44,292 nucleotides of DNA, taken from NCBI GenBank assembly GCA_023250095.1, contig JAHFBI010000005.1, forward strand, positions 1 to 44,292, written 5' to 3'. The notes beneath the pieces were generated by a model, which worked only from the letters and a program-made list of their open reading frames with translations, did not search any database and was not told where the DNA came from. Shown here piece after piece: positions 1 to 44,292 of the stretch. The DNA is from Candidatus Melainabacteria bacterium. Lineage in GTDB: Bacteria > Cyanobacteriota > Vampirovibrionia > Obscuribacterales > Obscuribacteraceae. Each line of letters opens with the position of its first letter. Position 1 is the first letter of the stretch. A program made the position numbers and the translations under genes.

Positions 1-2
1 CA

Positions 3-182
3 GCTTCCTCCAAGTCCGAAGACCAGTTCATGAAGTTCAGCGGAAAGTTTACCGTTCGCCTTCCGAGGTCCCTGCACCAGGCGCTGGTGGACAGAGCCGA
101 AAAGGAAGGCGTCAGCCTGAACCTCTTCGTGACCAATGCCCTTTCCAGAACCGTGGCCATGCCCGGCAAAGGAAAGAGATAA
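3..182 (+). CDS. HicB-family / ribbon-helix-helix protein, C-terminal part (5' end outside window)
   Basis: The reading frame is open from the left edge and ends at a TAA at 180-182, so only the C-terminal 59 residues are visible. They contain FTVRLPRSLHQALVDRAEKE followed by GVSLNLFVTNALS, which is the beta-strand plus two helices of the HicB-type ribbon-helix-helix DNA-binding domain. Family members usually act as antitoxins or autorepressors. No HicA-like toxin is seen downstream; in many hicAB loci the toxin lies upstream of hicB, which would be outside the window. A strong hairpin follows the stop. The family call is good; the antitoxin role is inference. Confidence 0.75.
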   Translation, partial: ASSKSEDQFMKFSGKFTVRLPRSLHQALVDRAEKEGVSLNLFVTNALSRTVAMPGKGKR

Positions 183-205
183 GCCGACAGCTGACAGTCA
201 GAATC

Positions 206-239
206 AAGAGGCGGGGATCTAAGAAGCTCCCCGCCTCTT
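206..239 (+). terminator. Intrinsic-terminator-like hairpin after the HicB-like gene
   Basis: A perfect 12-bp inverted repeat (206-217 with 228-239, core GGCGGGGA/TCCCCGCC) encloses a 10-nt loop and lies 24 nt after the stop codon. The following tract (TTATTG) is poor in T, so termination may be inefficient or bidirectional. Confidence 0.65.
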
Positions 240-637
240 ATTGCCCAGCAAGCGACAGGCTGTTCGCAAGTCCCTGCTAGCTTGCCTGCGCCACCACCTG
301 CGCTATCGATACCACCGACAATGCCGGGGGCTCTGATGCGGTGGCATGCTCACCGTTTCAGACCCCGGCGCGCCTGAAGCCGACATAATCTCCGCAGGGA
401 TCGACAGCCGTCAGAGCCGGCGTAACAAAGTCTTGCACTATGATGAAGTGATTTTTATCAAGCTTTTCGGAAGCCGTGCGGAAAACATACGCCAGTGCGC
501 CTTGTCTGAAAGATTAAACGCGAACCTTATACGTCCTGTCTTGGACAGCTGCGTTCTGCCCGCTAGACTCTCTTGATTACGGCCGGGTGGCTTGCCTATC
601 CGGATTGCCGGTAAAACCCTTCAAGGAGACCAGAGAG
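240..637. other. Gene-free spacer upstream of the glycan operon
   Basis: An open frame at 346-576 exists, but it has no ribosome-binding site and an unremarkable composition, so I do not call it a gene. The only signal I can point to is a promoter-like pair at 542-569. Confidence 0.5.
542..569 (+). promoter_or_regulatory. Possible sigma70-type promoter for the glycan operon
   Basis: TGGACA at 542-547 (5 of 6 to TTGACA) is separated by 16 nt from TAGACT at 564-569 (4 of 6 to TATAAT). It sits about 70 nt before the preferred TTG start at 638. The match is moderate. Confidence 0.3.
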
Positions 638-1840
638 TTGTCCTTTCCCAAAGATAAACCACAGCAAATTTCGGTCCTCGACCTTAAAGAGCAGTACAAG
701 CAGGTCGGCGCGCAGATTGAAGAATCCGTCCTCGCCGTTTTGCGCAGCGGCAATTATATTCTGGGTCAAAACGTCGCCAGACTGGAAGAAGCTGTGGCGC
801 AGCTGTGTGGAGCGAAGTATGCCGTGGCCGTGGCCAACGGTACGGATGCCTTGATTCTAGCGCTCTGGGCGGCCAATATCGGACCGGGTGACGAAGTGAT
901 CACTCCTCCATTCACTTTTGCCGCCACAGCGGAGGCTATCGCCTTGAGGGGCGCCAGAGCGGTCTTTGTCGACGTCGACCCGGCGACTTTCAATCTCGAT
1001 CCGTCCCTGGTCGAAGCAGCCATTACGCCCAGAACCAAAGCCATCATCCCTGTCCATCTATACGGGCAGCCGGCAGATATGGACCCGATCCTGGCCATCG
1101 CGGACCGCTGGGGGCTGAAGGTTATCGAGGACAACGCGCAAGCCATCGGCGCCACTTACAAAGGTCGTCCTACCGGCAGCCTCGGAGACATGTCCTGTAT
1201 AAGTTTCTATCCGACCAAGAATCTTGGCGCGGCAGGCGATGCCGGCATGGTCGTCACCAGCGATGATGCTCTCTCACAGCGTCTGAAAGTGCTGCGCGCC
1301 CATGGCTGCCGCAAACGTTATTATCACGACGAACTCGGCGTTAACAGCCGGCTCGACGAAATCCAGGCAGCTGTGCTGCTGGTCAAACTCCCCCACCTGA
1401 GCGCCTGGAATGAGCGTCGCAACCAGGTGGCTAGATGGTACGCCCGGGCGTTCAAAAACTCCCCGCAGATTGTGCTCCCGCAGCCCATGTTGCACACCGG
1501 GCACGTCTTCCATCAATACACCATACGCATCGATGGGGGGCCCGGCTGCTCACCCGTCAGCCGTGACGAAGTCATGTCGCAGCTGTCCTTGCGCGGCATC
1601 GGCTCCATGTGCTATTATCCCGTGCCCCTGCACCTGCAGACAGCCTTCAGCGCTCTCGGTTACAGGCGTGGTGACTTCCCCGTTTCCGAAATGCTCGCCC
1701 GGGATGTTCTCTCATTGCCCATGTATCCGGAGCTGACCGAAGAGCAGGTCAATCGTGTAGCTTCAAACCTCAACGACATCGTCAGCAGCCGCTTAGCTGC
1801 CGGTGCCATGGCTGAGATACCATTGTCAACCGGCATGTAA
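638..1840 (+). CDS. DegT/DnrJ/EryC1/StrS-family PLP-dependent sugar aminotransferase
   Basis: This 400-residue protein belongs to the enzymes that transfer an amino group to a keto sugar bound to a nucleotide, giving amino sugars for O-antigen, S-layer or other surface glycans. The PLP-binding lysine lies in SFYPTKNLGAAGDAG (about Lys194). Family landmarks NGTDAL, DEVITPPFTF, HLYGQPADM and EDNAQAIGA are present in the expected order. The frame is open from a GTG at 587, but the TTG at 638 has a good ribosome-binding site (AAGGAG, 9 nt upstream) and gives an N-terminus (ISVLDLKEQY) typical of the family. The next gene encodes a hexapeptide acyltransferase, which suggests that the amino sugar made here is then N-acylated, as in WlbB/WlbC- or PglD/PglE-type pairs. 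The exact sugar is unknown. Confidence 0.9.
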   Translation: MSFPKDKPQQISVLDLKEQYKQVGAQIEESVLAVLRSGNYILGQNVARLEEAVAQLCGAKYAVAVANGTDALILALWAANIGPGDEVITPPFTFAATAEAIALRGARAVFVDVDPATFNLDPSLVEAAITPRTKAIIPVHLYGQPADMDPILAIADRWGLKVIEDNAQAIGATYKGRPTGSLGDMSCISFYPTKNLGAAGDAGMVVTSDDALSQRLKVLRAHGCRKRYYHDELGVNSRLDEIQAAVLLVKLPHLSAWNERRNQVARWYARAFKNSPQIVLPQPMLHTGHVFHQYTIRIDGGPGCSPVSRDEVMSQLSLRGIGSMCYYPVPLHLQTAFSALGYRRGDFPVSEMLARDVLSLPMYPELTEEQVNRVASNLNDIVSSRLAAGAMAEIPLSTGM

Positions 1841-1955
1841 GCCAAAGACAACAAGCAGCAATGTTGGGGGCCGACAAAAACGAAGAACAGAAGCAAAAAC
1901 AACAGGTGTCGGACAGGAAGACGCCCGCCTGCCAAGCAATGGGAGAGCAGAAAGA

Positions 1956-2753
1956 ATGCAAGCTGAAGCGGCGCAGAAATATCCAGGGATTGCGCCCGGG
2001 GCAAAAATTGGCAAGAACGTCAGGCTCAGCCCTGATGTTGTCATTGCCGACGGCGCCGTGATTGCCGATGATACGATTATCGAGCCGGGAGTGGTCATTT
2101 ACGAGAACGTCAGGATCGGTCCCTCAAGCTTAATCGGCGCGCAATGCATCCTTGGTGAACGCCTGGCGGCGTGGCGCAAAGATCCCTGCTATATCAACCC
2201 GGAGCTGGTCATAGGGGAGGGAAGCACCATCCGCTCTGGAACAATAATATACGCCGGTTGCACCATGGGCAAAGGCTTCCAGACCGGGCACCGGGCGGTC
2301 ATCCGGGAGATGAGCCTATTTGGAGACAACTGTAGCTTCGGAACTCTGTCGCAATCGGACGGGCACATAAAGGTCGGCAATGATTGCCGCTTTCACAACA
2401 ATGTCTTCATCGCCACCTATACGACCGTTGAAGACAATGTGCACTTTTATCCAATGTCCTTGACTGTGGATAGCTTGCACCCGCCCTGCCAGAGAGGGCG
2501 TGAGGGCCCTTATCTAGAGACAGGGTGCATCGTGGGAGCAAGAGTGCTCATTCTTCCGAGAGTAAGAATTGGACGCGGTGCCGTAGTGGCCGGAGCCTCA
2601 GTCGTCACCCATGACGTGCCGTCCAATATGGTTGTGGCCGGGGCCCCTGCCAGGGTCGTCAAAGCCCGGGGAGACGTTGCCTGCCACCTGGAAGATCGTC
2701 CGGCTTACGATGTCGCCCTGGAGTCGAAAGAGTGCGCGGAGTTTCCCAACTGA
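1956..2753 (+). CDS. Left-handed beta-helix (hexapeptide repeat) acyltransferase
   Basis: This 265-residue protein consists largely of isoleucine/valine-spaced hexapeptide repeats (IGKNVRLSPDVVIADGAVI onward), interrupted near the middle by a loop with RAVIREMSLFGD. It closes with the GAPARVVKA motif found at the end of many WbbJ/WlbB/PglD-like N-acetyltransferases. LpxD and LpxA share the fold, but an N-terminal LpxD-type domain is absent. The frame opens at 1803, overlapping the aminotransferase; the ATG at 1956 with GGGAGAG upstream is a better start and places the repeats at the N-terminus. It probably acylates the amino sugar made by the preceding enzyme. The acyl donor and acceptor are inferred. 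Confidence 0.8.
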   Translation: MQAEAAQKYPGIAPGAKIGKNVRLSPDVVIADGAVIADDTIIEPGVVIYENVRIGPSSLIGAQCILGERLAAWRKDPCYINPELVIGEGSTIRSGTIIYAGCTMGKGFQTGHRAVIREMSLFGDNCSFGTLSQSDGHIKVGNDCRFHNNVFIATYTTVEDNVHFYPMSLTVDSLHPPCQRGREGPYLETGCIVGARVLILPRVRIGRGAVVAGASVVTHDVPSNMVVAGAPARVVKARGDVACHLEDRPAYDVALESKECAEFPN

Positions 2754-5284
2754 TAGCATCGTCAACCGGAGGCAGCACTCGGGCAACTCCGAGAGAGCAG
2801 TCGCGCCTGAGCGTCTTTCTTCTGTTGGCAGCCATATTCTGCTTGACACTGGTCTCATACAGCCCGGTTTTTTTCAATTTCTTCCTGGGCGACGACTTCG
2901 TGCACCTCACCTGGCTGCCGCAAGCCATTCAAAATCCCGAGCTCATCTGGCGCAATTTCCACAGCTCATGGCTTGACGGCACCACGACGCGTTTTTACCG
3001 CCCGCTCATCTCAGTGTTCATGGTGAGCGACTACCTTATCTGGGGCGTAAACGGGCTTGGCTTCCGGCTGACAAACCTGGCTTTCCATCTGGCTGGCACG
3101 GTTTTTCTCTTCCTCACTGTCAAGGAGTTAACCGCAAAACAGCCCTCTCACAAGAACTCTGTGGCAGGCTCATCAGACAAGTCTGAGGACAAATTCAAAG
3201 CCTCAGATAGTTCAGAGGCGGAAGGCAGACAAATGCCCTCCCCTCGTGAGGCGAACACCTGGAGCAAAGAGTTTGCCTGCGGTCTTTCCGGCTGCTTGAG
3301 ACAGAATAGCTGGGCTGCAGGAAGCGCGGCAATCTTTGCTCTTCATCCCCTGCATCCCGAGGCCGTATCCTGGGTAACAGGGCGCGTAGACTCAGTTGTG
3401 ACTGCCTTCTGTCTGGCAGCTGTCTTTAGCTATATCCGCTGGCGTAACAGCCGGTCAAGAGTTGCCTTTCTCTTTGCCCTGATCGCTATGGCGCTCGGGC
3501 TTCTATCCAAAGAGATGGCTATCACTTTGCCAGCCGTCTTCCTGGCTTACGAAGTTCTGGTTGCGCTGCCGGCAACGGAAAGAAGAAGTGCTATTGCCTC
3601 AAGTATTCTTGCCACAAGCCCCTTCTGGCTCCTTCTTCTTTCTTACTTTGTCCTGCGCTATTTCGCTCTCGGCACTGTTGTCGGTGGTTACGATGACTCG
3701 CTCTTGTTCATTGCCAACATCAAGTCTTTTGCCTTGAACTGGCTGCACGGCTTGCGTATGACTATCGTCCCGATCAACAAGTCTCTCACCGGCTGCCACA
3801 GCCTGCTCACAAGATCCTGGGAAGCGCTGACGGTAACAGCCGTTCTTGCCCTCACATACACTGCCGTCAGACACAAAGCCTCGCGCCCACCCCTCATCTT
3901 TGCGCTTGCCTGGCTTGTCCTGTCGCTTCTGCCTGTCTACAAGATATTTGCTATTGCCGATGACTTGCAGGGCAGCCGCCTGGCTTACCTGGCCACAGCG
4001 CCACTGAGTGTGTTACTAGCTGGAGGATTCTTTGCTGGCTGTACCAGCTTGAGTCCAAAGCTGTCCAAACTCCGGGCGGCTGCCGGTGTCTTGTTTATTC
4101 TCGTCTCATCCTTTGCCTTATGGACGAACAACCAGAGCTGGAGGGCTGCTGGGGAGGAATCCAATGCCATACGCGCGGCACTTAGCAAGTTATACGCCAT
4201 GCTTCCCGGCGACCCGCAGGTGCTTTTGATTGCTCTTCCCGACCATCGCAGGGGTGCCTACCTGTGCCGCAACGCCCTCTGGGGAATGACAAAACGCCCG
4301 CAAATGGAGCGTGACATCAACAACTGCTTGATGCTCAATCCATTCGAGCCAATCCTGCCTTTCGGCTTTTTGAAAGATTCTATAGAGCGCAATTCCAGCC
4401 AAATCCGCATGTACTTGTGGGATCAAGAGAAAGCTGACTTCGCCCCGATTCAGTTGCCCGCACGAAAATCACCGGGCAAGCTGCCTGTGTGGAAAGGAGA
4501 GAGCCTGTCCCAAGCTTTGACGCCTTTGCCTTCATCCCAAACAAAATATAGTTTTGGAAGCAGCGGCTGTCTGCGCGTAATCAGTGAGGACAAGGCTCCT
4601 GCTCCGGAGCTTCTCATGGGCGACGGCGGTTTGAGTTGCTGGGACATTGACTTCATCGAGCTGACTGCTACGCTCAATAGGATATCGGGGCGGGGGCTCT
4701 GTGCTGGTGCCGATCTCCTGTATGCCAACGACATCCACCCGGATTTTGCTCTGGCAAACAGAGCTCATGCCAGTTTCAAGCCCGGTGTCAAAGAACAGAA
4801 GCTGATTTTCGCTTTGCACGGCTTGCCGGAATGGAGCCTCGGCGGGCGCGTGCATGGGCTGAAGCTCTTGCTGCCACCAGGGGCTGACATGGAAATAAAA
4901 TCAGTGGCATTTCTGCCGCCCTCTCAAGTAATGCCACTGCTCAACTTCAAGAATTCCGGTTACCTGGGCACAAAAGGCTACTTGCATATAAGCCCCGGAA
5001 GCGCGCTCAGAGAGCTTTCCATAAGCGCCTCAGCCATACCTGGTTGCACCTCGACCCAGTGCGAGATCACGCGAGCTAATTTGCTCTTTGAAGAGCAAAA
5101 CTCGCAAAGCCCAAGCAGTGTCGCCATGCCGCCTCTGCCGGCGCCAAAAGAAGGCACCATAGCGCTTCCCTCAAGTAAGCTCAAAGCTGCCGGGATATAC
5201 GAATTGCGCGTCTTCGCCAGGAGTTGCAGTGGAGAGAGGCTTGGTGTTGCCTCGGATCATATTGTCATTGCTGTGGAAAAATAG
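2732..5284 (+). CDS. GT-C type multi-membrane-span glycosyltransferase (PMT/TMTC-like)
   Basis: This 850-residue protein has a hydrophobic N-terminal half with roughly 9-11 membrane segments and a long soluble C-terminal half. The first loop carries LGDDFVHLTW, an acidic motif typical of lipid-phosphosugar-dependent GT-C enzymes. Around residues 203-220 it has HPLHPEAVSWVTGRVD, which resembles the HPxHxEAVxWxxGRxD signature of TMTC-type O-mannosyltransferase-like proteins. Unlike TMTC proteins, the C-terminal half shows no TPR repeats; it looks like an extracytoplasmic beta-rich domain of unknown role. The GTG start overlaps the acyltransferase stop by 22 nt, suggesting translational coupling. 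It probably transfers a sugar from a polyprenyl carrier at the membrane. Substrate unknown. Confidence 0.75.
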   Translation: MRGVSQLIASSTGGSTRATPREQSRLSVFLLLAAIFCLTLVSYSPVFFNFFLGDDFVHLTWLPQAIQNPELIWRNFHSSWLDGTTTRFYRPLISVFMVSDYLIWGVNGLGFRLTNLAFHLAGTVFLFLTVKELTAKQPSHKNSVAGSSDKSEDKFKASDSSEAEGRQMPSPREANTWSKEFACGLSGCLRQNSWAAGSAAIFALHPLHPEAVSWVTGRVDSVVTAFCLAAVFSYIRWRNSRSRVAFLFALIAMALGLLSKEMAITLPAVFLAYEVLVALPATERRSAIASSILATSPFWLLLLSYFVLRYFALGTVVGGYDDSLLFIANIKSFALNWLHGLRMTIVPINKSLTGCHSLLTRSWEALTVTAVLALTYTAVRHKASRPPLIFALAWLVLSLLPVYKIFAIADDLQGSRLAYLATAPLSVLLAGGFFAGCTSLSPKLSKLRAAAGVLFILVSSFALWTNNQSWRAAGEESNAIRAALSKLYAMLPGDPQVLLIALPDHRRGAYLCRNALWGMTKRPQMERDINNCLMLNPFEPILPFGFLKDSIERNSSQIRMYLWDQEKADFAPIQLPARKSPGKLPVWKGESLSQALTPLPSSQTKYSFGSSGCLRVISEDKAPAPELLMGDGGLSCWDIDFIELTATLNRISGRGLCAGADLLYANDIHPDFALANRAHASFKPGVKEQKLIFALHGLPEWSLGGRVHGLKLLLPPGADMEIKSVAFLPPSQVMPLLNFKNSGYLGTKGYLHISPGSALRELSISASAIPGCTSTQCEITRANLLFEEQNSQSPSSVAMPPLPAPKEGTIALPSSKLKAAGIYELRVFARSCSGERLGVASDHIVIAVEK

Positions 5285-5412
5285 GGAAGAAAAATTGGAA
5301 CAAGAAGAGTTCGACGAAGAAGAAGCGGCATTGAAAAGAGCAAACGGCCGGAGATGTCACGGCAAAGTCTGAGACAATTTTGATTGGAAAGGCAGTCTGA
5401 AAGAACTCACAA

Positions 5413-5799
5413 ATGAGCACCCCGGCACAGCGTTTCACCTCCAGTCTCATCGGTCAGCGCCTGATAGAAGCCCGGTATTTGACTCGCGATCAAATCAGAG
5501 AAGCACTCTCTCTCCAGAGAGAAACAGCTCTACTCTTCGGTGAAATCTGTCTCCTGAAAGGCTGGCTCACTTATGAGCAACTCAAAGAGTGCCTGCCGCC
5601 TGTCCGTTCCAAGCTAGGACAGAGACTCCTTGGTGCCGGCTGTATAACAATGCAACAGCTGTGGCTGGCTATTCTTGAACAGCGTCATTCCGGAGCACGC
5701 CTCGGCGATATCTTGATCAAGCGCGGCTGGATTGACGAGAAGACGTTGGGTGATGTCCAGAGCGCACCGAACAAGCACATGGACAACGCTTCGACTTGA
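5413..5799 (+). CDS. Small protein resembling the N-terminal domain of GspE/PilB (MshEN-like)
   Basis: This 128-residue protein is two to three copies of one short helical motif: IGQRLIEARYLTRDQIREAL, FGEICLLKGWLTYEQLKECL, and LGQRLLGAGCITMQQLWLAI followed by LGDILIKRGWIDEKTL. The L-G-x-x-L-x-x-x-G-x-(I/L)-(T/D) pattern matches the MshEN/GspE_N domain, which binds c-di-GMP in some type II secretion and type IV pilus ATPases. No ATPase domain follows; the stop at 5799 is clear. Such solo domains may work as adaptors or c-di-GMP sensors. I see no strong ribosome-binding site, and the ATG is the first start after an in-frame stop. The function is inferred by similarity only. Confidence 0.7.
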   Translation: MSTPAQRFTSSLIGQRLIEARYLTRDQIREALSLQRETALLFGEICLLKGWLTYEQLKECLPPVRSKLGQRLLGAGCITMQQLWLAILEQRHSGARLGDILIKRGWIDEKTLGDVQSAPNKHMDNAST

Positions 5800-5992
5800 C
5801 GGGATTCTCTGGCGCAAGAAAGGACAAGGTCAGGATGCAGATAGTCAATGAGAATACTCATGGACAAAGACAGTCCGGACGCTTAGCTTTAAGGGCTAAA
5901 TCTTTGCCTGCGCCTGAAGCTCTGCCCGGTTCTCCGGTTGCAGTTATTACCTTCAATATGGCTGTCGTTTTAAACAGAGGAAATAGAAGCAA

Positions 5993-7942
5993 ATGACCAC
6001 AGCTGCGTTTGGCTCCTGGGTATCGCCCATAACTTCGGATCTGATTACCGCATCGACCATCCGCATTTCACAGATACAGTTGGACGCCGATGACGTTTAC
6101 TGGCTGGAGTCGCGCCCTTTTCAGAAAGGCAGATCAGCCATAGTGCGGCGAGGCGCCGACGCTCAGATCGTCGATATGACCCCTGAGCCTTACAACGTGC
6201 GCACTCTCGTACATGAATATGGCGGTGGAGCTTACACCGTCCATGAAGGCACTATCTATTTCTGCAATTATTCCGACCAGCGTATATATCGCCAGGCGCC
6301 CGGCTGTGAGCCGGTGCCGCTCACTCAACCAGCCAGTGTTCGATATGCCGACCTGACGGTCGATCCTCGGCACAACCGGCTCGTCTGTGTGCAGGAGGAT
6401 CATGAGTTACCCGAGCACGAGGCGCTCACGACAATCGTTTCCATATCCTTGAAAGACGGCCGCGTCGATATGCTCGTTGCCGGCAACGATTTTTATGCAA
6501 ATCCTCGCTTGAATCCTGATTCGACAATGCTGTCCTGGATGAGCTGGAATCATCCCAATATGCCCTGGGATAGCTCTTTTGTCTGGGTGGCAAATGTTGG
6601 CTCGGATGGTTTTCCTGCCAATATCCGCCGGGTAGCAGGCAGCCCCACCGAATCGGTTTTCCAGCCGCAGTGGTCGCCTGCCGGCGTGCTCCACTATGTT
6701 TCGGACCGCAGCGGCTGGTGGAACATATACCGGCATTGCGATTATGAAGGCTCGACGCCTCTTGTTGAGATGGATGCCGAGTTCGGCGCGCCACTGTGGA
6801 ACTTTGGTTTTTCCACTTACGCATTTGACGGCAAGGACTCGATCGTCTGCGCTTTCTGCCGACAGGGCATCTGGCAGCTTGGTGTCATCAATCTGGCAGA
6901 TGGCGCCTTCCGTCCACTTCAAACGCCTTATACCGATATATCTTTCGTGAAAGCGTGTCCAGGCAAAGCTTTCTTTTGTGCCGGCTCGCCGACCGATTCA
7001 ACAGCCCTTATCGAGCTTAAACTGCCAGACAGTCAGTGCCAGGTCTTGCGCCCGAGCAATGACCTGAAGCTTGATTCCGGCTATCTGTCTTCGCCGAGGA
7101 CTCTGGAATTCGAAAGCGGTCAAGACAAGAGAGCTTATGCCTTTTTCTTCCCGCCGGCCAACAAAGATTTCAGCGGACCTGCAAACTGCTTGCCTCCTCT
7201 TATCGTCAAAAGTCACGGCGGACCTACTGGAGCCAAACCTAACTCCCTTGACCTGGGAGTTCAATATTGGACAAGCCGGGGTTTTGCTGTGGTTGACGTC
7301 AATTATGGCGGCAGCACGGGCTTCGGGCGCGACTACCGGCTGCGCCTCAATGGTGCATGGGGAATAGTCGATGTGGACGACTGTGTCAATGCTGCCTTGT
7401 ATCTTGCCGAGCATAAGCTTGTCGACCGGGAGAAGATGGCAATCACAGGTGGAAGCGCTGGTGGCTATACGACCTTATGCGCCCTGACTTTTCGAGATGT
7501 CTTCCGCGCGGGTGCCAGCTATTATGGCGTTTCCGATCTGGAGTCGCTGGCGACCGACACACACAAATTCGAGTCGCGCTACGGCGATCAGCTGGTCGGA
7601 CCTTATCCCGAGCGCCGAGATCTCTATCTTGAGAGATCTCCGATACACCATACGGACCGGCTGAAATGTCCGGTGATTTTCTTCCAGGGGCTGGAAGACA
7701 AAGTGGTGCCGCCGGATCAATCGGAAAAAATGGTCCAGGCTCTGAAGAACGCCCGCGTGCCTGTTGCTTACCTGGCTTTTGCCGGGGAGCAGCATGGTTT
7801 CAGGAAAGCAGAAAATATCAAACGAGCGCTGGATGCTGAGCTTTATTTTTATTCGGCAATTTTCAAATTCACTTTGCCTGGCGCCGTTGAGCCGGTCGAA
7901 ATTGACAACCTGGACCCATCTCCTTTGACTGGTCAATTATAA
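5993..7942 (+). CDS. S9-family serine peptidase (prolyl oligopeptidase / acylaminoacyl-peptidase type)
   Basis: This 649-residue protein has an N-terminal beta-propeller (about residues 20-360, with a SxFVWVANV-type WD/PD40-like strand pattern) and a C-terminal alpha/beta-hydrolase domain. The nucleophile elbow is GGSAGGYT with Ser488. The rest of the triad is Asp569 (in GLEDKVVPPDQS) and His601 (in GEQHGFRK). The oxyanion-region motif SHGGPTG and the YGGSTGFGRDYR segment are also present. It should cleave short peptides or remove acylated/dipeptide N-termini. No signal peptide is evident, so it is probably cytoplasmic. AGAGGAAA lies 12 nt before the ATG. A TPR gene follows after 47 nt with a near-identical ribosome-binding site. 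Confidence 0.92.
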   Translation: MTTAAFGSWVSPITSDLITASTIRISQIQLDADDVYWLESRPFQKGRSAIVRRGADAQIVDMTPEPYNVRTLVHEYGGGAYTVHEGTIYFCNYSDQRIYRQAPGCEPVPLTQPASVRYADLTVDPRHNRLVCVQEDHELPEHEALTTIVSISLKDGRVDMLVAGNDFYANPRLNPDSTMLSWMSWNHPNMPWDSSFVWVANVGSDGFPANIRRVAGSPTESVFQPQWSPAGVLHYVSDRSGWWNIYRHCDYEGSTPLVEMDAEFGAPLWNFGFSTYAFDGKDSIVCAFCRQGIWQLGVINLADGAFRPLQTPYTDISFVKACPGKAFFCAGSPTDSTALIELKLPDSQCQVLRPSNDLKLDSGYLSSPRTLEFESGQDKRAYAFFFPPANKDFSGPANCLPPLIVKSHGGPTGAKPNSLDLGVQYWTSRGFAVVDVNYGGSTGFGRDYRLRLNGAWGIVDVDDCVNAALYLAEHKLVDREKMAITGGSAGGYTTLCALTFRDVFRAGASYYGVSDLESLATDTHKFESRYGDQLVGPYPERRDLYLERSPIHHTDRLKCPVIFFQGLEDKVVPPDQSEKMVQALKNARVPVAYLAFAGEQHGFRKAENIKRALDAELYFYSAIFKFTLPGAVEPVEIDNLDPSPLTGQL

Positions 7943-7989
7943 TTGCCTCTGATTGCCCCATAAGAACGATTCGCGTCAGAGGAAATCAA

Positions 7990-8823
7990 ATGAAGTGGCT
8001 CTCAGATATATTCGGCTCGAAAAAGACTGTCCAGAGCTGTCTGGAAGCTGCAGATCAGGCGGCCGATGTTGCCGACTACGCTCTGGCGGAGAAGCTTTAT
8101 TTGCAAGCACTGGAGATGGCGGAAGAGAAGAAGGAACATGCGCAAGTGGCAGTTTGCTCGTTCAAACTGGGGCAGATTTGCCAGGCGCAAGGAAAGAATG
8201 CTGTGGCAGAAACGCACTTGCGGCGGGCATACCAGGTGCACGAAGACTTTGAAGAAGCTGAGGACGCAGCCATATGCCTCATTGCCCTCGGTAAGCTTTA
8301 TAGAGAACAACACCGTCTTGCTGAAGCCGAGCAACTCTTCCACTATGTCTTGCGAATTTACCAGCAAGAGCATGGTGATGACTGCCAGCAAATGGTTGAG
8401 CCATCCATGCTTCTGGCAGATTGCTGCCTTAAGCAAGGTGGCTTTGTCGAATCGGAAAATCTCCTCAGGCGAGTATTGTCCATACAAGAGAAGCAGTATG
8501 GTGCACAGAGCCTGGAAGTTGCCGGACCGCTCTTGCACCTGGCTCAGTGCCTGTCCCGGCAGGACAGGTTGACTGAAGCTGAAGAACACTTCCTCCGAGC
8601 TTTTGACATATACACGGCAGCCAGCGCTGAAAAGGGCAGAGAAACAGCCCTTTCCTTGTGCGCCTGTTGCCATGAGTACGGCAGGGTCTGCCTCAAATTG
8701 AGCAAGCCAGAGCAAGCGCAAAAGCTCTTTCGTCAAGCTGCAGTCCTAGCCGAAGAATTTCCAGGTTATCTGCAAGAGGCAGATTTAGTCGAGGAGCTGG
8801 AGGCTTTCAGCCAGAAAGGCTAG
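7990..8823 (+). CDS. TPR-repeat protein (kinesin-light-chain-like repeats)
   Basis: This 277-residue soluble protein is built from about five 40-residue helix pairs of the TPR_10/TPR_12 kind: ALAEKLYLQALEMAEE, RLAEAEQLFHYVLRIYQQEHG, FVESENLLRRVLSIQEKQYG, RLTEAEEHFLRAFDIY and KPEQAQKLFRQAAVLAEE. It has no signal peptide or membrane span, so it is likely a cytoplasmic protein-protein interaction scaffold. The start has a clear ribosome-binding site (AGAGGAAATCAA-ATG). It is probably co-transcribed with the S9 peptidase. The specific partner is unknown. Confidence 0.85.
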   Translation: MKWLSDIFGSKKTVQSCLEAADQAADVADYALAEKLYLQALEMAEEKKEHAQVAVCSFKLGQICQAQGKNAVAETHLRRAYQVHEDFEEAEDAAICLIALGKLYREQHRLAEAEQLFHYVLRIYQQEHGDDCQQMVEPSMLLADCCLKQGGFVESENLLRRVLSIQEKQYGAQSLEVAGPLLHLAQCLSRQDRLTEAEEHFLRAFDIYTAASAEKGRETALSLCACCHEYGRVCLKLSKPEQAQKLFRQAAVLAEEFPGYLQEADLVEELEAFSQKG

Positions 8824-8949
8824 AAAGAGAGCCAGCACTTAATGTCCTGCCATTGTGACCCAAATGCTCTCTGGCACAGGGCATCAGATGAGGCTATACA
8901 TTTTGTCCAACCGGCGCCTCCTGATAGATGACAGGTTACAGATGTACCA

Positions 8950-11900
8950 TTAATAGACCGGTTCGGCAGGACGTCCAGCCAGTCCGGTATTAGGAGCAAC
9001 AACCGGCTCGACGTAAGGCCCTTTGTATCTGTCGAACATCCAGTTGATGACCGCTGCCGTTTTCATTATCTCGGAAACGGTGGCTATGTCGCCTTTGGCT
9101 GGCGAGTGGCGCAGATCCTGGAGGAGCGGGTGCTTGATCAAGGCGTCGAGGATGGAGAAGTCGTTGGTGACAACGCGCATCCTGTCGACAGCGACTACAC
9201 GATATCCCCTTCTGGAGAGACCATCGGCAAAGACCACCGGCAGAGGATCGCGTGTTGTGTCGACAACAGCAGCTTCCTTGCCCGGGAACAGTGTCAGAAC
9301 ATGCTTGCCAATGAGAATCGATATGGCATCCTTGTTGCGGTCGGAAAGATCGCGCACGCGCGTTATCTTGGATCCAACCGAAACCAGCACGATTGAGCCG
9401 ACATTAGCAATTATTCCTGCATGAGGCGTATTTATTGCCAGCTTATTTCTCACGTTGACGATCACACTTCCGAGATCAAGCGTGTAAACATTCTCGCCAG
9501 CCTGGGACAGGCGGGCGCGCCGTCCAACCGTGAAACCAGGTGGGCTGAGGCTGGGCGCGACAGTCGCCACATTGAGGAAGTGATCATCAGCATCAGCCTG
9601 CATCGTTGAACCTCTTGCCTCAAGGCTCTGGAGATTGCTGGAAACTGGGGTCCTCAAAGAAACTGGCGAGAGCGACGCGGAAAGATCAGCACCGGGAGGA
9701 GGTGCAGAGGAGACTCCATCTGGCTGTTGCCTCAGGAGGTTTCCGGCCGGTCCGAGTTTGTCGGCAGGCGAGCCCACCTGGGCTAGATCCGGTCCTCGCT
9801 GGCTGTATTTGGCTTCTAGCTGATTGCGTAGAGCGCACTGCCGGCACTGGATGAAGACCATCTTCGGAATCTCTTCCGGAAGGTTCGAAGCAGCGCGTAA
9901 GATGAACACGTTGTTATGCTTTTCCAGTCTCCCCTCAAGGCGCAGAGGAGCTGTTTTTTCGACCCTTCCTTCCAGAGGCGGCCTTTGCGCCACGGTCAGC
10001 GGATTTGTTTCGCTGATCAAGAGCTCTTCTCCAGGCGCAATAGTATATTTTTCACCTTCGACGTTGACTGTTACACCATCAGGCTCGGTAGCATCAAGAG
10101 CCACGATGCGCACGGGAGCATTTTCCGGCGACTCGATAAGAGCCACAGCATTTGCCTTGAGCGTTACCTCACCTTTCGCTGGATTGATCGTCAAGCTTTC
10201 ATCGCCGGCTTTGACAATGGCGCTGCCATTGCTCATCACCAGTTGTTTTCCTTGTGCGACCGCCAGTTCTGTTCCAGAGGTAGCCTGCAAATAGCTCTCT
10301 TTCATATCCTGAACGAACCAGGCAGTGCAAGGATTCTGAGCGACTACGGCAGGCAAGCCTGGTGCCAGAGCCTGTAGCGCTGCTGGCCCTTGTACGGCTG
10401 CGAGCACAGCTTGAGTCGGCGGTCCCGGCGGGGTCGGCGGTGGTGGCGGTGGGAAACATTCCGTGGGTGGTGGCGGCGACGGTGGTCCCGGGCATTCCGG
10501 GGCAAGCGGCGCTAAGGGCGGTGTCGGGCACAAAGGTGGTGTCGGCGGTGCTGGTGGCTCGGGCAACAAACAAATTATCGGCGGGGGCTGGCAGTCAGGC
10601 GGCAGCGGCGGGACCGGCGACTCCGGCAGCACACAACCGGGGTTCTCGGGCGGGCGGCAATCCGGACGGACCGGTGGAGGACACAAAGGCGGCGGTGGGG
10701 CCAGGAAACATCCTGCCGTGAGGCTGCTGTCTTTGATCATGATATGAAAATTGTTGGAGTCACCGCCTGAGTGCATGTAGATGATTCCATCGCTGACCTT
10801 GAAATCGCTGCTCAGGACATGGACAAGAGAGTCGCCGCCATTGAGGTCGATCATGCCGCCATCGGACACGTCGATCATCGAGGGATCTCCGCCTCCTCCA
10901 TGCTGAGAAATAGGGTCGTTGGCGGCATTGGTCTGCGAGCTGAATTGATTCGGCGTGGGATCTATATGGGTGTTATTGCTGCTGCTGCCCTCGAGAATGA
11001 AAACATTCAAGGACGGGTCCGGAGCCGGCAGCGGCGAGGGAGTATTCATGTGCGTGACAATATAGATGCCTCCGCCCGGTCCCGCGCAAGTGCCGTTCGG
11101 GAGCTGATATTTAGTGGCGATGAGCACATTGTCGAACTTCATATCCACCGAGATGAAAGCGTTCATGACGATGTTGCCGCCGAAGGCTGAAAGCACATTT
11201 GTCGGTTGCTCGTCTGGAAGCGACTCATTGCCAATGCCGCCGCTTGTGCCGTCCAGTTCTATGTGACGCGCGCTTGTGATGAATATGTTCCCGCCGTACA
11301 CTCCGGCAAAGTTACCGTCGAATCCGGGCAGGAAAGCCGAGCTATAGGCTGTAAGCACATTTCCTGTATCGATGAAAACATCCTGATTATCCTTTGTGCC
11401 AGTGGACGTCAGGGACAGATCGCCGCCCACGACGGTAATGATGTCATCGACAAAATGGATGCTCCTGGCGGTAAATGCCAGATTGCTTCCCTGGACTGTG
11501 AGAGTCTTGCCTGTAAGGTCCAGATCGCCTTGTAGGGTGATGGAAATAGTTGAAGGTCCTCCTCTGGGCTGAAAGGTGCAAAGCTTGTTGTCTTGTCCGA
11601 TGTCGATCGTGTCGCTGTTGATGATTATATGTCCGCCGACAGCATTGAGGTCATTGGAAGTACCCAGATTGATATTTCCATCTGCCGCGGTAAGCAGGAT
11701 GCTGCCGCCAATCAAAGGATTACTCAAGGAAAAGAACGCATTGAGCGTATTGTCAGAGCCGAGATCTATATCGCCGCCATGGCTGGTCAGGGTCAGATCA
11801 CCGCCTCCAGCTGCCAAGGTATCGAACCTTCCCAGATAGATGCTTCCCGCTGGTCCGCCGGACCGTCCGGCTATAAGACTTACCGCTCCTTGATTGCTTT

Positions 11901-14900
11901 CGAGGACGTCATCGAGCCCGAGTGAAATATTCCGGCAGGCAACAAGCGAGATATTGCCCGTGTCGGCGCAAAGGTGATTGTTTCCCAGATCCTCGTTCTC
12001 ACCTATATAGCCGAACTTTATGTCATGTGCACTTGCAAGAGATATGGAGCCGTTTGCGAAAACCACATTGTTTTCTACAAGATAGATGTCTGCGGTATCA
12101 CCGGATGTGATACCGACGTTACCACCTGAGGCTGTGATGCTGTTGCTCGTCAAAATTACGCCGTGGGCACTTAGAAGCGACACATCGCCGGCAGCGACCA
12201 TATTCTGCCCGGTCAGGCTCAAGTCAGTATTTACGATAATCGAGATATCACCTAGACCTTCATCGCCAGGCTTAAATGTACAGAGATGATTGCCCGGCGC
12301 TGAAATTACGGTACCGAAAAGGCTTTGCAGAAGGATTGAGCCGCCGACGGCGTTGAGATCGTTGCCAGCGCCAAGGGTGATATTCTGCCGGGCGACAAAT
12401 GTGATATTGCCGCCCACGGAAGAGCCGTCGGCAAAAGTGTTGAAAGCGTTGAACGTATCATCTGCGCCGCTTGTGATGAAGCCGTGGGCGGCAAGAGACA
12501 AATCCCCGCCGACGGCATTGAAGAGATTATCTTGTCCTAGGCTGATATCGCTGTGATCTGACACCAGGCTGATATTGCCGCCAACGGCGCTCCTGCCTAT
12601 TACAACACTATAAGCATTGACAGCGTCAGTACGCCCCGATGTTATGGGTCCGCCTGCTAACACGTCGACACTACCGCTCACTGCAGAAAGAATGTCATAT
12701 GAGCCCAGAGAAATGCTGCCATCCGCGGCTCTCAGCTCGATATCACCGGCACCGCTTGTACCTTGCCTGAAGGCGTTTAATATATTGTGTGATCCCAGAT
12801 TGATATTTCCGCCAAAACTTATGAGGCGCAGATCGCCTTCACCAGCGGACAGTGTATCCTCGCTGCCAAGGATGATGTTTCCGCTGGATTTACACTTCTG
12901 CCCGGCTATAAGAATCACAGACCCATGGTTGGATTCCAGGCGATCGCCAAGTCCAAGCTCGATATTCTCACAAGCTATCAGACGGACATTGCCTCTGTCT
13001 GCGCAAAGGTGATTATTGCCGGATGCCAACTCGTAGGTCTCTCCTAGCTTGATGTTTCCACCGGCGGTCAAAGTTATCGAATCACCCGCAAAGAGTGTGT
13101 TGTCCGCTAGAAGGCGGATGCTGTAGTGAGATCCGCTTCCAATTTCAATATTGTCGCCTGCGGCAATGGTATCGGAGCTGAGCCTCACGCCCCTGTCGCT
13201 TGTGAGCAACACATTGCCGGCCGCTGCGAGATTCTGTCCGGTCAAAATAATGTCCTCAGTGGAATTGATTACGATATCACCGCTGGCGACATCATCGCCT
13301 TCAGCAGGTTTGCCTGCGAAAGTGCAGAAGGAGTTGCCCTCCTGCGATTCGACCGTGCCGTTCAAGGCAGTCAGCGTGATGTTCCCGCCCACTGCATTGA
13401 AATCATTCCCCGAAGAAAGAAGTATGTCCTGAAAAGCAGTGAAGGCAATATTGCCGCCGACTGAGCTGCCGCCCACAACGGCATTGAAGGCATTGAAAGT
13501 GTCGTCGACACCTGTTGTGATGCTCCCGAGCGCGGCGTCAACTTCCACATTGCCGCCGACGGCGTTGAAAGTATTCGAAGCGCCCACGTTTACGTTGCCG
13601 CTTCCTGTTGCTTTCAAAGTGATATTGCCACCGACTGCGCTTCCAAGCGAGACAGCGCCGAAAGCATTCAAGTCAGCACCCTCTCCGGTTGACAGGTCGC
13701 TAGAAGACGAAATGGCAAGATCACCGCCCACTGCATCAAGAGTGTTGCCTGCACCCAGAGAAACGCCGCTGGAGTCCGAATCGATAGTGATATTGCCCCC
13801 GGAGGACGTGCCGTTTGTTACGACATTGAAAGCTGCAAGCGAGCTTCCTTCTCCGGTTTGGATATTTCCCGGTCCACTGATAAGAGCAATGTCGCCTCCG
13901 TGCGCATCGAGAGAATTATTGTCGCCCAGAGCTATCCCGCCGGCAGGGGCGCTGATTGTCACATTCCCCCCGGCTGCCTCAGTCGTTTTCTCCGACTCGA
14001 TAATGATTCCACAAGACTTGAGGCTGTCGCCAGCGCCTGTGGTTACATTGCTTGCTGACGATGAAATCGTCAGGTCCCCCCCGACTGCAGCTAGTTTGTT
14101 GTCATCGCCCAGAGCCACTTCGCCGCCGGCGCACAAGTTGACGGCACCGCCGGTTGAGATGTTGCCGGAAATAGAGTTGAAAGCGTTGAGCTCTACTGCG
14201 CTCCCTGTGGAAATACCTCCGCTTTTGGCTGTCAACTTAAGATCTCCGCCTGCGGCATTGAATGAATTATCCGCCGAAAGAGAAATGTCTCCGGCGGTGG
14301 ATGCAAGACTTATGTCGCCGCCGACGGAACCACCATTGACCTGGTTGGCGAAGGCGTTGACTGTCGATGAAGAGCCGGTCGTCAGATTCCCGCCGGCGGA
14401 GATCTGAACATTTCCTCCGACGGCATTGATAGCATTGTCATTTCCCAGAGAGACCCCGCCGTGCGGGCTAACCAAAGTCACGGAACCTCCGTCCGACTCG
14501 TGATTGGCAGTGAGCCTGAAAGCATTGAGGGAAACATTGTCGCCGGTGACGATATTGCCGCCGCCAGCTACTGCGCTGGAAACAAAGATGTTACCGCCAA
14601 CGGCATCTAACGCCGTGGCACTTGCCAGAGTGACATCACCGTTAAGGGCGAAGAGTGATATATTGCCGCCGATGATGGGATCTTCCCCCTGGTCTGCCTG
14701 CTCAAAGACCCCGCAAGCATGAAGTTTGTCCTCCTCGCCGGTGAAGACATTTCCACACAGACTCGAAATATTGATATCGCCGCCGTTGGCGGTCAAAGAA
14801 TTACCGCCTGCAGAAACAATGTCTTTGCCGGCGATGAGACTGATACTTCCGCCTGATGGAAATCCGTCAACATCCGCGCGCCAGGCTCCGTAGGATCCAT

Positions 14901-16746
14901 CTAAGCCAAGAGATATTCTGTTCCCGGCAAAGAGGAAAAGGTTGCCGCCCACCGAATTGAGCGTGTCCTGGGAAAGAAGGATACTACCGGACAGGGCGCC
15001 CAGCGATATCGAGCCGTTGAACGTTGCGATGGATTTGCCAGGCGCCATGATGATGTCGCCACTTGTGCTGAAAGCGTTTAGACCGCCCACCAGATTGGAC
15101 ACATTATTGAAGTTTATGTCGCCGCCGGAGAATAAATTGATTGAGGGTGCCCGCTCTTGCATCAGACCGCTGTCGCAGATGTGCAGGTCGCCGATGGTTA
15201 TGGAACTCCTCGATTCTTCGCCTGATAGGGCAATTAGATTGATTGAATTGTTATTGGTCGTCAAAGCAACAGTTGGCAAAACAATACTTCCGCCAAGCCC
15301 GCTTGCACCAGTTATGGTGAAATTAGGGTCGCAAAGCGAGCAGGCAACAGGGCTGGCACCACCGCTTGTGGTAAAGGAGACGCCGGCGGCAAGAGTGATC
15401 TTGCCCCCTGCCCCCAGCGGATTTGTAGCATCGATTAAGGCATCGGCAGGCGCCCCGGGAGCGATGATACTGCCGCCGGAGAGGGCGACGAAATCCTGTC
15501 CTGCCGTGAAGAATGTCGAGCCGCTGCTAAACAGTCCGCTAAGATCAAGATTACCGAGAACATTATAGAAAAGGGGATCTTCGCTCAATTGCATACTGGC
15601 AAGGCGCAGATCTCCTTGATTTACACCAACGGCAGCCGTGCCCGCAGTAAGCGTCACACCCCCGGTTATTCTATCTGAGTAAAGTGAGACGGTGCCTTGC
15701 GGGCTTTTAAGAACAAGTTGCGGGGCGTCAAATACGCCACCTGACACCGTGAGCAAAGCCCTGGACACCAGATTGCCGCCTGCGTCGAGAGTCGATCCTA
15801 GTGTTTCCAGAAGAATCGTGTCGTGTGCCGAGATCAAGCCCAGAGAATTATTGATAACAAGAGTATTGCCGGATACGTTGCTTATATTCACGTTTGCCCC
15901 AAGAGACTGCATGACTGATGAATTCACAAGACTTGCCGTGTAAGCGTTTAGGCTGCCAAGTTGAGCCTGCATCAGTCCGGAATTTACTATTCCGGCAGCT
16001 TGAAGATTGAGGGAATTCATGGCCATAATGACCGGGGTGGGACCTGTTATCCCGGCAGGCAAAGTGTTTCCAATTGTGCCTCCGGCTGTCAACGACAGTG
16101 CTCCGGAGCTGGAGATTACACCGGCATTCATAATGTCTTGAAGCGCGTTCAGATTGAAATTGAGACTGGAAGTAGCGCTAACTATTCCACCGATGCCGCT
16201 CGTTGGGAAGATGGATGACAGGACGGCGCCGGGCTGATTATAGATATTGACGGCGTTGATACTGGCGGAAAGCGTGGCGGCACTTGATGTGTAAGCATAG
16301 AAAGTGCCGTAATTGGTCAGATTTCCCAGCAGATTCAAAGACGCAAGAGTCGTCGCATTATAAAGAGCCGTCACCCCATTCGGTATCACTGCATTTGTGA
16401 TCGTCATATTCAGGGCATCGCGAGAGATATCGAATGTCCCGCCTACAGCCGCGCCACCTGTACCAAGGATCAAAGACTGTACGCCGCCGGACAGCACCTG
16501 GTGGACCGCAATATGCTCAGCCGGGGTCAGGGGGTCTGAGGCTGTGACCGTTCTGGTCGTTCCGCCTTCCTGAATAACAACTGAAGTAAATCCATCGTGG
16601 TGGGCGGCGGTTGTGCAGGCTTGTGTGGCAGTCAAGTCGGCGTCCGAATCACAATGCGCCAGAGCGCCAGGGGCTGTAAACAGCACCAGTTGAACAGCAA
16701 GAAACCCTCGAGCAATTGCCCTTACGGCGCTTTTAAAATATCTCAT
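8950..16746 (-). CDS. Giant exported filamentous-haemagglutinin-like repeat protein with FecR-like domains
   Basis: The protein has 2598 residues. The frame runs further upstream to 16827, but the ATG at 16746 has AGGGG upstream and begins a clear signal peptide (basic n-region, FLAVQLVLFTAPGALA, cleavage near Ala-His). Residues about 600-1710 are a beta-helix-like array of glycine/asparagine/serine-rich repeats with the recurring kernel LNAVGG and SLGxxNxL, as in FHA/Hep_Hag-type surface proteins. Then come a proline-rich hinge (about 2013-2113), a FecR-like domain (about 2153-2249, with NGSAIVKAG and TIAPGEELLIS), a CRQC motif and a second FecR-like segment (about 2413-2506, GSVIVNVRNKLAI through LTLFPGKEAAVVD). 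I see no autotransporter barrel, LPXTG motif or adjacent TpsB gene. It is probably cell-surface or secreted, for adhesion or sheath formation; the export route is unknown. Confidence 0.85.
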   Translation of the reverse strand: MRYFKSAVRAIARGFLAVQLVLFTAPGALAHCDSDADLTATQACTTAAHHDGFTSVVIQEGGTTRTVTASDPLTPAEHIAVHQVLSGGVQSLILGTGGAAVGGTFDISRDALNMTITNAVIPNGVTALYNATTLASLNLLGNLTNYGTFYAYTSSAATLSASINAVNIYNQPGAVLSSIFPTSGIGGIVSATSSLNFNLNALQDIMNAGVISSSGALSLTAGGTIGNTLPAGITGPTPVIMAMNSLNLQAAGIVNSGLMQAQLGSLNAYTASLVNSSVMQSLGANVNISNVSGNTLVINNSLGLISAHDTILLETLGSTLDAGGNLVSRALLTVSGGVFDAPQLVLKSPQGTVSLYSDRITGGVTLTAGTAAVGVNQGDLRLASMQLSEDPLFYNVLGNLDLSGLFSSGSTFFTAGQDFVALSGGSIIAPGAPADALIDATNPLGAGGKITLAAGVSFTTSGGASPVACSLCDPNFTITGASGLGGSIVLPTVALTTNNNSINLIALSGEESRSSITIGDLHICDSGLMQERAPSINLFSGGDINFNNVSNLVGGLNAFSTSGDIIMAPGKSIATFNGSISLGALSGSILLSQDTLNSVGGNLFLFAGNRISLGLDGSYGAWRADVDGFPSGGSISLIAGKDIVSAGGNSLTANGGDINISSLCGNVFTGEEDKLHACGVFEQADQGEDPIIGGNISLFALNGDVTLASATALDAVGGNIFVSSAVAGGGNIVTGDNVSLNAFRLTANHESDGGSVTLVSPHGGVSLGNDNAINAVGGNVQISAGGNLTTGSSSTVNAFANQVNGGSVGGDISLASTAGDISLSADNSFNAAGGDLKLTAKSGGISTGSAVELNAFNSISGNISTGGAVNLCAGGEVALGDDNKLAAVGGDLTISSSASNVTTGAGDSLKSCGIIIESEKTTEAAGGNVTISAPAGGIALGDNNSLDAHGGDIALISGPGNIQTGEGSSLAAFNVVTNGTSSGGNITIDSDSSGVSLGAGNTLDAVGGDLAISSSSDLSTGEGADLNAFGAVSLGSAVGGNITLKATGSGNVNVGASNTFNAVGGNVEVDAALGSITTGVDDTFNAFNAVVGGSSVGGNIAFTAFQDILLSSGNDFNAVGGNITLTALNGTVESQEGNSFCTFAGKPAEGDDVASGDIVINSTEDIILTGQNLAAAGNVLLTSDRGVRLSSDTIAAGDNIEIGSGSHYSIRLLADNTLFAGDSITLTAGGNIKLGETYELASGNNHLCADRGNVRLIACENIELGLGDRLESNHGSVILIAGQKCKSSGNIILGSEDTLSAGEGDLRLISFGGNINLGSHNILNAFRQGTSGAGDIELRAADGSISLGSYDILSAVSGSVDVLAGGPITSGRTDAVNAYSVVIGRSAVGGNISLVSDHSDISLGQDNLFNAVGGDLSLAAHGFITSGADDTFNAFNTFADGSSVGGNITFVARQNITLGAGNDLNAVGGSILLQSLFGTVISAPGNHLCTFKPGDEGLGDISIIVNTDLSLTGQNMVAAGDVSLLSAHGVILTSNSITASGGNVGITSGDTADIYLVENNVVFANGSISLASAHDIKFGYIGENEDLGNNHLCADTGNISLVACRNISLGLDDVLESNQGAVSLIAGRSGGPAGSIYLGRFDTLAAGGGDLTLTSHGGDIDLGSDNTLNAFFSLSNPLIGGSILLTAADGNINLGTSNDLNAVGGHIIINSDTIDIGQDNKLCTFQPRGGPSTISITLQGDLDLTGKTLTVQGSNLAFTARSIHFVDDIITVVGGDLSLTSTGTKDNQDVFIDTGNVLTAYSSAFLPGFDGNFAGVYGGNIFITSARHIELDGTSGGIGNESLPDEQPTNVLSAFGGNIVMNAFISVDMKFDNVLIATKYQLPNGTCAGPGGGIYIVTHMNTPSPLPAPDPSLNVFILEGSSSNNTHIDPTPNQFSSQTNAANDPISQHGGGGDPSMIDVSDGGMIDLNGGDSLVHVLSSDFKVSDGIIYMHSGGDSNNFHIMIKDSSLTAGCFLAPPPPLCPPPVRPDCRPPENPGCVLPESPVPPLPPDCQPPPIICLLPEPPAPPTPPLCPTPPLAPLAPECPGPPSPPPPTECFPPPPPPTPPGPPTQAVLAAVQGPAALQALAPGLPAVVAQNPCTAWFVQDMKESYLQATSGTELAVAQGKQLVMSNGSAIVKAGDESLTINPAKGEVTLKANAVALIESPENAPVRIVALDATEPDGVTVNVEGEKYTIAPGEELLISETNPLTVAQRPPLEGRVEKTAPLRLEGRLEKHNNVFILRAASNLPEEIPKMVFIQCRQCALRNQLEAKYSQRGPDLAQVGSPADKLGPAGNLLRQQPDGVSSAPPPGADLSASLSPVSLRTPVSSNLQSLEARGSTMQADADDHFLNVATVAPSLSPPGFTVGRRARLSQAGENVYTLDLGSVIVNVRNKLAINTPHAGIIANVGSIVLVSVGSKITRVRDLSDRNKDAISILIGKHVLTLFPGKEAAVVDTTRDPLPVVFADGLSRRGYRVVAVDRMRVVTNDFSILDALIKHPLLQDLRHSPAKGDIATVSEIMKTAAVINWMFDRYKGPYVEPVVAPNTGLAGRPAEPVY
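10410..10710 (-). repeat. Proline-rich low-complexity hinge
   Basis: About 100 residues are dominated by PP, PPP and CPPP-like blocks with regularly spaced cysteines (LCPPP, DCRPP, GCVLP, DCQPP, ICLLP, LCPTP, ECPGP, ECFPP). It separates the beta-helical repeats from the FecR-like domains. The plus strand is strongly G-rich (GGCGGTGG words). Confidence 0.85.
11620..14960 (-). repeat. Intragenic repeat array of the haemagglutinin-like gene
   Basis: The kernel (L/F/I)(N/D)(A/S)(V/A/H)GG appears at least eleven times, each copy flanked by GG-N-(I/V/L) and LG-x-x-N motifs, with varying spacing. At DNA level this appears on the plus strand as recurrent GCCGCCxACxGCxTT-like words. Long antisense frames (for example 13439-14407) are a by-product of the repeat composition. 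Confidence 0.75.
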
Positions 16747-17633
16747 TGCACTAACCCCTGCATGTCCTGTGCCTGAATATTTGCACCGGGGACAGTGCCT
16801 GCAAGCGGCACGCTCACCCAGCTTCAATTAATATGGATACGCCAGTTCAACCTGTCGAATCTGGTCTTACAAACGTCGCGGCAATCTGTAACATTTCTGT
16901 TGCCCAGGTCGCGGCCTTCAAAGAAATATTTAGTCTGGTCTTGAATCCTGAGGCGGCGCGCCCCCCGCGCATCCCTTGCCTCAACGTTGCCTTTCTTATT
17001 GGACGGAAATAAATTGCGATTTCTGTCTCAACATTGCCTTATAGCGGCATGTGACTCTACTATATTAGGAGCATGTGAAAACAGCGTGAACAGTGGCATC
17101 TTGCGAGCCAATGGAAAGTTCCCCGCACTTGCGCCAGAGTTGACTTTGTCGTAAGAGCCCAGATAACACAGCCTGCACCAATAAAATAGCTCGACTTACG
17201 TTTCGTAACGATGAATGCGGCTGAGTTGGTTTGCAGCAAGGGAAGGCTGCAGTTTGAGACATCGAGGCAAGCACCGCTGACGATATCAGCTAGCCAGTCA
17301 ATGAGCTGGCTCAAGAAAACAATTTACTCTGGCGGCTTCAGCGAGATTCAATAGAAGTGCCAGCAGAAGCTGGCCGAACTGCAAAGGTAGTGCGATGCAG
17401 ATGCTGTGCAGACATTTTTAGTTGCAGGGCCGCCCTCTCATCGCCAGTTATCGCGTTAAGCTCCCTTAGCTAGGTTGAGAAAATCTGGGTCGAGTCGAAC
17501 AATAACTTTACACAGACAGGCGCCAGAATCAGTTTTCACCAGACTTTCACGGTCCTCATGGCATGCTCGCAGGTATGATGCACCAATTTGGGAGTTGTGT
17601 GTTTTGTTGAGGGAGCAAGAGGAAACGAAATAT
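16747..17633. other. Long gene-free region between the giant protein and the response regulator
   Basis: Short open frames (for example minus 17060-17314) lack ribosome-binding sites and protein-like composition. It should contain the promoter of the giant gene (reading left) and that of the receiver gene (reading right). A rightward candidate is TTGACT (17140-17145), a 16-nt spacer and GATAAC (17162-17167), about 470 nt before the receiver start. If that is used, the leader would be unusually long. Confidence 0.4.
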
Positions 17634-18089
17634 ATGCCTTCTTCATCACGCAAGCAGAAGGGACTGTCGAAAGCCGGCAATGGTCCAGCCGGTATTGCCC
17701 TCATCGTTGAGGACAACGTTTTTAGCCAGAGAGTAGCTGCAAGCTTGCTCAAGCAACTGAACTATACGACGCACATAGCTAGAAATGGACGTGAGGCAGT
17801 TGAGTTCGTTCGGCACAATCATTATTGTTTCATTCTCATGGACTGTCATATGCCGGAAATGGATGGGCTCGAAGCCACTGCAGCGATAAGGCAGATGGAG
17901 AAGACTACCGGCAGCCATGTCCCCATTTTTGGCTTTTCGGCCGACTTCGAGGATGCATCTTGCCTGGCGGTCGGGATGGATGCATTCGTGGGCAAGCCTA
18001 TCGAAATGGAAGTCCTGAAAAGGGTCCTTTCTCAATTCGTCGAGCAAGCAAATGACGCGCGCACTTGCCCTGTTTTGCAAAACTGCTGA
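17634..18089 (+). CDS. Stand-alone CheY-like response-regulator receiver
   Basis: This 151-residue protein is a single receiver domain. The acidic pocket is Glu26-Asp27 (LIVEDN), the phospho-acceptor is Asp70 (FILMDCHMPEMDG), the switch residue is Ser102 (FGFSAD) and the conserved lysine is Lys121 (VGKPIE). The MDCHMPEMDG form is typical of receivers attached to hybrid kinases and phosphorelays, so a phosphotransfer partner elsewhere is likely. The frame extends upstream to 17475, but the ATG at 17634 follows GAGGAAA and gives a short, basic, flexible N-tail. No output domain and no kinase are adjacent. It converges on selB, 56 nt apart. Confidence 0.88.
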   Translation: MPSSSRKQKGLSKAGNGPAGIALIVEDNVFSQRVAASLLKQLNYTTHIARNGREAVEFVRHNHYCFILMDCHMPEMDGLEATAAIRQMEKTTGSHVPIFGFSADFEDASCLAVGMDAFVGKPIEMEVLKRVLSQFVEQANDARTCPVLQNC

Positions 18090-18145
18090 CACCGACAAAT
18101 TCAGGAGATATTCCTGAGAGCTCAAGCAGCTGCGACAGTCTAGAC

Positions 18146-20116
18146 CTATTTGCCCGGAGCCCTAAGCAGAACTCGCCCGGATGTAAGACGGCGCGTGATT
18201 TTTTGATCGTCAAAATATTGCAGCAGGGCCATGGCATATTTGCGAGTAGTAGAGAGTGTCTCGCGGAAGTCCGACGGAGCTATATTTCGCTTTGTATTCC
18301 AGATATCGGATAGAACCTGATGCGCCCGGAGAAGGTTGGCCGGGCTGATAACAAACTCGTAATTGACAATGTGTGCCCGTCCCGTTTTCTCGAGAGCTTG
18401 CGCGCCGGCCTTGACTGTTGCGCTTCCGGCACCGCAAAGTTCAGCCAGGTCGTCAAAATCCAGACAAAGATTCTTTTCCAGCGCTTCAGCCATCCTGTCC
18501 TGCAAAGCCACAAAGGCCGGATCAGCCTGCCGCTCAAGGGGGGCATGGGCGGAAAACAGCCTGTCGCCCTTTCTTACAATCCGTGCGTGCTGTGTCTCTT
18601 CTTCCAGTAAAATCTGAAAAGTCTGGCGATCGAGTTTGGGCATGAGATGAAGTCTCAGGCTCTCCAGAGGAAGCCCTTCTTCCTCCAGCCCCTCGTGTTG
18701 CTGGTTGGACTTTGTGGCGTGCTCGATCTGCTTGGCGACTCGCTCGGTCAGCTCTTTGCGCATTTCTTGAGACATGATTTGCTCACCGAGCCGCACAAGT
18801 CGCCCTTCCTCGATGAGCCTTTGCATTGCCTCAGACGCTGCTGTTTCGGGCACGAATGAGCGTACGAGGGTTTCTTTGACAAGACCTTGTGGGCAGGACT
18901 TCAAGAAAGAAAGAATGGCATCCTCATATTTATGGTCGAGAAGATGTCCGGCGAGCTCAACAAGCCCGGAGCGCTTGATCCAGCGCGGGCGCTCGCAAGA
19001 GAGGATCTCTCCGCCATAGATGGTCTCATCGCTGAGGCGCACGACGAACCGATCAGCCGCGGAGGGCACCACTTGATCTGACAGAGCGATAAAAGCGATT
19101 GTTTCAAGCGTGCTGTCGGCAGCTTTCTGCCTGGCAGGAAGTTCTTCAACCCAGCGAATAGAGCCGTGGCACTCCGCTGTTCCATGATAGAGACGGACAG
19201 GCTGCCCGCTCAAGCGTTCAGCGAACTTGGAGCCGCTGGATACCCCTTTCTCCACAAGGCTGACAAGTAAATTCTTGCAAGGCGTGATCGGCTCGCCAAG
19301 AACGACATGTCCTCTGGCGAGGGTGACGTTATCCTTGAGCACGAGATTTACTGCTACGCGCTGTCCAGCAACAGCGGTGTTTACCGTCGCCCCGAAAGTC
19401 TCCAGCCTGCGTATTCTCCCGGAAGTCACGGAAGGACCGATGCTCACCTGATCCCCGATATTCAGGAGCCCCTTCACAAGGGTGCCTGTGATGACTGTTC
19501 CGAAGCCGGACTTGCTGAACACCCGGTCGATTGGCAGAAACGCGCCGCCCCGTATGGCGCGCGCCGGCTCCTTCTCCAGATGTTTGACAAAGGAAAGCTT
19601 CAGCTGGTCTATCCCGGTCTTCCTGGTGGAAGAAAGAAAACAAATTTCAAGCGGCTCGACATCCCACTTCAGTAAAAGCTCTTCGATTTCCTGGCGGACG
19701 ATATCGAGCTGCTCTGCGTCGTCGACAAGATCCACCTTTGTGACGGCGACAATAGCCTTCCGCACGCCAAGATAGCTCAGAATTCTCACGTGTTGCTTTG
19801 TTTGCGGCATGGGACCTTCGTCGGCTGCCACCACAAGGAGCGCCATATCGATGCCGCCCACGCCGGCCAGCATGTTCTTCAGAAATTTGCCGTGTCCGGG
19901 AACATCTACGAAACCAACAACCATTTGCTCCGACAGGCGCAAATGAGCAAAGCCCAGGTCCGTCGTCATCTGTCGTTCCTTCTCTTCTTTCAAACGATCA
20001 GGATCGATGCCCGTGAGCGCCCGGATCAAACTGGTCTTGCCATGATCCACGTGACCGGCGGTGGAGATTGTAAAGTGGCGGGTGGTTTGCTGAAATTGTG
20101 AATCAGTTGCACTCAT
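18146..20116 (-). CDS. selB: Selenocysteine-specific translation elongation factor SelB
   Basis: This 656-residue GTPase delivers Sec-tRNA to UGA codons marked by a SECIS element. G1 is GHVDHGKT (21-28), G3 is DVPGH (71-75) and G4 is TKVD (126-129). After the G domain come EF-Tu-like beta-barrels ([26 protein letters not shown]) and a long C-terminal winged-helix region. The C-terminus carries the SelB-specific block [20 protein letters not shown] followed by TRRL, which separates it from EF-Tu and CysN. E. coli SelB is slightly shorter (614 residues). No selA, selD or recognisable tRNA-Sec lies within the window; its neighbours (a receiver and a DedA gene) are unrelated. A weak AAGG lies before the ATG. 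Confidence 0.93.
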
Positions 20117-20286
20117 GAGACAGTAACCTTAGTCGATCCTAATCCTTCAAATTCAGGCTTGCCGCGCCACTGACGTTGGTGTCCGCTTCTTTGAATCCCG
20201 CTGTCTGAAAGCAGTTTCCAGTAAGGAGGGAGTACAGAATGTAGAATCTTGTTTTTGCCCTGGCAGTCAGATCTTGAGGTTATCTC

Positions 20287-20898
20287 ATGTTACATCAATT
20301 GATCGATCCCATCTTGCAGATGATCCGGGATACAGTAGCCAGTTGGGGCTATACCGGAATTGTCGTCATGATGGCAATCGAGTCGGCTAATATCCCGCTG
20401 CCAAGCGAAGCAATCATGCCAACGGCAGGGATTCTCGTCCAGCGTGGCAGCATGAACATTCATCTGGCTGCTTTTGCAGGCGCCCTTGGCTGCCTGCTGG
20501 GTTCCATTCCCTCCTATTTCCTCGGACGCTACGGCGGGCGGCCCTTCGTGGAGAAGTACGGCAAGTGGTTTCTCGTAAGCCAGGGCGATCTTGCTACCGC
20601 CGACCGCTGGGTAGACCGCTGGGGAGACTGGGCTTTTTTCGTTTGCCGGATGCTGCCGGTGGTTCGCACATTCATTTCTTTCCCAGCCGGTGTGCTGAAA
20701 GCGCATTTTGGCATCTTCTGCCTGTTTACTTTTCTCGGCTCCTGGATCTGGTGCTATTTCCTCACCTGGGTTGGTATCAAATTCGGTGAGAACATGGAGA
20801 TGTTCGTGAACATCTGGCACAAGTTCGATCTGGCGATCGTGCTGGTTGTGGCAGGCGGTCTCGGGTATTATCTCTTTCGGCATTTGAAACACTCCTGA
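20287..20898 (+). CDS. DedA/SNARE-associated-family membrane protein
   Basis: This 203-residue integral membrane protein has the DedA layout: an early segment IESANIPLPSEAIMPTAG (the E-x-x-x-P-x-P-S-E motif), GCLLGSIPSYFLGRYGG, then FFVCRMLPVVRTFISFPAG with the essential F-x-x-R-x-x-P-x-x-R signature, and a C-terminal transmembrane helix. DedA proteins are linked to undecaprenyl-phosphate or phospholipid flipping and to membrane homeostasis driven by the proton gradient. TTGAGG lies 9-10 nt before the ATG. It is divergent from selB (170 nt between starts), so that spacer should hold both promoters. Confidence 0.92.
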   Translation: MLHQLIDPILQMIRDTVASWGYTGIVVMMAIESANIPLPSEAIMPTAGILVQRGSMNIHLAAFAGALGCLLGSIPSYFLGRYGGRPFVEKYGKWFLVSQGDLATADRWVDRWGDWAFFVCRMLPVVRTFISFPAGVLKAHFGIFCLFTFLGSWIWCYFLTWVGIKFGENMEMFVNIWHKFDLAIVLVVAGGLGYYLFRHLKHS

Positions 20899-20945
20899 TC
20901 GATGAACCGCTATAGGACCTGGGGCAGCCGGGAGATGAGAAGATC

Positions 20946-21560
20946 ATGTTTGACCAAAAGAAATTTCAACTGCTCGGAGCAGAGTTCGAGAAAAAGCTCG
21001 CCATAGAGGAGCAGATCTCGCAGTACCTCGACACAACAATGAAATTGCTCGAGCAAGCCGCTTTGTCTCTGGCGTCCCTGCTCCCTGGCAGTGCTGGTAG
21101 GAAAGAGCCTCTTCTTTCAGTGCGGGCAGCAGACAACGCCCTTTATCTGACTGCTGGCAATCGCAACTTGATTTTTTTGTCCGGGCACGGCGCCGGTGTC
21201 GATTACCGCCTGGATAATCCACGCGGCGAGATGTGCGGGCAGGTGCTCATCTTCGGTCACCTGACCGGGCAACAGGAAACAGAGCTTCTCTCCAACTTTC
21301 GTGTCTATGCAAACGGCGATTGCCTCTCGGGAGCATGCACCTGGAACGTGAGCGGCGGGGCGGAAGCCTTCAAGCCGTTCCTTGCCGAACTCATCGCCCG
21401 CGGAATCCTGGAGATGGTTGTCTACCTGCCGGAGGTGAGAGATCTGCCTTCATTCGTCAAAAGCCTGCCTCTCATCGATGAAGATCTCGGTCCTTCCCCT
21501 ATCCAGCACCCCTGTGTCGGCTTCGAGTGCTCGCTTGGCTCACCTCGAAAGCCCTCCTGA
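20946..21560 (+). CDS. Protein of unknown function (204 aa)
   Basis: I do not recognise this family. The first 50 residues are helical and charged, likely a short coiled coil (GAEFEKKLAIEEQISQYLD). The remainder alternates beta and helix (LYLTAGNRNLIFLSGHGAG; GQVLIFGHLTGQQETELL) and ends in a low-complexity tail. Four cysteines are scattered without a metal-binding pattern. There is no signal peptide or membrane span. GGGAGATGAGAAG precedes the ATG. It lies 47 nt after dedA and 26 nt before the J-domain gene, so the three may be co-transcribed. Confidence 0.65.
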   Translation: MFDQKKFQLLGAEFEKKLAIEEQISQYLDTTMKLLEQAALSLASLLPGSAGRKEPLLSVRAADNALYLTAGNRNLIFLSGHGAGVDYRLDNPRGEMCGQVLIFGHLTGQQETELLSNFRVYANGDCLSGACTWNVSGGAEAFKPFLAELIARGILEMVVYLPEVRDLPSFVKSLPLIDEDLGPSPIQHPCVGFECSLGSPRKPS

Positions 21561-21586
21561 GTTTTTCGAAGGCGGAAGACAAGTTC

Positions 21587-22606
21587 ATGCCGCAGATACC
21601 GGACTACGATTTATGCTACCGCCTTCTGGAGCTTCTACCTGGTGCATCACCAGATGAGATTGAAGACAATTTCAAGCTTCTGGCATTTACCTGGCATCCG
21701 GACAGATTTGTCGGCACAAAGTTCGAGAAGAAAGCTACAAGACGTCTGCAAGACATCAATAATGCCCGCGATGTCCTGACGAATTACTGGAGAACTTACC
21801 AGGTGGCGCCGCCGACTGCCTCCTGCCCTGCGGGTAGCGGGGATCTGCAAAACAATTCAGCAGGGGCAGCCTTCCGGCAGAGGGAAGCGGCAAGCAAGCA
21901 GGCGGCGGCAGCCGGCTTTGAAAGAGCGGCTCCTGGCTCATGGCAATTTGGTCCTCCGGCTTTCAAAAAAAATTTCGTGCACAGGATCTTCGATTTCCTT
22001 GATGAGCTTGAGAGATCTGGCAATTCCGGAGCGGCAGCTGGCGCGATGTTGCTCATGCCGATTGGGGCAATTGTTGTCATCAGCGCTTTGCTCAAGCTAA
22101 CCTGCCGGGCAGCAGGGCTGCCCGAGTCGATACTTTTCAGCAGCCAGGGAGGAGCTATCGTCACTTTTGTTCTCTTTGCCATTGCTGGCTATTTGATCTT
22201 TGCCGGCTCTGATGCCTGGTACAAGGCATACCGCATTGAAGAGAGCCCATATCTTGAATTCAGCCCCCAGGGACTCTCTGCTGACTATCTGTCCAGGCGA
22301 ATTACCGATGCCCTGAAAGACTTCTCACGCGGACAAGACCACTGGGAAATCGCGGCACCAAAAAAATCTTCCGGCGGGTTCACCGAAATCACGGCGACCA
22401 TACATAGCGAGGAACGGCTCTGGCGCTTGTTTCCGGCAGGCTATCAAATATCGTTTACCGCCAGGATTCAAGAGCGGCAGACGACAACTCCCTGCCTGGT
22501 TGCCTTCTGGTTTCACTCTGGCGGATCTCTCTGGAAAGCACCTCTGGTTGCGGTTTTGAGCCAGACGGATGCCTCCGTGAGAAAGAAGCTGGGCAAACTT
22601 TCTTAA
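21587..22606 (+). CDS. Membrane-anchored J-domain (DnaJ-like) protein
   Basis: In this 339-residue protein, residues 1-70 are a J-domain: YRLLELLPGASPDEIEDNFK, then the invariant HPD at 37-39 (WHPDRF), then a helix ending in INNARDVLTNYW. A Gln/Ala-rich linker follows, then two hydrophobic segments (LLMPIGAIVVISALLKL and IVTFVLFAIAGYLIFAG) and a C-terminal domain of unknown fold that would face the cytoplasm. The HPD should stimulate an Hsp70 ATPase at the membrane. The ATG at 21587 (GGAAG 10 nt upstream) is preferred over the GTG at 21527, which overlaps the previous gene. The client is unknown. Confidence 0.8.
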   Translation: MPQIPDYDLCYRLLELLPGASPDEIEDNFKLLAFTWHPDRFVGTKFEKKATRRLQDINNARDVLTNYWRTYQVAPPTASCPAGSGDLQNNSAGAAFRQREAASKQAAAAGFERAAPGSWQFGPPAFKKNFVHRIFDFLDELERSGNSGAAAGAMLLMPIGAIVVISALLKLTCRAAGLPESILFSSQGGAIVTFVLFAIAGYLIFAGSDAWYKAYRIEESPYLEFSPQGLSADYLSRRITDALKDFSRGQDHWEIAAPKKSSGGFTEITATIHSEERLWRLFPAGYQISFTARIQERQTTTPCLVAFWFHSGGSLWKAPLVAVLSQTDASVRKKLGKLS

Positions 22607-22803
22607 GGGATTCTGAACGGAGTTGGCGTTGTCAAGATGACCATGTTATTCTCCAGGGCAACTTAACCACATGACAGTTGCAATTGCAGGCAATGACTGC
22701 TCTGACGCGGACTCTACCTTTGTGTCCGGCTGCTGGTTGTTGCATGTGCAGTGGCGTCCGTCACCACTTACCATAGCCACTTTGAAAGTGGCAGGGAGGA
22801 CCA

Positions 22804-23004
22804 ATGAAAGACTTGCTAGCCGATTTCATCAATGACGAACTTGGGCAAGGCATCACAGAATACGGTGCCATCCTGGCCTTTGTTGCTCTGCTGGTGGCGG
22901 TCGTATTCAGTTTTGCCCAGGGCAGCCTGGCTTCGGCAATCTCTTCGGCTTTCAGCAATTGCGTCAGGCAGCTGAATAAATTGAACTCGTATACCAGCAC
23001 GTAA
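22804..23004 (+). CDS. Flp-family type IVb pilin
   Basis: This 66-residue pre-pilin has a short charged leader, then the type IVb processing site and hydrophobic core: ELG-QGITEYGAILAFVALLVAVV. Cleavage between Gly14 and Gln15 would put the conserved glutamate (Glu19) at +5, next to Tyr20, exactly as in Flp pilins. The C-terminal tail is short and serine/asparagine-rich. A strong ribosome-binding site (GGGAGGA) precedes the ATG. It should be processed by a TadV-type prepilin peptidase and assembled by a Tad (CpaF/TadBC) machine. None of those genes is in the window; the pilin is flanked by unrelated genes. Confidence 0.9.
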   Translation: MKDLLADFINDELGQGITEYGAILAFVALLVAVVFSFAQGSLASAISSAFSNCVRQLNKLNSYTST

Positions 23005-23101
23005 GTCAAAAAAACTGCAAGCTGGTCTGAGAAAATCTATCCAGCGACAGCTTGACGGCCCTCATGTACCACTTTACTCTTGCTAGCCCCGGACTGCTTG
23101 G

Positions 23102-23125
23102 CGGCACGACAATATTGACGTGCCG
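23102..23125. terminator. Hairpin between convergent pilin and permease genes
   Basis: CGGCACG (23102-23108) pairs perfectly with CGTGCCG (23119-23125) around a 10-nt loop. Interrupted outer pairing (CTTG/CAAG and CCGG/CCGG) extends the stem to about 23089-23137. There is no T-run, so it may be a two-way terminator or only a structured element. Confidence 0.35.
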
Positions 23126-23251
23126 TCGGCAAGCCGGTCTCTGAGCACAAAATTCAGGGATGGCGGCGTATCTGTGAGGGGCTCTGATTTTCGTTACACG
23201 GGTCAATCTTGTTCTCAGCTCTGGTGACAAACTAGCTGTCACCGGGCATGG

Positions 23252-24655
23252 TCAGCGCAGGATGCTGCCTGCAGACTGGACAACCATTGGCTCAAGAGTC
23301 AAAGGAGAGACATTCTCGGCGGCGGCGGATACTTTTGCGGCTTTTATTTCTTTCAGACGCCAGGGAATGTATATCGCCAGGGCAAGAGCCCAGGCTTGCA
23401 GAGGCGGTAGCCCGACATGCCATTTGGACAGCGCCGGTACGATTCCTGATGTAATCAGCCCAAGCGTCATGCCGGCGGCAAACGCGACGATGGCCGGCCA
23501 GGAAATTAAAGGCACCACTTGCTCCAGACAGCGGCGTCTGCGGCTCAGGAAGAGCCATTCAGCCATGACAATTACCGTTGCGGTAGGGATGATGATGCAA
23601 TTGAGGGCGCAAATCTGCTCGAGGGCTCCAGCAGCTCCCAGCCGCGCTAAAAGGAAAGATGCCAGAGAGCACACGGCTGTGACAAGGAACACCGCACTCC
23701 GGTGCGACATCTTGCCGGCTCCTTCACAAGCATGCACGAGCGCGTAAAGATTGGCGTCATTGGCTGCAAAATAATTGGCGCCCAGAACAAGGACTGCCAG
23801 CACGCTCAGTCCGGCAAAAGAAAATTGATTCAAGAACCCGGTAGCCACAGTTGAATCTGTAATACCGAACTTGGCGGCAATCAACCAGCCCGTAAGGGGG
23901 AAGACAAACTCGCCGACAAACAAAGCGCAGGCGAGAGCCAGAGCAATAGGAACGGCTTTAGGACGGCAGTGGCGCCAATAGTCAGCTTCGTTACCCCAGA
24001 TAAAAAAGCCGATCGTAAAGGAGGTAATGGTTGTAAACGCTGCCACAAACCCTGCTTTGCCTGGAGCGAGCAAAAGAGTACTTGAAACCGACGGCGCGAT
24101 TTTGCAGAAGGTGGTCAAAACCCAGGCAATGAGAACAGGAGCTGCGACATACTTGGAAAAGTTAGCCACTCCGGTAAAGCCAAAGAAGTTGTTGATTGCC
24201 ATGGCAAAAGTAAAAGCTACCGCCAGACCTACAAAAATACTCTTCAGTCCGAAAAGCCCGCAAACGACATCAGCCATGAGCAGGGCACAGACCGTGTACC
24301 AACCGAAAAACAAAAAAATGAGACAGCCGACAAGCATTTTGTTGCCTGCCAGCCCGAAGACCGGACGGCTCAGCATCTTGAAAGACAAGCCAGTGGATGC
24401 TGAAAGCAAGCAGATAGGCACGGAATAAGCCAGAATTATGCAAGCGGAGATAGCCAGGCTGATCAGTAGATCGCTTAAGGCGATACCCTGTCGATACCAT
24501 TCGAAGCCAATCAACAGAGCCGGGAAGCTGGTCAACAAAGTCAGCCAGAGAAGACCCATCGTCAGCGAACCACGCTTGCCACTTACGTGAATCTCTGCCA
24601 GCTCTGGATTATCTTTGCGGGCTGGCGGTTTTCTGGCGGACTTGAGCTGCTGCAT
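23252..24655 (-). CDS. NCS1-family nucleobase:cation symporter (cytosine/purine permease-like)
   Basis: This 467-residue protein has about 12 hydrophobic segments. Family landmarks include the N-terminal GLLWLTLLTSFPALLIGFEW, the LSRPVFGLAGN segment of helix 3, NNFFGFTGVANFSKYVAAP, and the helix 6 region FTIGFFIWGNEADYWRHCR. The latter matches the substrate/cation-site segment of CodB and related carriers (G-x-x-x-x-x-x-D-Y-x-R). It probably imports cytosine, a purine or a related heterocycle. It is transcribed leftwards and converges on the pilin. The specific substrate cannot be read from the sequence. Confidence 0.85.
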   Translation of the reverse strand: MQQLKSARKPPARKDNPELAEIHVSGKRGSLTMGLLWLTLLTSFPALLIGFEWYRQGIALSDLLISLAISACIILAYSVPICLLSASTGLSFKMLSRPVFGLAGNKMLVGCLIFLFFGWYTVCALLMADVVCGLFGLKSIFVGLAVAFTFAMAINNFFGFTGVANFSKYVAAPVLIAWVLTTFCKIAPSVSSTLLLAPGKAGFVAAFTTITSFTIGFFIWGNEADYWRHCRPKAVPIALALACALFVGEFVFPLTGWLIAAKFGITDSTVATGFLNQFSFAGLSVLAVLVLGANYFAANDANLYALVHACEGAGKMSHRSAVFLVTAVCSLASFLLARLGAAGALEQICALNCIIIPTATVIVMAEWLFLSRRRRCLEQVVPLISWPAIVAFAAGMTLGLITSGIVPALSKWHVGLPPLQAWALALAIYIPWRLKEIKAAKVSAAAENVSPLTLEPMVVQSAGSILR

Positions 24656-24959
24656 AAATAAGTAGCCTCATCAATTTGCGACCAGGAAAATACGAGGCTA
24701 TAGTAGAGCCCGTCCGACTCACCGTCTATGGGAGAAACCGGTCTGCGCCAGATATGTATCAAAGCAGAAACACAAGCTCGGACAGCAAGCGTCTCTTCCC
24801 TATCGGCACGACACATAATCGTTGCCATCGAGGTCGATCAAGTCGCGGTATTAAGGACAACACGTAATCTTCCCACGTGCTTTTACTTTGCCGTTACTTG
24901 CCCGGGATTCAATGATGTCATCAACCAGCGCAATTGTCGCAAAGACAGGAGGCAGACAG
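24656..24959. other. Divergent spacer between permease and coiled-coil protein
   Basis: This spacer must hold both promoters, but I see no convincing -35/-10 pair. The upstream extension of the right-hand frame (24888-24959) is in frame but precedes a strong ribosome-binding site (AGGAGG), so I treat it as untranslated. Confidence 0.4.
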
Positions 24960-25982
24960 ATGGTAGACGTAAGCAAAGAAGTCGAGTCCACAGTCAAAGA
25001 CGGCAGCGGTTTCTCCGACATGAATGGAGCCGAGCAAGCCTATAGAAAAATGCAAACCGACGTAGCGACCTTTCAGACACAGCACGCTCAGGGAACGCAA
25101 GAATACAAAGATTATGTAAGCGGCGTGGCAGCCGGGCTAGAAAAAGCAGGCACTCTGCCAGCACTTTCGGTTTTCTGGGCCCAAGACACGCTCCATCGGC
25201 TGCCGGCAGGGCAGCATGGTCTTAAGTCGGCTGACATACAATTTGCAGCTGATGCCGCCAAAGTCGATCCTAACCTTGCTCTGTCCAGCGCGCTTGCCAC
25301 CGGGCTTCAGTCGAAATACGATCAGCTGAAAGGAGCCAATATCGATTTGGATCCGGCAACCGATGCCGAAATGGATATGATCACGCCTGCCGACCTTGTG
25401 CAAGCTCGCAAGTTTGGAACCGCTGAAGCTAGTCTTCTCTCCTGTCAGGGACAGGTCACCGGGCTTACAGGCGAAAGGGACACCCTGACCAAGGCAAACG
25501 GCGATCTTGCCAATCAGGTCACCGGGCTTACAGGCGAAAGGGACACTCTGACCAAGGCAAACGGCGATCTTGCCAATCAGGTCACCGGGCTTACAGGCGA
25601 AAGGGACACCCTGAATAAGGACAATAATGCTTTGCAAGCTGAGAAAACACAACTTCTGGCACAGCGAGACAAAGAAGATTCTGAAAGGAGACAGGAGCAT
25701 CAGCAGGCAACGATAGCCGAGATCACGAAGAAAGCCCAGCTGCAAGCAGGAAATGGCGAAGGATACTGGCATCTGGCATCCCGCCTGCTGAATACAGATG
25801 GGCACAAGCACAAAAATAACGAGATTGTCTCTGTGATGAAACATCTGCAAGACATCAATCACAACAGAGCCCTGCTTAAAGGAGAAGCCGTACAGGTCAT
25901 GAGCGTTGAAGAAATGAACAAAGCGCTTGCCGAAAGCATGAAAGTATACGATGAGAGAGAGTCCAAGAGACGCTCGCCTTAA
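24960..25982 (+). CDS. Coiled-coil protein with three tandem 21-residue repeats and LysM-like C-terminus
   Basis: This 340-residue protein starts at the ATG at 24960, 7 nt after AGGAGG. Residues 1-160 are helical and polar, with no signal peptide. Residues 165-227 are three consecutive 21-residue units (QVTGLTGERDTLTKANGDLA plus N), predicted to continue into a coiled coil rich in Lys/Glu/Gln. The C-terminal region (AGNGEGYWHLASRLLN, then LLKGEAVQVMSVEEM) is reminiscent of a LysM-type repeat (a GxGYW-like start and an L-x-x-G-x-x-V end), but this is a weak match. LysM-like ends would bind peptidoglycan. A strong terminator follows. The role is unknown; it could be a cell-envelope or phage-like structural protein. 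Confidence 0.75.
   Translation: MVDVSKEVESTVKDGSGFSDMNGAEQAYRKMQTDVATFQTQHAQGTQEYKDYVSGVAAGLEKAGTLPALSVFWAQDTLHRLPAGQHGLKSADIQFAADAAKVDPNLALSSALATGLQSKYDQLKGANIDLDPATDAEMDMITPADLVQARKFGTAEASLLSCQGQVTGLTGERDTLTKANGDLANQVTGLTGERDTLTKANGDLANQVTGLTGERDTLNKDNNALQAEKTQLLAQRDKEDSERRQEHQQATIAEITKKAQLQAGNGEGYWHLASRLLNTDGHKHKNNEIVSVMKHLQDINHNRALLKGEAVQVMSVEEMNKALAESMKVYDERESKRRSP
25452..25640 (+). repeat. Three tandem 63-bp repeats
   Basis: Units are 25452-25514, 25515-25577 and 25578-25640. The first two differ by only one visible base (ACCCTG versus ACTCTG). The third matches for about 38 nt and then diverges after CTGAATAAGG. The period keeps the reading frame (21 codons). Confidence 0.95.
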
Positions 25983-26370
25983 GGGCAGTCTTAAGGGGCA
26001 GAAATACTTGCACACAGACTTAGACCCCGAGGCGTCCGGCTTGAAGCCGGACACCTCGGCCGCCTTTTGCCATGGAGGCAAAAATGTTCATTGCATGCAC
26101 CGCGCTGGAAACCATCGCTTATGTGCACGATTTTTGCCTCTGGCGGCTCGCTCAATCGATATTCGATCGTGAAGATATGCACGGGACAGCCGCCCGGGCA
26201 TACACAGGTCTTTGCCGTAGCGTAAAATTACCTGGGGCTAGAATCAGATTGAGCCTGGTTGCTAGCCGCTGGCGCCCAACTGCCGCCGCCGGGGTCAAAA
26301 GGCTGCCTGGTAATGGCTGTAGTCCCGCGCCAAAACGTTGTCAGTTCTGGACAGGCGAGGTCAATAGCTT
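25983..26370. other. Spacer holding a terminator; otherwise no convincing gene
   Basis: A frame from the ATG at 26084 (GGAGG just upstream) runs to 26434, but it enters the fumarase gene by 64 nt and has no recognisable composition. I leave it uncalled. The fumarase promoter should lie here; I could not pick one. Confidence 0.4.
26027..26067 (+). terminator. Rho-independent terminator of the coiled-coil gene
   Basis: CCGAGG-C-GTCCGGC (26027-26040) pairs with GCCGGAC-A-CCTCGG (26046-26059), giving 13 pairs and one mismatch around the loop TTGAA, followed by CCGCCTTTTG. It lies 44 nt after the stop. Confidence 0.8.
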
Positions 26371-28005
26371 ATGTCGCAAAGTCTCGGTAGCATCTTTCAG
26401 CTCGGGGAGGACACAACCAATTACCGGCTTTTGACCTCCGACTTAGTGTCGGAAGAAGCTTGCGCCGGTCGCAAGCTTTTGGTTGTAAAGCCCGAAGCCT
26501 TGACAATGCTTGCCAGAGCCGCTTTTCAGGACATTGCTCACCTTCTGCGCGCAAGCCATCTTGAGCAATTGCGCAATATCCTTGATGACCCCGAGGCATC
26601 TTCAAACGACCGTTTCGTGGCCCTGGAACTCCTGAAGAACGCTTGCATCTCAGCCGGAGGTGTCCTGCCCATGTGCCAGGATACGGGCACGGCCATTGTC
26701 TGCGCCCATAAGGGCGAGCATGTCTGGACGGGAGCCGATGATGCGGCAGTTCTTGCCGAAGGAATAAAGAAGACATACAGCCAGTCCAATTTGCGTTACA
26801 GCCAGATGGCCCCCCTGAGTCTGTATCAGGAGACAAATACAGGCTCCAATTTGCCGGCACAAATTGAAATTTATGCCGAACAAGGCTCCACCTATGACTT
26901 TCTTTTCATTGCCAAAGGCGGCGGCTCGGCCAATAAGACTTTCCTTTTGCAAGAGACTAAATCTGTCCTCAATCCAGAATCCCTGCTCAAGCTACTTACC
27001 GACAAAATATCTTCGCTCGGCACATCGGCCTGCCCGCCTTATCACCTGGCAATCGTCATCGGCGGGCTTACAGCTGAGATGACACTGAAGACAGTCAAGC
27101 TGGCCAGCTGCCATTATCTCGACAGCCTGGTGACGGAAGGCGATAAGACCGGCCGCGCATTCCGTGACATTGCCCTCGAGCGCCAGGTGCTGGAAATGAC
27201 ACGCAAACTGGGCATCGGAGCACAGTTCGGCGGCAAATATTTCTGCCTGGACGTGCGCGTAATTCGATTGCCGCGCCACGGCGCCAGTCTGCCTGTCGGC
27301 ATTGGCGTATCTTGCAGCGCCGACCGGCAGATTCTTGGCAAGATCGACAACAAGGGAGTATGGCTCGAGCAGCTGGAGGCAGACCCGGCAAAATACTTGC
27401 CCGAGATCCAGGAAGAGAAGTTGAGCGATGAGACGCTGAAAGTAGACCTCGATCGTCCCATGGAAGAAATACGCGCCAGCCTGGCCGGCATACCAGTCGG
27501 CACGCGCTTGATGCTCTCAGGCACACTGCTGGTTGCTCGCGATATTGCCCATGCAAAATGGAAGGAAGTCATCGAAGCCGGCGAAGAGTTGCCGGAATAT
27601 ACAAAGAAGCATCCCATCTATTATGCCGGACCAGCCAAAACGCCTCCGGGTTATGCTTCTGGCTCATTCGGGCCCACCACTGCCGGAAGAATGGATTCCT
27701 ATGCAGAACTGCTCATGTCGCGCGGAGCCAGTTTGATCAGTCTGGCCAAAGGCAACCGCGCCAACAATGTGCGGGAAGCGTGCTTGCGCTGGGGCGGTTT
27801 TTATCTCGGCACCATAGGTGGTGCAGCCGCGCGCCTGGCGCAAGATTCCATCTCGAAGGTGGAAGTCATCGATTATCCGGAGCTGGGCATGGAAGCTGTA
27901 CACCGCGTAGAAATCAAAGACTTTCCAGCCTTTGTCCTGATCAACGACAAGGGCGAGGATTTCTACGCCGGGCTCTTTGAAAAGCGCCTGGCCGTGGCGA
28001 AGTAA
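26371..28005 (+). CDS. fumA: Class I (iron-sulfur) fumarate hydratase, fused alpha and beta domains
   Basis: This 544-residue enzyme interconverts fumarate and L-malate in the TCA cycle. It is the single-chain form, alpha-type domain first and beta-type domain second. The three cysteines that hold the catalytic [4Fe-4S] cluster are Cys102 (PMCQDTGT), Cys221 (SACPPYH) and Cys315 (VSCSADR), with spacing like that of E. coli FumA (105, 224, 318). The beta part carries [25 protein letters not shown] and the KGNRA segment. L-tartrate dehydratase shares the fold, but the fused architecture and length fit FumA/FumB. A GGCGAGG lies 12 nt before the ATG. Its labile cluster makes the SufR-like regulator gene next door notable. 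Confidence 0.93.
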
Positions 28006-28050
28006 GCCCTGCTGCACCATCGGGTAGAAGGTGGCGTGCCCGGGCTGGTC

Positions 28051-28085
28051 GTTACTCGTTACTCGTTACTCGTTGCTTGTTACTC
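28051..28085. repeat. Tandem heptanucleotide repeat (GTTACTC)
   Basis: Three perfect copies (28051-28071), one degenerate copy (GTTGCTT, 28072-28078) and a further perfect copy (28079-28085) that overlaps the stop codon of the leftward SufR-like gene. The array fills the end of the 74-nt gap between the convergent fumarase and sufR-like genes. Confidence 0.9.
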
Positions 28086-28754
28086 AACGCCGGTCAACAG
28101 CCGGCGGGAGTCGATCAAATAGCCGCAAATCGGCTGACCTTTGAGTATGTACTGCTGGCGGGCGATCTTTACCCCAAGAAGGCACTCGATCAGTCTTGGC
28201 TCGAGGATGCAAAGCTGGCGATAGCGGCCTGCCATCCTGTAGATAGCGCAGTTCTGATGGAAGAGGAAGAAGTTGCCATCTGGAAGCGCTATCCAGTCAG
28301 TCATGTAACCCCTGTCGGCAAAGTGTTTTGCCAACACGCCAACTTTCTGCTGCAGGTCTTTATCGACAAAGCCCGGCATTAGCAAAGCTATCATCCGGTC
28401 GTTGTTCGCTCGAAGAAAATCCATTACTCCCTTGTGCCCGCCGGCGTCGAAGACAGTATCAAGCAACTCTTCGGCGAGATCCTCGTATCCGGAGGGATTG
28501 GATGTGGCAGCGCTTTCCGTAAGACGATATTTGTACACAGGACGCCCCTTGCCTACCTGCTGTATCCGCGAGCATACAATTTCCGCTTGCTGCAACGTGG
28601 ACAGGTGGCGCCGCACTGCTGTGTGCGTCAGCTTCAGGACCTTGCAAAGCTCAACCACAGTCATTTCACCGCGCAGCTTGAGAATTCGGACAAGTGCTTC
28701 ACGCGGAGGCTCACCGGGCTTGGGTCTGGCAATGCGCAGGGGTAATTTTTTCAC
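28080..28754 (-). CDS. SufR-like transcriptional regulator (winged helix plus Fe-S-type cysteines)
   Basis: This protein has 224 residues from the GTG at 28754; the frame is open to 28850, but that would place the start upstream of a palindrome that looks like its operator. The N-terminal helix-turn-helix (LVRILKLRGEMTVVELCKVL, then THTAVRRHLSTLQQAEIV) and the VGKGRPVYKYRLT wing match SufR, the cyanobacterial repressor of suf genes. The C-terminal half keeps DLQQKVGVLAKHFADRGYM, HQNCAIYR and ICGYLI. SufR binds a [4Fe-4S] cluster with cysteines spaced C-X12-C-X13-C-X14-C. Here the first pair is kept (X12) and a final cysteine is present, but the third cysteine is displaced (X8 then X18). No suf genes are adjacent; its divergent neighbour is a ferredoxin. 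Confidence 0.78.
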   Translation of the reverse strand: MKKLPLRIARPKPGEPPREALVRILKLRGEMTVVELCKVLKLTHTAVRRHLSTLQQAEIVCSRIQQVGKGRPVYKYRLTESAATSNPSGYEDLAEELLDTVFDAGGHKGVMDFLRANNDRMIALLMPGFVDKDLQQKVGVLAKHFADRGYMTDWIALPDGNFFLFHQNCAIYRMAGRYRQLCILEPRLIECLLGVKIARQQYILKGQPICGYLIDSRRLLTGVE

Positions 28755-28777
28755 AGTGATTGACGGGCTAAAATGGT

Positions 28778-28801
28778 ACCTGTTCGTATTATTACACAGG
28801 T
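28778..28801. promoter_or_regulatory. Candidate operator between sufR-like and ferredoxin genes
   Basis: ACCTGT (28778-28783) and ACAGGT (28796-28801) form a perfect inverted repeat with a 12-nt AT-rich spacer, 24 nt upstream of the regulator start. It differs from the CAAC-N6-GTTG-type site described for cyanobacterial SufR. The operator role is inference from position and symmetry. Confidence 0.4.
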
Positions 28802-28972
28802 TTGTGTCCAAACTCTTTACACCGGCAAGCACAGCGCCATATGATGACACCGGAGAAAATAAAAAGCAGCGATGCAGTCGAGTTTCTCAGTCGAGAAATT
28901 AGCTGGGTATTGGCTTGTTGTTTTCTTGGCGCTACCATTATTCCTTTTAGAACAGCCTGCAAGGAGAAGACC

Positions 28973-29197
28973 ATGTCCTACACGATTGTTGCCGACGTAT
29001 GCGAAGGCGCGGCCGATTGCATCCCGGTATGTCCAGTCGAGTGCATCCACTGGGCAGAAGGCAAGACTAATGCCAAGGGCACCAAATATACCTATATAGA
29101 TGATTCTACTTGCATCGATTGCGGCGCCTGCCTCTCGGTTTGCCCAATCGAAGGGGCCATCCTCGACGAGTGGAAGCCAGAGCTTCAAAAGCCCTGA
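28973..29197 (+). CDS. Dicluster ferredoxin
   Basis: This 74-residue electron carrier has two cysteine clusters. The first is Cys10-X5-Cys16-X3-Cys20-X3-Cys24 (VCEGAADCIPVCPVEC) and the second is Cys47-X2-Cys50-X2-Cys53-X3-Cys57-Pro (CIDCGACLSVCP). The second is a standard [4Fe-4S] motif. The first is a widened motif as in 7Fe/8Fe-type ferredoxins, where the first site can be [3Fe-4S] or [4Fe-4S]. The start has an excellent ribosome-binding site (AAGGAGA, 6-7 nt before the ATG); the longer frame from 28802 lacks one. It is divergent from the SufR-like gene and may be controlled by it. Confidence 0.92.
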   Translation: MSYTIVADVCEGAADCIPVCPVECIHWAEGKTNAKGTKYTYIDDSTCIDCGACLSVCPIEGAILDEWKPELQKP

Positions 29198-29517
29198 AGG
29201 CAGAACGCTCCATGGCGCTTGTTCCCGGCGGCGGGCACAGTCCCAGGTAATGCCAGCGAAAGTACCTGACGCGGGTATTGAGAACGCAAGCCCGGGTTTG
29301 CGTTCTCATTTGCATGTGTCTTTAGCGTCTTTGCCGCCTGGAAGTTTTTTGCTCCAGTCAAGACTTACTATTAGGCTGATATAAGTAGCAGATACGTTTG
29401 AATGAACAACTCGCCGCTGGACCAATGGCTGATGGATTGAAACACCGCCGGAACGGAATAATCAAATGCCGCTCGACACTGTTTTTCTTGCTTTACTCAG
29501 ATAGCCATGAGCAACGT
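29198..29517. other. Spacer between ferredoxin and the convergent minus-strand gene
   Basis: It contains the hairpin described at 29280-29307. No protein-like frame on either strand is convincing. Confidence 0.5.
29280..29307. terminator. Hairpin terminator after the ferredoxin gene
   Basis: GAGAACGCAA (29280-29289) pairs perfectly with TTGCGTTCTC (29298-29307) around an 8-nt loop; ATTTGC follows. It has a strong stem and a weak T-tract, and could serve both converging genes. Confidence 0.6.
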
Positions 29518-29898
29518 CTATTTGCGATACTGACGGCGCCTGGTGTTTTCCCTGATGTCCAGAAGGTCGTGCAGCAATTCTTTGCGCTCGGGACCATCCC
29601 ATTTTTTCAGCCACTCGCCGATGGCCTGTTGAATCATGCCGCTCTTGTCCGGCGAATGCGTTCCGTATAGTCTCTTGAGTTCCAGCCAGATTGACTGCAG
29701 CGCTGCCAGTTGCTCGGACGGGAGCTTGATAGTGTAAGCGACATACTTGCGGCTTTGAGCGAGAGCCTCTTCCGAGGTCAGCGGCTCGGCAAAACCAGCC
29801 AATATATCCAGGTCTGCTTCTTCGGCGACTTCGCTCTGCCAGTCCTCGCTGGGCTTGGAGCCAGGCTTGCCTTTGAGATCGTTGGCGTCGGCCGACAT
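29518..29898 (-). CDS. Small soluble protein, possibly ribbon-helix-helix-like, function unknown
   Basis: The protein has 126 residues from the ATG at 29898, which follows GAGAGGGAG; the frame extends to 30006 without a better start. Residues 1-55 are acidic and probably disordered. Residues 58-105 (YVAYTIKLPSEQLAALQSIW, then KSGMIQQAIGEWLKKW) form a beta-strand followed by two helices, the pattern of a ribbon-helix-helix/CopG-like DNA-binding unit. The C-terminal tail is basic (RENTRRRQYRK). A DNA-binding role is plausible but unproven; the family is not recognised. Confidence 0.6.
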   Translation of the reverse strand: MSADANDLKGKPGSKPSEDWQSEVAEEADLDILAGFAEPLTSEEALAQSRKYVAYTIKLPSEQLAALQSIWLELKRLYGTHSPDKSGMIQQAIGEWLKKWDGPERKELLHDLLDIRENTRRRQYRK

Positions 29899-30204
29899 TG
29901 AAAAAACACTCCCTCTCACAAGACCCCGGCGGACTTTGCCAGTTTCGGCTGAGTCCGACACCCCAAAATTGCCCGGCGGCCGAGTCAATTGTACTAGCTG
30001 TGGCAATATCTAGGTACAAGACGGTAGGTTTCGGACAGCAAGGGCGCGCCCGCCGGGTGGTTGAAAGCCAACATTTTGCCCGATCGAAGAATCATCTCAT
30101 GGGAACTCCACCATGGAAGATATTGCATTTTGGCCGATTTCACACAGAATCATAAGATACGGCAAACCCCGGTTTGCGTTGGCACCAATCTCCGTTTCCA
30201 CCCC
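29899..30204. other. Divergent spacer
   Basis: This should hold the promoters of the minus-strand gene and of the membrane-anchored protein to its right. I see no clear promoter hexamers or repeats. The right-hand frame is open back to 30061 but has no ribosome-binding site there. Confidence 0.35.
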
Positions 30205-30828
30205 ATGCTCTACGAACTGATAAGAAGCATCGTGCAAAAGGTCCTTCAGGACAAAATTCTGATGGGACTTGTCATTGTCGGCGTACTGGCCCTTTTTGTC
30301 GGCGGCTTGTCTCTAGGTGACGACAAAGGGAAGAAAGCAGTAAAAGCCGTTGACAGCCCCGAACAGCAACAATCGGCGCAGTCGCCCCAGTTGCCCCAGT
30401 CGGCGTCCGGAGGCGGAGGCAATGTAGCTCCGAATCTGGCTTCTGATTTTGTCAAATGGTGGCTGAACGGCGCCATGGATTACAGCCAGTCTACTGCCCA
30501 GCAGAGCCACAATGAAGCTATGGCCTGGATGACGCCAGATGCTGCCCGCTCCTTCCAGAATAGCTTCTGGTCCCCTGAAATCGCCAATGCCGTGACAAGC
30601 GGGCAGCTTGTGGCAGCCTTTCAACCCACCGGCGTGCAGGCCGAAGCCATCAATCCGGATGGCAGCGTTGTCGTAGGCGTGGCCGGCACTGTGATCGTTC
30701 AGTCAAACGGGCAGCCGTCCGTGCAGCAGTTCGGAGCCGATTTCCTTGTCCGGCAGGATAAAGATGGATTGCGTGTAGCAGGTCTTTACAGCAAGGCAGC
30801 CCCCCTGACAGGGCAGCCGGTCTATTAA
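30205..30828 (+). CDS. Membrane-anchored protein of unknown function
   Basis: This protein has 207 residues from the ATG at 30205 (weak ribosome-binding site; start uncertain). A single N-terminal membrane span (ILMGLVIVGVLALFVGGLSLG) is followed by a Gln/Ser/Pro/Gly-rich linker (about 45-75). The rest is an extracytoplasmic domain of about 130 residues (FVKWWLNGAMDYSQSTA onward) with alternating helix and beta-strands. The shape recalls NTF2-like/VirB8-type periplasmic domains anchored by one helix, but I cannot identify conserved motifs. No secretion genes are adjacent. Confidence 0.65.
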   Translation: MLYELIRSIVQKVLQDKILMGLVIVGVLALFVGGLSLGDDKGKKAVKAVDSPEQQQSAQSPQLPQSASGGGGNVAPNLASDFVKWWLNGAMDYSQSTAQQSHNEAMAWMTPDAARSFQNSFWSPEIANAVTSGQLVAAFQPTGVQAEAINPDGSVVVGVAGTVIVQSNGQPSVQQFGADFLVRQDKDGLRVAGLYSKAAPLTGQPVY

Positions 30829-30938
30829 CTCTGAGAGCAATTTTGTAAAGAGCAGCTTCTGCAGGCTAAAGCTGAAGCCTGGACTGACTTTGATTGGCGC
30901 CTTCACGCAGGACTCGACCTACCTTGTGGATGAGGCTA

Positions 30939-30947
30939 TGGTATATT
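30939..30947 (+). promoter_or_regulatory. Extended -10 promoter for tRNA-Phe
   Basis: TGG-TATATT (TG at 30939-30940, -10 hexamer 30942-30947) is a good extended -10 element, about 60 nt before the tRNA. No clear -35 is visible, as expected for this promoter type. Confidence 0.45.
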
Positions 30948-31008
30948 GTCACTCTGTCTCATTTCACCAGTCGCTAAGATCAGCTGGCTGATATGGGGAG
31001 CTGCTTTC

Positions 31009-31081
<73 letters not shown>

Positions 31082-31090
31082 AACTTTTGA

Positions 31091-31441
31091 TCACGCCTCA
31101 TACTTGGGCGACAAGTCAGGATTCTCATCGGCGAACAGCTCTCCAGGGGCAGCCGGGCTGGCTGGCGATTGCTTTTGTGCATCGCTGCCGCAGCCAGGGC
31201 AGTACATAGCGTCTATGGACAGAGGGTTCTCACAGACACTGCATATTTTAGACTGCAAGGAAACATGGGAATGCAACGCCCCTCCACAATCCAGACAAAA
31301 GCGGTCGCTTGCCCGGACGGCTCTCAGGCAACCCGGGCAGGTCAAAGGCAGGGCTTGCGCCGAAGAGCGCTCGAGCCCGCAAGTGCGGCAGAACCTGGCG
31401 TCAGGTCTGTTTTCGCTTCGGCATACAGGGCAGACAAACAT
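31091..31441 (-). CDS. Triple zinc-ribbon protein
   Basis: This 116-residue protein contains three four-cysteine zinc ribbons in a row: Cys4/7/18/21, Cys35/38/49/52 and Cys67/70/81/84. Each follows the C-x2-C-x10-C-x2-C plan (CPVC...CRTCG; CPGC...CLDCG; CSVC...CPGCG), like the double zinc ribbon (DZANK) family. A flexible, proline-containing acidic tail follows. The start at 31441 has GGTGG upstream; the frame is open to 31495. It has no membrane segment and probably acts in protein or nucleic-acid binding; the partner is unknown. Its stop lies 9 nt from the 3' end of tRNA-Phe on the other strand. Confidence 0.8.
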   Translation of the reverse strand: MFVCPVCRSENRPDARFCRTCGLERSSAQALPLTCPGCLRAVRASDRFCLDCGGALHSHVSLQSKICSVCENPLSIDAMYCPGCGSDAQKQSPASPAAPGELFADENPDLSPKYEA

Positions 31442-31638
31442 GGCTGTGCCACCAGGTAGATGAGCTCCTATCCTAACCCAAAATTTCCCTCTCAACTGCC
31501 GACTGAGAAAATGCCAAGGAGAGCCGGGCGCATCTTTGCCAAGCAGGGCAAGTCAATGAAAATAAGCGACTATAATTCATGTTTACCAAGGCACACCAAG
31601 CTAAACAAGTGATCATTACTTCTGGGAGGAGTCAAGTC

Positions 31639-32259
31639 ATGAGACACAAGCTCCATACTCTGGCAATTGTCGGACTGATGGTTTTCAGCCCGTCAGGGGC
31701 CCTCGGGCAGAACGATAAACTGGCCAGGGCTTTTGCCCAGAGTTACAGCCTGGAGGCTAGAAAGGACTACAGCAACGCGATCGCGTTGCTGACAGCTGCA
31801 AATGCCCATCCGACCTATGAGTCAAACCTGAGGCTGGGCTGGTTGTGTTACCTGGGGCAGCGTTACCCGGAGTCGCTAACTTATTATCAAAAGGCCATAG
31901 AACTGATGCCCAGGTCCATCGAACCCAGACTTGGCTATGTCTTGCCGGCTTCTGCTCTCAACAGATGGACCGATGTCACGGTGCAGTACAACAAAATTCT
32001 GGAGATTGACCCGCGCAACTCGCTGGTGAATTATCGCATGGGACTCATATCCTACAACAAGAAGGACTACAGCAATGCCCACCAGTACCTGGAGAAGGTG
32101 ATCAATCTCTACCCTTTCGATTACGACAGCCTCCTGCTGTTTGCCTGGTGCAATTACCACATGGGCAAATCGCGTGAAGCACAGATACTTTTCAACAAAG
32201 TGCTGTTGCGCTCACCTAACGACAGATCGGCGCTGCAGGGGCTCAGCCTGCTCAAGTGA
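31639..32259 (+). CDS. Exported TPR protein (paralogue 1)
   Basis: This protein has 206 residues from the ATG at 31639, preceded by GGGAGGAG. An N-terminal signal peptide (MRHKLHTLAIVGLMVFSPSG, cleavage near ALG-QN) is followed by about five TPR units (YSNAIALLTAANAHP; YPESLTYYQKAIELMP; WTDVTVQYNKILEIDP; YSNAHQYLEKVINLYP; REAQILFNKVLLRSP). It is probably periplasmic. It is clearly homologous along its whole length to the next gene, sharing AFAQSY, NLRLGWL, VLPASAL, LEIDP, LYPFD, LFAWCNY and DRSAL. A hairpin that includes its stop codon separates the two. Confidence 0.88.
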   Translation: MRHKLHTLAIVGLMVFSPSGALGQNDKLARAFAQSYSLEARKDYSNAIALLTAANAHPTYESNLRLGWLCYLGQRYPESLTYYQKAIELMPRSIEPRLGYVLPASALNRWTDVTVQYNKILEIDPRNSLVNYRMGLISYNKKDYSNAHQYLEKVINLYPFDYDSLLLFAWCNYHMGKSREAQILFNKVLLRSPNDRSALQGLSLLK

Positions 32260-32289
32260 AGCAGCCGTCAGCGACACGGGCTGCTTCAC
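32256..32289 (+). terminator. Hairpin overlapping the stop of TPR paralogue 1
   Basis: GTGAAGCAGCC (32256-32266) pairs perfectly with GGCTGCTTCAC (32279-32289) around a 12-nt loop. The stem contains the TGA stop. The T-tract is minimal, so it may attenuate rather than fully stop transcription into paralogue 2. Confidence 0.6.
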
Positions 32290-32366
32290 TTGTGCCAGAT
32301 CGAGATTAGCCCAGGCAATTGAACGGACAACAATCCCTCAACGGTCCCCGCGGAGCTCTTCCAGAA

Positions 32367-32990
32367 ATGCATAAGACTAGCAGCATTATCGTAATCGGTC
32401 TCCTCCTGTGCACCTTGAGTGTGTCCGGTGTACTGGCGCAGGGCGATGAGCTCAAGGAAGCGTTTGCCCAAAGCTATGCCCTGGAGGCGCAAAAGGATTA
32501 CGTCAAGGCGACCAGAGTGCTCAAACAAGTCTTTGACCAGCAGTCCTACGAGCTCAACTTGAGACTTGGCTGGTTGAATTATCTGTCCGGGCAATACTCA
32601 GAATCATTGAAATACTACCAAACAGCTGCCGCGCTCATGCCCTGTTCGGTTGAGGCAAAGCTGGGCTGCGTTCTGCCTGCCTCAGCCCTGGGTAACTGGT
32701 CAGATGTAATTGACTATTACTACAAAGTCTTGGAGATTGACCCGCACAACTGCCAGGCCAATTACTACATGGGGTTAATCGGATACAACAATCGCGACTA
32801 TGAAAGAGCTTACAAGTATCTGAAGCGGGTTGTGGATCTCTACCCGTTCGACCATGACGGAGTCATACTGTTTGCCTGGTGTAACTATCAGCTGGCAAAG
32901 AAGGACCAGGCAAGAGTCCTTTTCACAAGAGCACTCCTGGCTGTGCCCGATGACAGATCCGCTCTAGAAGGATTGAAACTCCTGAATTAA
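32367..32990 (+). CDS. Exported TPR protein (paralogue 2)
   Basis: This protein has 207 residues from the ATG at 32367; an in-frame TTG at 32319 would add a polar stretch before the signal peptide and is less likely. The signal peptide (MHKTSSIIVIGLLLCTLSVS, cleavage after VLA) is followed by the same TPR layout as the preceding gene, so the pair arose by tandem duplication. The charged residues of the repeats differ, suggesting different partners. It lies 89 nt before the PqqD-like gene with no hairpin between, so it may be co-expressed with the PqqD/ATP-grasp operon. Confidence 0.87.
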   Translation: MHKTSSIIVIGLLLCTLSVSGVLAQGDELKEAFAQSYALEAQKDYVKATRVLKQVFDQQSYELNLRLGWLNYLSGQYSESLKYYQTAAALMPCSVEAKLGCVLPASALGNWSDVIDYYYKVLEIDPHNCQANYYMGLIGYNNRDYERAYKYLKRVVDLYPFDHDGVILFAWCNYQLAKKDQARVLFTRALLAVPDDRSALEGLKLLN

Positions 32991-33079
32991 GTACACTGCG
33001 TCATCCCTGCAAGAATCCAGAAAAGGTCCGACTGTTGTTTCGTATCACCACAATCATCGTATATGCACTCGGCTAGCAC

Positions 33080-33340
33080 ATGAAGATTAAACGCAATATC
33101 GCTGTCAGCGACTCCGGATTTGTATTCAACCCAACAACCGGCGAGTCTTTCTCAACCAACCCCATTGGACTTGAGATCATCATGGCTCTTAAGAGTCACC
33201 AGGGTCCAGCCCAGATACAGGCGTCCATACTGGACAGGTACACGACCGACCAGGTGACTGTAGAGAAAGATCTTTCCGATTTCTTTGACATGCTGGCGCG
33301 TCTGGACCTCCTGGAGCAGGATGAAAAGAACCAGGATTAA
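33080..33340 (+). CDS. PqqD-like protein (peptide-recognition winged-helix)
   Basis: This 86-residue protein has the PqqD/RRE layout: an N-terminal beta-strand pair (VSDSGFVFNPTTGESFSTNP), a helix after the NPIGLEIIMAL motif, then the winged-helix part with ILDRYTTDQVTVEKDLSDFF and LARLDLLEQ. PqqD-like domains bind leader peptides of ribosomally made, modified peptides, or serve as chaperones in HPr-kinase-related systems. No precursor peptide is evident beside it. The ribosome-binding site is weak. The gene overlaps the ATP-grasp start by 20 nt (33321-33340), a sign of tight coupling. Confidence 0.8.
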   Translation: MKIKRNIAVSDSGFVFNPTTGESFSTNPIGLEIIMALKSHQGPAQIQASILDRYTTDQVTVEKDLSDFFDMLARLDLLEQDEKNQD

Positions 33341-34370
33341 TGTGGCTGTAACCGGGCTCAACGCCATTGACAGTCCCGGTCCTGGCGTTCCGGTAATTCG
33401 TGCTCTCAAAGAGAGCGCGAGCTTTGACACACGGATTATCGGTCTTTCTTATGACACGCTGGAGCCGGGCATTTACATGCACGAGCTGGTCGACAAGGTT
33501 TATCAGCTGCCTCTACCATCGGCAGGCAGAGCAGTGCTCGAGTCTCGCTTGCGTTACATACATGCCAAGGAAAACATCGATGTCCTTATTCCAACACTTG
33601 ACGCCGAGCTCTTTAACTTCATTCATCTGTCAGGGAGCCTCAAGGAAGAGCTTGGCATAAACGCCTGCCTACCCAGCCCTCAACAGCTCGAGGACAGAGA
33701 CAAGGTAAATCTGGCAGCATTCGGCAGGAAGCATAATGTAAAAGTGCCTGAGAGCAAAGCTATTTTCAAGGTTTCGGATATCTCCGGGCTATCGAGCGAG
33801 TTTCCTTATCCATTCATGGTGAAAGGCAAGCTCTATGAAGCGTACGTCGCTTACAATCCCGAACATGCTGCAGTGTATTTCAACAAGGTAAGCGCAAAAT
33901 GGGGCTTGCCAGTCATCATTCAAAAAATCGTCCACGGCTCGGAGGTGAACGTGTGCGCCATCGGCGATGGCAAAGGTAATACTATTGGCGCCGTGCCCAT
34001 GAGCAAGCAGTACGTCACCGACAAAGGCAAAGCCTGGGCCGGTATCTCCCTGGATGATCCACACCTGCTCGACATGGCAGACAGGATTATCAAAGGCACC
34101 AGGTGGCCCGGCGGACTGGAGCTTGAAATAATCAAGACTGCTGACAATGATTACTATTTGATCGAGATAAATCCACGCTTTCCGGCCTGGGTGTATCTGA
34201 CCGTCGCCTGCGGGCAGAACCAGCCGGAAGCGCTGGTCAAACTTGCGCTGGGAAAGTCGGTGAAGCCGTTTCGAAAATACGACGTTGGCAAGCTGTTTAT
34301 CCGTTATTCATACGATCTGATCGTCGACCTGAAAGAGTTTGAAATAATATCAACCATGGGCGAACTATAG
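33321..34370 (+). CDS. ATP-grasp superfamily ligase
   Basis: This protein has 349 residues from the ATG at 33321 (GGAGCAGG just upstream). The N-terminus is a pre-ATP-grasp Rossmann part (VAVTGLNAIDSPGPGVPVIR) resembling carbamoyl-phosphate synthase-like enzymes. The central ATP-binding lobe includes DKVNLAAFGRKH and FPYPFMVKGKLYEAY. The C-terminal metal-binding part has GGLELEIIK and Glu282-Ile-Asn284-Pro-Arg (LIEINPRF), where the Glu and Asn bind Mg-ATP. ATP-grasp ligases join a carboxylate to an amine, thiol or hydroxyl through an acyl-phosphate. The acceptor is unknown; the PqqD and decarboxylase neighbours suggest an amino-acid or peptide substrate. Confidence 0.85.
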   Translation: MKRTRINVAVTGLNAIDSPGPGVPVIRALKESASFDTRIIGLSYDTLEPGIYMHELVDKVYQLPLPSAGRAVLESRLRYIHAKENIDVLIPTLDAELFNFIHLSGSLKEELGINACLPSPQQLEDRDKVNLAAFGRKHNVKVPESKAIFKVSDISGLSSEFPYPFMVKGKLYEAYVAYNPEHAAVYFNKVSAKWGLPVIIQKIVHGSEVNVCAIGDGKGNTIGAVPMSKQYVTDKGKAWAGISLDDPHLLDMADRIIKGTRWPGGLELEIIKTADNDYYLIEINPRFPAWVYLTVACGQNQPEALVKLALGKSVKPFRKYDVGKLFIRYSYDLIVDLKEFEIISTMGEL

Positions 34371-34404
34371 ACCACGTCACTCCAGGGGAATACAGCAGTA
34401 CATC

Positions 34405-35763
34405 ATGAAAAAATGCCAGTACGAACGTCCGCTAATTCAGAGGCTGAACGTCGGTCTCATGAACAAGTTTGGAACTCGCACGGAGTACGTGCCGTTTACA
34501 CATATTGACGGGAACTCGATCAAGGCTCTTCTTGCTGCTTATGGATCGCCCCTTTTTGTCATCTCGGAGGCGACGATCCGGCAAACACTCCGGGATGCTC
34601 AGCGTGCTTTTCGTACTCGTTATCCCAAGGTTCAGTTCGCCTGGTCATACAAGACCAACTATCTCAATGCCGTCTGCTGCGTGTTTCACCAGGAAGGCTC
34701 CTGGGCAGAGGTCGTCTCTGGCTTCGAGTACCAGAAAGCCCTGAAAAACGGGGTTCCTGGCAACAAGATCATCTTCAATGGTCCGGATAAGACCGTCGGC
34801 GAGCTGGAGCTGGCAATAAAGAACTCCTCCCTTATCCACATAGACCACCTGGATGAACTGTACATGCTCAAAGAACTGTGCATGAAACTGGAATTGAAAG
34901 CCAGGGTCGCCGTTCGCGTCAACATGGACACGGGAGTCTATCCCATCTGGGACCGGTTTGGGTTCAACTATGAGAACGGACAGGCATGGGATGCCATCAA
35001 TAAGATCATGCTCAGCGACATGATGGACCTCTGCGGGCTCCACTGCCACATCGGGACATTTATGCTCACCCCCAGCGCTTATGCTGTTGCAGCATACAAA
35101 ATGGCCGATCTCGCGCTCGGCGTTCGGCAGAAATTCAACAGGAGCATCCAGTACATAGATATGGGCGGCGGCTTTGCCTCGAAGAATACGCTCAAAGGCT
35201 CTTACTTGCCCGGTGTCGATGTCTCTCCCTCCTTTGACCAGTATGCCGAGGCCATCACAACTGCGATCCTGAACGCCGGCTTCGGAGAAAGCGAGCTTCC
35301 GATGATCGTTCTGGAGACTGGCCGAGCTCTTGTTGATGAAGCCGGGTTCCTCCTGGGCACGGTGATTGCCAACAAGCGCCTCGGGGACGGCCGGCGCGCC
35401 ACCGTGCTTGATTTCGGGGTGAACGTGCTCTTCACCTCCTTCTGGTACGACCACAAGATAAGCCCGGCACAAGATTTCAGCCGCTACACCGAAGACACTG
35501 TCATCTTCGGACCTCTGTGCATGAACATCGACGTTGTTCGCGAAAACGTGCCCCTGCCACCACTCAATCGGGGCGATCATGTCGTGGTACATACAGTGGG
35601 TGCTTACAACCTGACTCAATGGATGCAGTTCATCTCCTTGCGCCCGGCAGTGGTCATGATTGACATGAACGATCAGCTGCACATTATCCGGGAACGAGAA
35701 ACCATGTCCAGCGTCGAGAAGGATGAACGCCTGCCGGATTATCTGACGGGCTTCAAGCTTTGA
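34405..35763 (+). CDS. PLP-dependent fold-III decarboxylase, diaminopimelate decarboxylase (LysA)-like
   Basis: This 452-residue protein has an alanine-racemase-like barrel with the PLP lysine Lys83 (FAWSYKTNYL, the equivalent of YAVKAN), GLHCHIGT for PLP stacking, DMGGGFAS for the phosphate, ETGRALVDEAG and FGPLCMNIDVV. The cysteine corresponds to the catalytic cysteine near the C-terminal domain of LysA and related decarboxylases. The ETGR and GPLC motifs point to the DAP/ornithine/arginine decarboxylase family rather than alanine racemase. The embedding in an operon with PqqD and ATP-grasp proteins, not lysine genes, suggests a specialised paralogue. The next gene starts within 18 nt. Confidence 0.85.
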   Translation: MKKCQYERPLIQRLNVGLMNKFGTRTEYVPFTHIDGNSIKALLAAYGSPLFVISEATIRQTLRDAQRAFRTRYPKVQFAWSYKTNYLNAVCCVFHQEGSWAEVVSGFEYQKALKNGVPGNKIIFNGPDKTVGELELAIKNSSLIHIDHLDELYMLKELCMKLELKARVAVRVNMDTGVYPIWDRFGFNYENGQAWDAINKIMLSDMMDLCGLHCHIGTFMLTPSAYAVAAYKMADLALGVRQKFNRSIQYIDMGGGFASKNTLKGSYLPGVDVSPSFDQYAEAITTAILNAGFGESELPMIVLETGRALVDEAGFLLGTVIANKRLGDGRRATVLDFGVNVLFTSFWYDHKISPAQDFSRYTEDTVIFGPLCMNIDVVRENVPLPPLNRGDHVVVHTVGAYNLTQWMQFISLRPAVVMIDMNDQLHIIRERETMSSVEKDERLPDYLTGFKL

Positions 35764-35777
35764 CGGAAGGACAAGAG

Positions 35778-37982
35778 GTGATTGCCGAGAAGCTGAAATT
35801 CTACCGCGATGGCCTGGCTGGCAGCTATGCTCAGGTCTTCTTTTCCAATGATCGCAGGTTTGCCTTCTTGCTCATACTCTCCTCGTTTGTCGATCCCTGT
35901 ACGGGATTCAGCGGCTTGCTGTCGGCACTCCTTGCTCTTATGGTGGCACGCTGGTTCGGGTTCAGTCCGGCACTGATACGCGACGGCACATACAGTTACA
36001 ACAGCCTGCTCGTCGGGCTGGCAATCGGGCTTTATTTCAAGATGAACGGGCCCTTCTTCTTGATTCTGGTTCTTGGCTCTACGCTGACGCTGTTCCTTTC
36101 CGTGTTCATGGTCGCGCAACTGGAGAAATGCCGCTTGCCCATCTTGAGCCTGCCATTTCTTATGGGGACATGGGCTGTCTTGCTCAGCACGCGCAGTTAT
36201 GGCTCGATGGGTTTGAGCGAGCGCGGCGTATACGCCATAAACGAACTCTGGCGTTTTGGGGGTGAAGGGCTGGTAGCTTTTTACGACAAGCTCTCCCACT
36301 GGACTATTCTGCCGGCAGTGGCAATCTACTTGAAGTCACTGGGAGCAATACTGTTTCAGTATAACGAGGTTTCCGGTCTGCTTATAGCGGCCGGACTGCT
36401 CCTATACTCGCGCATCGCGTTCTCGCTGGCGCTCGTGGGCTTTCTCACTGGGCTCCTTTTCTATTATCTTGTGGCTGGCAACTTCACAGAGCTCCAGTAC
36501 AGCTATATCGGCTTCAATTTCATACTGTCGGCCATTGCGCTGGGCGGTTTTTTTGTCATCCCGTCGCGCAGATCGTACTTGCTGGTTATCCTGACCACTC
36601 CGTTGATTGGTCTCATCATGAGCGCCTCCGGACGCCTGTTGTGGACCTACCAGTTGCCCCTGTATTCACTGCCGTTCAACCTCATTGTCCTGCTCACTCT
36701 CTATGTGCTTTCTCAGCGCAGCAAAACCAGCAAGACGCTCCAGCCCGAGCTCGTGGAGGTGCAACAGTTTTCTCCGGAGAAGAATTTCTACCGGCACCAC
36801 AACCAGAAACAGAGGCTGAGCAATGACAGCTACTTTCACATTCATCTTCCCTTCTTTGGTGCGTGGTATGTGAGCCAGGGGCACGATGGAAATGTAACCC
36901 ACTGCGATGACTGGCGCTTTGCCTGGGATTTTGTCGTAACAGACGAGATGCGAAAGACAGCTCGTCCGCCCGGTACGAGCCCGTCCCATTTCTTTTCGTA
37001 CAACTTGCCGATTCTTGCGCCAGCGGCTGGTCAGGTAATCGAGATCATTGACGACGTCCCGGATAACGACATTGGCATGGTGTCACTGGCAGAGAACTGG
37101 GGCAACACAATTGTCATCAAGCACCTCGATCATCTATACAGCAAGTTAAGCCATATCCGCAAGGGCAGTTTCCAGGTGAAGCCCGGCGATTATGTCCGGA
37201 AAGGAGACTTTATTGCCAGCTGCGGCAACTCAGGACGCTCCACCGAACCGCACATTCATTTTCAGCTGCAGGCGACCCCTTTTGTTGGATCAAGAACTCT
37301 GCAGTACCCAATTTCATACTACCTGGCAGCCGAAAAGCAGTCTTGCCGCTTGCGCGCCTTTTCTTATCCGCGCCAGGGGGAGACAATTTCAAGATTAGCT
37401 GTGACACCATTGCTCCGGCAAGCATTGTGTTTCATTCCAGGGTCCACCCTCCACTTCGAGGTGACCACCACAAATGGTGGCAGCCAGAGAGTCTTGTGGG
37501 AAGTGCTTGTCGACGCCTTTAATCAATCATATCTCTTTTGTCACAACACGGGCTCCGTGGCTTATTTCCGCAACAACGAGACGCTGCATTACTTCACAGA
37601 TTTCTTTGGCGATTACAACTCCTTGCTCTATTACTTCTATCTGGGTGCCCATTCGGTGCTGCTCGGCTATTATCAGGATCTCGAGTTGACTGACCATCTT
37701 CCCCTGGACAATTTCTATCCTGGTTCTCTCAAGCTTTTGCAGGATTTTCTCTGCCCCTTCCATGTCTTCCTGGAAACATCGTTTCGGGCAGTGTTTACCC
37801 AGATCGATGATCCGGACAATCCCCGATCGATTACTGTGGCCAGTGAGTCCAGGGCGTTGGTCGCCAATTCGATCAAAGGCAGTATGGACTTCTTGCTTGT
37901 TTTCACAGACAACAGGATTCATGAGTTCACGGTTACGGAAAAAGGCAGGACAATCATGGCCAGGCGTGTCGAGCCCAGTTGA
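35778..37982 (+). CDS. Urea-transporter-like membrane domain fused to an M23 metallopeptidase
   Basis: This protein has 734 residues from the GTG at 35778, which follows GGAAGGA; a TTG at 35760 is also in frame. Residues 1-330 are about ten membrane spans with urea-transporter features: SGLLSALLALMVARWFG followed by DGTYSYNSLLVGLAIGLYF, and a second half-repeat (SYIGFNFILSAIALGGFF). Residues 360-510 are a LytM/M23 domain: His375 and Asp384 (HCDDWRFAWDF), the HLYSKLSHI loop, and GNSGRSTEPHIHFQL with His492 and His494, consistent with zinc ligands. A further 220-residue C-terminal domain of unknown fold follows. M23 enzymes cut peptidoglycan cross-bridges or glycine-rich peptides. The topology of the peptidase is not certain. 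Confidence 0.85.
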   Translation: MIAEKLKFYRDGLAGSYAQVFFSNDRRFAFLLILSSFVDPCTGFSGLLSALLALMVARWFGFSPALIRDGTYSYNSLLVGLAIGLYFKMNGPFFLILVLGSTLTLFLSVFMVAQLEKCRLPILSLPFLMGTWAVLLSTRSYGSMGLSERGVYAINELWRFGGEGLVAFYDKLSHWTILPAVAIYLKSLGAILFQYNEVSGLLIAAGLLLYSRIAFSLALVGFLTGLLFYYLVAGNFTELQYSYIGFNFILSAIALGGFFVIPSRRSYLLVILTTPLIGLIMSASGRLLWTYQLPLYSLPFNLIVLLTLYVLSQRSKTSKTLQPELVEVQQFSPEKNFYRHHNQKQRLSNDSYFHIHLPFFGAWYVSQGHDGNVTHCDDWRFAWDFVVTDEMRKTARPPGTSPSHFFSYNLPILAPAAGQVIEIIDDVPDNDIGMVSLAENWGNTIVIKHLDHLYSKLSHIRKGSFQVKPGDYVRKGDFIASCGNSGRSTEPHIHFQLQATPFVGSRTLQYPISYYLAAEKQSCRLRAFSYPRQGETISRLAVTPLLRQALCFIPGSTLHFEVTTTNGGSQRVLWEVLVDAFNQSYLFCHNTGSVAYFRNNETLHYFTDFFGDYNSLLYYFYLGAHSVLLGYYQDLELTDHLPLDNFYPGSLKLLQDFLCPFHVFLETSFRAVFTQIDDPDNPRSITVASESRALVANSIKGSMDFLLVFTDNRIHEFTVTEKGRTIMARRVEPS

Positions 37983-38015
37983 GAACAGGGCCTCACGGGC
38001 GAGCTGACCATCGGC

Positions 38016-38648
38016 TTATTCGACCGGGATGTAAATATCGACCTCGCTTTCAGGAGATTCAGACTTGAAGCGCTGGTCGTACAACTCGAAGCTGGGAGCA
38101 TTTCTGTATTTTTCTCTGGTCCGCTTGAGCCAGCTTCCCCAGATGTAATCCATGCTTGAGGAGAGATTCGCAAGCGGCCCCTTGTGCGTAAATACGGCGT
38201 AGCGGCCAGCAGGAAGTTCGACTTTTACCATAGCGTCGGGTAAAGCCTCTGCGCGCGTGACCGGCACCGCAGCAACATATACATAGGCATCGCCCGGGCG
38301 GCGGGAAATTTCCGATAGTCCAGCACAGGATATTCCAAGCGTGTGAGTCCCCTTGGCACTGGGGACTTCCTGAATACGTGGCTTAAACCGTTCCCAGAGA
38401 TGGACAATTTCTTTAGAGCCTTCAAGCGAATAGCTAGCCCCCATGCCAACGGCCAGCTCGGCCTCGCGCTGGACAATCTTCGGCTCCAGGCTGGTCAATG
38501 AAAGCGGTGTCTTTACACCGGCTGTTGTCCCCGTTGCCTTTGGAATGACAGCAAAACTGTCACTCCAGTCTGCTCGACTCGGAGCTAGAGAAAAAATGAC
38601 CAGCGCAATGGCTGCGCTGGTTCCATAGCCAAGTAGCTTATCCAGCAT
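38016..38648 (-). CDS. Exported GyrI-like / effector-binding-domain protein
   Basis: This protein has 210 residues from the ATG at 38648, preceded by GGGGGAG. It starts with a signal peptide or membrane anchor (LLGYGTSAAIALVIFSLAPS). Residues about 60-210 resemble the GyrI-like/Cass2 effector-binding domain of AraC-type regulators: LEPKIVQREAELAVGMGASY, HLWERFKP, YVYVAAVPV, LPAGRYAVFTHKGP, then PSFELYDQRF and SEVDIYIPVE. Effector-binding domains usually occur in cytoplasmic regulators; here it is alone and exported, so it may capture a small molecule in the periplasm. It is closely related to the C-terminal half of the protein at 39240-40130. Confidence 0.82.
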   Translation of the reverse strand: MLDKLLGYGTSAAIALVIFSLAPSRADWSDSFAVIPKATGTTAGVKTPLSLTSLEPKIVQREAELAVGMGASYSLEGSKEIVHLWERFKPRIQEVPSAKGTHTLGISCAGLSEISRRPGDAYVYVAAVPVTRAEALPDAMVKVELPAGRYAVFTHKGPLANLSSSMDYIWGSWLKRTREKYRNAPSFELYDQRFKSESPESEVDIYIPVE

Positions 38649-39239
38649 GGCTCCCCCTGCAAATGGCATGCCAACTTACTTTCCCGAGGCAAGTACAGCG
38701 CATGTTCCTGCCCATCTGGCAGCTATTGCATACTGCCGCTGCCAGCTTTGGGCAACTGGACGCCCTGATTTATAAATTCTAGGTGAGATTCCAAATTGAC
38801 GCAACTCAGGCTGCAAGCACTACTACCCCTTTGAATAAACATGTCGTTGTGTCTAAAAAGACACCCTGACGGCAGGATCGCTGTCTTGCCAACAGAGGCA
38901 TCTGTCTGACTCAACGAGATCGCAAGGAATCTGTATGTGCGACCGCCTGCACTGGCACTCGAGCCCATCCTTATTCCAGAGGTTGTTTGAAGACGGGATT
39001 CAGTTGGCGGGTTTTGCTCTGCCCGAAAAACAGTCAGCAGCTAAAATTTCTTTCAATTGCTTGCCTGCCTGCACTACTGGAATAGGTACTCAAAAGATGG
39101 GGCTGGAGCCCCTCTTGCCTGCCAGAGCTTTGGCTCTTGAACCTGTCTGTAATTGCCGCGGCGATCCTGTACGATTCGAATCAGCTACACTTATGCCCTC
39201 TAATTGCAGCATTGCTGAACATAGCGCAGGTAAGCACCA
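38649..39239. other. Gene-free divergent spacer between the two effector-binding paralogues
   Basis: Open frames on both strands (for example plus 38935-39243 and minus 38723-38968) have no ribosome-binding site and no recognisable composition. One short perfect hairpin lies at 39099-39112 (GGGGCT/AGCCCC). The promoters for both genes should lie here. Confidence 0.4.
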
Positions 39240-40130
39240 GTGATAAATCTAAAAGGGTATCTCCTGGCAGCGTCTTTCATAGGAGTCTTCGCCAGCGCAA
39301 TCGCTGCTTTGCCAGCACGGACGGGCTTTGACAAGGCCGTCCAGGATTACAACACGCACAATTATTCCCGGGCACTTTCGGCCTTTCAGAAGATCCTTGG
39401 TGTGAACCCGCAGGACGCCGAGACGCACTACTATATTGCCCTTTGTTACCAGGCTCTTTCCCAGATTGCTGCCGCTGAGAGCGAGTATAAGTGGGTCTCC
39501 AGTAACTCGCAGAACCAGAGCCTTCGAAACAATGCCAACCAGGCGCTGCAAAATATTCAGGCCTGGACTGCTCATCGCACCAGCTCCGGGCGCGGCAATA
39601 ACTTCCAGAGCTCTTCCACACGCCCCTCCGGCAACCCACCCCTGCTCAGCCTTCAGCCCAAGATCGTTACACGGGCTTCCGAACAGGCGCTTGGGATCGG
39701 GAGCAGTTATGCGCCCAACAGCTCCAAGGAAATTGCTGGTCTATGGGAGCGCTTCACGCCCCGCATTCCGGAGCTGCCCAGTGTGGAGGGAACTTATTCT
39801 CTCGGCATTTCAAGTACAACAGCATGTGCTGGTATTAAATTGCCCCCTGGCAAAGCCTTTGTATATGTTGCCGCGATGCCGGTCAAAGACACAGAGCAGA
39901 TCCCGGAAGGAATGGTGAAGATACGGCTCAACGCCGGGCGTTATGCGGTCTTCACGCACAGGGGCCCGACGTCCGACTTGCAGCGCAGTCTCGACTATAT
40001 CTGGAAAACCTGGCTTCCGAAAGCCAACGTGAAATACCGCGATGCTCCATCTTTTGAGTTGTACGATCGGCAGCGCTTCAATGCGGATTCGGCCGAATCC
40101 GAGATAGACCTCTACATTCCAATCCAGTAG
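39240..40130 (+). CDS. Exported TPR-plus-GyrI-like effector-binding protein
   Basis: This protein has 296 residues from a GTG. The signal peptide (LLAASFIGVFASAIAALPA) is followed by two TPR-like units (YSRALSAFQKILGVNPQDAE; ETHYYIALCYQALSQIAAAE), a Ser/Asn/Pro-rich linker (about 115-135) and a C-terminal GyrI-like effector-binding domain. That domain is clearly paralogous to 38016-38648: both share LxPKIV, GRYAVFTH, the GP after it, LDYIW or MDYIW, PSFELYD and AESEIDLYIP or PESEVDIYIP. The fusion of a protein-interaction module to a ligand-binding domain suggests a periplasmic sensor or carrier. The ribosome-binding site is weak; the start is the least certain part. Confidence 0.82.
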   Translation: MINLKGYLLAASFIGVFASAIAALPARTGFDKAVQDYNTHNYSRALSAFQKILGVNPQDAETHYYIALCYQALSQIAAAESEYKWVSSNSQNQSLRNNANQALQNIQAWTAHRTSSGRGNNFQSSSTRPSGNPPLLSLQPKIVTRASEQALGIGSSYAPNSSKEIAGLWERFTPRIPELPSVEGTYSLGISSTTACAGIKLPPGKAFVYVAAMPVKDTEQIPEGMVKIRLNAGRYAVFTHRGPTSDLQRSLDYIWKTWLPKANVKYRDAPSFELYDRQRFNADSAESEIDLYIPIQ

Positions 40131-40161
40131 CCAGTCATCCAGCCGGGGCTATTTAGAGCTT

Positions 40162-41358
40162 CTATCCTCTGGCTGCGGATTTCTCCTTCAGTTGCAAGAG
40201 TCTTTCTCTGGCAGCTTGCATTGTTTCCGATTTCTTGGCGAAGCAGAAACGCACATATTTTGATCCCAGATCGCCCGGACGGAAGAAGCTGGAGCCTGGC
40301 ACTACCGCCACACCCACTTCTTTGACCAGGAATTCCGTAAACGCCACATCATTCTTGAAACCAAATTTGCTTATATCGCAGAACGCATAATAAGCACCGG
40401 CTGGCTTGAAGTAGTTGATACCGGACTCATCGAGAATAGAAAGCATCGTCGTGCGCCTGAGGTCATAATCCTGCGCAAGCTTGTCGTAATAGCTCTGAGG
40501 CAACTTCATGGCGGCGGCACCGGCTGCTTGCAAAGGGGCGGCTGCTCCAACTGTGAGAAAGTCGTGTACTTTGCGGATTGCGCCGGTGAGCTCCTTGCTG
40601 GCCGTCACGGTGCCCAGGCGCCAGCCGGTAATACTGTAAGTTTTGGAGAGACTGTTGATAGTGACAGTCAGATCTCTCATGCCCGGCAGGACAGCCATGG
40701 CAATGTGTTTTGCCCCATCGAAAAGAATGTGCTCGTAAGGCTCATCTGTGAATACGAGCACGCCCCATTTCTGGCAGAGTCTGGCAATTGTTTCCAGCTC
40801 CTGCCGGCTAAAAACTTTGCCTGTCGGATTATGCGGTGTGTTCAGAATCAGCGCTTTCGTCTTGTCATTGAAGGCTGCTTCCAGCTCTTTCTCGTCAAAA
40901 GTCCAGTCCGGGGCCTTCAAGGCGACATAGCGTGGAGTAGCCCCGGCTAGAATGGCATCTGGCCCGTAGTTTTCATAGAAGGGCTCAAACACGATCACCT
41001 CGTTGCCTGGATCTACAAGAGCCAGCATTGTGGCAATCATGCCTTCGGTGGCTCCGCATGTAACTGTGATCTCTGTCTCAGGATCGGCAGTAAGACCAAT
41101 ATAATGCGCGTTTTTTTCGGCGATGGCATCGCGAAAGTTCTTGGCGCCCCAGGTTATGGCGTACTGATTAATGTCTCCATTGATTGCCTGGCAGGCTGCT
41201 GCCTTCAACTCTGGCGGGCAGGGAAAATCTGGCATCCCCTGGGCAAGATTTACTGCCTTGTGCTGGGCGGACAGGCGAGACATCTCCCGTATGACCGACT
41301 CCTTGAAACAACTGGCTTTGATGGAGATACGTTTGGCGAGCTCAGGTGAAATACTCAT
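40162..41358 (-). CDS. Class I/II PLP-dependent aminotransferase (KAT/methionine-aminotransferase type)
   Basis: This 398-residue protein of aminotransferase fold I has the PLP lysine Lys239 (NSLSKTYSITGWRLG), the NPTGK motif (NTPHNPTGKVF), the FTDEPYEH aspartate that pairs with the PLP nitrogen, and the C-terminal arginine in VRFCFAKK. Together with the N-terminal NLAQGMPDFPCPPEL this resembles the kynurenine/glutamine-transaminase-K-like subgroup (YbdL/MtnE), which accepts methionine, glutamine or aromatic amino acids. An AGGGG lies about 10 nt before the ATG. The substrate is not resolvable from sequence alone. Confidence 0.92.
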   Translation of the reverse strand: MSISPELAKRISIKASCFKESVIREMSRLSAQHKAVNLAQGMPDFPCPPELKAAACQAINGDINQYAITWGAKNFRDAIAEKNAHYIGLTADPETEITVTCGATEGMIATMLALVDPGNEVIVFEPFYENYGPDAILAGATPRYVALKAPDWTFDEKELEAAFNDKTKALILNTPHNPTGKVFSRQELETIARLCQKWGVLVFTDEPYEHILFDGAKHIAMAVLPGMRDLTVTINSLSKTYSITGWRLGTVTASKELTGAIRKVHDFLTVGAAAPLQAAGAAAMKLPQSYYDKLAQDYDLRRTTMLSILDESGINYFKPAGAYYAFCDISKFGFKNDVAFTEFLVKEVGVAVVPGSSFFRPGDLGSKYVRFCFAKKSETMQAARERLLQLKEKSAARG

Positions 41359-41418
41359 GACAATTGCCCCTGGCGAAAGATATTGGAAGCAACGGATGCC
41401 GAATTGACAAATGATACT

Positions 41419-41538
41419 TCAGTCGCGTCTCAAGTCTTCCAGAATTGAGGGAACAAAAGCAAGAATGAACCAGAGAAGCAAACCCGTCGTCAGAAGAACG
41501 ACTGCGCACCAGTAAACGAGCTCTAAAGTAATTTCCAT
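41419..41538 (-). CDS. Candidate 39-residue single-span membrane protein
   Basis: The gap between the aminotransferase and the SpoIID-like gene holds a short minus-strand frame (ATG at 41538, TGA ending at 41419). It encodes an acidic start (MEITLELVYW), one strong hydrophobic helix (VVLLTTGLLLWFILAFV) and a charged C-tail (LEDLRRD), the classic layout of a bacterial small membrane protein. The ribosome-binding site is weak (CAGG immediately before the ATG). It is on the same strand as both neighbours and fits without overlap. Whether it is expressed is unproven. Confidence 0.45.
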   Translation of the reverse strand: MEITLELVYWCAVVLLTTGLLLWFILAFVPSILEDLRRD

Positions 41539-41573
41539 CCTGACAGTTCAGCCTTGCCCTGAGGAATTGCCGC

Positions 41574-42734
41574 TCACTTTTGATCCTCCAGCACCGCCCC
41601 TGGTAGATAGTACTCTAGAATCTGTCTGTATGTTTTACCCTGGCGCGCCAGCTCGGCTGCGCCCCACTGGCACATGCCTACTCCGTGCCCGGCCCCGGTT
41701 GAGGCTATCTTCAGGCTGCCTTGGGGAGTGGCAGACAATGAATAGCGTGTGCCTGGGACTTTATCCCAGCCCAGGCTCTGCCCTAGCCTGAGCCAGAACT
41801 CAAAGCCGCCGAGCGTTTTTCCATTGCCCAGCACCACTTTGAGCGGGCGCATCTGAGCGTCGCTCTGGACAATCTTCGGATACCCGGGGCCAAAAGACTT
41901 CTCAAACACTTGCTTAGGGATGATACTGACTGTTTGCCTCCAGAAGGGCGAGCCCTGACAAAGGCGGCACTGACGAGAGACCAGGTAAGGCAAAGTTCCA
42001 GACTTACCTCCAAAGAAGACAGCACCGGCGCTTGTGCCGCCGGCGCAAGCGGCATGATAGAAGGGCGTGATAGCTAGGCCATTATAAGTAAGTATTTTCT
42101 TGTCGACGCAAGCAACAGCCTCCCGTAGTCCGGGACGCTCATAATCCGAGCCTAGATAAGCCTCGCGCTCGGTGGTATCACCGAGCTCATCGCCGGGCCT
42201 GTAATGAGCCAGACGGCTCTGAGTGAGCACAGCCTGAGCCTTAAGCACTTCTTTGCCAAAAGAGGGTAAGGTCTCGCTGCCCACGACCGAAACGACATAA
42301 TCATGCACAGGCACATTGTTTGTCACTTGCAGTTTGCCCAGCCGATCGCATTTGAATTTGAGCACGCCTCGGTAATGCCTGCTCACTGACGAGCAATAGT
42401 GAATCAACAGTCCGTGCTCTCCGCTTCCGCGCAAACAGAAAGAAGGGGCAACCAGAACAGTCGCCTTGCCAGCACCGGCGCCTCCTCCGCTTCTCAAATT
42501 GCCCGGCAGAAAACGCAGGCTCAGAGATCCACAGCGGCTGCAGATCTCATAAGATCCTGCCGGCAGGCTCCGGCGCAGAGGGCTCACGACCTCAGCCGGT
42601 CCGTCAATTCGTAACCTGTCTGAAAGCGGATGAGCCTGAAACAAATCGACTGCAATCATCTGCGGTAGCTTCGCCGCTGCCGGTTCTGCCTGGCTAACAA
42701 AGAGCAGCATTACCCAGGGCAGGGCAGCCGTCAT
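41574..42734 (-). CDS. SpoIID/LytB-domain protein
   Basis: This protein has 386 residues from the ATG at 42734, where a signal-peptide-like segment begins (LPWVMLLFVSQAEPAAA). The frame is open up to a GTG at 42908, and no ribosome-binding site decides the start. The SpoIID domain includes VPVHDYVVSVVGSE, VLKAQAVLTQSRL, HAACAGGTSAGA and the C-terminal GHGVGMCQWGA followed by ILEYYLPG. SpoIID/LytB proteins are exported and act on peptidoglycan: SpoIID is a lytic transglycosylase that acts on denuded glycan, and LytB stimulates amidases. A role in cell-wall turnover or division is likely. Confidence 0.88.
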   Translation of the reverse strand: MTAALPWVMLLFVSQAEPAAAKLPQMIAVDLFQAHPLSDRLRIDGPAEVVSPLRRSLPAGSYEICSRCGSLSLRFLPGNLRSGGGAGAGKATVLVAPSFCLRGSGEHGLLIHYCSSVSRHYRGVLKFKCDRLGKLQVTNNVPVHDYVVSVVGSETLPSFGKEVLKAQAVLTQSRLAHYRPGDELGDTTEREAYLGSDYERPGLREAVACVDKKILTYNGLAITPFYHAACAGGTSAGAVFFGGKSGTLPYLVSRQCRLCQGSPFWRQTVSIIPKQVFEKSFGPGYPKIVQSDAQMRPLKVVLGNGKTLGGFEFWLRLGQSLGWDKVPGTRYSLSATPQGSLKIASTGAGHGVGMCQWGAAELARQGKTYRQILEYYLPGAVLEDQK

Positions 42735-43073
42735 TTTCTGGCAAGAGGACAGAGCCGATAAAACTCTCCAGAAGACGAAGATCTCAAGGGCCGGTACAGC
42801 CAGAGCTCTGGCACAGAATTTATTCAGGAGTCTTTCTGTCCAGTGCGAGCTGTCCGGAGAAAATGGAGAGCCAGCCTTTGAGCAGGGTCCAGAAATCTTA
42901 TCTACCACAGCCGTCGCACCGCTTTGCCAGGGGCAGAAAGAGCACAGGGCTCATCGTAGCAGATACCTTTGCCGCAGCGACCGGGCAGTCTGGCATCCTG
43001 CCTGCCAGGTCGCCAAGGCGGGCAGAGCATGTTAATCTGAACCGGCGAGATTTAGAGGAATTGTCCCAACGGC
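42735..43073. other. Divergent spacer
   Basis: It should contain the promoters of the SpoIID-like gene and of the spermidine-synthase-like gene. The left-hand frame continues into it but without a visible start signal. Nothing else stands out. Confidence 0.4.
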
Positions 43074-44292
43074 ATGGAAAACAATTGCGACTCCAACTCT
43101 GAAAACGCAGCCTCTCCACAAAGCAATATCACCCCAGTCGCAAGCATCGATCAAATGTCCTTGGCTCTGGTCGGCTTGCTCTTTCTTGTCTCCGGATTCA
43201 GCAGCCTGATATATCAGGTGGTCTGGACCAGACAGCTGGTCTTTGTCTTCGGCTCGACAACTTTTGCTTCCGCTACTGTTCTTGCTGTATTCATGGGCGG
43301 GTTGGCTCTCGGCTCATTCCTTGCCGGCAGAATTGCCGACCGCCTGCCACGCCCGTTCCTGTGGTATGGCGTTCTCGAGGGGATTATCGGCATCTGGGCC
43401 CTCATGACACCGGTTCTCTTTGAATTTGCCATTCCACTCTACCGCCTCATCTGGCAGTCCTGGCATCTGTCCGTTTTGCCTTTCAGCCTGTTGCGTTTTC
43501 TCATAGCTGCCGCCATCCTCCTGCCTCCGACTGCTTGCATGGGTGCTACCTTGCCTCTTCTGGCTCGCTTCGTCACAAGCAGTCTCAGCTATGTAGGCAA
43601 TCGTGTTGGCACACTTTACGCCGTCAACACGCTTGGAGCCGTAGGTGGGGCAGGACTGTCCGGGTTCGGGCTCTTGCCTGCTCTGGGGTTGAGCGTGACC
43701 ACACAAATTGCGGCAGCCTTGAACGGTGGACTCTGTGTCATTGTCATTGCTTCCGCTAGAAGGCTGGAGCCTCCCCTTGTATTAGGCGCCGGACAGAAAG
43801 AGCGAGCAGCCGGCGCGCCGCTTTCAGGCAAAATTATCTTGCCCATGATCTGTTTTGCTCTTTCCGGTGCCATCGCCATGATCTACGAAGTGGGCTGGAC
43901 ACGGGCACTGCTTATGGTAATTGGCTCGACCACTTACGCCTTTACGGTTATGCTTACCACTTTCTTGCTGGGGATTTTTATCGGCAGTCTCGTCATGTCG
44001 AGATTCGTCGACAGATTTAAGGAGCCGCTGACGTGGTTTGCTGCCATTCAAGTCTTGCTGTGCCTGGTAGGGCTTTTGTCGGTGAACATCTTCAATTGCG
44101 TTCCTTACTGGAACGTCATCGTCAACGCCAGCTTCCCCAACAACCCGGCAGCTGCACTCTGGATAAGATTCTTGCTGTCGGCGCTCGTCCTTTTGCCGAC
44201 TACTCTTTGTCTGGGGGCAATTTTCCCTGTCGTAGTTAAAGCTTGCACGAGCGACCTGGCTGCCGTCGGGCGCTCCGTGGGCAGTCTCTATT
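43074..44292 (+). CDS. Membrane-fused spermidine-synthase-like protein, N-terminal part (cut by window edge)
   Basis: The ATG at 43074 opens a frame that runs off the right edge (406 codons visible). The visible part is almost entirely membrane-spanning, with two similar halves: GFSSLIYQVVWTRQLVFVFG then MGGLALGSFLAGRIADRL, and GAIAMIYEVGWTRALLMVIG then LLGIFIGSLVMSRFVDRF. This YQVVWTR/YEVGWTR duplication is characteristic of bacterial fused MFS/spermidine-synthase proteins, whose methyltransferase-like spermidine-synthase domain lies C-terminally, beyond this window. The physiological reaction is uncertain. GAGGAA lies about 16 nt upstream, farther than usual. Confidence 0.88.
   Translation, partial: MENNCDSNSENAASPQSNITPVASIDQMSLALVGLLFLVSGFSSLIYQVVWTRQLVFVFGSTTFASATVLAVFMGGLALGSFLAGRIADRLPRPFLWYGVLEGIIGIWALMTPVLFEFAIPLYRLIWQSWHLSVLPFSLLRFLIAAAILLPPTACMGATLPLLARFVTSSLSYVGNRVGTLYAVNTLGAVGGAGLSGFGLLPALGLSVTTQIAAALNGGLCVIVIASARRLEPPLVLGAGQKERAAGAPLSGKIILPMICFALSGAIAMIYEVGWTRALLMVIGSTTYAFTVMLTTFLLGIFIGSLVMSRFVDRFKEPLTWFAAIQVLLCLVGLLSVNIFNCVPYWNVIVNASFPNNPAAALWIRFLLSALVLLPTTLCLGAIFPVVVKACTSDLAAVGRSVGSLY

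What the first reader, a model, noticed from the sequence alone, without database searches (positions are those of the whole stretch)
8950..16746. 2598-residue FHA-like protein with two FecR-like domains and a Cys-Pro hinge
The architecture (signal peptide, LNAVGG-kernel beta-helix, cysteine-punctuated proline hinge, FecR-like, CRQC, FecR-like) is not a standard autotransporter or two-partner exoprotein: there is no barrel and no adjacent TpsB. FecR domains normally sit in anti-sigma/TonB signalling, so their presence at the end of a giant adhesin suggests anchoring or contact sensing.
Basis: partly seen in the sequence, partly recalled or inferred. Interest (0 to 1): 0.65.

Follow-up and report, generated by a model that had tools for sequence, protein, structure and literature searches.

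The report
Order-wide C-terminal tag on giant proteins
A non-photosynthetic relative of cyanobacteria carries a 2598-residue exported, rod-like protein that ends in two FecR-fold domains, and the last of these is a tag found within a few residues of the end of dozens of exported proteins, up to 25,007 residues long, throughout its order and nowhere else searched, so it may be an undescribed way of holding giant proteins in the cell envelope.

Summary
The gene is real, but lies on the minus strand (8950-16746, 2598 aa). It encodes a signal peptide, an N-terminal beta-helical cap (AlphaFold pLDDT 90), a long repeat region, a Cys-Pro hinge and two homologous all-beta domains, F1 and F2, joined by a linker with CRQC. 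FecR: the Pfam profile (PF04773) finds neither domain, but in a structure search the best four PDB hits are all FecR-family anti-sigma proteins, so the FecR-like call holds as fold, not as sequence family. The architecture is not a one-off. F2 (~180 aa, absent from Pfam/NCBIfam) occurs in 49 of 53 genomes of the order (Candidatus Obscuribacterales), up to 54 matches per genome, and in none of 236 genomes of other orders of the class. In 75 proteins it ends a median of 3 residues before the stop; proteins run from ~230 to 25,007 aa. The order lacks TpsB and TPS domains, which sister orders have, and has essentially one Omp85. Best reading: lineage-specific exported beta-helical giants whose C-terminal FecR-fold module anchors them in the envelope, working like the periplasmic prodomain of FhaB but without TpsB. 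Anchoring and the outer-membrane route are inferred. Sigma-type contact sensing is not supported.

The parts
8950..16746 (-). whole gene, 2598 aa (stop codon 8950-8952)
16654..16746 (-). Sec signal peptide, about residues 1-31
   Evidence: sequence; 28 of 30 complete F2-bearing frames show a comparable N-terminal hydrophobic segment
15367..16665 (-). N-terminal beta-helical cap domain, residues 28-460; shared by paralogues and by the 25,007-aa protein of another genome
   Evidence: AF2 pLDDT 90, pTM 0.88; weak fold resemblance to TPS secretion domains
10867..15366 (-). repetitive passenger, residues ~461-1960, kernel GG[DNS][ILV], about 24- and 56-residue repeats; taken to be beta-helix
   Evidence: inference for the fold of most of it
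14182..14472 (-). DUF2345 match, residues 759-855 (35.7 bits, E 9e-9), best of 2 stretches
10411..10710 (-). Cys-punctuated proline hinge, residues 2013-2112
   Evidence: found in 4 further F2 proteins from two other genera
9994..10302 (-). F1, first FecR-fold domain (AF2 core residues 2149-2251)
9835..9846 (-). CRQC (C2301-C2304) in the F1-F2 linker; linkers carry at least one Cys in 32 of 35 F1-F2 proteins, often as CNxGC
9001..9546 (-). F2, second FecR-fold domain with beta-hairpin and three-helix tail (AF2 core residues 2401-2582): the order-wide C-terminal module

Best explanation
This is one member of a large, order-specific family of exported giant proteins. A Sec signal peptide takes the chain to the periplasm [inferred from sequence]. 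The N-terminal cap folds as a beta-helix [AF2] and probably starts the folding of a long rod-like passenger that is displayed outside the cell [inferred]. The C-terminal module (proline hinge, F1, cysteine linker, F2) is a folded envelope anchor or retention plug: it stays in or at the outer membrane or periplasm and holds the rod on the cell, much as the retained C-terminal prodomain of FhaB does, but without a TpsB partner [inferred from strict C-terminal position, diverse passengers, multicopy presence and the periplasmic character of the FecR fold]. The outer-membrane translocation route is unknown.
For: F2 ends a median of 3 aa before the stop in 75 proteins, 71 of them within 20 aa. 28 of 30 complete F2 frames have a signal-peptide-like start; one of the two exceptions has such a segment further in, after an in-frame extension. 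Proteins range from signal plus F2 alone (234-aa frame on C5) to 25,007 aa. F2 in 49/53 genomes of the order vs 0/236 in the rest of the class. N-cap and F2 copy numbers correlate across 27 genomes (Spearman 0.86). TpsB 0/27 and TPS 0/27 in the order against 9/13 and 6/13 in sister orders, while Omp85 is present, essentially one per genome: an outer membrane without two-partner secretion. FecR-family periplasmic domains are the best four structural hits of the C-terminal module; the PupR domain 6OVK is periplasmic (PMC7186176). FhaB precedent for a C-terminal part retained in the periplasm: PMC11077949. Melainabacteria are inferred to be diderm: PMC4040986.
Against: No localisation data. Small F2-only proteins show that F2 does something without a giant passenger. 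Only 34 of 75 F2 proteins have a detectable F1. No translocon was identified, so the giants could remain periplasmic. The C-terminal AF2 model rests on 7 sequences and the FecR match has modest TM-scores (about 0.35 by target).
Confidence: 0.5

Rival explanations
1. F2 is a C-terminal sorting or secretion signal (like the CTD of type IX secretion or PEP-CTERM): it is recognised by a dedicated, still unknown machinery and directs export across the outer membrane, perhaps being cut off afterwards.
For: Strict C-terminal position, order restriction, many copies on passengers of very different size, including small ones; the order lacks TpsB.
Against: F2 is larger (~180 aa) than typical sorting tags; no partner machinery was found or sought beyond TpsB, TPS, Omp85 and TonB plug; no cleavage motif seen.
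Confidence: 0.25
2. F1-F2 work as a FecR/PupR-type sensor: contact on the adhesin is passed to a TonB receptor or sigma pathway.
For: FecR-family fold, which in PupR binds a TonB-dependent transducer (PMC7186176).
Against: No anti-sigma segment, no TM helix, no STN-like beta-alpha-beta tail in the AF2 secondary structure, no sigma or receptor gene in the neighbourhood, 0-2 TonB plug matches per genome in the order against up to 54 F2 matches.
Confidence: 0.07
3. It is a highly diverged two-partner-secretion adhesin: the N-cap is a TPS domain and a diverged TpsB lies elsewhere in the genome.
For: Foldseek's top (insignificant) hit of the N-cap is the HMW1 TPS domain 2odl (E 0.13); EtpA, HxuA and HpmA secretion domains are also listed. 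Sister orders have TPS systems.
Against: hhalign N-cap vs TPS domains of sister orders prob 0.5%; PF03865 and PF05860 absent in 27/27 genomes of the order; essentially one Omp85 per genome.
Confidence: 0.13
4. The giants are periplasmic or envelope scaffold proteins and are never displayed.
For: Sec signal, no known outer-membrane translocon.
Against: Lengths up to 25,007 aa are hard to house in a periplasm; beta-helical rods are typical of surface adhesins (established knowledge).
Confidence: 0.05

Closest known systems
FHA/FhaB and HMW1-type two-partner-secretion exoproteins
   Same: Sec signal, N-terminal beta-helical cap, long beta-helical rod, C-terminal proline-rich part; in FhaB the C-terminal prodomain is retained in the periplasm (PMC11077949)
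   Different: no PF05860 TPS profile match, no TpsB in the genome or the order, C-terminus is a tandem FecR-fold module
FecR-family anti-sigma regulators (PupR CCSSD 6OVK; BDI_1681 4M0H/4M0N)
   Same: all-beta fold of F1/F2 (best four PDB hits)
   Different: no PF04773 match, no anti-sigma domain or TM helix, F2 tail is hairpin plus three helices, not STN; located at the C-terminus of giant exported proteins
C-terminal sorting or anchoring domains (T9SS CTD, PEP-CTERM, SLH)
   Same: strictly terminal, multicopy, on passengers of very different size, clade-restricted
   Different: no sequence relation detected by Pfam/NCBIfam; partner machinery unknown

Membership tests
Two-partner secretion exoprotein (TpsA) | N-terminal TPS domain (PF05860) | tested here: not met
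   no Pfam hit; 0/27 genomes of the order; hhalign to TPS prob 0.5%; only a weak, insignificant fold resemblance
Two-partner secretion exoprotein (TpsA) | cognate TpsB barrel (PF03865) | tested here: not met
   none in the own genome or in 27 genomes of the order; 9/13 in sister orders
Two-partner secretion exoprotein (TpsA) | Sec signal plus long beta-helix passenger | tested here: met
   (cap by AF2; rest by repeat period)
Classical autotransporter | C-terminal beta-barrel | tested here: not met
   no barrel family; AF2 shows a folded non-barrel C-terminus
FecR domain (PF04773) | profile match above the curated cut-off | tested here: not met
FecR domain (PF04773) | FecR/PupR-type all-beta fold | tested here: met
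   Foldseek: 4m0n E 9e-5, 4m0h, 6ovk E 1e-3, all prob 1.00; modest TM
FecR/PupR cell-surface-signalling regulator | anti-sigma domain, TM helix, C-terminal STN, cognate TonB transducer | tested here: not met
C-terminal sorting/anchoring domain (functional class) | strictly C-terminal on diverse exported passengers | tested here: met
C-terminal sorting/anchoring domain (functional class) | dependence of surface location on the domain | not testable with these tools
   needs an experiment

The most novel reading that the evidence does not exclude
Obscuribacterales replaced two-partner secretion with a still undescribed surface-display system: a beta-helical N-cap plus a FecR-fold C-terminal module serve tens of giant exported proteins per genome, up to 25,007 aa, with a translocation and anchoring machinery not yet identified.
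Probability: 0.35. Interest if true: 0.82.

Novelty: new variant of a known kind. Interest (0 to 1): 0.62.

Why it matters
An undescribed protein module, not in Pfam or NCBIfam, marks the C-terminus of tens of exported proteins per genome in a whole order of non-photosynthetic cyanobacterial relatives, including one very large open frame (25,007 codons). The order lacks the two-partner secretion that its sister orders use, so it poses a testable question: how are such giants exported and held? It also shows the FecR fold in a role that appears not to be sigma regulation.

Tried and rejected
Pfam on 14 F2-family proteins besides the window's: no passenger domain named (one sub-threshold Vault_3 match). 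PDB sequence search with F2 and N-cap profiles: only chance-like hits, the best two for F2 being designed Ig-type proteins at E 0.003. Foldseek vs viral structures: nothing. Viral contig scan with the N-cap: none confirmed. F2 alignment A1 and N-cap alignment A3 were too diverse for the search for related loci; a three-row N-cap alignment worked. Literature: no paper in the library mentions both Obscuribacter and FecR; a survey of huge proteins does not mention the group. Rejected: standard autotransporter, TPS member, sigma-signalling FecR.

Full report
OBSERVATION. The frame is real but is on the minus strand: ATG at 16746, stop at 8950, 2598 aa. It opens with a Sec signal peptide, has a glycine/asparagine-rich repetitive body (GG[DNS][ILV] 38 times; repeat lags of 56 and 24 residues above the best of 50 shuffles), a hinge at 2013-2112 with 9 Cys among prolines, and a C-terminal part with CRQC at 2301-2304. 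Neighbours are divergent or unrelated: a TPR protein and a prolyl-oligopeptidase-like gene on one side, a response-regulator-like frame and a SelB-like gene on the other (names by my reading of the sequences).

FECR OR NOT. Neither domain is found by PF04773 or NCBIfam, alone or in context, and the only PF04773 hit in the genome is elsewhere. Profile-profile comparison with FecR domains from the order and class gives 29% for F2 and nothing for F1, while F1 and F2 match each other at 97.8%. AlphaFold of residues 2140-2598 gives two confident islands, 2149-2251 (pLDDT mostly 80s) and 2401-2582 (mostly 80s and 90s), with a disordered linker. Against the PDB the best four hits are FecR-family anti-sigma proteins: 4m0n (E 9e-5), two chains of 4m0h, and PupR 6ovk (E 1e-3), all prob 1.00; the fifth hit is noise at E 0.04. 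TM-scores are modest (0.34-0.36 by target). So: FecR-like fold, not FecR family by sequence. In PupR the all-beta juxtamembrane subdomain is followed by an STN domain (PMC7186176); F2 is followed by a hairpin and three helices in the AF2 secondary structure, so the tail differs.

NOT A ONE-OFF. F2 recurs in the own genome (alignment A1) and, with a profile, in 25 of 27 genomes of the order in the first survey, up to 54 matches per genome (some matches are F1). A wider survey gave 49 of 53 genomes of the order and 0 of 236 genomes of other orders of the class (Fisher p 3e-51), and 0 of 385 further genomes in a phylum sample, of which the listed ones belong to a sister order of the class. Named loci with the N-cap are Candidatus Obscuribacterales, Obscuribacter and Melainabacteria records, an 'uncultured bacterium' bin and one record labelled Chloroflexi.

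ALWAYS AT THE END. In 75 distinct F2 proteins the domain ends a median of 3 residues before the stop, 71 of 75 within 20; 34 have a detectable F1 upstream. Of 30 frames complete at the N-terminus 28 show a signal-peptide-like hydrophobic segment. One exception, L026, has such a segment further in; the other, L088, is a gene split in two frames. Protein lengths run from 234 aa (signal plus F2) to 25,007 aa (G021:C2, L124-L127), and the latter shares the N-cap, F1, the cysteine linker (CNTGC) and F2 with the window protein. The F1-F2 linker has at least one Cys in 32 of 35 cases. The Cys-Pro hinge occurs in four more proteins in two other genera; the closest, L046, is 39% identical over the C-terminal 648 residues, hinge and CRxC included.

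THE N-CAP. Residues 28-460 fold with pLDDT 90, pTM 0.88. The top PDB hit is the HMW1 TPS secretion domain, and EtpA, HxuA and HpmA secretion domains are on the list, but no E-value is significant (best 0.13), and hhalign to TPS domains of sister orders gives nothing. I read this as at most a TPS-like architecture. The N-cap is found only in the order (21 of 27 genomes; 0 of 13 outside), and its copy number follows that of F2 (Spearman 0.86). Four genomes have F2 and no N-cap, none the reverse.

RECIPROCAL PATTERN. TpsB barrels: 0/27 in the order, 9/13 in sister orders. TPS domains: 0/27 against 6/13. Omp85: essentially one per genome in the order (none detected in two, two matches in one). Published gene content also points to a diderm envelope (PMC4040986). 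So these bacteria have an outer membrane, no detectable two-partner secretion, and many F2-tagged giants.

MECHANISM. Best-supported: exported beta-helical giants retained in the envelope by a C-terminal FecR-fold module, comparable in logic to the periplasmic prodomain of FhaB (PMC11077949), with no TpsB. Shown: strict C-terminal position, export signals, multicopy and clade restriction, fold. Inferred: display, anchoring, site of F1-F2. Unknown: translocon, ligand. A sorting-signal role is the main rival. Sigma signalling is disfavoured by architecture and by the scarcity of TonB plug domains (0-2 matches per genome in the order).

LIMITS. The genomes are mostly draft assemblies of varying completeness; the genome search uses a loose first look; absence of a Pfam hit is not absence of a diverged homologue; the C-terminal AF2 model has 7 rows; the signal-peptide call is a hydrophobicity heuristic. 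No experiment bears on localisation.

Noticed in passing
G021:C2, loci L124-L127 (joined frame, minus strand): A single uninterrupted 25,007-codon open frame with signal peptide, N-cap, F1, CNTGC linker and F2; other F2- or N-cap-bearing frames of 10,000-15,561 codons exist in G008, G011, G021, G101 and G116.
   Followed up: partly
L082:9689-16186 (JAGVKB010000081): F2 protein whose middle looks to me like a glycoside-hydrolase-type segment rather than beta-helix; Pfam gives no hit, so passengers may include enzymes.
   Followed up: partly
L034, L058, L062, L063, L066 (about 317-383 aa): A distinct subgroup of small proteins with a hydrophobic N-terminus, mostly a proline-rich stretch, and one F2, resembling each other across five genomes; may be an order-wide orthologue and a good handle on F2 function.
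   Followed up: no
G012, G003, G099, G114: Four genomes of the order without a detectable F2: useful contrast set for finding the partner machinery.
   Followed up: no
L088 (JAKFUT010000311): An N-cap/F2 gene split into two overlapping frames, i.e. a frameshift in the gene or the assembly.
   Followed up: no
window 18146-20116 (-): SelB-like selenocysteine elongation factor next to the gene; selenocysteine use in this genome was not checked.
   Followed up: no
window 25452-25614: 2.6 nearly identical 63-bp tandem repeats (98% matches) coding a coiled-coil-like VTGLTGERDTLTKANGDLANQ unit.
   Followed up: no
window 38016-38669 (-) and 39240-40130 (+): Two divergent genes encode similar C-terminal domains (GyrI-like effector-binding by my reading), one fused to TPR repeats.
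   Followed up: no
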